DNA from: Elusimicrobiota bacterium
Lineage (GTDB): Bacteria; Elusimicrobiota; Elusimicrobia; UBA1565
DNA: 40,698 nucleotides
Assembly (NCBI GenBank): GCA_016218495.1
Contig: JACRDU010000113.1
Location: forward strand, 1 to 40,698
Direction: 5' to 3'
This document shows positions 1 to 40,698 of the stretch, one piece after another; position 1 is the first letter of the stretch, and every line of letters starts with the position of its first letter. Both the position numbers and the translations under genes were made by a program. The notes below the pieces were generated by a model, which was given only the letters and a program-made list of their open reading frames with translations, had not been told where the DNA came from and ran no database searches.

Positions 1-163
1 AACACGCTCTGCGTCCGTGGAGCGTCATTGTTCTGGAATCTCAACGGACAACGGCAACAGAAACGGAGGCAAGACCCAGCAAACTACGGCAACGGACCCT
101 CAACGCTCTTCAGGCTCATTCCCGGATTGGAAAATGCTCTCCGTCGGCCCTGGCTTGCCGGCC

Positions 164-2209
164 CTAATAGCCCGGCACCATCCGGCGATTCTGGACATTG
201 GGCTGCTTGCCGCGGTGGGCGTGGTCCCGCCGCCAGTCGATTTCCCGGCCGTTCCGGTCACCGAGGCCCTCCGCCAGCACAGCCACCACGGGCGCCACGG
301 GCGCCACGGGCTTCGGCATGAACTTCTCGGGGCCGCCGGCGAGGTCGGACAGAGCGGAATAGCAGGAGCACAGGGACGCTTCCGTGCGTGCCGCGCTCTC
401 GCCGACCAGGCCATGCCGCTCCAAGAAAGCCGTGGGCATCGCCGTCAGTGCTTTCAGGTCGCGTTTCACGATCAATGATTCCGACTCGGCGGAGGTCCCG
501 GCAAAGACCGCCCTGGTCAGGTCCGGAGTGTCCTTGATGCGCGGTCTGCTCACGTTGATGTCCGCCACCAGAGCCGCAATGGCGGCTGCTGCCACCTCGG
601 CGCCTGCGGCGGCCAGCGACACATCCACGGGCAGAGGCGCCGCCGCGTCGACCCGCCCGCGGCCGACCGCCACGGAAAGGTCTCGGGACACGCCGGTGAG
701 CGTGCGCGCGGCGTCGGCCCCCCCGGCCGCCACCGCCTGTCCGGCGGCCGAGTCGACCGCCGCCGTCTCAGCGGCCAGAGCGGCCAGGCCGCCCTTGGCC
801 ATAGCGGCCAGCTGCGAAGCCTCCACGGAAAGACCCCAGAGCGTGCGGGCCGCCGAGGCCTGGGCGGCGAAGCCCGACTCCGCGCCCGCACCGGAGCAAG
901 CAGCCCCGGGCGCCGCCGCCGCGCCCATGACCTCCGCCCTTGCGACGGCCCCGGCGAGCCGCGCCGAGAAACCCTCCGCGGCGTAGAGGTGGTCGTAGAG
1001 TTCCTGTCCTTCGACCGCGGCCGCCGAGCCCGCGGGCAACCGGCCGAGCATCTCGCCTAGGCGGGGCTCGAGGGCGTCCAGCGAGGCGCCGGCGCCCGCG
1101 GCCGTCTCTGCGGCGCGCGCGGAGGCGGCGCTCTCCGAGGCATGCAAGGGCGTCAGTACGGAGGCCGACCAACTCTCGGCGGCGGCCCGGGCGCGCAGCG
1201 CCAAGCGCCAGGCTTCCAGGTCCGCCTTCTCTTCCCAGTTCTTGTCCTTATTGTTGTCCTTCTTATTCCCTTGCTGCTCCGCGGCGGCGGGCTTGGCCTC
1301 CTGGGCAGCGACGCCGCCGGCGCCGCCCCCCGCCACGGCTCCGCCGCCGCCCGCCGGGCGACCATTGTCCTTCGCCCCCCCGCCGTCCACGGCCGGGGCT
1401 GGCGCCCAGCCGCCGCCCGCCGACACGTCAGCGCTCCTGGTCGCCGCCGTTATCCGGTTCAAACCGCGTGCCAACTCCGCCGAAGACGCCGCGGCCCCGC
1501 GGAAATGCAGCGTGCGCACGGGGTCCTGACGGACCGATGGGTTCCTCGGGCCCTGCGCCATGAGCAGGGCCGTGACGCGACGCTCGACCCGCCGCTGGGC
1601 GACGTAGGCGCTGGACGCCGCCGCCGAGGCGGCGGGCGTCCCCGCCAGGATCGGGCCGCCGTCCTCATCGACGGCGGCGGCCTTGATTCCCCCGGCGAAG
1701 AAAGAGTCCGTCCCCGCGCCGCCCGACTCCGCAAAGCCTGGGCGCGGCGCGAGCGTTTCGGGGGCCGTGCCCTCCCCACCCGAGAGGGTCAGGTTCCCCG
1801 GCGATTCCACCGGGATTACCTGAGGCGCATCCGCGGGAGCGTCCCCCATTGCGCTGGGCCGCTTCCCGCTCGCGGTCTGTATCGCTTTGATGGCGGCGGC
1901 TTCCAGGCCAGAAGGGCCGGAGTCCGCCTTCTCGGCCTCCTTGGCCGGCGCCCCGCGCAGCCGGGCAACCAGGAGCGACGACAGCGAAGCGGCGGGAACA
2001 GCGTTCGCGGGTTTACGGGGTTCCTTCCAGACGGAGCCTTGGATGACCACCTCATCGACGGGCTTTTGCGGCGCGAGGTACATGAGGCCGCCGGCCGCCG
2101 CCGTGCCCGCCATGACCAGAGTGATTCCGGCCGCGGCGGGGTCTTTCTGGATAAGGCCCACCATCTGCGACCAAGCGCTCTTGGCAACCATGGCTCCTCC
2201 GAGCTTCAT
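164..2209 (-). CDS. Ala-rich protein with one N-terminal membrane segment, unknown function
   Basis: 681 residues, about a third alanine. Residues 1-25 are short and basic, and residues 26-47 form one hydrophobic segment (start AAGITLVMAGTAAAGG). The rest is long Ala/Gly-rich sequence with a Lys/Asn-rich patch near residue 320 and helical Ala-rich stretches after it, so a single-pass anchored protein with a large extracytoplasmic part is likely. A small 9-bp tandem repeat near 290-309 encodes PVAPVAP. The start at 2209 is supported by a TATCCT hexamer exactly 6 nt before the ATG. The layout (short N-terminus, TM, disordered domain) resembles the protein at 30923-31936. No family recognised. 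The last 30 residues differ in composition from the body, so a frameshift near the 3' end cannot be excluded. Confidence 0.7.
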   Translation of the reverse strand: MKLGGAMVAKSAWSQMVGLIQKDPAAAGITLVMAGTAAAGGLMYLAPQKPVDEVVIQGSVWKEPRKPANAVPAASLSSLLVARLRGAPAKEAEKADSGPSGLEAAAIKAIQTASGKRPSAMGDAPADAPQVIPVESPGNLTLSGGEGTAPETLAPRPGFAESGGAGTDSFFAGGIKAAAVDEDGGPILAGTPAASAAASSAYVAQRRVERRVTALLMAQGPRNPSVRQDPVRTLHFRGAAASSAELARGLNRITAATRSADVSAGGGWAPAPAVDGGGAKDNGRPAGGGGAVAGGGAGGVAAQEAKPAAAEQQGNKKDNNKDKNWEEKADLEAWRLALRARAAAESWSASVLTPLHASESAASARAAETAAGAGASLDALEPRLGEMLGRLPAGSAAAVEGQELYDHLYAAEGFSARLAGAVARAEVMGAAAAPGAACSGAGAESGFAAQASAARTLWGLSVEASQLAAMAKGGLAALAAETAAVDSAAGQAVAAGGADAARTLTGVSRDLSVAVGRGRVDAAAPLPVDVSLAAAGAEVAAAAIAALVADINVSRPRIKDTPDLTRAVFAGTSAESESLIVKRDLKALTAMPTAFLERHGLVGESAARTEASLCSCYSALSDLAGGPEKFMPKPVAPVAPVVAVLAEGLGDRNGREIDWRRDHAHRGKQPNVQNRRMVPGY

Positions 2210-2215
2210 GAGACC

Positions 2216-2221
2216 AGGATA
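2216..2221 (-). promoter_or_regulatory. -10-like box of a predicted leaderless promoter
   Basis: TATCCT on the minus strand, then exactly 6 nt, then the ATG at 2209. No Shine-Dalgarno sequence fits in between, so transcription would begin at or next to the start codon. Confidence 0.5.
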
Positions 2222-2310
2222 GCCGCGCGCCTTTCATAGGGGAGTCAGGCCAATGGGAAACGTAATGGAATTAAGACGAATCGTGATCCGCAGCAACGGC
2301 GTAGCAACGG

Positions 2311-3066
2311 CTAGGTTGGAGAGGCGGGGGCAGCGCCGTCGTCCGCCAGCGCCATGACGTCGAATCGATAGCCGCGGCCAGGGACGCCGCACAGGGCCTT
2401 TGCCACAGCCGGACCCAAGGCCTGCTTGAGCCGGCTGATGGACACGTCGACCTCGCGGTCGCGCACCGCGTTGTTCCAAATGCGGTCGACCAGATAGCTC
2501 CGCGAGAGGGTGTCCCCGGCGTGGGAAACGAATTCCATCAGGAGGGCGAACTGCTTGGGCGGCAGGGTCACGGGGCTCGACGCGCCATGGCGGACGCTCA
2601 AGGACTCCTCATCGAGCTCCAGCACGCCGGCCACGCGGACCTTCCCGGAGGGGCGTCCGGCCGCAGCCGTCTCCCCACGCCGCAACAGCGCCTTCACCCA
2701 GGAACGGAACAGCGGCAGGTCCGCGATGGGTTTGGACAGGAAATGGTCGGCGTTCCGCTCGACGGCGGCCAGCCTGGCTCCGGTGGTCCCCTGCGCCGTC
2801 AGGATCAGGACCGGTATCATGCGCGTGCGCTGGTCCGCCTTCAACAGGGAGCAGGATTCGAGTCCGTCGAGCCCCGGCATGTTCAAGTCCAGGATGACGA
2901 CGTCGGGGCGCCAGGAAACGGCCTCCGCCACCCCGGACCGCCCGTCGGGCTTCCAGCGCCAGGCATAGCCCTCCGACTCCATCGCCTCACCGAGCATCTT
3001 GGCGAAAACGGGGTCGTCGTCGATATGGAGGATCCGCGGGGATTCCAAGCGACGAGCGTCAGCCAT
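2311..3066 (-). CDS. OmpR/PhoB-family response regulator
   Basis: 251 residues from the ATG at 3066; a TTG two codons upstream is also possible, but the -10-like box spacing favours the ATG. The receiver domain (about residues 10-120) has the acidic IDDD cluster, a phosphoacceptor Asp in VVILDLNMPG, the switch Thr in LILTAQ and the conserved Lys in LSKP. The C-terminal winged helix (about 145-235) ends in the typical GRGYRFD hairpin. It should be a DNA-binding transcription factor activated by phosphorylation. No histidine kinase is adjacent, so it is an orphan here; the kinases at 11-22 kb are candidate partners (inference). The gene downstream on the same strand starts at 2209. Confidence 0.92.
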   Translation of the reverse strand: MADARRLESPRILHIDDDPVFAKMLGEAMESEGYAWRWKPDGRSGVAEAVSWRPDVVILDLNMPGLDGLESCSLLKADQRTRMIPVLILTAQGTTGARLAAVERNADHFLSKPIADLPLFRSWVKALLRRGETAAAGRPSGKVRVAGVLELDEESLSVRHGASSPVTLPPKQFALLMEFVSHAGDTLSRSYLVDRIWNNAVRDREVDVSISRLKQALGPAVAKALCGVPGRGYRFDVMALADDGAAPASPT

Positions 3067-3072
3067 GCGCAA

Positions 3073-3078
3073 AGGTTA
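3073..3078 (-). promoter_or_regulatory. -10-like box of a predicted leaderless promoter
   Basis: TAACCT on the minus strand followed by TTGCGC and then ATG at 3066 (6-nt gap). It helps decide for the ATG over the upstream TTG. Confidence 0.5.
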
Positions 3079-3117
3079 GCAAAGCTTGCGGCGCTATTCT
3101 CAAGCCCCTCAGCGGCG

Positions 3118-5100
3118 CTACGGTAGGAGCCGCAGCTGCTCGTCGGCCTCTTCGATGCCGGCCAGGTTCCCGGCCTTCTTGTGCAGCTCCCTGGCCTTGA
3201 GCAGGGCCTTGCGCGCCTCGTCGTAGCGGCGCAGCTCCAGGCTGCACATGCCCACCCCGACGTATGAGTCCGCGTACCCGGGGTCGAGCTCGAGGCTCTT
3301 CTCCAGCCATGACAGGGCCTCTTTGTAGTCGCCCAGCGAATAGTAGGCGCTGCTCGTACGGTTGCGCAGCTCCGCGTCCTTCGGGGACTTCCGGGCCAGG
3401 CTCTCGAAGGCCTTCGCCGCCTTCTTGAAGTAGCCGCGCGCCCTGTCCTTGTCGCCCCGAGCCTCGTAGGTCAGGCCCAGGGAATAGAGGCTCTCGGCCG
3501 GGTCGGTCCCGACGGAGACTGCCTTCTCGTAAGCGGCCACGGCCTTGTCCCCCTGCCCCATCGTGTCGTAGCACATCCCCAGGTTGTGCCAGGCGTCGAC
3601 CATGGCGGGGTCCGCCTCGGCCGCCTTCTGGAAGGCCTTGACCGCCTTCGGGCAGCGCTCGGCCTCGGTATGCAGGACGCCCAGGTGGTACCAGGCGATG
3701 GCGTGGCCCGGGTTGAGCTCCACCGCCTTTTCATAGAAGGAAAGCGCCTCGTCGTTCTTCCCCAAAGACGACAGCGCGTAGCCCAGGTTGTAATGGGCCT
3801 TGTCGTGCCGCGGCCCGGCGGCCACGGCCCGACGCAGGACGGAGGCTGCTTCGTCGAAGCGCCCCAGCACGTTGAGCGAGGTGCCCAGGTTGTTGAGGGT
3901 CGACGCCTCGCCGGGACTGAGCTCCGCGGCCTTGCGGTACCAGACGACGGCCTCCTCGTGGCGGTCCCGCTCGGCGTAGACGACGCCCAGGTTGTAGGCG
4001 GCGTCGGTGAAGCGCGCATTGAGGTCCAAGGCTTTCTTATACCAGGCCGCGGCCTCGTCGCCGTCCCCGAGGCCGACGTAGGCCAGGCCCATGACGAAGG
4101 CCGCCCCGGCGTAGTCCGGCTTGGCCTTGAGCGCGTCCTTCAGGTAGCCCAACGCCTCCTTGTGGCGGCCCATCTTCACCAGGCTGTCGCCCATGTTGTA
4201 GTTGGCGAAGGCATGGCGCGGCTCGGCCCGCAGGGCCTTCTTGTACGCGTCCAGGGCTTCGTCGCGGCGCCCCAGCGTCCAGAGGGTGGAGCCGAGGTTG
4301 TTGAAGGCGTCCACATAGGCGGGGTTGCGCTCGACGGCCTTGCGGTACCAGTCCAGCGCCTCCGAGTGCTTGGCCTGCTTGGTGTAGGCCAGGCCGGCGT
4401 TGTAGTACGCGGGGGCGTAGTCGGGCTTGGCCGCCGCCGCGGCCGCGAACTCCTCCAGGGCCTCGGCGTAGCGGCCCTGCTGGTTGTAGACGCTTCCCAG
4501 GTCGTTATGGGCCAGGTGGTACGCGGGGTTCGCGGCGATGGACTTCTTGTACGCCTCCACCGCCAGGGCCGCCTTGCCCAGCACCTGGTAGCAATGCCCC
4601 AGGTTGTAGCGGCTCTTGAAGTCGCCGGGGTTCTGCGCCACGGCGGCCTGGTAATGCGACGCCGCCGCCTCGTATCTCCGCTCGTGCAGCGCCGCGTCGC
4701 CCAGCTCGGCGTCCTTCCCCGTCGCGGCGGCGGGCGCGGCCGGGGCGGAGGGCTCCTCGGCGTCCAGGACGCCGAGCATGGACCGCACCGCGCCGGCGTC
4801 GGCCGCCTCAGGAGCCAGCTCCAGATAGCGGCGCAGCGCCGCGGCGGCCCCGGTCCGGTCTCCCAGCGAACGCCTCACGACGCCGATGCGGTAGTGCGGC
4901 TCCGGCCATTCAGGGACCAGGTCGCGCGCCGACTCGAGCTTGCGCAGCGCGGTATGGAAGTTGACCTCTGAAGAAGCGCCTTCCAGGATGGACCTGGCCG
5001 ATTCCAGGAGGCCCCGGGCCTGGGCTTCGGCCTCCGGCGCCGCGCAGAACGCGGCCGGGGCCGCGAAGGCGAGGCAGAGGCACAGGGACGTTCGGGTCAT
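3118..5100 (-). CDS. exported multi-TPR protein
   Basis: 660 residues. Residues 1-19 are a signal peptide (hydrophobic core LCLCLAFAAPAAF, cleavage near FCA-AP). The rest is an almost unbroken solenoid of 34-residue tetratricopeptide repeats: the A/G-8, Y-11 and A/P positions recur in units such as YNLGVVYAERDRHEEAVVWY, with roughly 15 or more repeats from residue 30 to 650. TPR solenoids bind proteins; an exported one would act as a scaffold in the periplasm or at the outer membrane. The ATG overlaps the TGA of the upstream propeller-like gene as ATGA, so translation is probably coupled. Last gene of the minus-strand operon that begins at 7057. Confidence 0.9.
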   Translation of the reverse strand: MTRTSLCLCLAFAAPAAFCAAPEAEAQARGLLESARSILEGASSEVNFHTALRKLESARDLVPEWPEPHYRIGVVRRSLGDRTGAAAALRRYLELAPEAADAGAVRSMLGVLDAEEPSAPAAPAAATGKDAELGDAALHERRYEAAASHYQAAVAQNPGDFKSRYNLGHCYQVLGKAALAVEAYKKSIAANPAYHLAHNDLGSVYNQQGRYAEALEEFAAAAAAKPDYAPAYYNAGLAYTKQAKHSEALDWYRKAVERNPAYVDAFNNLGSTLWTLGRRDEALDAYKKALRAEPRHAFANYNMGDSLVKMGRHKEALGYLKDALKAKPDYAGAAFVMGLAYVGLGDGDEAAAWYKKALDLNARFTDAAYNLGVVYAERDRHEEAVVWYRKAAELSPGEASTLNNLGTSLNVLGRFDEAASVLRRAVAAGPRHDKAHYNLGYALSSLGKNDEALSFYEKAVELNPGHAIAWYHLGVLHTEAERCPKAVKAFQKAAEADPAMVDAWHNLGMCYDTMGQGDKAVAAYEKAVSVGTDPAESLYSLGLTYEARGDKDRARGYFKKAAKAFESLARKSPKDAELRNRTSSAYYSLGDYKEALSWLEKSLELDPGYADSYVGVGMCSLELRRYDEARKALLKARELHKKAGNLAGIEEADEQLRLLP

Positions 5101-5912
5101 GGGTTCCTCGCATAGGTCCTCAGCTTCCCCGCCCCTTCGATGCGCAGCAGGGTCAGCGAGTCCGGCAGGAAGACGAACAGGTCCGTCCCCCGCGCGACGA
5201 GGCCGGCCCGCGGCGCGCGCAGGAACTCGACCGAGCCGTCCGTCCCGGCCGCCCCCGCGCCCGAGGCCGTGGCGTAGAAGAGCCCGCCGGCCTCGGAGAA
5301 GGCCAGCGACAGGACGTCCTCTCCGGGGTGGAGGAACACGCCTTTGAAGGCGCCCGAGCCCTCGTCGACGCGCCCGACCAGGCGCCCGACGGCGGCGTAG
5401 CTGGTCCGGCCGTCCCCCGCCGCGGCGGCGATGCGCTCGGTGGAGGTCAGGACCTTGCGCAATCCTCGGCCCCGCCCGAGCACCCAGACCTCCCAGCGCC
5501 CGCCGTCCTTCCCGCGACCGACGATGTAGAGCGTTCCGGCGTCGCCGGAGAACAGCCGGGGGGCCGTCACCGGGAGGGCCGTGACGGGTTGGAATGCGGC
5601 CGAGGCCGGCGCGTCCACGGCAAGAAACCCAAGGTCGCCGCCGGAGACGAACATCGGGCCGACGCCGGACACCCCCGCCATATCGTTAAACGGCGTGCGC
5701 GCCTTGAGCCGATAGCCCTTCGTGAAGTTGGAGGCCTCCTCCCCGTCGTGGGAGAACCATACGGCATCGCCGGGCCCCAGCGCGAAGCGCACATCGGACC
5801 ACCCCATCTTCTCGATCGCGGCGCTACCCGCCGGAGGCACGACGACCCGCGCCGCGATGCCGGAGCCCTGAGGGAGGATGAGAGAGACGCCCAGGAGCCA
5901 CGCCGGCGTCAT
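5097..5912 (-). CDS. exported beta-propeller-like protein, unknown function
   Basis: 271 residues from the ATG at 5912. That ATG overlaps the stop of the preceding gene as ATGA, which decides the start over more upstream in-frame codons that would run through that gene; a second ATG at 5924 is possible. A short N-terminal hydrophobic segment (MTPAWLLGVSLILPQG) looks like a signal peptide. The body has repeated short beta-strands with spaced aromatic and Gly residues (AVWFSHDGEE, LYIVGRGKDGG, GGLFYATASG, LFVFLPDSLT), which suggests a propeller. No family assigned. Its 3' end overlaps the TPR gene by 4 nt, so the products may work together. Confidence 0.75.
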   Translation of the reverse strand: MTPAWLLGVSLILPQGSGIAARVVVPPAGSAAIEKMGWSDVRFALGPGDAVWFSHDGEEASNFTKGYRLKARTPFNDMAGVSGVGPMFVSGGDLGFLAVDAPASAAFQPVTALPVTAPRLFSGDAGTLYIVGRGKDGGRWEVWVLGRGRGLRKVLTSTERIAAAAGDGRTSYAAVGRLVGRVDEGSGAFKGVFLHPGEDVLSLAFSEAGGLFYATASGAGAAGTDGSVEFLRAPRAGLVARGTDLFVFLPDSLTLLRIEGAGKLRTYARNP

Positions 5913-6196
5913 AGGCCCAGCCATTCGAAAACCGCGCGCTGGCCGGTGCTGGCGCCGCCCTTGACCTCGTCGCGCCAGAAGGCCTCCGCTCCGCCCTCCG
6001 GGAGGACGCCGGGCACCACTTTCTCGACCTCTTCGGTGAAATTGTCCCATGACTTGCGGAAGACCGTGGTCGTCACGGCCGCCACGCCCTGCGCCGTCCC
6101 GGTCGCCAGCCCCGCGCCGGGGATCTTGCCGATGGCCCAGTTGACCGCCGGAGCCGCGGCCTCCTCCTTCTTGCCCTGCGCGAAGGCCATCGCCAC
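5909..6196 (-). CDS. small ORF in frame with the preceding gene, possibly its separated C-terminal part
   Basis: 95 residues from a GTG at 6196 with no visible Shine-Dalgarno. The frame is the same as that of the gene ending at 6236, and all 13 codons between that TAG and this GTG are open (GLVFGDAYAVGG...). The joined product would be about 382 residues. The N-terminal stretch is Gly/Ala-rich and hydrophobic like the end of the upstream protein (SVTYGVGAALEQGVAALLSG). The C-terminal half is charged, with Trp residues (FRKSWDNFTEEVEKVVPG). It may be an independent coupled ORF, the remnant of one gene split by a nonsense mutation, or a readthrough extension. The stop overlaps the next start as ATGA. 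Confidence 0.6.
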   Translation of the reverse strand: MAMAFAQGKKEEAAAPAVNWAIGKIPGAGLATGTAQGVAAVTTTVFRKSWDNFTEEVEKVVPGVLPEGGAEAFWRDEVKGGASTGQRAVFEWLGL

Positions 6197-6235
6197 GCCG
6201 CCGACGGCGTAGGCGTCCCCGAATACCAGGCCCCT

Positions 6236-7057
6236 CTAGCCGTAGCCCGAGAGCAGGGCCGCGACGCCCTGCTCGAGGGCCGCCCCCACCCCATAGGTCA
6301 CAGACCCTTCCAGCAAGGGCATCAGCGGACCGGCGGCGTCCGGAGCGCTCAAGGCCTCGCGCTCCTTGAGGACGCCGTCCAGGTCGAGCGAGGCCCCGCC
6401 CGAGCCGTCCATGGGCATGTCCATGCGGAGCTTGGCCCGCTCCGCCTGAGAGAGCCCGGGCTTGGAGACCGCCTTCTTCCAGTCGCCGCGCAGCAGCGCC
6501 GGCGGCCCCCCCTCTTTTATGACCGGCCCGTCCGCCCCGGCGGGCGCCGGCCGGCCCCCCAGGTCCTTGAGCGCCCCGCCTTTGGCGGCGGCGAAGGCCC
6601 GTTCGGTCACCCGCTTCTCAGAGTCCAGACGGACCTTCTCCAGGTCCGCCCATTTGCGCTGCGCCTCGGCCCGCAGCGCCTCAGCCGAGGGTCCGCTGCC
6701 GGCCTGGTTCGAGGCGAACAGGGCGTTGAAGAAGGCGTTCATCGCCATACCGACGAGCTGCTGCTCGAAGCTGCCGCCCGAGAAGCCCCCCGAAGCGCCG
6801 GAACCGCCTGAGGAACCGTCGCACTGGCAGCGCGTCCGGCCCAGGCAGGCGTCCCCCCGATACTGCGGGTCGCTCATCATGCTCGAGAGCGCGCTCCGGC
6901 ACTCGCCCATGCTGGAGAACGACGCGGCCCGGGACGGGGCCGAGATGCCCTGGCGAGCCAAGATGCCGTGCATGCAGGAGTCGTACTCCGCCCAGCAGGA
7001 GCCCAGCACCGGCTGGGCGGCCAGGAGCAGGACGATGCCTAGGCAGGTTTGTCGCAT
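6236..7057 (-). CDS. exported Cys-rich protein, unknown function
   Basis: 273 residues. Signal peptide at residues 1-20 (MRQTCLGIVLLLAAQPVLGS), then C21 in an LGSC context that could be a weak lipobox. A Cys-rich segment follows (C21, C28, C53, C70, C76, C78), then a Gly/Ser linker, a short hydrophobic stretch near 100, and a charged helical middle. The cysteines suggest disulfides in the envelope. No family recognised. First gene of a minus-strand operon (this gene, the in-frame ORF after its TAG, the propeller-like gene, the TPR gene). Its TAG stop is followed by open sequence in the same frame. Its start codon is only 11 bp from the divergent start at 7069, so its promoter must lie inside that gene. 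Confidence 0.75.
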   Translation of the reverse strand: MRQTCLGIVLLLAAQPVLGSCWAEYDSCMHGILARQGISAPSRAASFSSMGECRSALSSMMSDPQYRGDACLGRTRCQCDGSSGGSGASGGFSGGSFEQQLVGMAMNAFFNALFASNQAGSGPSAEALRAEAQRKWADLEKVRLDSEKRVTERAFAAAKGGALKDLGGRPAPAGADGPVIKEGGPPALLRGDWKKAVSKPGLSQAERAKLRMDMPMDGSGGASLDLDGVLKEREALSAPDAAGPLMPLLEGSVTYGVGAALEQGVAALLSGYG

Positions 7058-7062
7058 AAATT
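7057..7062 (+). promoter_or_regulatory. -10-like box of a predicted leaderless promoter
   Basis: TAAATT, then CAAGGC (6 nt), then ATG at 7069. The box overlaps the start codon of the divergent gene (ATG complement at 7055-7057). Confidence 0.45.
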
Positions 7063-7068
7063 CAAGGC

Positions 7069-8217
7069 ATGAAACACTTTGGCCTTTTCCTGTCGTCTCT
7101 TTTCGTAGTCATCCCGGCACGCCCGGCGGCCGCGGAGACAGGCGGCTTCATCGTATTCTCCAGCGCCGCGACGCACAATTACGCCCTCGGCCCCGGGCTC
7201 AGCCTGCGCCTCGCGGCCACCGGCCCGAAGATGCGGCCGGAGAACTCCGTCGTATGCGGCGGACGCCTCTTCGGCGTGCATCCGCTGCTCGACAAGCTCA
7301 CCCGGTACGGAGCCGACCTCAAAGAGGATGCCAGCGTGTCGGTCGGACCCGTCCGCGAGGTCACCTACCTGCTCGGGGCCGATGAGCGGCGCCTCTTCGT
7401 CTTCTTCGACAACACCCTGGCGGCCTACGACGCGGACCTCAAACCCCTGGGACGGGTCACCCTCGCGGCCGCGAGCCGAGGACAAATCGTCCCCGTCATC
7501 TCCCCCGACGGCTTCCGGGTCTTCGAGGACCGCGTCTTCATCATGGCCTCGAACACGGACGATGTGTTCGTGGTCGAGCTCAAGGACCTGAGCTGGAAGC
7601 GCCTGAACCTGGACGCCAACGGGGAGGCCGGGACTCTGCGCGCGCTCTGGGTCGACCCGGACGCCCGCACGCTCGACGTGCTGGATGCGCGCAGCAGCGA
7701 AGAGTTCGTCCCCGACGGCAAGCGCGTCATCAAAGGCGACTATACCCAGACCTTCCCGCTCAAAGACCTGGCCGCCAAGCCCACGCTGACGCGCCTCTAC
7801 GAGGAGCGGGAGATCCACGAACGCCAGTCCCTGGACCGGGGCGGCGACGAGGGCCCGGAATACATCCAGCATCGTGAGCGCGGCCCCATCCACCGCGCCG
7901 AGGTCCCGCCGGTCGGGATGAATATAGGCGTGATGAGCACGACGAACCCCAGCATCGCGCAAGCCATGGAATACGGCCACGAGACGGAAGACTTCCCCGG
8001 CCGATCCCTGGTCGTGCTGCGCAGCGCCGGCCGCGCCGAACGCCTCGAGTCGTTCCGGGACGAGACGCTCGGCGTCGATTGGTTCCAGCGGGACGGCTCG
8101 ACGCGGTTCCCGCACAGCTCGTTTGAGAGCGGGAACCTCCAGATCCTGCCCAAGGAGTTCTCCCTCGTGCTCGGGGTTGAGCCCGAGGCGTCCCGGAACG
8201 CCGTGCTGGCCTACTGA
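7069..8217 (+). CDS. exported protein, probably beta-propeller-like, unknown function
   Basis: 382 residues. Signal peptide at residues 1-22 (MKHFGLFLSSLFVVIPARPA, cleavage near AAA-ET). The body is beta-rich with recurring DG/DP turns and paired strands (RRLFVFFDNTLAAYD, VFEDRVFIMASNTDD, DARTLDVLDAR), which suggests a six- or seven-bladed propeller. It is similar in style to the product of 5097-5912. No catalytic motif seen. The head-to-head start with the 7057 gene suggests joint control of the two exported-protein units. After its TGA the frame stays open for about 70 more codons, but that stretch is unconvincing as protein. Confidence 0.75.
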   Translation: MKHFGLFLSSLFVVIPARPAAAETGGFIVFSSAATHNYALGPGLSLRLAATGPKMRPENSVVCGGRLFGVHPLLDKLTRYGADLKEDASVSVGPVREVTYLLGADERRLFVFFDNTLAAYDADLKPLGRVTLAAASRGQIVPVISPDGFRVFEDRVFIMASNTDDVFVVELKDLSWKRLNLDANGEAGTLRALWVDPDARTLDVLDARSSEEFVPDGKRVIKGDYTQTFPLKDLAAKPTLTRLYEEREIHERQSLDRGGDEGPEYIQHRERGPIHRAEVPPVGMNIGVMSTTNPSIAQAMEYGHETEDFPGRSLVVLRSAGRAERLESFRDETLGVDWFQRDGSTRFPHSSFESGNLQILPKEFSLVLGVEPEASRNAVLAY

Positions 8218-8501
8218 GGCTTCGATGCGGCTCCCGGCCCGGCTCGCGCGTCAAGCTCCGCAAGCCGGGCAAGGACGACGCGCGGAGCCCTCGAGACGGC
8301 CTCTCAGTGCCGGAAGCTGCTCGACCGGCGGACGGGGTCGACGGCCGAAGTGGTGGTCCAAGCCCCGGGGTCACGGACCCCCTCGCGGGTCAGGCTCACG
8401 GCCGGCGCCTTCCTCGTCGTCCCGCGCTGAGGCCGGCGGCTAACCCCGCGGGTCCGCGCCCCGGTGGTGCGGGCAGAGGCAGCGCCTGCCGGGCTTTGCG
8501 A

Positions 8502-8523
8502 CGGTGCCTCTCTTAAGGCACCG
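8502..8523. other. 7-bp GC-rich stem-loop
   Basis: CGGTGCC (8502-8508) pairs with GGCACCG (8517-8523) around an 8-nt loop, TCTCTTAA. No T-run follows on either strand, so it is not a clear intrinsic terminator. It could be a weak terminator or an operator. Confidence 0.4.
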
Positions 8524-8685
8524 GTGCGCCTCCGAATAGGTCGAGGGCTGGGTCGTCGCTTCGCACTGCTCTTTCATAGGCTGCTCCGTTGCTGCCGGTC
8601 ATGCGTTCGCGCCTATTTTCGGAGAATGCGTCAGGTCGGAAACGGATGGGGCCCTCAGGGTACCATTTTATGCCGCCCAATAGGC

Positions 8686-8691
8686 TAAGAT
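8686..8691 (+). promoter_or_regulatory. -10-like box upstream of the small ORF
   Basis: TAAGAT, then GAGAG (5 nt), then ATG at 8697. One base closer than the usual 6-nt gap in this window. Confidence 0.35.
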
Positions 8692-8696
8692 GAGAG

Positions 8697-8903
8697 ATGG
8701 CCAACCTCCCCGCCGGGAATGACGACGAAGGCTCCGAGCGCTCCCGGATCCGGAAGTCGATGCGGCGGTGGCGGGAGATGGACGCTCCGGCCCGGCTGCT
8801 CGGGCGGGGTCTGGGGATGAAGGAGCTCGTAGACCGGGTCGCACGGGAGGTCGGCACGACCCTCCGCCAGGTACATTCCGCGCTCAAAGGAGCCCCTCGG
8901 TGA
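8697..8903 (+). CDS. 68-aa basic protein with an HU-like N-terminal hairpin motif
   Basis: Charged protein of 68 residues. Residues 41-63 (MKELVDRVAREVGTTLRQVH...) resemble the first two helices of HU/IHF proteins (pattern K-x-E-L-[IV]-D-x-V-A), but the beta-arms and the rest of the HU fold are absent. Function unknown; it may bind DNA or RNA or form dimers. Its TGA overlaps the GTG of the RRM gene (GTGA), and the RRM gene's Shine-Dalgarno lies inside it, so the two are translationally coupled. That coupling and the -10-like box before its ATG are the main reasons to accept it as a gene. Confidence 0.55.
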   Translation: MANLPAGNDDEGSERSRIRKSMRRWREMDAPARLLGRGLGMKELVDRVAREVGTTLRQVHSALKGAPR

Positions 8904-9502
8904 CCAACAACCTCTTTGTCGGCGGCTTTCCGTACGAGACGACCCAGGACGAGCTGGTCTCCCTGTTCTCGAAGTGCGGCACCGTCAAGAGCGCGAAGAT
9001 CCTGATCGACCGTGAGACGGGCCGCTCGCGCGGGCTGGCCTTCGTCGAGATGTCCACCGGGCTGGAGGCGGCCGACGCCATCTCCAAGCTCGACGGCTGC
9101 ATGGTGGGCGCGCGCAAGATATTCGTCAGCGAGGCGCGGCCGCAGGAGAAGAAGGCGGGCGGCTTCGACGCCAAGCCAGGCTTCACCGAGCGGCGTTCCG
9201 GCAAGGACCGCCGGGCGGGCTCCGGCCCCGAAGAGCCGCGCCGCGGCGAGTGGAAGGCGCGCCCGTCGTTCGGGGCCGACAAGCGCCCCTTCAGCGACCG
9301 CAAGAAGCCCTGGGACGCCAAGCCGGGCTTCGGCGGCGAGCGCAAGAAGAGCTGGAGCGACAAGCCCGGCTTCGGCGCGGACCGGAAACCCTTCGGCGAG
9401 CGCAAGAAGACCTGGGGCGACAAGCCCGGCGGCGGCAAGGGGAAGCCGTTCGGCGGCCCGAAGAAGTTCGGCGGCAAGCCGCGGCGCTTCGGCTCGTCCT
9501 AG
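8900..9502 (+). CDS. RRM RNA-binding protein with basic Gly-rich tail
   Basis: 200 residues from the GTG at 8900. An AAAGGAG at 8886-8892, 7 nt before it, decides the start. One RNA recognition motif at about 3-82: RNP2 is LFVGGF (residues 5-10) and RNP1 is RGLAFVEM (44-51). The tail (about 90-200) is rich in Lys, Arg, Gly and Phe, with degenerate repeats of the type DKPGFGADRKPFGERKK, as in low-complexity RNA-binding tails. Bacterial single-RRM proteins with Gly-rich tails are often cold-responsive RNA-binding proteins or chaperones; cspA lies 1.2 kb away. Its TAG overlaps the TAG of convergent lpxD at CTAG (9499-9502). Confidence 0.9.
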   Translation: MTNNLFVGGFPYETTQDELVSLFSKCGTVKSAKILIDRETGRSRGLAFVEMSTGLEAADAISKLDGCMVGARKIFVSEARPQEKKAGGFDAKPGFTERRSGKDRRAGSGPEEPRRGEWKARPSFGADKRPFSDRKKPWDAKPGFGGERKKSWSDKPGFGADRKPFGERKKTWGDKPGGGKGKPFGGPKKFGGKPRRFGSS

Positions 9503-10542
9503 GCGGGCGTCAGCCGGGCCAGCTTCTCTTCCAGCTCCCGGACCTTCACCAGCAGCTCGGGCAGCCGCTCCAAGGCGGCGTGCATCTTGTGCATCTGGCG
9601 CGCCGGGCGCGCCGGGGAGCCGAAATAGGCCTGCTTGGGCTCGGTGTCCTGGGCCACTCCGGACATCCCCATCACGATGGAGCCCTTGGCGATGCGCAGG
9701 TGGTCCTTCACGATGACCATCCCGGAGATCATCGCCCCGTCCTCGATGACGACCGACCCGCCGATGGCGGAGTTGCCGACGATGTAGATGTAGCGCCCCA
9801 CCCGGCAGTTGTGCCCGATATGGACCTGGTCGTCGATCTTCGTGAAGTCGCCGATGGTCGTGCTCTCGATGGCCGCCCGGTCGACGGTGCAGCTGGCGCC
9901 GATCTCGACGTTGTCGGCGATGACGACGTTGCCGATCTGGGGGATCTTGTGCCGGCCGGTCGGGCCGTCATAGAAGCCGAAGCCGTCGGCCCCGATCACC
10001 GTCCCGCCGTGGACGATGCCGTTCTTGCCGATGCGGCAATGGTGGCCGAGCACGACGTTGGGGAACAGCACGGTCCCGTCGCCGACCTGGGAGAAGGGCT
10101 CGAGGACGACGCCGGGATAGATGACGCAGCGCTCCCCCACCACCGCGCCCTCCATGACGACCGCCCCGGGCAGCAGCGACGCGCCGGCGGCCACCTTGGC
10201 CGTCGGATGGACCTTGGCGTCCGCACAGACTCCGGCGGGGAAGGAGGGGGCCTTCTCGAAGAGCTTCAGGAGCGCGATGAACGCCAGGCGCGTGCCCCCC
10301 TCGGGCGCGATGACGGCGCGGGGGAAGCCGGCGGCCAGGGCCGGGGTGGTGAGGATGACGCCGCGCTCGGCCGCCTTGGGATGGCGCTTGAGCACGGCCG
10401 GGGTCTCGATGAAGTAGACGCGGCCGTCCTCGAGGTCGGCCTCCGGGGCCAGGGTCTCGATGTCGCGGATGCCTTCGACGGCATAATCGGGGGCGCCCTT
10501 GGACTGCAGGCCCAGCTTCGACGCCAGCTCGCTCAGGTTCAT
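9499..10542 (-). CDS. lpxD: UDP-3-O-acylglucosamine N-acyltransferase
   Basis: 347 residues (E. coli LpxD has 341). Third step of lipid A synthesis: N-acylation of UDP-3-O-acyl-glucosamine from acyl-ACP, in the cytoplasm at the inner membrane. The N-terminal uridine-binding domain (about 1-100) is followed by hexapeptide repeats of a left-handed beta-helix (110-300) with the family segment GGTVIGADGFGF (179-190). H244 in VHIGHNC aligns with the catalytic His of the E. coli enzyme. The C-terminal helix is Leu/Glu/Lys-rich. The ATG at 10542 was chosen for its family N-terminus (MNLSELASKLG) and the GAGAGGGA Shine-Dalgarno before it. It is not beside lpxA or fabZ, the usual neighbours, so it may be a stand-alone or second copy. 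Confidence 0.95.
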   Translation of the reverse strand: MNLSELASKLGLQSKGAPDYAVEGIRDIETLAPEADLEDGRVYFIETPAVLKRHPKAAERGVILTTPALAAGFPRAVIAPEGGTRLAFIALLKLFEKAPSFPAGVCADAKVHPTAKVAAGASLLPGAVVMEGAVVGERCVIYPGVVLEPFSQVGDGTVLFPNVVLGHHCRIGKNGIVHGGTVIGADGFGFYDGPTGRHKIPQIGNVVIADNVEIGASCTVDRAAIESTTIGDFTKIDDQVHIGHNCRVGRYIYIVGNSAIGGSVVIEDGAMISGMVIVKDHLRIAKGSIVMGMSGVAQDTEPKQAYFGSPARPARQMHKMHAALERLPELLVKVRELEEKLARLTPA

Positions 10543-10590
10543 GTCGGTCCCTCTCCCGGTCAGAGTACCAATTAATCGCCGGAATCGTGG

Positions 10591-10596
10591 TATACT
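10591..10596 (+). promoter_or_regulatory. -10 box of the cspA promoter
   Basis: TATACT about 78 nt before the first possible cspA ATG and 114 nt before the second. It gives a 5' leader of roughly 70-105 nt, as is usual for cold-shock genes. No clear -35. Confidence 0.5.
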
Positions 10597-10673
10597 GGAT
10601 GCGCGTAGGCTAGAGCACCGATTCACCCGCCCAACAAGATTCGCAATCCTGCCTGGTCGATAGTCGCCTCTAA

Positions 10674-10910
10674 ATGAAAAGCCTGCCGTCCGTACCAGAG
10701 AAAAAACAAATGCAAGGCAAAGTGAAGTGGTTCAACGACCAGAAGGGCTTCGGGTTCATCACCCCCGAGGACGGCTCCAAGGACCTGTTCGTGCACCACT
10801 CGAGCATCATGGCGTCCGGCTTCAAGTCGCTCGCCGAGAACCAGGCCGTCGAGTTCGACGTCGAGCAGTCCGAGAAGGGCCCGCGCGCCGCGAACGTAAA
10901 GCCGCTCTAA
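10674..10910 (+). CDS. cspA: cold-shock protein, CspA family
   Basis: The family core begins at the second ATG (10710; [17 protein letters not shown]) and gives the standard 66 residues. The first ATG (10674) adds a 12-residue extension, and neither start has a strong Shine-Dalgarno. RNP1 (KGFGFI) and RNP2 (LFVHH) of the single-stranded nucleic acid-binding OB fold are intact. Proteins of this family act as RNA chaperones or transcription antiterminators. The gene has a TATACT promoter with a long leader, and a strong hairpin terminator follows it. It is monocistronic. Confidence 0.95.
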
Positions 10911-10927
10911 GCAGCTGGACGGGAAGG

Positions 10928-10955
10928 GAGCCCCGCGCCTTACGGCGCGGGGCTC
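10928..10955. terminator. strong hairpin terminator, probably bidirectional
   Basis: A perfect 12-bp stem (10928-10939 with 10944-10955) around the loop TTAC, followed by TCTATTCCC. It lies between the convergent ends of cspA (10910) and the response regulator gene (10964), so it can serve both. Confidence 0.85.
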
Positions 10956-10963
10956 TCTATTCC

Positions 10964-11398
10964 CTATCGCGGCGGCAGCTTGACCACCTCGAACCAGAAC
11001 TCCTCTATGGAGCGGACGATGCGGCGGAACTCGTCGAACCCGATGGGCTTGGTGATGTAGCAGTTGCCCCCCAGCCCGTAGGCCTTGAGGATGTCGGCCT
11101 CGGCGGCCGAGGTGGTCAAGACGACCACCGGGATCATGCGCAGCTCCGGGTCGGACTTGACCGCGGCCAGCACCTCGCGCCCGTCCACCCGCGGCAGGTT
11201 GAGGTCCAGCAGGACCAGGTCGGGGCGAACGGCCCCCGCGAAGGCGCCGGTCCGCCGCAGGTAATCGAGCGCCTGCTCCCCGTCCGCGACCACCTCCATC
11301 AGCACGCGGAGCTTCTCGCTCTTGAGCGCCTCCTGGGTCAGCCGGACGTCCCCAGGGTCGTCTTCCACCAACAGGACCTGGACGGGTCTACCGTGCAT
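10964..11398 (-). CDS. single-domain response regulator (Rcp1-like)
   Basis: 144 residues from the ATG at 11398, chosen because the receiver fold starts at once ([15 protein letters not shown]). Phosphoacceptor Asp is D65 in LVLLDLNLP; the switch Thr is in VVLTTS; the conserved Lys is in YITKPIGF. No output domain, so it acts through protein contacts or as a phosphorelay intermediate. The EDDPGDVRL opening and aromatic C-terminus (IEEFWFEVV) are typical of Rcp1-type regulators paired with HisKA kinases. Its start overlaps the end of the upstream kinase gene by 11 nt, which makes that kinase the probable partner. Last gene of the operon starting near 17694. Confidence 0.93.
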
Positions 11399-12749
11399 CG
11401 CCGCCTCCCTGCGCCGTGAGCGGCTCCCCGGAGGGGGAGCCGCGCAGCGTGAAATGGAACGTCGTCCCCGCATCCGGCCGCGACTCCGCCCAGATCGTGC
11501 CGCCGTGCCGCTCCACGATCTTGCGCGTGACGGCGAGGCCGATCCCCGTCCCCTCGTAGGCGCCCACCGAATGCAGCCGAGCGAACATCTTGAAGATCCG
11601 CTCCTGATAGCGCGGCTCGATCCCGATGCCGTTGTCCGCCACCTGGAACGACCAGCCGTCCTGCCGCGCCTGCGCCTGGATGCGCACGACCAGCGGGGAC
11701 TTCCCGCGGAACTTCAGCGCGTTGCCCAGCAGGTTCTGGAAGACCTGACCCATCTGGACCCGGTCCGCCCTCACCACCGGCAGCGGGGCGGTCTCCACCC
11801 GGGCGCCCGCGGCCGTGCGCTGCGGCTCCAGGTCGGAGAGGACCTCGCGCACCACCTCCGCCAGGTCCACCTCGACCAGCGAGAGCTGGCGCGAGCCGAC
11901 CCGCGAAGAGGTCAGCAGGTCCTCGATGAGGCGCTGCATCCGCCGCACCCCGTCCGTGATGAGCACGATGTATTCGTCGGCTTCGGGACCCAGCCGTCCG
12001 CCGCAGGATTCGCGCAGGAGCTCGGCGAACCCCGACACCTTGCGCAGCGGGGACTGCAGGTCGTGGGAGGCGATGTAGGCGAACTCCTCGAGCTCGCGGT
12101 TGGAGCGTTTGAGCTCGGCCACCCAGCGCGCCTCGTCGACCATGATCTGCATGCGCAGGGTCAGGTTTCGGATGAAGACCAGCCCCACCGACAGCAGGGC
12201 CAGCACGAAGGCCCCGTTGACCGCCAGGCTGGTCCCCAGCAGCGCCCTGCGCTGGCGCGCGAAGCCGGAAGGGTCCATGCGCACCTCGACCCGACCGATG
12301 GCCTCCGCCTTGGAGCCGCTGGACGGGGACGCTCGGACGGGCGCCTCCAGCAGCAGCAGTCCCTCGGAAGCGCCGCGCGCGCCTCCGGCCTCGGCCCAGA
12401 CCTTCCCTCGCGCATCGACCACGCGCAGGCCCGCCAGCTCCGGCTGCACGGCGAACTCGGCGGCCAACAGCCTCAGCGTGCGCCCGTCCTCGAGGCTGAG
12501 CGGCACGAAGGCCGCCCGCGCCGCGGCCACGGCCGCCGAGCGGCCGCGCGCGCGCAGCGAGGCCTCGAGCAGGCGGCCCAGCTGGACGGTGGACAGCACG
12601 GTCAGCCCGACGCCGAGCAGCAGAAACAGCGCGGACACCCCCACCAGCAGGCGGCGCCCGAAAGCCACCCATTTGAGCACCTCAGGCCCGCGTTGGGACG
12701 ACAGCAGCAGGCCGGTCCAGAAGCGCTCCACGATTGAGGGCCCCCCCAT
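11388..12749 (-). CDS. transmembrane sensor histidine kinase
   Basis: 453 residues from the ATG at 12749. TM1 at about 32-54, an extracytoplasmic sensor of about 115 residues, TM2 at about 172-194, then a linker and the HisKA domain with H229 in [16 protein letters not shown]. The HATPase_c domain has N-box [14 protein letters not shown]1 VADNGIGI and G2 EGTGIGLAV. It should autophosphorylate and pass phosphate to the following single-domain regulator. The start shares one base with the TGA of the upstream binding-protein gene (TGATG), which suggests the periplasmic protein presents its ligand to this sensor domain, as in LuxP-LuxQ or TorT-TorS (inference from context). Confidence 0.93.
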
Positions 12750-13702
12750 CAGCCGCCCCCCCCCGCCCAGCGACGCCGCAGCACCTCGTTGACGCGCAGA
12801 CGGCCGGCGACCGAGCCGAACCGGACGCCCGAGGCCGGCCAACCCTCCCCCGACAGCCCCTTGCTCAGCGCCGCGCCCCGGGCCGCGGCCTCCTCCTGGT
12901 CCGGCTCCCAGGCGGCGAAGGCGCCCCCGTCCACCATGCCCGGCTCGGGCGCCAACAACGGCAGGCGGCGCGACAGGGACAGCTCGACGAGATAGTCGAA
13001 TCCCGCCCCCCGGGTCAACAGGGGGTCTCCCAGCACCCATAGCGCGGAGCAGCGCCCGGCCAGGTCCTGCGCGGCCTTGGGGATGTCGCGGCGCGACGAC
13101 ACCGTCCTGACCTCGACGCTGAGGCCGCGGGCGGCCGCGGCCGCGCGCAGCGCCGCCTCGGCGCCCTCGTAGCCGGCGGCGAGCAGCACGCCGACCCGCC
13201 GCCAGCCCTCGCGGCGCGCCAGGTCCAGGAACGCTCCGGCCGGGAAGGAGAGCTCGCCGCTCCAGCCGCGCGCCTTCAGGGCGGCCCCCGAAAGGCGCGA
13301 CACGCCGCCCACGAAGTGCACCCGTCCGCCCTCGAGTTCGCGCGCCACCCAGGAGGCTGTCTCATAGCCGACGGCGACGACCCCGTCGGAGGCCTGCAGC
13401 CGGGCGGACAAGCGGCCGCTGACGATAGGGTCGGACAGTTCGCCGGCATCGAAGGCCCGCAGCCGGACCCCGTCGGCCCCGCCCAGGCCCAGGCCCGCCG
13501 TGCTCAGCCCCGGCCTGGCCTCCACCAGGAGGTCGACCTCGGCCGCCGTCCACGCCGGGGTCCAAAGCAAGGACGCCCCGGCCGCGGCCAGGCTCAGAAG
13601 GTGACGACCAAACCGGTGGTCAGCGTGTAGCCCATGAGCTGGAGCGTCTTGGCGCTCACCGCCGGCACCCTGTAGTCCACCCACAGGTATTCCCCCTTCC
13701 AC
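12749..13702 (-). CDS. ABC-type substrate-binding protein (ABC_sub_bind family), orphan
   Basis: The mature part matches the two-lobe binding proteins of Pfam ABC_sub_bind (PF04392, tryptophan/tyrosine transporter type): RRVGVLLAAGYEGAEAAL, IPKAAQDLAGRCSALWVLGD and the EPGMVDGGAFAAWEPD segment near the C-terminus. A signal peptide core is visible (LLSLAAAGASLLWTPAWTAA). The start is uncertain. The outer bound given is a GTG inside the upstream barrel gene; another GTG at 13684 has a GGGGG upstream; a CTG at 13597 overlaps the barrel stop as CTGA and sits directly before the signal core. No ABC permease or ATPase is nearby. With kinases on both sides, a sensory role is more likely than transport. 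Confidence 0.82.
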   Translation of the reverse strand: MEGGIPVGGLQGAGGERQDAPAHGLHADHRFGRHLLSLAAAGASLLWTPAWTAAEVDLLVEARPGLSTAGLGLGGADGVRLRAFDAGELSDPIVSGRLSARLQASDGVVAVGYETASWVARELEGGRVHFVGGVSRLSGAALKARGWSGELSFPAGAFLDLARREGWRRVGVLLAAGYEGAEAALRAAAAARGLSVEVRTVSSRRDIPKAAQDLAGRCSALWVLGDPLLTRGAGFDYLVELSLSRRLPLLAPEPGMVDGGAFAAWEPDQEEAAARGAALSKGLSGEGWPASGVRFGSVAGRLRVNEVLRRRWAGGGG

Positions 13703-14760
13703 GTGATCCAGTCGTTGACCCGCAAAGAGAGCCCGGCGGCGGCGCTGCGGACCAGCTCATGCCCTCCGGAGCCGTCGGCCGCGCCGCTGTCGTAGAGCTC
13801 GCCGCGCGCATAGGCGCTCAGCGGTCGCCCCGTCACCGACCCGGCCGGGCCGCTGACGGACAGGAACCCGCCATGCGTCCGCCAATCCCCCCGTCCGAAC
13901 GCCGACAGCATCCCCTGGTCGCCGCGTACGTCCAGACGCAGGAACTCGGCCAGCACGTCGAAGCGCCCCGGGGCCCAGTGCAGGTGCGAGCCCAATATCT
14001 GGAACAGGCGCTCCCCGGAGCGGTCCCAGGCCCCGCGGTAGAAGGATACCCCGTACTCCCAAACCGTGTTCCGGGACAGGGCCGCCTGGCCGCCCACGGC
14101 CACGTCGCGGTTGCTGTTGCTCGAGCCCAGGTTGTTCGACATGGCCAGACCGCCGGGCAGCGCGGCGCTGCGAAAGGAAGCGGTGCTGGAGGGCACGCTG
14201 CCGTACCCGTTGACGCCGAAGAGCCGCGCGTCGAAGTCCAGGTCCCCCAATCCGGTCCTCCACGACAGCACCCCTCCGGTATCGGCGATGGGCAGGCCGA
14301 GCAGGGCGGAATGAAACAGCGGCGCGCTCAGCTCCACGCGTCGGAACGGGTAGAAGCGGCGCGTATTGTAGTAGCCCAGCGGCAAGGTCACCTTCCCCGC
14401 CTGCAGGCGTAGGCCCCCGGGCAGCGCCGCGTCGAGATAGGCGTACTGGATGCGCAGCTCGCGCACCGTGCCTCCGATGCCGCGGTAGGCGACGTCCATC
14501 AGGAAGTCGGCGTCCTCCCCCACCGGGGTCGCGGCGAAGAGGCCTACCGCCTCGGTGGAGAAGCCGCGCGCGCGATGGGTCCCGTCCGGCAGGCCGCCCA
14601 ACACGGCGGGCGGGGCGAAGACGCGCAGGTTGGCGTCGGCGGTGAAGTTGAAGCTGCCGTAGCCCGTGAAGGAGACCTTGGCGGCGGCCGGGACGGCCGC
14701 AGCCAGCAGAGCGGCCCACAGGGCCAGGCGCCCGACGGCCCGCTCAAGCGACGAGCTCAT
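13594..14760 (-). CDS. outer-membrane beta-barrel, porin-like
   Basis: 388 residues. Signal peptide at about 1-27 (LALWAALLAAAVPAAA-KV). The mature protein alternates polar and hydrophobic residues in strands with aromatic girdles (VSFTGYGSFNFTA, ELRIQYAYLDAAL, TVWEYGVSFYRGAW) and ends in Phe (LVVTF), the outer-membrane insertion signature. It resembles phosphate-selective or general porins in size, but no family is certain. The ATG lies 17 nt inside the end of the preceding response regulator gene. The orphan binding-protein gene comes next, so the operon links an outer-membrane channel to sensing proteins. Confidence 0.88.
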   Translation of the reverse strand: MSSSLERAVGRLALWAALLAAAVPAAAKVSFTGYGSFNFTADANLRVFAPPAVLGGLPDGTHRARGFSTEAVGLFAATPVGEDADFLMDVAYRGIGGTVRELRIQYAYLDAALPGGLRLQAGKVTLPLGYYNTRRFYPFRRVELSAPLFHSALLGLPIADTGGVLSWRTGLGDLDFDARLFGVNGYGSVPSSTASFRSAALPGGLAMSNNLGSSNSNRDVAVGGQAALSRNTVWEYGVSFYRGAWDRSGERLFQILGSHLHWAPGRFDVLAEFLRLDVRGDQGMLSAFGRGDWRTHGGFLSVSGPAGSVTGRPLSAYARGELYDSGAADGSGGHELVRSAAAGLSLRVNDWITWKGEYLWVDYRVPAVSAKTLQLMGYTLTTGLVVTF

Positions 14761-15436
14761 AGCCGTCCGCCGTGGTCTGCACCCGGGCCTTGTGCGCGTC
14801 TCCCAGCGCGGCGCGCAAGCGGTGGACGGTCTGCTTGAGCGCGTCGTCCTGCCCGGGGCGGTAGCCCAGGCCGTCCATCAGCGCGGCCCGGACGAGGGGA
14901 CCGGGGCTGCCGGCCAACAGGCAGAGCGCGGCCAGCTCCTTGCCTTTGAGGGTGCCCACCGGCCGGCCGTCCACCCAGGCCGTGGAGAGCAGCGGGTCCA
15001 CGCCCACGCTCCCCTTGCGCACCAGGCGCCGCTCCGGCGCCTGCCGGCGTTCCGGCTCCCGGGGGTGGGCGGACAGTTCGGCGGCGACCAGGCGCCTGAG
15101 CTCGCGCTGCTCCACCGGCTTGCGCAGGAAGCGCTCGGCCCCCAGCGCCTCCAGCGCGTGTCTGAGCATTCCCGCGTCGTCCCCATAAGCCGTCACCACC
15201 AGCACCGGGGTGGAGCGCATCGGCCGGTGGGCGCGCATGCGCTGGAGCAGCTCCACCCCGTTGAGGACAGGGAGCATCAGGTCCAAGAGCAGCAGGTCGG
15301 GGTCGCAGGCCAGTAGCTTCTCCCAGCCCTCCTCGCCGTTCCAGGCGTAGTGCATCTCATGGCCTTCGCTGAACAACGCCTGGCCCATCATCTGCTGGAT
15401 GTCCGAATCGTCCTCGATGCTCAGGATCCGTCCCAT
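14744..15436 (-). CDS. response regulator with receiver and divergent winged-helix domain
   Basis: 230 residues. The receiver domain (1-120) has SIEDDSD, phosphoacceptor D52 in LLLLDLMLP, T82 and K106 (FLRKPVEQ). The C-terminal part (about 150-230) has the layout of an OmpR-type winged helix (TLKGKELAALCLLAG, LKQTVHRLRAALG, then TTADGYELVA) but is shorter and more divergent than usual. Probably a DNA-binding regulator. It lies 10 nt downstream of the soluble kinase gene and overlaps the barrel gene, so it may control this operon or the outer-membrane genes. Start ATG at 15436. Confidence 0.9.
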   Translation of the reverse strand: MGRILSIEDDSDIQQMMGQALFSEGHEMHYAWNGEEGWEKLLACDPDLLLLDLMLPVLNGVELLQRMRAHRPMRSTPVLVVTAYGDDAGMLRHALEALGAERFLRKPVEQRELRRLVAAELSAHPREPERRQAPERRLVRKGSVGVDPLLSTAWVDGRPVGTLKGKELAALCLLAGSPGPLVRAALMDGLGYRPGQDDALKQTVHRLRAALGDAHKARVQTTADGYELVA

Positions 15437-15446
15437 AGGGGCCGCC

Positions 15447-16193
15447 CTAGCGCGGCGGCAGGGTCACGACGAAAACCGAGCCTCCTCCCGGTTCCGAACG
15501 GGCCCCCACGGCGCCCCCGTGCCGGGCGGCGATGCGCGCGCACAGGGTCAGGCCGAGCCCGCTGCCCTCGAAGTCCGTCACCCTGTTGAGCCGCGCGAAG
15601 GGCTCGAAGATGCGCCGCGCCTGGGCGGCGTCGAAGCCGATGCCGTTGTCGCGGACCTCGATGTCGACGGTTCCCTCCCGGGCGCGCGCGCAAGCCACGC
15701 GCACCCGCGCCGCCACCGCCGGACGCCGGAACTTGAAGGCGTTGGACAGGAGGTTCCGGAAGAGCAGGGCCAACTGCGCCGCATCCCCGCGGACCACGGG
15801 CAGCGGCCCCAGTTCCAGGGACCCGAGCGGGTCCGCCGGGACGAATTCCTCGGCGACCTCGGCCAGCACGGCGTCCAGCGCCACCTCTTCCGAAGTCGGT
15901 CCGCCCCGGCCGACCCTGGCCAGGGCCAGCAGGGCCTGCACCAAGCCGTCCATCCGCCCCGCCGCGGCCCGCATCCGGGCCATGTATTCCCCGGCTTCCT
16001 GCGGGGTCGGCGCGCATTCCGGCCGCAGCAGTTCCGCCATCGCCTGGAGCTTGCGCAGGGGTTCGGCCAGCTCGTGGGCGGCCACCGATGCGAAGAGTTC
16101 GAGCTCGGCGTTGGAACGCTCCAGTTCGGCCACGCGGGCCCGCGCCGCCGCCAGCGCGTCCGAGGCGGCGCAGTCCTTCTCAAGCACGTTCAT
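15447..16193 (-). CDS. soluble histidine kinase
   Basis: 248 residues without membrane segments. A short coiled-coil N-terminus (ARVAELERSNAELELF) leads into HisKA with H40 in SVAAHELAEPLRKL. HATPase_c follows: N-box LFRNLLSNAFKF, G1 VRDNGIGFD, F-box FEPFARL, G2 EGSGLGL. With no sensory domain of its own, it probably receives its signal by protein contact or works with the receiver-bearing kinase encoded just upstream, whose gene overlaps this one by 14 nt. The response regulator gene next in line (10-nt gap) is the likely partner. Confidence 0.92.
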   Translation of the reverse strand: MNVLEKDCAASDALAAARARVAELERSNAELELFASVAAHELAEPLRKLQAMAELLRPECAPTPQEAGEYMARMRAAAGRMDGLVQALLALARVGRGGPTSEEVALDAVLAEVAEEFVPADPLGSLELGPLPVVRGDAAQLALLFRNLLSNAFKFRRPAVAARVRVACARAREGTVDIEVRDNGIGFDAAQARRIFEPFARLNRVTDFEGSGLGLTLCARIAARHGGAVGARSEPGGGSVFVVTLPPR

Positions 16194-17694
16194 CGGGCCT
16201 CCCCACCGGCAGCGTGAAGTAGAAGGCCGCGCCGCGGCCCGGGACGCTCTCCGCCCAGATGCGCCCGCCCTGACGCTCGACGATCTCCTTGCAGATGGCG
16301 AGCCCCAGCCCAGTTCCCTTATAGGCGGCGCCGCCCGCCGGGCGGTCGACCTGGACGAAGCGCTGGAAGACCTCCCCCAGCCGTTCCGGCTTGATTCCGC
16401 AGCCGTCGTCTTCGACGCAGAAGCGCAGGGAGGCCGGCTCAGGAGCGTCCGCGCCGGAGCCGGCCGCCACGGCCCGAACCCCCGCCAGCGCCTCGGCTTT
16501 GACCGTTATGCGCGAACCGGTGAAGCGCAGCGCGTTGTCGAGCAGGTTGCCGAGCACCTCGGCCAGGAGGTCGGGATCCGCGTAGGCAGGCGGCAGTCTC
16601 GCGGGCAGCGCCGCCTCCATGCGCAGCCCGCGCCCCGCGGCGAGGAGCTCGAAGCCCCGGAACACCTCCGAGACGACCTTGCCGGCGTCGAAGCACGTGG
16701 GCTTGATGACGGCGCGCCCCGATTCCAGGCGCGCGAGGTCGAGGATGTGGTTGAGGATCTTCTCGAGCCGCTCGATGTTCTTCTGCTGCAGGTCGAGCAT
16801 CCGTTCCTGGTCCGGGCTGAGCGGACCCTGGGAGCCGTCCAGGACGTTGATGTTGGCCGCCTTGATGACCGTCAAGGGATTGCGCATCTCATGGGAGATG
16901 GCGCTCATCAGCTCGTCTTTGAGCTTGTCCATCCGGCGGCTCTCCTTGACCTGGGCCTGCAGCTCGGCCACGCGGCGCAGGTCGGTGATGTCCCGCATGA
17001 CCACCAAGACCGCCGGCTCGTCGTCCCACACGATGTCGGCTACGCGCAGCTCTGCGACCCGGGGCTCTTCGGCGTCTCCCAGGCGGACCTCGGCGCTGCC
17101 CGCCGCCGGAAGCGCGAGCGGGAAGGGCCGCCCCGCCAGCGCCCCCGCCCGGCCCTCCAGCAGCGCCCGAGCCGCCGGATTCGCGCAGCGGACAAGCCCG
17201 GCGCCTCCGACCACGACCATCCCGTCGGCGGAACGCTCGATGATGGCCTTCAGGCCCGCCGCGGCGCGGTGCCGGTGGACGGCATACGAGACCACCCGCC
17301 GCAGCGCGCGGGAATCCGCGCTGCCTTTGACGATGTAGTCCTGCGCGCCGAGCCGGACGGCCTCCAGACCCAGACCCTCGTCGTTCATCCCGGTCAACAC
17401 CACCAGCGGGACCTCCGGGAAGCGTTCCAGCACGCTCCGCGCGGTGCTGAGTCCGCGCGAATCGGGGAGCATGAGGTCCAGCAAGACGACATCCGGCTCC
17501 GCCGTGGCCAGCTTCGCCAGACCCTCCCCCAGGGAACCGGCGGATTCGAACTCGATGCGGAACCCGGCGTCTCCTTGGCGGCCGAGCATGCGGCCGAGCA
17601 GCAGGACATCCTCGGAGTCGTCCTCGATGACCAAGGCGCGGAGCGTTTGGCTTCGCATATTCCCTACCACATTGGATAGCATGACATCCGTCAT
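16180..17694 (-). CDS. hybrid histidine kinase with N-terminal receiver and PAS domain
   Basis: 504 residues from the ATG at 17694 (492 if the ATG at 17658 is used). Order: receiver (about 18-135; phosphoacceptor D73 in VVLLDLMLP, T101, K123), PAS (about 145-240), HisKA with H268 in SAISHEMRNPL, HATPase_c with LGNLLDNALRF, EDDGCGIKP and KGTGLGLAI. No membrane segment. An N-terminal receiver suggests the kinase takes phosphate or allosteric input from another kinase, so a multi-step relay is likely. First gene of a seven-gene minus-strand operon ending at 10964. The divergent regulator gene starts 65 bp away. Confidence 0.93.
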   Translation of the reverse strand: MTDVMLSNVVGNMRSQTLRALVIEDDSEDVLLLGRMLGRQGDAGFRIEFESAGSLGEGLAKLATAEPDVVLLDLMLPDSRGLSTARSVLERFPEVPLVVLTGMNDEGLGLEAVRLGAQDYIVKGSADSRALRRVVSYAVHRHRAAAGLKAIIERSADGMVVVGGAGLVRCANPAARALLEGRAGALAGRPFPLALPAAGSAEVRLGDAEEPRVAELRVADIVWDDEPAVLVVMRDITDLRRVAELQAQVKESRRMDKLKDELMSAISHEMRNPLTVIKAANINVLDGSQGPLSPDQERMLDLQQKNIERLEKILNHILDLARLESGRAVIKPTCFDAGKVVSEVFRGFELLAAGRGLRMEAALPARLPPAYADPDLLAEVLGNLLDNALRFTGSRITVKAEALAGVRAVAAGSGADAPEPASLRFCVEDDGCGIKPERLGEVFQRFVQVDRPAGGAAYKGTGLGLAICKEIVERQGGRIWAESVPGRGAAFYFTLPVGRPDERA

Positions 17695-17710
17695 CCGCCA
17701 AGCGGCCGGA

Positions 17711-17728
17711 TGTCACCCCCTGTCAGGG
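17711..17728. promoter_or_regulatory. 18-bp motif repeated at 20252
   Basis: TGTCACCCCCTGTCAGGG in the 64-bp gap between the divergent genes at 17694 (-) and 17759 (+). A copy with two mismatches lies at 20252-20269, upstream of another response regulator gene. It holds two TGTCA half-sites 10 bp apart. Possible shared operator. Confidence 0.35.
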
Positions 17729-17746
17729 CCGGGGCCGAGGAATTCA

Positions 17747-17752
17747 TATACT
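17747..17752 (+). promoter_or_regulatory. -10 box of a predicted leaderless promoter
   Basis: TATACT, then GCCCGG (6 nt), then ATG at 17759. Among the best -10 matches in the window, and too close to the ATG to leave room for a ribosome-binding site. Confidence 0.6.
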
Positions 17753-17758
17753 GCCCGG

Positions 17759-18469
17759 ATGGACGCGCTGCGCTACAAGCTCCTGCTGGTCGACGACGAG
17801 CCCGACATGCTCACCACCTACCAGGCCCTGCTCGAGGGAGAGGGCTTCACCGTCCTCTGCGCCAGGTCCGTCCCGGAGGCCTTGGCCGCGGCCCGGGAGT
17901 CCGCGCCGGACATCGTCCTTTCCGACGTGGCTATGCCGGATAGGGACGGCAAGGCCCTGGCCGCGGCGCTGCGGGCCGACCCCGCCACCGCGGCCATCCC
18001 CGTGGTCCTGATGTCCGGCACCTATAAAGAGGAGGACGACCAAGCCGGAGGCCTTGAGGCCGGGGCCGACGACTACCTGCCCAAACCGGCCTCGCCGCGG
18101 CTGCTGGCCGCCCGCCTGCGGGCCGTGCTGGGCCGGTCCCGCGCCCCCGCCGAACTGGCCTCGGTCTTGAAGGCCGAGGGCCTGCGCCTCGACCCTGCCG
18201 CGCGCATCGTCACGCGCGGGGGCAAGCGCGTACCCCTGACCCGCAAGGAGTTCGACCTCCTCACCACCTTCCTGCGCCGTCCCGGACGGGTCCTGAACGT
18301 CCCCTATCTCCTCGAGACGGTCTGGGGCTACGACCCCGCCGTCTACAACAACCCCCGCACGGTCACCGTCCACGTCTCCTCGCTGCGCACGAAGCTGGGC
18401 AAGGCCTTCGCCGCGCGCCTGGTCTCCGTCCCGGGCCTGGGCTATCGCTTCGAGACCGGCGCCATTTGA
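17759..18469 (+). CDS. OmpR/PhoB-family response regulator
   Basis: 236 residues. The receiver (1-125) has LLVDDEPD, phosphoacceptor D56 in IVLSDVAMP and the Lys in YLPKPASP. The winged helix (about 145-233) is canonical: PLTRKEFDLLTTFLRR, VWGYDPAVYNNPRTVTVHVS, and the GLGYRFE hairpin. The ATG at 17759 is fixed by the receiver start and the TATACT 6 nt before it. Divergent from the hybrid kinase gene, whose product is a likely partner. Its TGA stop (18467-18469) lies inside the first of four 11-bp direct repeats upstream of the next operon. Such repeats are the usual binding sites of this family, so it is the best candidate to bind them. Confidence 0.95.
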   Translation: MDALRYKLLLVDDEPDMLTTYQALLEGEGFTVLCARSVPEALAAARESAPDIVLSDVAMPDRDGKALAAALRADPATAAIPVVLMSGTYKEEDDQAGGLEAGADDYLPKPASPRLLAARLRAVLGRSRAPAELASVLKAEGLRLDPAARIVTRGGKRVPLTRKEFDLLTTFLRRPGRVLNVPYLLETVWGYDPAVYNNPRTVTVHVSSLRTKLGKAFAARLVSVPGLGYRFETGAI

Positions 18470-18519
18470 CCTATTCCTGACCTGCGCTTGACCCGCCCCT
18501 GAGGGCCGTCGGCTACCCT
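18466..18519 (+). promoter_or_regulatory. four 11-bp direct repeats plus -10 box: OmpR/PhoB-type promoter
   Basis: Half-sites TTGACC (18466), CTGACC (18477), TTGACC (18488) and CTGAGG (18499) at exactly 11-bp steps, then GGCTACCCT with the -10 hexamer TACCCT at 18514-18519. The repeats would cover about -60 to -22, the usual position for PhoB-like activators. The same architecture and spacing occurs at 22544-22491 on the other strand. It should drive the operon starting at 18549. Confidence 0.75.
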
Positions 18520-18548
18520 GCCTGTGGGCCCCCTCCACAGGAGGCAGT

Positions 18549-18929
18549 ATGGCGCAGACCGAACGCCCCCGCATCGTATCCGTCGAAGACGACGCCGACG
18601 TGCAGGACGTGCTGCGCGGCTGGCTGACGCCGCACTTCGACTTCATCCTGATGAAGGACGGCGAGGAGCTTCTGGAGGACATCGAAGAACTGGACCCCGA
18701 CCTCGTCATGCTCGACATCGGTTTACCCGGCCCCGACGGGCTCAGGCTGTGCCAGCGCCTGCGCCACACGCCCGGCCTGGCCGAGGTCCCCATCCTCATC
18801 TTCACCGGCCGCGACGACGACGAAGCCTTCGTCTCCTCGCTGGACGCAGGAGCCTCATCCTTCCTGCTCAAGCCCGTGGACAAGGAAACGCTCTTGGATA
18901 AGATCGAGGAACTGATAGGACCCCTATGA
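18549..18929 (+). CDS. single-domain response regulator
   Basis: 126 residues, receiver only: IVSVEDDADV, phosphoacceptor D56 in LVMLDIGLPGPDG, Thr in LIFTGR, and Lys in FLLKPVDK. No output domain, so it may be a phosphate shuttle or bind a partner protein. The ATG at 18549 has a strong Shine-Dalgarno (AGGAGG) 5 nt before it, unlike most leading genes here, and its promoter carries the 11-bp repeat array. Its TGA overlaps the next ATG (ATGA), so it is coupled to an outer-membrane protein gene. Confidence 0.93.
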   Translation: MAQTERPRIVSVEDDADVQDVLRGWLTPHFDFILMKDGEELLEDIEELDPDLVMLDIGLPGPDGLRLCQRLRHTPGLAEVPILIFTGRDDDEAFVSSLDAGASSFLLKPVDKETLLDKIEELIGPL

Positions 18930-19387
18930 GAAAAATGGCCATGCTGTGCGTCGCGGTCCTGCTGTCCCAAGCCGCCGCCGCCGCCCCCCCGCCGTCTTCC
19001 CCGGGGGTGGGCGTCGTCGTCGGAGACCCCACCGGAGGCACGCTGCGGGTCTTCCTCAACGCCGGGCAGTCCCTCGACTTCGGCGTGGGCTACAGCGGGG
19101 ACGCCGCGCTGTGGGGCGACTACACCTGGCACGACTGGGACCTGCTGCCGCGCCCGAAGTCGGGCGAGACCGAGCTGTGGGTCTCGGCCGGCCTGCGCCT
19201 GGAGACGGCCTCCGACACGGAGTTCGGGTTCCGGACCATGCTCGGCGCGTCGTATTGGCTGCCGGGCCGGCCGGTGGAACTCTTCGCCTCGGCCGGGCCG
19301 GTCTTCCAAGTCGCGCCGGACGGGGGGGTGGGGGCCGACGGCGGGGTCGGCCTGCGCTTCTACTTCGGGGGACTGGATGGGCGCTGA
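18926..19387 (+). CDS. small outer-membrane beta-barrel (BAPKO_0422/DUF3996-like)
   Basis: 153 residues with a signal peptide (MRKMAMLCVAVLLSQAAAAA). The mature part shows the pattern I associate with the BAPKO_0422-type small barrels: GVVVGDPTGGTLRVF near the N-terminus, LDFGVGYSGD, a YTWHDWDLLP turn, and LFASAGPVFQVAP leading to a final GGVGLRFYFGG strand. Probably an eight-stranded barrel; function unknown. Translationally coupled to the receiver protein before it (ATGA), and its end overlaps the next gene by 11 nt. Family assignment is from memory of the sequence pattern. Confidence 0.75.
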   Translation: MRKMAMLCVAVLLSQAAAAAPPPSSPGVGVVVGDPTGGTLRVFLNAGQSLDFGVGYSGDAALWGDYTWHDWDLLPRPKSGETELWVSAGLRLETASDTEFGFRTMLGASYWLPGRPVELFASAGPVFQVAPDGGVGADGGVGLRFYFGGLDGR

Positions 19388-19793
19388 CTCCCTGTTGGCC
19401 CTGAGCGCGACGGCGCTGCTGGGGACGGCCGGAGCCGCTGTGACGCCGGGACCGCCCCCCCGGTTGGCCGGCGAACCGCTGTCCGCGCCGGAGCTCTCGG
19501 CCGAGGAGGCACGGGTCGAACGGCTCTGGGTCCGGCGCCTGAGCGAGACCTACGACGCGGCGCCGGAGCTGGTCGCCTCCCTGCGGGGGCTGGGCCTGGA
19601 CCGCATCGACACGGAATGCGCCGTCGCCGTGTCCACCCGAGCCCAGCGCCCGATCGGCGAGGTCCTCCTACTGCGCCGGGCCGGCATGCCCTGGTCGGAG
19701 ATCGCCCACTCCTACGGCTTCGGGCTCCTAGAAGCTATCCGTCCGCCGCCGGAGGCACGGACGAAAAACACGCTCCCCGCCCTGGAACGCTGA
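19377..19793 (+). CDS. small exported protein, unknown function
   Basis: 138 residues. The N-terminus (MGADSLLALSATALLGTAGA) looks like a signal peptide or anchor. The middle has acidic helical segments (SAPELSAEEARVERLWVRRL). Toward the end, IGEVLLLRRAGMPWSEIAHS resembles a short helical motif seen in other exported proteins of unknown function. No domain recognised. It overlaps the preceding barrel gene by 11 nt, so it is the third gene of the operon under the 11-bp repeat promoter. Its end is 14 bp from the convergent regulator gene. Confidence 0.65.
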   Translation: MGADSLLALSATALLGTAGAAVTPGPPPRLAGEPLSAPELSAEEARVERLWVRRLSETYDAAPELVASLRGLGLDRIDTECAVAVSTRAQRPIGEVLLLRRAGMPWSEIAHSYGFGLLEAIRPPPEARTKNTLPALER

Positions 19794-19807
19794 CGACTTC
19801 GAAGGCG

Positions 19808-20206
19808 CTACCCCGATTCCGGGGTGCCCCGGCCGCGCAGCAGGTCGGCCACGGTCCGCCTCAGCTCCGCGGGGTCGATGGGCTTGGTCACGTACACCGC
19901 TCCCCCCGCGCCGAAAGCGCTCTGGAAGGCCTCGTCGCTGATCAGCCCGGAGAGGAACACGACGGGGACGGCGTGGGTCGCCCGCCGGCCCTTGATGTCC
20001 CGGCACAGCGCGAAGCCGTCGGTCTCCTTGAGCTGGATGTCCAGGATCAGCACGTCCGGAGCGAACGCCTCGGCCCGTCCGGCCAGGCCGTCGGGGTCGG
20101 ACAGGGCCAGCACCTCGCAGCCCTTCAGCGCGGCGCTGACGACAGCGAGGCAGTCCGGGTCGTCGTCGACGACCATCACGCGCGCCTTCCTGGTCTCCGA
20201 GCCCAT
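19808..20206 (-). CDS. single-domain response regulator
   Basis: 132 residues from the ATG at 20206, chosen because the receiver begins at once (KARVMVVDDDPDCLAVV); a start at 20257 would run into the neighbouring gene. Phosphoacceptor D56 in VLILDIQLK; the switch position is Ser (VVFLSGL); Lys in YVTKPIDP. No output domain. The gene upstream on the same strand ends at 20254, and a -10-like GACTAT or CAGACT lies 5-7 nt before the ATG, so it may have its own promoter. Confidence 0.9.
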   Translation of the reverse strand: MGSETRKARVMVVDDDPDCLAVVSAALKGCEVLALSDPDGLAGRAEAFAPDVLILDIQLKETDGFALCRDIKGRRATHAVPVVFLSGLISDEAFQSAFGAGGAVYVTKPIDPAELRRTVADLLRGRGTPESG

Positions 20207-20251
20207 GCCCCATAGTCTGCCCGTCCGTCCCGCCCGAGGAAAGGGCGCGGG

Positions 20252-20269
20252 TGTCACCCCGGGTCAGGG
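20252..20269. promoter_or_regulatory. 18-bp motif, second copy
   Basis: TGTCACCCCGGGTCAGGG, two mismatches from 17711-17728. It covers the last codons and stop of the 20254-20691 regulator gene and lies 46 bp upstream of the 20206 start. Confidence 0.3.
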
Positions 20270-20691
20270 ACCGGCGGCGGCTCGTTGATTCCCAGCCAAT
20301 ACGCCCCGAACTGGGCCACGACGGCCGAGAACTCGTTGAAATCGACGGGCTTGCGCACGTAGCTGTTCGCCCCCAGGCCGTAGCCGTCGGCGCGGTCGCG
20401 CTCCTCGTTGGAGGAGGTCAGCAGGACGACGGGCTGCAGGCGCGTGCGCCGGTCGGCGCGCAAGCGGCGCAGCACCTCGAAGCCGTCGATGCGGGGCAGG
20501 CGCAGGTCGAGCAGGACCACGGCGGGCCGCACGGCGGGGCGGGGCCCGGCGCCGAAGAGGCAGTCCAGCGCCTCGACCCCGTCGCGCGCCACCACGACGG
20601 GGTTGGCGACGCCGCACCTCTCCAGCGCGCGCCTCATCAGCAGCACGTCGTCCTCGTCGTCTTCGACCAGCAGGATGGGCTGGCCGCTCAC
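20254..20691 (-). CDS. single-domain response regulator (Rcp1-like)
   Basis: 145 residues from a GTG at 20691 that overlaps the kinase stop (GTGA). Receiver features: ILLVEDDEDDVLLMRRAL, phosphoacceptor D62 in VVLLDLRLPRIDG, Thr in VVLLTSS, Lys in YVRKPVDF. The opening and aromatic end (FGAYWLGINEPPP) are typical of Rcp1-type regulators. It is translationally coupled to the ethylene-receptor-like kinase and is almost certainly its phosphate acceptor. No output domain, so the downstream target is not visible. Confidence 0.93.
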   Translation of the reverse strand: MSGQPILLVEDDEDDVLLMRRALERCGVANPVVVARDGVEALDCLFGAGPRPAVRPAVVLLDLRLPRIDGFEVLRRLRADRRTRLQPVVLLTSSNEERDRADGYGLGANSYVRKPVDFNEFSAVVAQFGAYWLGINEPPPVPDPG

Positions 20692-22169
20692 CGCTCCCCC
20701 TCGGGCTCCAGCGTGAAAAAGAACGCAGCGCCCCGATTGACGGCGCCCTCGGCCCACATCCGTCCGCCGTGACGCTGCACGATGCGCTGGGCGGTGGCCA
20801 GGCCGATGCCGCTGCCCGGGAACTCGCCGGGGCGGTGCAGGCGCTCGAAGGGGCTGAACAGGCGCCTGGCATAGGCCGGGTCGAAGCCGGCTCCGTCGTC
20901 GCGGACGAAATAGACGGCGGGCCCCGGACCGCGCAGCACGCCGAACTCGATGCGCGCCCGGGGACGGCGGCCCGTGAACTTCCAGGCGTTCCCGAGCAGG
21001 TTCTCCATCACGTCCTTGAGCAGCCGTGGGTCGGCCTGGACCATGACGCCGTCGGCTACGACCAGCTCGACCTTGCGCGCGGGGTCGCCCTCGCGCAGGC
21101 CCTCGGCGACGGAGCGCGCCAGCGCGCCGAGGTCGACCTCCTCCCGGCGCGGCTCGGCCCGCGCCACCCGCGCCAGGTTCAGCAGGGCGTCGATGAGCTG
21201 GGCCATCGTCTGGCTGGCCCTGCGCAGCCGCTGCAGGAAGTCCGTGCCCTGCGCGTCGAAGCGCCCCCCGTAGTCGTCGAGCAGGGCCTGGCTGTAGGCG
21301 TCTATCTTGCGCAGCGGGGCGCGCAGGTCGTGGGCCACCGAATAGCTGAAGGTCTCCAGCTCCTTGTAGGCCGCGTCGGCGTCGGCCATGCTGCGGCGCA
21401 GGGCGGCCTCGGTCTCCTTGCGCGCGCTGATGTCCCGGACCGCGCTCAGCGCGAACGCCCCGCGCCCGGTCTTGAGCGGGCTCAGGCTTATCTCCACCGG
21501 AAACTCCGAGCCGTCCTTGCGCCGGCCGAAGAGCTCCATCCCCGCGCCCATCGGGCGCTGGCGCGGCTCGCCGAAGTAGCCGGCGCGGTGCGCGACATGC
21601 CCCTGCCGGAAGCGCTCGGGCATCAGCAGCTCCACGGGGCGGCCGAGGAGCTCGCCGCGCGCGTAGCCGAACAGGCGTTCGACCTGGGAGTTGAGGTCGC
21701 AGACGGCGCCGCCGCCGTCCACCAGCACCATGGCGTCCGGAGCGGACTCCAGCAGCACGCGGAAGCGCGTCTCGCTCTCGGAGAGGTCCTGGGGGCTGGG
21801 CAACGCCAGGGCCTTCGGCATCAGACGCACCAGCAGGACGGCGGTGGTCAAAGAGACCGCGGCGGTGAAGGCCTTGACCAGGCCGGAGGCCCAGTAGTCG
21901 GGATGCCAGAGGGTCCAGACCTCCATGACATGGGTGGCCCCGCAGGCGGTGATGAACAGCCCGAAGCAGAGGAAGATCCACGGGAACGGCAGGTCGCGGC
22001 GCCGCCGGACGAAGTAGGCCAAGGTGAACGGGATGCTCAGGTAGGCCCCGGCGATGAGGACGTCGCTGGCCACGTGGAGGCGGACCAGGCCCGGGTCCCA
22101 CAGGTAGCAGTGCCCGTGGGGCATCATCCCGGCGGTGGAGAAAGCGGACATGGGAGTCCATTTTGCCAC
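20688..22169 (-). CDS. ethylene-receptor-like sensor histidine kinase (ETR1-type domain, PAS, HisKA, HATPase)
   Basis: 493 residues from a GTG; the ATG at codon 7 is an alternative with CAAAAT 8 nt before it. Three N-terminal TM helices (about 30-55, 62-86, 95-117) match the copper/ethylene-binding domain of plant ETR1. D36, Y43, I46, P47, I73, C76, H80 and W85 correspond to ETR1 D25, Y32, I35, P36, I62, C65, H69 and W74, all with the same offset of 11. The Cu(I) ligands are Cys and His of CGATH. A PAS domain (about 131-250), HisKA with H280 (SVAHDLRAPLRK) and HATPase_c (ENLLGNAWKF, RDDGAGFD, GSGIGLA) follow. Related domains occur in cyanobacterial ethylene sensors. Coupled to an Rcp1-like regulator. 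Confidence 0.93.
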   Translation of the reverse strand: MAKWTPMSAFSTAGMMPHGHCYLWDPGLVRLHVASDVLIAGAYLSIPFTLAYFVRRRRDLPFPWIFLCFGLFITACGATHVMEVWTLWHPDYWASGLVKAFTAAVSLTTAVLLVRLMPKALALPSPQDLSESETRFRVLLESAPDAMVLVDGGGAVCDLNSQVERLFGYARGELLGRPVELLMPERFRQGHVAHRAGYFGEPRQRPMGAGMELFGRRKDGSEFPVEISLSPLKTGRGAFALSAVRDISARKETEAALRRSMADADAAYKELETFSYSVAHDLRAPLRKIDAYSQALLDDYGGRFDAQGTDFLQRLRRASQTMAQLIDALLNLARVARAEPRREEVDLGALARSVAEGLREGDPARKVELVVADGVMVQADPRLLKDVMENLLGNAWKFTGRRPRARIEFGVLRGPGPAVYFVRDDGAGFDPAYARRLFSPFERLHRPGEFPGSGIGLATAQRIVQRHGGRMWAEGAVNRGAAFFFTLEPEGER

Positions 22170-22207
22170 AATCCGGGGGGCGCTTGGGATAGCCCTGGCG
22201 GCCCATT

Positions 22208-22468
22208 TCAGCGGAAGCGGGGCCTCTTGGGGAGATTGAGCCGTCGCCGCGGCTCAGCCTGCGGCTGGGCCTGCTGGGCTGGTTGGGCCGGGACGATGAC
22301 CGTGCTCGTCCGGTCCCCATACCACCAGTACGGGTACATCCCCGCATACGGCCACGGCTCATGGACGTAGTGGTGGACCACCGCCGCCTGGTCCGCCGAG
22401 CGCGGCGCGGGACCCGCACAACCCGCCACGGCGCACAGGACCGTCAACGCCAGGACGATGGCGGTCAT
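22208..22468 (-). CDS. small lipoprotein, unknown function
   Basis: 86 residues. Clear lipoprotein signal: MTAIVLALTVLCAVAGC, with the modified Cys at 17 in a VAGC lipobox. The mature part is rich in Tyr, Trp and Pro (VHHYVHEPWPYAGMYPYWWY), then Gln/Ala/Pro-rich with a basic end (RRRLNLPKRPRFR). Probably anchored in the outer or inner membrane. The ATG has a Shine-Dalgarno (GGGAGGGAATCC before the ATG), and the promoter shows the four-repeat array. The ethylene-receptor-like kinase gene follows 38 bp downstream and may be transcribed from here. Confidence 0.8.
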   Translation of the reverse strand: MTAIVLALTVLCAVAGCAGPAPRSADQAAVVHHYVHEPWPYAGMYPYWWYGDRTSTVIVPAQPAQQAQPQAEPRRRLNLPKRPRFR

Positions 22469-22490
22469 GGATTCCCTCCCTGCTCCCCAA

Positions 22491-22544
22491 AGGGTAGCCC
22501 TTGCCGGTCAAACAACGCTCAACGCGGCGTCAAGGAAGCGTCAA
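22491..22544 (-). promoter_or_regulatory. four 11-bp direct repeats plus -10 box: second copy of the OmpR/PhoB-type promoter
   Basis: Read on the minus strand from 22544: TTGACG, TTGACG, TTGAGC, TTGACC at exactly 11-bp steps, then GGCTACCCT (-10 hexamer at 22496-22491). The last half-site starts 15 nt before the hexamer, identical to 18466-18519. Drives the lipoprotein gene at 22468 and perhaps the kinase gene after it. Confidence 0.75.
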
Positions 22545-22619
22545 GTCCCCAACAACCTAGGTCCAAAGACCCGGACACGGATGTCCCAAAAGAACCTATC
22601 AAGCGGGCGGGGTTTGGGT

Positions 22620-22625
22620 TAGGAT
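22620..22625 (+). promoter_or_regulatory. -10-like box of a predicted leaderless promoter
   Basis: TAGGAT, AAGGGA (6 nt), ATG at 22632. Confidence 0.45.
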
Positions 22626-22631
22626 AAGGGA

Positions 22632-22796
22632 ATGTATACGACCCTGACCTCCAGATTTCCCCGCGCGAAGAGCACCTGGCTGGAGACCCTGCGCCCCCAG
22701 ATGGACTTATCGGCCTCCCGGCGTTCGACGGTATTCGTGCCGCGCATCCAGCGCAAGCACCCGCTCAAGTCGAAGCTGAGCGGAATCGTGTACTGA
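22632..22796 (+). CDS. 54-aa basic small protein, unknown
   Basis: A short ORF (starts MYTTLTSRFPRAKSTWLETL, ends SKLSGIVY) with ten Arg/Lys residues and no TM segment. Reasons to accept it: the ATG sits exactly 6 nt after a -10-like TAGGAT, as in other leading genes here, and the next gene starts 11 bp after its stop without a promoter or ribosome-binding site of its own. No homologue recognised. It could also be a leader peptide for the downstream operon. Confidence 0.45.
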   Translation: MYTTLTSRFPRAKSTWLETLRPQMDLSASRRSTVFVPRIQRKHPLKSKLSGIVY

Positions 22797-22807
22797 GCCG
22801 GGACGCC

Positions 22808-23833
22808 GTGCGCGTCCTGGCCCTGGCCCTGCTGGCCGCCCTCCCCGCCTCTTCCCAGGAACGCCTGCGCACCGGTGCCGCATCCTCGTTCAACGCCGTA
22901 CAGGCCCTGGGGGTCCGCCCCTACATCCTCAAGGCCCCCCTCCAGCAGGCCGCCCCCGTGCCGCCCCAGGTCTGCTCCGGCCTCGATTTCTCCGGCGTGA
23001 CCTGGCCCGCCAGCCTCTCCAGCGAGGACCAGTTGGCGCTCAAGCTGGCCCTCAACATCTCCGGCTCCTACGAAGGCCCCGACGGCTGGTCCAACCTGAC
23101 CGACAACTTCGACGGGCAGGGCGTCAGCATGGGGCTCCTCAACCAGAACCTCGGCCAGGGCTCGCTGCAGCCGATGCTGGTGCGCATGCGCGACGAGCAC
23201 TACGCGGTGCTGCGGGACATCTTCAGCCCGCAGCACCTGCTCGCTTTGCTCCAGATGCTGGGGCAGTGGCAGCCCCCAGCCCAGCCTCCGGGGACCGGCG
23301 ACAAGCCCAACTCCACCATCGACGAGCCCGAGAACGGCATCGTCGCCCAGATGTCCCCCGCCGCGTCCGCCGGGGTGGCCTGGGCCAAGAAGAACCTCTA
23401 TCAGGCCGACGGGAGCTTCGAGCCCGGCTGGAAGGCCGAGCTCACCGCGCTGGGAGCGGCCCCCGAGTTCGTCTCCATACAGATTGCCGAGGCCCTCGAC
23501 CTCCATCAGAAGGCCCTGGGCTACGAGACGGAGACAGGCATCCGCGAGCTGCGCGGCTACCTGATGTTCTTCGACGTGGCGGTCCAGAACGGGGGCTTCC
23601 ACGCCGTGGACGTCACGGAGTTCACGGCCTGGAAGAAGCGCAACCCCAAGGCCGCCACCGCCCAGAAGCTCCAGAAGCTCCTGACCCTGCGCCTGCGCCA
23701 TGTCCGGCGCCGCTTCGTCATCGACGTCAACCAGCGCAAGCAGGCCATCATCTTCGGCAAGGGCCGCGTCCACGGGGAGCTGCGCAACCTCCCCGCCCAG
23801 TACTGCTACGACGGGACCTGGGCCTACAAGTAG
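22808..23833 (+). CDS. exported lysozyme-like protein (putative)
   Basis: 341 residues from a GTG at 22808. Signal peptide at about 1-16 ([16 protein letters not shown]). Residues around 75-125 ([46 protein letters not shown]) resemble the start of lysozyme-like or chitosanase-like domains, where a Glu near EG and a conserved DGQG-x-S-x-G-x-L-x-x-N-x-GQG segment occur. The C-terminal half is helical and basic. If correct, it would act on peptidoglycan or a related glycan in the envelope. The assignment is tentative. In an operon with the 54-aa ORF before it and the radical SAM gene 4 bp after it. Confidence 0.7.
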
Positions 23834-23837
23834 GCCC

Positions 23838-25769
23838 GTGGCCGCCGCCGCCCCCTTCCTGCCCCTGACCCGGGCCGACATGGACGCCCGCGGCTGCGAC
23901 GCCGTCGACGTCGTCTTCGTCACCGGCGACGCCTACATCGACCACTACTCCTTCGCCATGGCCATCCTCGGGCGCGTGCTCGAGGCGGCCGGCTTCCGGG
24001 TCGCCCTGCTCTGCCAGCCCGATTGGCGCTCCGCCGAGCCCTGGCGGACCTTCGGCCGCCCGCGCCTGTTCTTCGCCGTCAGCGCGGGGAACATGGACTC
24101 AATGATCAACCACTACACGGCCAACCGCAAGGTGCGCAACGACGACGCCTATTCTCCGGGCGGCCGTATCGGCCTGCGCCCGGACCGTGCCACCATCCCC
24201 TATTGCCAGCGCGCCCGCGAGGCCTACCCCGGGACACCCGTCATCGCCGGGGGCGTCGAAGCCTCCCTGCGCCGCCTCGCCCATTACGACTACTGGAGCG
24301 ACAAGGTCCGCCCGTCCATCCTGCTGGACTCCAAGGCCGACCTGGCGGCCTTCGGCATGGGCGAGGAGGTCATCGTCGAAATCGCCCGGCGCCTGGCCGC
24401 CGGGAAGACGGTGAAGGACTGCCGCGGCCTGCGCGGCGTGGCCTACGCCTTGGGCGCCTCCGAGCCCGTCCCGCCGCCCTCGGAGACCGTCCGGCATCTG
24501 CCCTCCTTCGAGGAGGTCGCCGCCAATAAGGGCGCCTTCCTGAAGGCCGCCGCCGCCTTCCATCATGAGACGAGCCCGTTCAATGGCCGTGTCCTGGTTC
24601 AGATGCACGGGCGCAGGGCCGTGGTCCAGAATCCCCCCCAGCTCCCGGTCTCCCAAGAGCGCATGGACTTCTACTACGGCCTGCCCTACGCGCGCCGCCC
24701 GCACCCGTCCTACAAAGAGGCCATCCCGGCGCTGGGCATCATCAAGGACTCCGTCACCATCATGCGCGGCTGCTTCGGCGGCTGCACCTTCTGCTCCATC
24801 ACCGCCCACCAGGGCCGCACCATCCAGTCGCGCTCCAAGGAGAGCGTCCTCTCCGAGCTCAAGGCCATGGCCGCCGACCCGGATTTCTCGGGCACGGTCT
24901 CGGACATCGGCGGCCCCACCGCCAACATGTACGAGATGCGCTGCACCAAACCCGAGGTGGAGAAGGTCTGCCGCCGCCTGTCCTGCGTGCATCCGACCAT
25001 CTGCAAGTGCCTGGGCACCGACCACGGCCCGCTGGTCGGGCTGATGAAGGAGGCGCGCGAGGTCCCCGGCATCAAGAAGGTCCTGGTCGCCAGCGGAATC
25101 CGCATGGACCTGGCCCGCCTCTCCCCCGAATACATGGAGGAGCTGACGAACCACCATGTGGGCGGCCGGCTCAAGGTGGCCCCCGAGCATTCCGACCCCG
25201 GAGTGCTGCGGGCGATGAAGAAGCCGGCCCACGGCACCTTCGAGGACTTCGCCGCTCAATTCAAGAAAGCCAGCGACAAAGCCGGCAAGGAGCAGTTCCT
25301 CGTCCCCTACTTCATCGCCTCCCACCCCGGCTCCGGCCTCAAGGAGATGATTGCCCTGGCGGTCTTCCTCAAGCGCAACGGCTACAAGCCCGACCAGGTC
25401 CAGGACTTCATCCCGTCGCCGATGGACCTGGCCGCCGCCATGTACTACACGGGCCGCGATCCCCTGACCGGTCTGGAGATGCCGGTGGCCAGGGGCCTGC
25501 GCGACCGCCGCCTGCAGCGCGCCCTGCTCCAGTTCTTCAAGCTGGAGAACTACTTCGAGGTCCACGAGGCGCTGGTGAAGGCCGGGCGCCGCGACCTCAT
25601 CGGCGACGGCTGCGACTGCCTCATCGGCCGCCACCCGCCCGCCGCCGCCCTCAAGTCCCGCCGCGACCGGGCCAACCGCGACGCCGCGGACCACGTCCAC
25701 GCCAAGGACATCCCCAAGCCCGCGGCCGGCTACCGCCCCAAGCGCGCCGGCTGGCGCCGCCGGCCGTGA
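23838..25769 (+). CDS. ygiQ: YgiQ-family radical SAM protein
   Basis: 643 residues from the GTG at 23838, the first start after the stop of the previous gene. Like YgiQ, it has an N-terminal UPF0313-type region ([36 protein letters not shown]) followed by the radical SAM core with C312, C316 and C319 in [12 protein letters not shown], which bind the 4Fe-4S cluster. The C-terminus (about 590-640) is basic. The reaction of YgiQ proteins is not established. The TGA overlaps the GTG of the GNAT gene (GTGA). Confidence 0.93.
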
Positions 25770-26686
25770 CCCTGGCCTACGCGCGGGAACTCGACGGAAC
25801 CCAGGTCGTCCAGGCCCTGACCGACAGCCATTCCCTCTGGGGAGGCTCCTCCACCCTCGAGTTGCGCCTCGAGAAGACCCGCGCCCGCCTGGAGTCGGCG
25901 GGGCCGACCCTGTTCCGCATGTCCGGCCTCGTCGACGCCGACGGCCGCGTGGCCGCCTCGCTGAAGCTCTACGGCCTCGAGCTCGACGCCCCCCGGGGCC
26001 CCGTGCCGACGGCCGGCATCGGGGCCGTCTTCACCCCCGAGCCGAGGCGCCGGCAGGGCCTGGCGGAGCGCCTGCTCCGGACCGTGCTGGAAGAACAGTA
26101 CTCCGAGGGCGCCGGGGCCGCCTGGCTCTTCTCCGACATCGCTCCGGCCTACTACGAGAAGACCGGTTTCCGGCGCTTCCCCGCCCTGACCCGCGTGTTC
26201 GAAACCGGCCGCCTGCCGTCCAAGGACCCCTTCGAGGCTCGGCCGGCACGGCCCGACGACGCCGGGCGCATGCGCGCCTGGTACGCGGCGGCCGCACCGG
26301 CGGGGTCCCTGCGCCCGCGGCGCGAAGCGAGCATCTGGGACTTCATGCGCGGGCTCAACGCCGCGGGCCCCGACCTGGTCTTGTCGCGCCGCGGCGTGGA
26401 GGTGGGCTACCTGTCGGTCTGCTTCGATGAGGGCAAGCTCTGGGTGGAGGAATGGGCGGCCCCGGGCGAACCCGAAGACCGGGTCTGGGCCGCCGTGCGC
26501 ATCTTAGCCGAAGAGAAGGGGCTCAAGACCGCGGCGGGCTGGCTGCCGCCCTGGAGCGCCGCCGTCGGGGGCGTGACGACGGAGCGCAGCCGCTCCATCC
26601 CGATGCTGGCGGCCGCCCCCGGCGGAGACTCCCTGCTCGGTCATCCGCCGCAGGGGGCCCATTTCGGCTCCCTCGACCACTTCTAG
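25766..26686 (+). CDS. GNAT-family N-acetyltransferase
   Basis: 306 residues from a GTG that overlaps the radical SAM stop. The N-terminal half has the GNAT acetyl-CoA-binding motif ([20 protein letters not shown]) and the downstream strand-turn [14 protein letters not shown]. The C-terminal half (about 150-306) is longer than a single GNAT domain and may be a second, degenerate one, as in Eis-like proteins. Substrate unknown. Its TAG shares CTAG (26683-26686) with the convergent gene. Last gene of the 22632 unit. Confidence 0.88.
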
Positions 26687-27972
26687 GCCAGTTCCTCGAC
26701 GACGCGCCGGTCGGCCAGCCGACGCAGGTCGGCGGCGTCCCGGTCGCAGACGGCCCAGACCACCCGGGCGGCCTTGAGATGCCGGGGCTTACCGTCCGCC
26801 CCCGGCACCGGAAAGCCGAACGCCGGCCGGCGCGAGAAGTACATCGCGGAGAACTCGTCGGAGACGGCGAGCAGGTCCTCCCAGGACAGCCACCCGCCCG
26901 ACGCGGCCATGAAGATGGGCGCCCGGCGCAGCGCCCGGCGCACGACGTCGTCGTCATCGCGCTCGGCGCGGCTCAGCACCCGCCGGCAGGACTCGCGCAG
27001 CCAGAGCGTGCGCTCCAGCGCCTCCCTCGTTATCTCGGCGTCCCGGCCCCGGTACTCCGCCGAGCCCGCCCAGACCTCGCGCATCGCCGAGTCCATCAGC
27101 AGCCGCCGGGTCTGCACGCCCTCGCGCGCCTGGACCTTGGCCAGCGAGCAGACGAACGGCCCCATCTTCGCCCTGAGCGCCTTGAGCGCGGCCTCCACCG
27201 CCGGGGTCATGACGACGCGCGACAAGGAGGCGTCCAAGGTCAGGTCGTCGCCGGAGAAGACGGCGTCCACCGGACCCCAGGGCGTCGAGCATTGATAGGT
27301 CTGGGCCGTCACGCCCGCCACGCTCATGCGCACGCGCGAGCTGCCGCGCCCCGGGTCCCGGGACGGCGCCACCAAAGTGCGCAGCGACGCCAGGCGGTAG
27401 GGGGCCCCGCGGGGGCGCTCGGGGCCCTTCTTGTCCCCGTTGACGACGACCAGGACCCGGCCCATGGCCAGGCGGCCCTCCAGTCCCGCGGCGCCCGCCA
27501 GGAGCTCCTGGCGCCCGACTCCCGGGAAGTCCGCTTCGATGCTCGTGCCATGCACCGGCAGCCCGGGAGGCACCTCGCGCAGCTCCCGGGCGTCCTTGCC
27601 CTGGACGGCCCGGACCTCGACCCCGTCGCCCGAGGCCGCGCGCAGGCTCTTAGGGGCCAGGCGCGAGAGGCCGAGCAGGCCCACGGCCAGGTGGGCCACC
27701 CCCGGCGGGGCCTGGACCCCGTCGAACAGCGCGTAATACGGGTCGGCCAGGTCCTTGAGGGAGAAGGGCGTCCCGTCCATCAGCACGCGCAGCCCGCGCG
27801 GCGAGACCGAGAGCTCCAGGCGCGTCGCGCCGACGGCCTCGGCGCAGCGCACCCAGGGGACGAGCAGGTCCTCGCGCGAGAGCTGGAAGGCGGCCAGCTT
27901 CTTGAGCGCGGCCTCGCGGTCCACCCGGAAAGAGCCCGTGCCGACCAATACGCCTTCGTCGGGCCCGTTCAC
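26683..27972 (-). CDS. unknown protein, tandem paralogue A
   Basis: 429 residues from a GTG that overlaps the stop of the paralogue gene upstream (GTGA). The N-terminus is almost identical to that of paralogue B (GVLVGTGSFRVDREAALKK), but the rest is much more diverged. Residues 30-120 (LVPWVRCAEAVGATRLELS, DGTPFSL, VAHLAVGLLGLSRL) loosely resemble the ATP-binding layout of GHKL/HSP90-type domains as found in some myxobacterial proteins. The key Asn/Asp residues are not clear, so this is only a suggestion. No signal peptide or TM. Convergent with the GNAT gene through the shared CTAG stop. Confidence 0.75.
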   Translation of the reverse strand: MNGPDEGVLVGTGSFRVDREAALKKLAAFQLSREDLLVPWVRCAEAVGATRLELSVSPRGLRVLMDGTPFSLKDLADPYYALFDGVQAPPGVAHLAVGLLGLSRLAPKSLRAASGDGVEVRAVQGKDARELREVPPGLPVHGTSIEADFPGVGRQELLAGAAGLEGRLAMGRVLVVVNGDKKGPERPRGAPYRLASLRTLVAPSRDPGRGSSRVRMSVAGVTAQTYQCSTPWGPVDAVFSGDDLTLDASLSRVVMTPAVEAALKALRAKMGPFVCSLAKVQAREGVQTRRLLMDSAMREVWAGSAEYRGRDAEITREALERTLWLRESCRRVLSRAERDDDDVVRRALRRAPIFMAASGGWLSWEDLLAVSDEFSAMYFSRRPAFGFPVPGADGKPRHLKAARVVWAVCDRDAADLRRLADRRVVEELA

Positions 27973-29204
27973 CGCGGCCTCCCCACCGCGCCCTCGAAGA
28001 GGCGACCGAGGTCGTCGCAGTCGTCGTTGCCTATAGCCCAGACGACCTCCGCCGGCCGGACGCCGTGCGCGAAGTCCCTTCCCCGCCCCGGGGAGTCGGC
28101 CAGGGGGACGAAGCCCACCCTGTTGCGGACGCAGGCCAGGTCGCGCAGCGAGACCCAACCGCCGCGGCAGTGCAGGAAGAGCGGGGCGGTCCACAGCACG
28201 CGGCGCGTCCTCTCCTTCGCGTCCTGTTGGAATTCCCCCAGCCGTCCAAGGCAGCAGGCCCTGAGCCAGCGCACGCGCGCGCGGGCGCGCAGGACCAGCT
28301 CGTAGGATTCCCGGGACAGGGGCTTCACGTTCATGAAGCGTTCCGCCAGGCTCATGAGGGCGCCGGATTCCCGGTAAGGCTTGCCCTTCCAGGCGTCCCG
28401 ATAGGACTCCGCGCTGAGCAGACGCTGCAGGGCCGGCGCTTCGGCCTTCTGGGCCAGCGCCTCGCGCCGGACGAAGTCGCGCACCCGCCCCCCCAGCCGC
28501 TTGACCAGCCCTTCCATGCGGGCGTCTTCGACGACCCGGGCCAGCGACGCGTCCAGGCTCAGGGTGTTGTCGCGGATGAAGGCGTCGACGGCCGCCCAGG
28601 GGGTGTCGCGCTCCAGCGTCTGAGCGCTCACGCCGTGCACGCAAAGGCGCAGGCGGCTGGCCTCGTCCCAGGGAGTGTCGGAGGCCGCCACGCAGAAGTC
28701 CGTCCCCTTCTCCGTCCACTGCAGGCCGGCGGGACGCCCCAGTTCGACCGGTTCGCCGTCCACCCTGAGGGAGAGGGGGCACCACTGCAGGCGCCCGGGC
28801 AGGGCCCGCACGGCCTTGCGCAGGGCCGCTTCCCTCCCGGCGACCCCGTAGAGGCGCGTACCGTCGGCGTCGGAGACCAGCTCCAGCGCCTCGGCGGCCT
28901 TCGAAAACCCCAGGTAGCCGGCGGCCAGGTAGACGTCCTCCGGACGGCGCTGCGTGGCGCCCAGCAGGGGCCCAAGCGGATCCTTGACGGCGGCCGGGGG
29001 CAGAGGGCGGCCGTCGAACCCCAGCGTCACCCTGTGGTTGCGCGTGTCGACGAGGAAGCGCGAGGCGCCGCGCGCCACGGCCAGGCGTACCCAGGGCGTG
29101 AGCAGCTCCTGGTCGTCGAGCTGGAAGGCGGCAAGCTTCTTGAGCGCGGCCTCGCGGTCCACGCGGAAGGAACCCGTGCCTACCAGGACGCCATCCTCCT
29201 CCAT
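27969..29204 (-). CDS. unknown protein, tandem paralogue B
   Basis: 411 residues from the ATG at 29204, chosen because CATACT lies 6 nt before it and the paralogue N-terminus starts there. Same layout as paralogue A: conserved N-terminal 25 residues, then WVRLAVARGASRFLVD, FDGRPLPP, and a helical C-terminal half with many Arg residues (SYELVLRARARVRWLRA). Ends with VVWAIGNDDCDDLGRL, close to VVWAVCDRDAADLRRL in A. Soluble, function unknown. The pair is a translationally coupled operon, so the products may form a hetero-oligomer. Confidence 0.78.
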   Translation of the reverse strand: MEEDGVLVGTGSFRVDREAALKKLAAFQLDDQELLTPWVRLAVARGASRFLVDTRNHRVTLGFDGRPLPPAAVKDPLGPLLGATQRRPEDVYLAAGYLGFSKAAEALELVSDADGTRLYGVAGREAALRKAVRALPGRLQWCPLSLRVDGEPVELGRPAGLQWTEKGTDFCVAASDTPWDEASRLRLCVHGVSAQTLERDTPWAAVDAFIRDNTLSLDASLARVVEDARMEGLVKRLGGRVRDFVRREALAQKAEAPALQRLLSAESYRDAWKGKPYRESGALMSLAERFMNVKPLSRESYELVLRARARVRWLRACCLGRLGEFQQDAKERTRRVLWTAPLFLHCRGGWVSLRDLACVRNRVGFVPLADSPGRGRDFAHGVRPAEVVWAIGNDDCDDLGRLFEGAVGRPR

Positions 29205-29210
29205 CCCGGA

Positions 29211-29216
29211 AGTATG
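29211..29216 (-). promoter_or_regulatory. -10-like box of a predicted leaderless promoter
   Basis: CATACT on the minus strand, TCCGGG (6 nt), ATG at 29204. Confidence 0.5.
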
Positions 29217-29252
29217 CGGCATCCCTCGAAGCGGCGCCACCCCGATAATTCC

Positions 29253-29258
29253 TATCAT
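29253..29258 (+). promoter_or_regulatory. -10-like box of a predicted leaderless promoter
   Basis: TATCAT, GTCGGG (6 nt), GTG at 29265. It decides for this GTG as the start. Confidence 0.5.
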
Positions 29259-29264
29259 GTCGGG

Positions 29265-30020
29265 GTGAACGGGCTCCTCCTCACCCCCCTGCTGGCCGTG
29301 TCGGCCGTCCTCGACGACTGGCACGACGCCGCCTCCAAGGCCGACGAGGCGCGCTACTTCGGCCACTTCGCCGCCGAGGCCGTCTTCCTCGGCACCGACG
29401 GCACGGAGCGCTGGGACAAGGCGGCCTTCCGCGCCTACGCCCGCCCGCACTTCGCCAAGGGCAAGGGCTGGACCTTGAAGCCGTCGGACCGCAAGGTCGC
29501 CTTCTCCGCCGACGGGAAGACGGCCTGGTTCGACGAGAAGGTCCTCTCGCCCAACTACGGCCCGAGCCGCGGCTCGGGCGTCCTGGTCCTCGAGAAAGGA
29601 GCCTGGAAGGTCGCCCAGTATAACCTCTCCGTCCCCGTCCCCAACGCCCTGCTGATGCGGGTCGCCGGCCTGGTGCGAGACGGGGCCCCGCCCGCCGGGG
29701 ACATCGCCGTGCCCGCCGCCGCCAAGCTCATCGAGGCCCGCGCCGGGGACAAGGACTTCGTCATCCTCGACGTGCGCACCCCCGCCGAGGCCGCCGGGGG
29801 CCGCATCAAGGGCTCGGTGAACCTCGATTTCGACGCCCCCGGCTTCCGGGACAAGGCGGCCGCCCTCGACAAGTCGAAGACCTATCTGGTCCATTGCGCC
29901 AAGGGCGGGCGCAGCAAGAAGGCCGAGACCCTCTTCAAAGAGCTGGGATTCGGGGCCGTGTACAACATGGTCGGCGGGATGACGGACTGGAAGAAGCAGG
30001 GCCTTCCGGTGGAGGAGTGA
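29265..30020 (+). CDS. exported fusion of an NTF2/SnoaL-like domain and a rhodanese domain
   Basis: 251 residues from the GTG at 29265. A short hydrophobic N-terminus (NGLLLTPLLAVSAVLDDW) looks like a signal peptide. Residues about 18-130 resemble the SnoaL-like/DUF4440 fold (LDDWHDAASKADEARYFGHF, AVFLGTDGTERWDKAAFRAY). Residues about 145-250 are a rhodanese domain (VILDVRTPAEAAGG, YLVHCAKGGRSKKA) with the catalytic Cys at 211, so it probably handles sulfur or acts as a thiol enzyme in the envelope. First gene of a three-gene operon; the next ATG is 1 nt after its stop. Confidence 0.88.
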   Translation: MNGLLLTPLLAVSAVLDDWHDAASKADEARYFGHFAAEAVFLGTDGTERWDKAAFRAYARPHFAKGKGWTLKPSDRKVAFSADGKTAWFDEKVLSPNYGPSRGSGVLVLEKGAWKVAQYNLSVPVPNALLMRVAGLVRDGAPPAGDIAVPAAAKLIEARAGDKDFVILDVRTPAEAAGGRIKGSVNLDFDAPGFRDKAAALDKSKTYLVHCAKGGRSKKAETLFKELGFGAVYNMVGGMTDWKKQGLPVEE

Positions 30021-30021
30021 C

Positions 30022-30438
30022 ATGGCACAATACCGCAAGCGCCGCATCGTGCACGGGCCCAACAAGAACGAGGAGAAGGTGCGCCGCGCCCAGGAAGCCG
30101 GGCGCCAGGCCGACACGCTCAAGGTCCGCTTCCCGCAGGTCTCGCGGCTCTCCCTGAAGCTGACCATGACCAACCCCCAGAGCGGGCAGTCCGAGGTCGT
30201 GGAGCGCTCGCTCGGCCCGGGCGACGCCTGCGAGCTGACCGTGGCCTGCCCCGGCCGCTGCGGCGTCGGGAAGTTCGACGTCAGCGCCATGGTCCAGGCC
30301 TCCATCGAGGCCCAGCAGGCCAGCGCCGACGCCTCCGCCGCCTGCCCCGAGGTGCTCTTCGCCGGCCTGCCCGATACCTGCGGCTACAAGCTGGACTGCC
30401 ACCTCGAAGTGGCCTACGCCCCGGCCCCGGCGGCCTAG
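30022..30438 (+). CDS. unknown soluble protein with Cys-rich C-terminal half
   Basis: 138 residues. A basic N-terminus (MAQYRKRRIVHGPNKNEEKV), then a beta-rich segment (RLSLKLTMTNPQSGQSEVVE) and a region with seven Cys (ACELTVACPGRCG, ACPEVLF, TCGYKLDC). No signal peptide. The cysteines could bind a metal. No family recognised. It starts 1 nt after the rhodanese fusion and ends 3 nt before the deaminase, so it is co-transcribed with both. Confidence 0.7.
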   Translation: MAQYRKRRIVHGPNKNEEKVRRAQEAGRQADTLKVRFPQVSRLSLKLTMTNPQSGQSEVVERSLGPGDACELTVACPGRCGVGKFDVSAMVQASIEAQQASADASAACPEVLFAGLPDTCGYKLDCHLEVAYAPAPAA

Positions 30439-30441
30439 GCC

Positions 30442-30882
30442 GTGAGGGACCCGGGTCTCGAAGCGGCCGCCGCCGAAGCCAGGCTGGGCCTGGCCGAAGG
30501 CGGCATCCCCATCGGCTCGGCCCTGGTCATCGACGGCAAGGTCGTGGGGCGCGGGCACAACCGGCGCGTGCAGAAGGGCAGCGCCGTCCTCCACGCCGAG
30601 ATGGACTGCCTGGAGAACGCCGGGCGCCTGAAGGCCGCCGACTACGCCCGCGCCACCCTGTACTCCACCCTCTCCCCCTGCGACATGTGCACGGGCGCCA
30701 TCCTCCTTTATAAGGTCCCGCGCGTGGTGGTCGGCGAGAACACGACCTTCAAAGGCCCCGAGGACTACTCCCGCTCCCGCGGGGTGGACCTGCGCGTCGT
30801 CGACGACGCCGAGTGCGTGCGTCTGATGCGGGAGTTCATCGCCGCCAAGCCCGCCCTCTGGAACGAGGACATCGGCGTCTGA
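30442..30882 (+). CDS. cytosine deaminase, yeast Fcy1 type
   Basis: 146 residues from a GTG. Hydrolytic deamination of cytosine to uracil in pyrimidine salvage. It belongs to the zinc CDA fold, not the CodA amidohydrolase of E. coli. H51, E53, C80 and C83 (HAEMD ... PCDMC) correspond to yeast Fcy1 H62, E64, C91 and C94, an offset of 11 throughout. The surroundings are also very close to Fcy1: EGGIPIG, RGHN, QKGSA, TLSPCDMCTGAI, VVGEN and the C-terminal WNEDIG (yeast WFEDIG), which closes the active site. Many bacteria have broader nucleoside deaminases of this fold, so substrate is inferred. Third gene of the operon. Confidence 0.92.
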   Translation: MRDPGLEAAAAEARLGLAEGGIPIGSALVIDGKVVGRGHNRRVQKGSAVLHAEMDCLENAGRLKAADYARATLYSTLSPCDMCTGAILLYKVPRVVVGENTTFKGPEDYSRSRGVDLRVVDDAECVRLMREFIAAKPALWNEDIGV

Positions 30883-30909
30883 CCCCTGGCGCGCGTTCGC
30901 CGGCGGGCC

Positions 30910-30915
30910 TATACT
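30910..30915 (+). promoter_or_regulatory. -10 box of a predicted leaderless promoter
   Basis: TATACT, TCCTTAA (7 nt), GTG at 30923. Confidence 0.5.
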
Positions 30916-30922
30916 TCCTTAA

Positions 30923-31936
30923 GTGGCCGAGGAACCAGGCTTCCGATTCGCGGCCGACCCCGCGAAGTCCCGCTACGGGCCGGTCGTGCACGGGCTCAAG
31001 ACGCTCATCGACGGCATAAGCCGCTCCACGGGACTCGGCTCGGCCCAGGTCGTCGCCGCCATCCTGGCCGCCGCCGGGTTGTCCCTCGCTTTGGTGGTCG
31101 GCGCCGTCATCGTAATCGCGCGCGATACGGGTCCCGCCCGCCCGGAACCCCTGTCGGACTATGTGCCCGGCGGCCCCCCGCCGCCCGACCGTGCCGTGCT
31201 CAACGCCGGGGCGCAGGCCCCGTCCCCCGCTCCGACCGACGTGCTCGGAGACCGCTATCAAGGCACCGAGCCCGACGGGGCACTGCCCGCCGGCTCCGCC
31301 GCGCCCCGGACCATCCCGCTACCCTCGTTCCTCAAGTCCGACCGGCAAGCCGCGCCCGACGAGGACGAAGCGGAAACCCCGGTTGCGGCGGGGACCCGGG
31401 ACCGGGCCGCCTGGCTGGAACCCCGCCCGTGGCGGCTCAAGGAGGGCGACCATAGGGAGATGTTCGGCGGGACCACGCCTTCCGGCCAGCGCTCGACCGC
31501 CCAGCAGGACGTCAAAGAGCCGAAGACCGGCTCCGTCACGGGCGGAAACCTGAGCCGGAGCGCCGCCGAGCGGGCCGGAGGCCTAGCGGGGCAGCTCCCG
31601 TCGGTCCCGGATGTCGGGGGAGGCGTCGTCCTGGGCGGAGAGCTTCCCCCCCCGCGCGACGACAAGAGGAAGGGCGGTGCGGCGGAATCCAAGAGGCCGA
31701 AGTCGGGCGGGACGACCGTCGAAGGCCCTGTTATCCAGGAGAAGATCCCAGACGTCGGTCCCGGCCAACAGATCAGCGAAGTTCAATCGGGGCCCGGCCC
31801 CGCCGCGCAGAACCGCATCGGCCCCGCCGGACAGGACATGCTCTCCGTCCCCATAGACGTCAACCGCATCCAGCTCGACGCCAACAAGGCCAACGACGTG
31901 GACCGCTCCCCCGGCGTCCACGTCATCGGGCAGTAG
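30923..31936 (+). CDS. single-TM protein with long Pro-rich disordered tail
   Basis: 337 residues from a GTG. Residues 1-40 are cytoplasmic (basic and polar). One TM helix at about 42-66 (VVAAILAAAGLSLALVVGAV). The remaining 270 residues are Pro-, Gly- and Ala-rich and probably disordered (GGPPPPDRAVL, GGVVLGGELPPPRDD). The C-terminus (PIDVNRIQLDANKANDVDR) may be a binding segment. Like the protein at 164-2209 it is anchored with an extracytoplasmic extension. Function unknown. The start is set by TATACT 7 nt before the GTG. Confidence 0.75.
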   Translation: MAEEPGFRFAADPAKSRYGPVVHGLKTLIDGISRSTGLGSAQVVAAILAAAGLSLALVVGAVIVIARDTGPARPEPLSDYVPGGPPPPDRAVLNAGAQAPSPAPTDVLGDRYQGTEPDGALPAGSAAPRTIPLPSFLKSDRQAAPDEDEAETPVAAGTRDRAAWLEPRPWRLKEGDHREMFGGTTPSGQRSTAQQDVKEPKTGSVTGGNLSRSAAERAGGLAGQLPSVPDVGGGVVLGGELPPPRDDKRKGGAAESKRPKSGGTTVEGPVIQEKIPDVGPGQQISEVQSGPGPAAQNRIGPAGQDMLSVPIDVNRIQLDANKANDVDRSPGVHVIGQ

Positions 31937-31984
31937 CCCGGCACAGGGACCGGAATACCCTGCTCGGTTCTGGGCCTTTTGGGT

Positions 31985-31990
31985 TACAAT
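31985..31990 (+). promoter_or_regulatory. -10 box of a predicted leaderless promoter
   Basis: TACAAT, GTCCCC (6 nt), ATG at 31997. Confidence 0.55.
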
Positions 31991-31996
31991 GTCCCC

Positions 31997-32632
31997 ATGA
32001 AGACATTGCTCGCCCTCCTGCTCGCCGCCGCCCCCGCCGTCGCCGCGCCTCGTCCCGCCCAGGACGCCTCCGCCAAGAACATGCGCTATGTCAGCGCCGA
32101 CATCCGCGGCACCTTCCGCGACCGCTGGGACATCTCCGACAACCAGGGCACGCTGTGGATGAACGTCTCCGTCTTCGGGAACTCCATCAATTTCAGCGGA
32201 CGCCCCATCTCCGGCCAGCTGTGGGGGAACGGCAACTACTTCTCCCTCTCCGGCGGTTCGGTTTCGGGGAACATCTCCAAGTTCGGCAGCGGCATGAGCG
32301 TCAACGCCACGGTGTTCGGGCCGCGCGGGACGCGCTTCCTGAACTTCCATGTGCAGGCCAACGGCCGCATGGACGACCCGCGCTGGACCCCGTCCTTGAG
32401 CGTCTTCTCCGGAGACGCGAACCTGACCTTCTCCCCCTCCTTCAACCGCGACTACCGCGTCAGCGGCACCATCGACGAGGCGCGCTTCGGCGACGAGGGG
32501 CTGGCGGTGGCCTGCCTGGCGGCGACCATGGTCCTCAAGGACCGTCCGCAGGCCAAGGCCGTGCCCGGCAAGGACTTCCTCCAGAAGAGCGCCGTCGTGG
32601 CGCCCTTCCTCAAGACCGGCTTCGGGCGCTAG
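31997..32632 (+). CDS. exported beta-rich protein, unknown function
   Basis: 211 residues from the ATG at 31997 (the signal peptide MKTLLALLLAAAPAVAA starts there and the TACAAT box fits; an in-frame codon at 31979 would extend it needlessly). The mature protein is beta-rich with repeated Asn/Ser/Gly strands (LWMNVSVFGNSINFSGRPIS, NYFSLSGGSVSGNISKFGS, MSVNATVFG), which suggests a small barrel or sheet. No family assigned. Its TAG shares CTAG (32629-32632) with the convergent serpin gene. Confidence 0.78.
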   Translation: MKTLLALLLAAAPAVAAPRPAQDASAKNMRYVSADIRGTFRDRWDISDNQGTLWMNVSVFGNSINFSGRPISGQLWGNGNYFSLSGGSVSGNISKFGSGMSVNATVFGPRGTRFLNFHVQANGRMDDPRWTPSLSVFSGDANLTFSPSFNRDYRVSGTIDEARFGDEGLAVACLAATMVLKDRPQAKAVPGKDFLQKSAVVAPFLKTGFGR

Positions 32633-33708
32633 CGGGCCGGCTCCGGGTCGGCCAGGCGGCCGATGAAGAGGATCTCTCCGCGCTTGTCGCGGATGAAGAA
32701 CAGGAACGGGTGGTCGGCCACGAACCTCGGGGGACGGTCCGCCTCTTCCATCGGCATCGAGCAGCCGAGCATCATCGAGACCGCCGTCGCGGCGGCGGCC
32801 TCGGTCCCCTCTTCTCCCACCTCGACGAAGGCCTTGTGGACGATGTCGCCTATGAAGAGCCCTTCGGACGCGCTGATTCCGGAGAAGTCCGCCGGTTGAG
32901 TGAAGGCTTCGCGCAGGCCCATCTCCTTGAGCGCTCCGACCGTCCGGGTCTCCTCCTCGAGCTTGAAGCGCGGGAGCAGCACATCGACGCGGGTCGGCCG
33001 GGCGGCCGCGGCCCACTGCGTGAGCGCGGCGGACGTCAATCGCCGCTCTAGCACGGGCAGGCCGTCTTTGGCGGCTGGAAGTAAGACGAGAAAAGACGCC
33101 TCGCCGCCCTTATAGGGCATCTCGAGGAGTTGGAAGCCGTCATGCTGGGCATAGCGGTACTGTCCCTGCCGCTCCATGCCCCAGACGATGACCTTGGCGC
33201 CCCCCTCGCAATGGAACCTGAGTTCCCGAGTCGCCCCAGGTTCGAAGGGGTCGGCCCAATCCCCTTTAAAATAGACCGCGTTGGTCAAGACTAGGCGGGC
33301 GTCCCGCGGGACTTCGCCCAGGACCCGGGGGATCAGGCCCCCGGTGCGTTCGCCGACCCAGGCGTTGATGTTTCCGACAGCCGTCTTCGGGTCCCGCTTG
33401 AGGGGGACCGCGGACGCCCTCCCGCCGAATCGCTCGCCGCAGAACCGGCAGAACGCGGCTTCGAGGTCCCATGCCTCATCGGCCCACAGGGCATTGGCTG
33501 AGCGCAGGGTGACCCCTTGGGCCGCCGGCGACCAGGAGTCTCCGCCGTCGAGGCGGAGGGTCCTGGCCATCTCGGCCGCCGTCTCCCCTCCCGCGCCGGC
33601 CTGGGTCATGGCCAACGCGGCACGCAGGCTGAAGGGCGAGTAGAACAGGTTGCCCGCGACCGGCAGGCGCGCGTGCAGGTCCAGGGCGAACTGGCCCGCC
33701 GGAGGCAT
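32629..33708 (-). CDS. serpin (serine/cysteine protease inhibitor fold)
   Basis: 359 residues from the ATG at 33708. Serpin hallmarks: NLFYSPFSLRAALAMTQAGA at the start, LVLTNAVYFKGDWADPF in the middle, and the C-terminal FVADHPFLFFI and ILFIGRLADP. The reactive-loop hinge VGEEGTEAAAAT follows the inhibitory pattern (P17 Glu, P15 Gly, P14 Thr, P12-P9 Ala, P8 Thr), so it should inhibit by loop insertion. The loop continues AVSMMLGCSMPMEE; counting from the hinge puts P1-P1' near Gly-Cys, which does not reveal the target. No signal peptide, so probably cytosolic. It follows the rhodanese gene by 8 nt. Serpins are patchy in bacteria. Confidence 0.95.
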   Translation of the reverse strand: MPPAGQFALDLHARLPVAGNLFYSPFSLRAALAMTQAGAGGETAAEMARTLRLDGGDSWSPAAQGVTLRSANALWADEAWDLEAAFCRFCGERFGGRASAVPLKRDPKTAVGNINAWVGERTGGLIPRVLGEVPRDARLVLTNAVYFKGDWADPFEPGATRELRFHCEGGAKVIVWGMERQGQYRYAQHDGFQLLEMPYKGGEASFLVLLPAAKDGLPVLERRLTSAALTQWAAAARPTRVDVLLPRFKLEEETRTVGALKEMGLREAFTQPADFSGISASEGLFIGDIVHKAFVEVGEEGTEAAAATAVSMMLGCSMPMEEADRPPRFVADHPFLFFIRDKRGEILFIGRLADPEPAR

Positions 33709-33716
33709 GGCCCGGG

Positions 33717-34094
33717 TTACTTGCCCTTGCCTTCGACCGGGTGGTTCTTCTTCCAGGCCTCGAGCCCGCCGAACATCATCTGCACGGAATAGCCGTTCTC
33801 GGCCAGCTGCAGGGCCGCGCGCACGGCCAGGCCGCAGATGATGTTGGAGCAGTAGGGGACGATGGTCTTGTCCTTGGGCAGCTCCCGCATCCGCTTCGGG
33901 AGGTCCTTGAGCGGGATGTTGAGCGAGCCGGGCACGCGCTCGAGCTCCCACTTGTCCTTGTCGCGCATGTCGACGACGACGTGCTTGCCCTCGGCGAGCA
34001 GGCCGTTGAGGGTCCAGGGCGTGATCTCGTAGGAGAGCTTGGCGCGGAAATAGTCGGCGGCGCTGAGGGCGGGCTTATCGGTCAGGACGGGCAT
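33717..34094 (-). CDS. single-domain rhodanese
   Basis: 125 residues. Rhodanese fold with HVVVDMRDKDKWELERVPGS (CH2A-type region), LNIPLKDLP, and the catalytic Cys82 in the loop YCSNIICGLAVRAA; then YSVQMMFGGLEAWKKN. Likely sulfurtransferase or thiol enzyme in the cytoplasm. It has its own perfect TATAAT promoter within the end of the pterin dehydratase gene and a canonical Shine-Dalgarno (GGAGGT), so it is expressed with a leader, unlike most leading genes here. The serpin gene follows 8 nt after its stop. Confidence 0.92.
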   Translation of the reverse strand: MPVLTDKPALSAADYFRAKLSYEITPWTLNGLLAEGKHVVVDMRDKDKWELERVPGSLNIPLKDLPKRMRELPKDKTIVPYCSNIICGLAVRAALQLAENGYSVQMMFGGLEAWKKNHPVEGKGK

Positions 34095-34118
34095 GGTCCA
34101 CCTCCGGACGGATTGAGA

Positions 34119-34457
34119 CTACGTCTCATTATACCAAAGCACGTCGGCCTTGGCGGCCCAGACGAAGTCCGCCTCCACCAAGCCGTTGATCTTATGGGTC
34201 CAGACCTCGAGGCGGGTCCCGCCCCAGGCCAGGTGCAGGTCGCCGTGGTGATGCTGGGCCTCGCACATCTCCCCCACGCGCTTCACGAACTCCAGCCCCT
34301 TGAGGAAGCCCTCGTGGGGGTAGGTCTTCTCCAGGTGGCCGGCGGCGTTGATGGCCCAGCCGGAGAGCTCCTTGAGGAGCCTCTCCTGCTCGGCCTTCGC
34401 CAGCGGCGGCACGCCGCCCCGGCAGGGCACGCAGTCATTCTCGGAAAGCCCGCTCAT
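34119..34457 (-). CDS. phhB: 4a-hydroxytetrahydrobiopterin dehydratase (PCD/DCoH family)
   Basis: 112 residues. Dehydrates the 4a-carbinolamine formed by pterin-dependent hydroxylases. The family core is visible: an N-terminal Cys-containing leader (MSGLSENDCVPCRGGVPPL), SGWAINAAGHLEKTY, EFVKRVGEMCEAQHHHGDLH and the strand VWTHKINGL. The active-site HH is present as HHHG rather than the usual HHP. The ATG overlaps the trmO stop (ATGA). A -10-like TACCAT also lies 6 nt before it, so it may have an extra leaderless promoter. No pterin-dependent hydroxylase is in the window. Confidence 0.92.
   Translation of the reverse strand: MSGLSENDCVPCRGGVPPLAKAEQERLLKELSGWAINAAGHLEKTYPHEGFLKGLEFVKRVGEMCEAQHHHGDLHLAWGGTRLEVWTHKINGLVEADFVWAAKADVLWYNET
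34128..34133 (-). promoter_or_regulatory. -10 box TATAAT for the rhodanese gene, inside the upstream gene
   Basis: A perfect TATAAT on the minus strand overlapping the WYNET codons at the end of the pterin dehydratase gene, 33 nt before the rhodanese ATG. A GGAGGT Shine-Dalgarno sits 6 nt before that ATG. Confidence 0.6.
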
Positions 34458-35194
34458 GCCTGGATGGTACCACGGCGGGGCGCGCGCCGCTCCTTGCGAT
34501 GCATCGCCCCGCCGGTGGCCAGGCGCACGAGGGTGACGGTCCCGCCCTTCACGCAGAAGCGCGCCTCGAAGTCGTGCAGGTAGAAGCCCAGTTCCAGCCC
34601 GTCCTTGGTCTGGGCGCGGTCGCGCGGATTGCGCAGGTCGTGACGCAGGATGTCGGAGAGGAGCCCGTCCAGGTCCTTGACGCCCAGGCGCCGTTCGGCC
34701 TCTGCGATGTCCGCGAGGCCTTGGGCCGAGAAGGAGACCTTGAGGGTCGGGAACTCCGCGTCCGCCGTCCAGCCCGCCGAGGCATGGGGCAGGGCGTCGC
34801 TTTCGGGGATATAGGGCTTGATGTCCAGGATGGGCGTGCCGTCCACCAGGTCCACGCCGGCCAGAAGCAAGGTATCCCCCTCCACCTTCACGAGCCGCGC
34901 CAAAGTCAGGCCGAGGGAGTTGGGATGGTGCGGCGAGCGCGAGGCGAACAGGCCGATGCTCCCGCCCTTCAGGCGCGGGGGATGGACCTTGGGCAGGAAC
35001 TTCTTGTTCGTGTTCAGGTGGAACTGCGACAGGAGCCAGACATGGCTGAAGCCGGAGAGGCCCTCCAGGGAATGCTCGGGCAGGAACTCGGCGACGACCT
35101 TCAAGGTGGCCGCCGCGCCGGGCGCCAGGTGCGCTTGGCGCGGGGTGCCGAACTTCTCCTTGAACGGAGAACGCAGGATGCCGATGGGCCGCAT
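34454..35194 (-). CDS. trmO: tRNA (N6-threonylcarbamoyladenosine37-N6)-methyltransferase, TrmO/TsaA family
   Basis: 246 residues (E. coli TrmO has 235). Methylates N6 of t6A37 in tRNA using S-adenosylmethionine. N-terminus MRPIGILRSPFKEKFGTPRQ is typical of the family, as are LEGLSGFSHVWLLSQFHLN and the signature SRSPHHPNSLGLTLARL. The C-terminal extension (about 165-246) is the second TsaA part, with DLRNPRDR. The ATG at 35194 is set by the family N-terminus and by TACCAT 6 nt before it. First gene of the trmO, phhB, rhodanese, serpin series. Confidence 0.94.
   Translation of the reverse strand: MRPIGILRSPFKEKFGTPRQAHLAPGAAATLKVVAEFLPEHSLEGLSGFSHVWLLSQFHLNTNKKFLPKVHPPRLKGGSIGLFASRSPHHPNSLGLTLARLVKVEGDTLLLAGVDLVDGTPILDIKPYIPESDALPHASAGWTADAEFPTLKVSFSAQGLADIAEAERRLGVKDLDGLLSDILRHDLRNPRDRAQTKDGLELGFYLHDFEARFCVKGGTVTLVRLATGGAMHRKERRAPRRGTIQA
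34464..34469 (-). promoter_or_regulatory. -10-like box before the pterin dehydratase gene
   Basis: TACCAT on the minus strand, CCAGGC (6 nt), ATG at 34457. It lies inside the trmO 3' end, so it may be a secondary promoter or chance. Confidence 0.3.
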
Positions 35195-35200
35195 GGGCAC

Positions 35201-35206
35201 ATGGTA
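35201..35206 (-). promoter_or_regulatory. -10-like box of a predicted leaderless promoter
   Basis: TACCAT on the minus strand, GTGCCC (6 nt), ATG at 35194. Confidence 0.5.
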
Positions 35207-35257
35207 GCGAAATCGGCCCTGGGCCCAAAGACCCTGCCCTCCGCCCCGGTTCCCGCC

Positions 35258-35263
35258 CATCCT
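35258..35263 (+). promoter_or_regulatory. -10-like box of a predicted leaderless promoter
   Basis: CATCCT, CCTCAC (6 nt), ATG at 35270. Confidence 0.4.
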
Positions 35264-35269
35264 CCTCAC

Positions 35270-35944
35270 ATGAGGGCCTCCTGGCTGCTCGCGCTCTTCT
35301 GCGCCGTCCCGGCGACGGCCCAGATGACCGTCTACGGCCTCAAACCGCCCGACATCGCCGTCCTGTGTTCGGGCAAGCCCTGCCCCGAGCCGGAACGCGC
35401 CCGCGTCCTGGCCGCCCTCACCGCCTCCGTCGCGCGCATGCCCAGGCTCCTGGCCGGCGTCCGGCCTTCCAAGCTGACCTGGGAGTCTCTCCCGGCGAAA
35501 TCCCCCGCCGACGGGAACACGGAATCCGACGGCGCCGTCACGCTGTACGCCCCCGCCGGCAAGGACATGACGGCCATCCTCGCCCACGAGCTCTCCCATG
35601 TCCTGGAAACGAGCGACCCCAAGACCGTCGCCGGCTTCCTCTCTTTGCGCCACGACACCCCGGATTACCAGAAGGCCCTCGGCGAGTTCTGGGCCGAGGT
35701 CTGGCGCTCGCGCGGCCCCGAGGACGACGCGGACCGGCCCCTGTCGCCGCGCGCGAGAGAGCTGATGTCCCGTCTGCGCCTGCCGCGCCGGCACGCCGAC
35801 GACCTGCACGCCGCCAAATCGCGCCGGGAATACTGGGCCGTCTCGGTGGAGTTGGCCTTCCTCGCCCGCGAAGACGGGAAATGGGAGCGGCTCGACGCCT
35901 TCATGGGCGCCGAAGAGGCGGCCTACCTGCGTTCACGATTCTAG
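35270..35944 (+). CDS. exported zinc metalloprotease-like protein
   Basis: 224 residues from the ATG at 35270. Signal peptide at about 1-17 (MRASWLLALFCAVPATA). The zincin motif HELSH is at 106-110 (LAHELSHVLETSD), with acidic residues at 139 and 143 (GEFWAEVW) that could supply the third metal ligand, as in gluzincins. C33 and C38 may form a disulfide. Smaller than most zincins and without a recognised family, so peptidase activity is inferred from the motif only. Divergent from trmO. Confidence 0.8.
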   Translation: MRASWLLALFCAVPATAQMTVYGLKPPDIAVLCSGKPCPEPERARVLAALTASVARMPRLLAGVRPSKLTWESLPAKSPADGNTESDGAVTLYAPAGKDMTAILAHELSHVLETSDPKTVAGFLSLRHDTPDYQKALGEFWAEVWRSRGPEDDADRPLSPRARELMSRLRLPRRHADDLHAAKSRREYWAVSVELAFLAREDGKWERLDAFMGAEEAAYLRSRF

Positions 35945-36003
35945 GCCCTCGGACCTGAGCTGTACGGGGACGACGGTCACTTCCGCTCTCGGCGCCGTCC
36001 GGT

Positions 36004-36009
36004 CATACT
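36004..36009 (+). promoter_or_regulatory. -10 box of a predicted leaderless promoter
   Basis: CATACT, CTCCCC (6 nt), ATG at 36016. Confidence 0.5.
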
Positions 36010-36015
36010 CTCCCC

Positions 36016-36609
36016 ATGCAAAGCCTCCCGCTCCGCCTCGCCGCCGCGCTCTTCGTGCTCGCCCTCCCGCTCAGCGCCCAGATGCGCATCGCTCCGAAGG
36101 GGCACGTCCCTGCGGTGGCCGGCGCCCCCGTCCCCGGCGCCCCCGCCGAGTTCGACTACGGGGCCTCGCTGACGCTCAAGAAGGAGGACATCGCCGACCG
36201 GGAGAAGTTCGAGGCCGCGGCCAAGGCGATGTTCGAAGGCTACCTGGCGCACGAGGGCATCGGCGGCATCGCGGCCTCCATCGCGCGCCGCCGCTTCGCC
36301 AGCGTCGTGCCCTGGAACCACCAGTTCGCCAAGGACCACGCCGACTCCCTGACCCTCTCCTACGCCACGGTGGAGGCGGCCGGCAAGAAGCGCTTCGCCC
36401 AGCGCACCACGATGAGCTACAACGGCAAGACCGTGGACCTCTACCGCTACGCCGACGGGGTCAAGTCCGCCACCTCGATCTTCATCGACGGGGCGGAGGA
36501 GAAGGACGCCGACGGCAAGTCGCTGCGCTTCTTCACCTCCGACGAGGCGACCTACAAGAAGTACGTGGCCTGGTTCCACGGCCGCCTCGGCGAACCCGCC
36601 CGGCCCTGA
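36016..36609 (+). CDS. exported protein, unknown function
   Basis: 197 residues from the ATG at 36016. Signal peptide at about 1-21 (LPLRLAAALFVLALPLSA-QM). A Pro/Ala linker (KGHVPAVAGAPVPGAPA) precedes a folded domain with helical and charged stretches (LTLKKEDIADREKFEAAAKA) and beta segments (LTLSYATVEAAGKKRFAQRT, LYRYADGV). No motif recognised. It is monocistronic with its own -10-like box. Confidence 0.75.
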   Translation: MQSLPLRLAAALFVLALPLSAQMRIAPKGHVPAVAGAPVPGAPAEFDYGASLTLKKEDIADREKFEAAAKAMFEGYLAHEGIGGIAASIARRRFASVVPWNHQFAKDHADSLTLSYATVEAAGKKRFAQRTTMSYNGKTVDLYRYADGVKSATSIFIDGAEEKDADGKSLRFFTSDEATYKKYVAWFHGRLGEPARP

Positions 36610-36682
36610 CCAGGCATCTTCATAGGCCTTTTTCCAGCCCCGCCATGTCTGTTTCGTGCAAGAACCGGGGACGCTCCGCGGC

Positions 36683-36688
36683 CATAAT
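36683..36688 (+). promoter_or_regulatory. -10 box of a predicted leaderless promoter
   Basis: CATAAT, AGGAGC (6 nt), ATG at 36695. The spacer contains AGGAG, but it is too close to the ATG for normal Shine-Dalgarno pairing. Confidence 0.5.
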
Positions 36689-36694
36689 AGGAGC

Positions 36695-39600
36695 ATGGTG
36701 GAGGCGGGACTCCGGCGCCGAAGGTCCGTAACCCTGGTCCTGGCCTTTCTTTTCTCCGCCTCGGGCGCGCGCGCGGCGGAGAACCCCCTGGGCCTGGTCT
36801 CCCCCGAGTCGCGCGCCCTCTACGCAGAGCTCTCCGCCCTCTTCGCCCTGCTCGAGCCCCGCCCCGCCCCGAAGGACCAGCTCGAAGCGGCCCTGACCCG
36901 CTTCGAGGCCTTGGCCGCGCGCATCCCGGCCGAACTGAGCGCGCCGCTGGAGAAGGAGCGCCTGACGCGCGGGACGGACATCGTCCGCGGCCTGTTCGAG
37001 AAGAGGCTCCCTTCGACGGCCTGCCGGCTCGGGCCCCTGTACGCCGGCGCCTTCTCGACGAAGGGCAAGGACGCGGCGCGGAACCTCGAGTGCCTGGCGC
37101 TCGAAGCCGCCGTCCGGGAGCCGGCCCCGGACGCCTCCGCCCTACTCAAGCGCCTCGAAGACCTGCGCGCCCTGATGGCCCGGCACATCATCGACCCCGG
37201 CGAGGCGCGGACCCTGGCCGCCCGGCTGGACCTGGTCGCGGCCTCCCTCCGACACGCCGCGGCCCCCGCCCGGACCGAGGGCGGGCCGCGCCTCACCGCC
37301 TCGGAAACGGGCCTGGAACTGCGCGACGCCTTGGCGGCTCCCGGAGGCCTCGAGCGCTATTACGACAACTCCGCGGCCAAGGCCGCGTCCAAAGACCCCG
37401 TCTTGGACCTGCCGCCGATGTCGGCGGCCGAGGCCCCCGCGGCGGTCTCCGCCCCGGCGGCCGTGCGCCCGCTCTCCGCGCCCGTTCCTTCGCCCAAGGC
37501 CCCGGCCCCTTCCCCCGCCCCCGAGGCCTCGCTCTTCGAGCTGGTCGCCGAGCCCTTCGCCTCGCTCACGGAGGGCGGCCGCCGCGCGTATTTCGTCAAG
37601 AAGCGCGCCGCCTGGCGGCAGAAGCTCGCCTCCCCGCAGTCGGACCGCAGCCTCTACCAGATATTCGTCCAGGAGGCCCTGGCCGGCGACGCCGTCGCCG
37701 ACGGGACCCGCTTCGAGCCCTGGGAAATCGGGTCCCAGGCCGAAGGGGCGAGCGCCGCCGTGCGCGCCAGCCTGGAGCACGGCGGGGAGACCTATCGCGG
37801 CCTGACCCTGGAGTACGCCAACGGCTCCACGCGCTTCGAAGGCAGCGCGGCCCGCTCATCGCTCGTCGTGGTCCGCCTGAGCGGGCAGGACCGCGAGGTG
37901 CGCACCGAAATCCGCTACGGCGTCGAGGAGCAGAAGGCGCGGACCGAGACCTCCGTCATCGACACCAAGACCGGCCAGGTCATCGAGCGCGAGCTGCTCG
38001 ACATCGCCGCCGCCCTGCTGACCCGGACCCTCTATGAAGGAGGCGAGCCCGTGCGTCGCGAGACCCTGGACTCGAACTCCGGGGTCAGGCTCATCGAGGA
38101 CCTGAAGACCGGCCTGAAAGCCCGGCGCGGCGCGGACGGGAAGACCGAGGTCACCTCGCTCGACCCCAAGAAGACGGGCTGGGTCACCCAGCAGGGCACC
38201 AGCGACCACGCGGGCTTCCATGTGGACCGTCTCGTCCTCGAGAACGGCAATACCGCGGTGGCCGTCAGCCCCAGCGTCTTCAAGGTCCTCGACGCCGAGG
38301 GCAAACAGCTTGGCTTCGAGCTCGACATGGCGGTCCTGGCCGACGGAGCCAAGGGGGCCGAACGCGCCGAGGCGTCGCGGCGCCTCGCCGCCGAAGTGGT
38401 CGCCGCCCTGGGCTACGCCGACAAGGACCGGGAATACTCCCTGCCCCTGCAGACCTTCCTCTCCGAGACCTGGACCAAGGAGGGCCGCTTCAGCGACGTG
38501 AAGCTCTTCTTCAACGCCCAGGGGGAGCTCCTCCTCAAGTACCAGCTCCTCTCGGGCGAACGCCGCTACGAGCAGGCGCGGTTCGGGGCGGCCACCCCGT
38601 TCCAGGGCCAGGACCGCGCCCACAAGGCCCTGCTCGTCATGCGGCCCCAGCACATCCCCGCCGGCAGCGCGGCGGCCCCCACGGTGTCGGGCATCAAATG
38701 GAACGAATACCTCGACACCGGCGGCTACAACCACTGGCATTCGATGTTCGGCACCGAAGTCCCCTCCTGGTACCAGCTCTGGAAGGACCCCAAGATGGTG
38801 GAGTGGGTCTACCTCCAGCGCTGGCGCCGCGGCGGCGGCTTGGAGCTCGGCTCCTGGGAGATGCAGGGGAGCCAGCTCTGGACCGTCGACAAGCGCAGCC
38901 TCGTCGACCAGCCCTCCACCTCCTCGGGCATCACCAAGTCCGCCGGCGACGCCCTCTCCTCCTTGGGCCGCATGACCCAGGCCATGCCGAGCGAGCTCAT
39001 CTACCGGCTCGGCGGGGGCGACGGCTTCCGCCGCCGCTCCGCCCAGGCCTACGGGAAGTCCCCCGCGATGACCTACTTCCTCGACGCCGACGATTTCTGG
39101 AAGCGCGTCCCCGCCTCCCAACGCCCGGTCATCGAGGCCCGCGCCCAGGCTTACCGCGCCCGGGCCCTCGGGTATTTCGACCACGTGCGCGGGAAGACCG
39201 ACGAGCGCACCTACTGGCACCTGCTGGCCTATCCCTACAACCACGACGAGCTCTTCGACGCGCTGCGCGAGAACTTCACCCTCACCCACGCCCGCCGCGT
39301 CATCCGCGAGGTGGAGCGCACCTTGGCCTTCGCCGAAGCCAGCCTGCCCGCCGGTAGCAAGGACGACGCCGTCACCTCGGTGGCCGGCAGCGACCCTTAC
39401 CGGACCGGGAGCCTGAACCTGGGCGACCGGGCCCTCGACTCCATCGACGGCATACGCCGCGCGGCGCCGCCCGCCGCCCTCCAGGCCGCTCAGAACACCG
39501 GGCGCCTGCTCAGCGGCGGCCTCTACGGCGACTGGGTGGCCGACGCCGCCTCGGGCATGAACCCGGCCGACGGCGGTCCCTCGGGAGGGTCGGGCGGAGC

Positions 39601-40698
39601 GGGCGGCGGCGCCGGGGCCGGGGATATCGGCGCTTTGGGCAAGACGGCGCGCGAGGCGCCGTCCCCCGAGCAGCGCGGCGAGGCGTTGACCCAGCTCCAG
39701 AACCTGAAGAACGAGCTCCTCAAGAAGCTCCGGCCCCCGGAGTTCGAGCCGCAGGTCCCTTCCTCGGGCGCCATCCAACCCGCCCCCGACGCCGCGCCGG
39801 CGCGCTCCTTCTCCCCCGCCATGCCGGCCGGGGCCCTGACCCCGGAGCCCTCGCCTGCGCCGGCCGCCCTGGGACCCACCGCTCCCGCCAAGCCCGCCGG
39901 GCCGACGAAGGCGGAACCCGCCCCGCGCGGGGCGTTCACCCCCATGAAACCGGCCAAGCCGGTGAAAGCCGCTCCCGCCGCCGACCGCTCCCCTAGCCCG
40001 GACATCCCGGCTCCGGCGGGCGCCAAGCCGGCCGGCGGCGCTCCCGGGGAGCCGTTCATGCCGAACCTCCCGAACCTGAACTGGGAGCCGCCCCAGCCGC
40101 CCAAGGGCCCGCCGTCGTCGTCCTCCTTCAACCCGCGCTGGCTGCTGCCGGCCCTGCTGCTGGCCCGGAAGAAAGAAGAGACGCCGCGGATCATCCCCGC
40201 CCCCACCTGGCCGGCCTTGGCGGCGCAGGCGTTCCAGCAGGCGGCGCAGAGCTTCCCGAACGTCTCCGCCGTTGCGCCGGTGATGAGAGCCATCAACGAG
40301 TTCGCCGGGACCCCGGCCCCCCAGCCCGCCAATGTGGCCGTGGCCCGCCAGGCGCCCGCGCCCGCCGTCACCCAGCCTTCCTTCTCGCCGGTAACGACGC
40401 CGTCGGTTCAGCCCGCGCCCGTCCTGGTAAATCGGGCTTCGCCCGAGCCCGCCGTCAACCCTGTGGCACAGCCCCAGCCGGTTCGCCGCACCGCGCCCAG
40501 CGTCGCCCCGGCCCCGACGGTGGTCGTCGCCCAGCCCGTCCCCGCTTCCAATGTGAATGCGGCGCCCCAGCTTGAGCCCACCAATGTGACGGTGACCCGC
40601 CAGGCGCCGGCGCCGGCCGTCACCCAGCCCCAACATTCCCCGGCGAATGTGACCCCGACCCAGCCGGCGCCCACCTTGGTCCGCCAGGCTTCGCCAGA
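36695..40698 (+). CDS. very large secreted protein, partial (runs off the window), unknown function
   Basis: Open from the ATG at 36695 to the window end: at least 1,334 codons with no stop seen. Signal peptide at about 1-27 (VTLVLAFLFSASGARA-AE). Residues 30-200 are helical and Ala-rich; 210-275 a Pro/Ala linker; about 280-890 a folded region (YFVKKRAAWRQKLASPQSD, TSVIDTKTGQVIEREL, VPSWYQLWKDPKMVEWVYL); 890-1130 Gly/Pro/Ala linkers. A short hydrophobic stretch followed by a basic cluster (NPRWLLPALLLARKKEE) lies near 1150. After it comes a Pro/Ala/Val-rich tail with an imperfect 16-residue repeat (NVAVARQAPAPAVTQP at 40331, again at 40583). Probably a surface or envelope protein. The antisense strand is also open for over 900 codons but has no supporting features. 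Confidence 0.85.
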   Translation, partial: MVEAGLRRRRSVTLVLAFLFSASGARAAENPLGLVSPESRALYAELSALFALLEPRPAPKDQLEAALTRFEALAARIPAELSAPLEKERLTRGTDIVRGLFEKRLPSTACRLGPLYAGAFSTKGKDAARNLECLALEAAVREPAPDASALLKRLEDLRALMARHIIDPGEARTLAARLDLVAASLRHAAAPARTEGGPRLTASETGLELRDALAAPGGLERYYDNSAAKAASKDPVLDLPPMSAAEAPAAVSAPAAVRPLSAPVPSPKAPAPSPAPEASLFELVAEPFASLTEGGRRAYFVKKRAAWRQKLASPQSDRSLYQIFVQEALAGDAVADGTRFEPWEIGSQAEGASAAVRASLEHGGETYRGLTLEYANGSTRFEGSAARSSLVVVRLSGQDREVRTEIRYGVEEQKARTETSVIDTKTGQVIERELLDIAAALLTRTLYEGGEPVRRETLDSNSGVRLIEDLKTGLKARRGADGKTEVTSLDPKKTGWVTQQGTSDHAGFHVDRLVLENGNTAVAVSPSVFKVLDAEGKQLGFELDMAVLADGAKGAERAEASRRLAAEVVAALGYADKDREYSLPLQTFLSETWTKEGRFSDVKLFFNAQGELLLKYQLLSGERRYEQARFGAATPFQGQDRAHKALLVMRPQHIPAGSAAAPTVSGIKWNEYLDTGGYNHWHSMFGTEVPSWYQLWKDPKMVEWVYLQRWRRGGGLELGSWEMQGSQLWTVDKRSLVDQPSTSSGITKSAGDALSSLGRMTQAMPSELIYRLGGGDGFRRRSAQAYGKSPAMTYFLDADDFWKRVPASQRPVIEARAQAYRARALGYFDHVRGKTDERTYWHLLAYPYNHDELFDALRENFTLTHARRVIREVERTLAFAEASLPAGSKDDAVTSVAGSDPYRTGSLNLGDRALDSIDGIRRAAPPAALQAAQNTGRLLSGGLYGDWVADAASGMNPADGGPSGGSGGAGGGAGAGDIGALGKTAREAPSPEQRGEALTQLQNLKNELLKKLRPPEFEPQVPSSGAIQPAPDAAPARSFSPAMPAGALTPEPSPAPAALGPTAPAKPAGPTKAEPAPRGAFTPMKPAKPVKAAPAADRSPSPDIPAPAGAKPAGGAPGEPFMPNLPNLNWEPPQPPKGPPSSSSFNPRWLLPALLLARKKEETPRIIPAPTWPALAAQAFQQAAQSFPNVSAVAPVMRAINEFAGTPAPQPANVAVARQAPAPAVTQPSFSPVTTPSVQPAPVLVNRASPEPAVNPVAQPQPVRRTAPSVAPAPTVVVAQPVPASNVNAAPQLEPTNVTVTRQAPAPAVTQPQHSPANVTPTQPAPTLVRQASP
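40331..40630 (+). repeat. two 48-bp imperfect repeats in the tail of the large secreted protein
   Basis: 40331-40378 and 40583-40630 encode NVAVARQAPAPAVTQP and NVTVTRQAPAPAVTQP. They are 252 bp apart, an exact number of codons, and a shorter related piece (LVRQASP) ends the window. Confidence 0.7.

Follow-up and report, generated by a model that had tools for sequence, protein, structure and literature searches.

This locus raises the question of whether two promoters that lie 4 kb apart on opposite strands, and that carry the same four direct repeats ahead of the same hexamer, are controlled by one protein, and if so by which. The window (the whole stretch of 40,698 nucleotides from an Elusimicrobiota bacterium analysed here) contains promoter 1 at positions 18466-18519 of the plus strand and promoter 2 at 22544-22491 of the minus strand. 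Operator array 1 (18466-18504, plus) consists of the half-sites TTGACC (18466-18471), CTGACC (18477-18482), TTGACC (18488-18493) and CTGAGG (18499-18504), and array 2 (22506-22544, minus) of TTGACG (22544-22539), TTGACG (22533-22528), TTGAGC (22522-22517) and TTGACC (22511-22506). The half-site consensus in both promoters is YTGAS, in four copies at exact 11-bp steps. The start of the fourth half-site lies in each case 15 nt upstream of TACCCT, the putative -10 element (18514-18519, plus; 22491-22496, minus), which at promoter 1 has the same phase as in relatives, and GGCTACCCT, which follows array 2, is identical to the corresponding stretch at promoter 1. The first-pass annotation of this DNA had listed the half-sites of promoter 2 correctly to the base, and its 15-nt spacing in both promoters and nine bases common to them agree with the coordinates found here. 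It had also given both downstream genes a leader and a Shine-Dalgarno sequence; short leaders with the Shine-Dalgarno-like sequences GGGAGGG and AGGAGG were found before the ATGs at 18549 (plus) and 22468 (minus). A terminator-like call inside array 2 was rejected as a by-product of the repeats.

Direct, not inverted, repeats with a period of about 10-11 bp upstream of the -10 element characterize the operators of OmpR/PhoB-family response regulators, and both arrays are of this form. Escherichia coli PhoB binds head-to-tail on 11-bp direct repeats just upstream of the -10 element, replacing the -35 box. Its pho boxes resemble the window arrays as 11-bp direct repeats in the place of the -35 box, but the half-site in the window is TTGAC(C/G), not CTGTCAT, and no phosphate genes were seen among the targets. 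The PhoP boxes of Bacillus subtilis (TTnACA-type half-sites with a 5-bp gap) share the half-site type and the period of 11 with the window arrays, although the phylum and the targets are different. Full-length PhoP of Mycobacterium tuberculosis, of the same family as the response regulator encoded in the window, recognizes direct repeats whose 7-bp motif and 4-bp spacer add up to a period of 11 bp, as a tandem dimer that extends to trimers and tetramers (PMC4832192); its half-site sequence differs, the window regulator has T where PhoP has E215, and the likeness is at the family level. E. coli KdpE has the same fold and direct half-sites, but these are AT-rich, TTTA(T/C)A, and the target is a potassium pump (PMC3264566). 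Judged from the sequence, the layout in the window matches a response regulator of the OmpR/PhoB family docking head-to-tail instead of a -35 box.

The most likely regulator is encoded at 17759-18469 (plus), directly upstream of promoter 1. In the proposed mechanism, this protein, when phosphorylated, would bind head-to-tail with up to four protomers on the four half-sites, whose 11-bp spacing is one helical turn; the bound regulator would take the place of the -35 box, leaving about 9 bp between it and the -10 element, and would recruit RNA polymerase. Two transcription units would be activated in this way, the receiver/outer-membrane operon that immediately follows the regulator's own gene and, 4 kb away on the opposite strand, the lipoprotein gene. 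We assign a probability of about 0.8 to the reading that a single OmpR/PhoB-family response regulator, in all likelihood that at 17759-18469, has both arrays as its operators, binds head-to-tail when phosphorylated and activates both promoters; binding, dependence on phosphorylation and activation rather than repression are what we infer from the sequence. The same protein might instead bind and repress by blocking polymerase, since the array covers the -35 region and ends so close to the -10 element, but we consider this unlikely: the array hides no usable -35 box (the TTGAS units closest to the -10 element are 9 and 20 bp away from it) and no sigma-70-type promoter was called at promoter 2, so that the promoter is expected to be weak when unaided; PhoB, moreover, activates from a comparable position.

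The protein at 17759-18469 has a receiver followed by a Trans_reg_C winged helix (PF00072 and PF00486, both above the curated cut-offs), as expected of the OmpR/PhoB family, and the recognition helix NNPRTVTVHVSSLRTKLG. Its best NCBIfam match is PhoB, but with 168.1 bits against the TIGR02154 cut-off of 296.2 it is not PhoB by the curated rule; against NF007546 it scores 129.8, with a cut-off of 471. No phosphate-related sites were recognized among the sites listed in the window's own genome (G000, 4.15 Mb). The nearest relatives of the protein that have named records come almost entirely from Elusimicrobia/Elusimicrobiota or from MAGs labelled only as bacterium. The gene looks leaderless, with TATACT 6 nt upstream of its ATG, and it ends in a TGA stop codon that falls within half-site 1 (TTGACC) of promoter 1.

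Arrays of this kind recur beside related genes across the phylum. The 122-nt flanks at the stop codons of 72 related response regulator genes, analysed with no motif assumed, contain 23 three-unit repeats of period 11 where 2.0 are expected, and five perfect repeats of this period where none is expected, whereas the other periods from 8 to 15 are near expectation. A motif-guided caller found 41 arrays in 140 non-redundant flanks (0.6 expected). TAnnnT hexamers near these arrays favour one phase, with 29 at a distance of 4 modulo 11 and 10 in the next phase, and in the favoured phase their usual distance from the first half-site is 48 nt, the value seen in the window. The half-sites themselves differ by clade: the clade of the window and a second clade have TTGAC, several lineages have TTGAG, and one large clade has TTAAG. 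The called arrays indicate that the geometry is kept while the half-site sequence changes across Elusimicrobiota.

For the comparison of recognition helices with half-sites, we used as the alignment reference RTVDVHIRRLR, which we take to be the helix of PhoB; the varying positions correspond to D196 and R201. Where residue 201 is H or R, base 3 is A in 12 of 14 cases, and where it is S, T or N, base 3 is G in 26 of 27; base 5 is C in 17 of 20 cases with a non-acidic residue at 196 and in 1 of 21 with an acidic one. The Fisher values (1e-7 and 1e-8) overstate this covariation, since the counts are non-independent, sharing phylogeny, and on the tree residue 196 seems to have changed independently only about twice and residue 201 about once. 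Regulator and half-site appear to have changed together across the phylum, in a covariation that is partly phylogenetic. Departures are locus L136, where a helix with H/E stands beside a weak TTGAC-like array, and L220, with Q and TTCAG. In PhoB, R201 contacts bases and D196 is reported not to, but the 196 position is implicated in KdpE, where R193 at this position is needed for DNA binding, and in PhoP (PMC3264566). When PhoP is bound to DNA in the published structure, the C that pairs with the G of TCACAGC is contacted by E215, and the 5' part of the motif by Y220 (PMC4832192); therefore both residues sit where the covariation puts them, in a register (TCACAGC aligned with TTAAGC) that is our own alignment. 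The E215 contact fits the occurrence of E with TTGAG or TTAAG in Elusimicrobiota.

The arrays could still be the operators of a different OmpR-family regulator of the same genome, their overlap with the gene at 17759-18469 being positional only. G000 has 29 Trans_reg_C matches, weaker CTGAC arrays elsewhere in it may belong to another regulator, and several arrays in genome G004 have no identified regulator with a fitting helix. This reading is nevertheless improbable, because such arrays are recurrently linked to this regulator family, and the helix residues of the linked regulator fit the TTGAC half-site while no other helix read in G000 does. Among the helices readable in G000, which do not include that of every match, only the protein at 17759-18469 has T and S at the positions of PhoB 196 and 201. 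It is this agreement of linkage and helix, together with the lack of the same two residues in any other readable helix, for which we name it as the regulator; the first-pass annotation had proposed none. In G004 (loci L067-L073), several TTGAG or GTGAG arrays stand before receivers and other genes.

The TTGAC units might also be taken for repeated -35 elements of the housekeeping sigma factor, as TTGAC is the core of the sigma-70 hexamer TTGACA. We find this very improbable, and rejected TTGAC as a -35 element: the spacers to the -10 element are 9 and 20 bp, with none at 16-18 bp, so the nearest units cannot serve in this way; sigma has no need of four copies at an exact helical period; and other clades hold TTGAG or TTAAG at the same positions, in step with the regulator. 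No sigma-70 promoter with its own -35 element (TTGACA-like, 16-18 bp from the -10) was called in 22000-22700, and the single call in 18350-20000 (18877-18904) lies away from promoter 1.

G000 was searched genome-wide with patterns, the matrix scan being applied to the window. Three half-sites followed by TAnnnT, with no mismatch, occur at exactly two places in the whole genome, promoters 1 and 2, where word frequencies predict about 0.0003 matches; four half-sites with no mismatch again give exactly these two. Many random matches, which the first-pass annotation had named as the main result that would speak against its proposal, did not appear in this pattern search. A similar four-unit pattern with up to three mismatches gives 5, 11 and 9 matches in G001, G002 and G004, overlapping registers of one site being counted separately, and none with a reversed control. 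A matrix from seven promoters of G001 and G002, located with the window-derived pattern but in other species, scores the two window sites at 39.4 and 29.6 and the next-best window position at 5.0; in random third-order Markov sequence it yields 0.5 hits per Mb at 12 or more and none at 14 or more. That the two promoters are unrelated and alike by chance, as short and degenerate half-sites might allow, is refuted by these match statistics, by recovery of both sites with a matrix from other species and by conservation of the arrays in orthologous promoters, and its probability is negligible.

Promoter 1 is followed by a gene for a stand-alone receiver domain protein (18549-18929, plus; PF00072), and receivers follow the array in relatives as well. 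The start of the next gene (18926-19387, plus) overlaps the receiver stop; it encodes a small exported protein with a signal peptide, probably an outer-membrane protein (the barrel was read by eye), which had no Pfam or NCBIfam match. Behind promoter 2 is the gene of an 86-aa lipoprotein-like protein (22208-22468, minus) with homologs in G001, G002 and G003. The array and the receiver are in the same place in G001, where the regulator stop again overlaps half-site 1, and about 0.5 kb behind the regulator gene in G002. G003 has the two genes in reverse order, the receiver first and the regulator second, with an equally spaced array upstream of the receiver; thus, the array belongs to the receiver promoter and not to the 3' end of the regulator gene as such. 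The lipoprotein homologs of G001 and G003 keep two half-sites and the 15-nt spacing, the half-sites of both the lipoprotein and the receiver in G003 being only loosely TTGAC-like. Many close orthologs of the regulator gene have no clear array at the 3' end. At L108, L112, L219, L225 and L247, for example, a receiver again follows the regulator behind variant repeats; the 3' flanks of these and of L224 carry a TTTGGC/TTTGGT array of 11-bp period, which is followed by a receiver gene and accompanied by T at position 201 (PhoB numbering).

Since orthologous promoters keep the array and its spacing, and the two sites are the sole full matches in G000, the regulon that the first-pass annotation proposed, with the receiver/outer-membrane operon and the lipoprotein gene as members, is supported. 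Its extension to the ethylene-receptor-like histidine kinase (20688-22151, minus; ETR1_N, PAS, HisKA and HATPase_c by Pfam) is unproven: the gap between the lipoprotein and kinase genes is about 57 nt with no terminator called by prediction, and the kinase is possibly on the lipoprotein transcript and co-regulated. A stand-alone receiver (20254-20691, minus) follows the kinase and overlaps its end, and the pair spans 20254-22151.

In one branch of the phylum, beside some regulators with the helix PHTVEVHISNLR or PHTVESHISSLR, the array appears to drive a structured RNA. This small RNA is C-rich, with a long outer stem, a CCCCCCTAACCC loop and four pairs with changes on both sides, and it often occurs in two tandem copies (copies at L159:7207-7310, L160:6872-6976, L166:2899-3003, L170:7204-7307, L172:3882-3985 and L176:1295-1400; loci L333-L362). 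A covariance model built from the RNA bodies only matches 33 of 248 Elusimicrobiota genomes, all of one family (f5), and finds no copy in the window's family among these genomes, nor in G000. The promoters of the RNA served as a held-out check of the residue rule: TTGAG/TTGAA arrays, expected under the rule for an acidic residue at 196, stand in 11 of the 12 that could be read, and every one of these has a TAnnnT at the usual phase. The RNA had no Rfam match at gathering scores, and RAGATH-26, with 18.1 bits where its gathering score is 86.3, was rejected as a chance hit. A C-rich, small-RNA-like stretch at about 22590-22625 (minus), upstream of the lipoprotein promoter, was dropped, as the RNA model matches nothing in G000. 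In other Elusimicrobiota, a CsgG-like secreted protein (PF03783) is encoded behind the regulator-linked array (L131:5674, L137:5686, L144:5694 and L169:2375). The start region of its gene is extended, GGAGGGG(G)T(T)ATG, and the run of G might base-pair with the small RNA at its C-rich loop.

One possible generalization, to which we give even odds, is that the linked regulator-operator pairs of the phylum represent a natural specificity code of the OmpR/PhoB family, in which residues 196 and 201 set bases 5 and 3, the period and the distance to the -10 element are fixed, and one branch controls the structured small RNA in place of a protein. The kind of system is already known, and what is unusual is the clarity of the operator-regulator pairs across the phylum; no promoter studies in Elusimicrobiota were found in the limited literature collection. 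With the operator touching the regulator gene or close to it, matched pairs are available from many genomes, so that DNA recognition by the OmpR/PhoB family can be tested as a natural variant series, and in Elusimicrobiota sequence by itself is enough to name a regulator along with its regulon. If the proposed code is true, the specificity of such regulators would be readable from their sequence.

The regulon may be wider than the two promoters of the window. In G002 the sites precede the receiver and several exported proteins, including a barrel protein (PF13505) and a lytic transglycosylase (PF01464), which suggests a regulon with an envelope theme. In G000, weaker four-unit CTGAC sites (C92:6197, C92:11191, C120:5434 and C109:1597) precede short genes for prepilin-like, XRE-like and exported proteins, and their spacing to a -10-like hexamer is similar to that of the window arrays. 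Three of the four have AATC between units 1 and 2, and the fourth is similar; for this reason they may belong to another regulator, and perhaps form a sister regulon.
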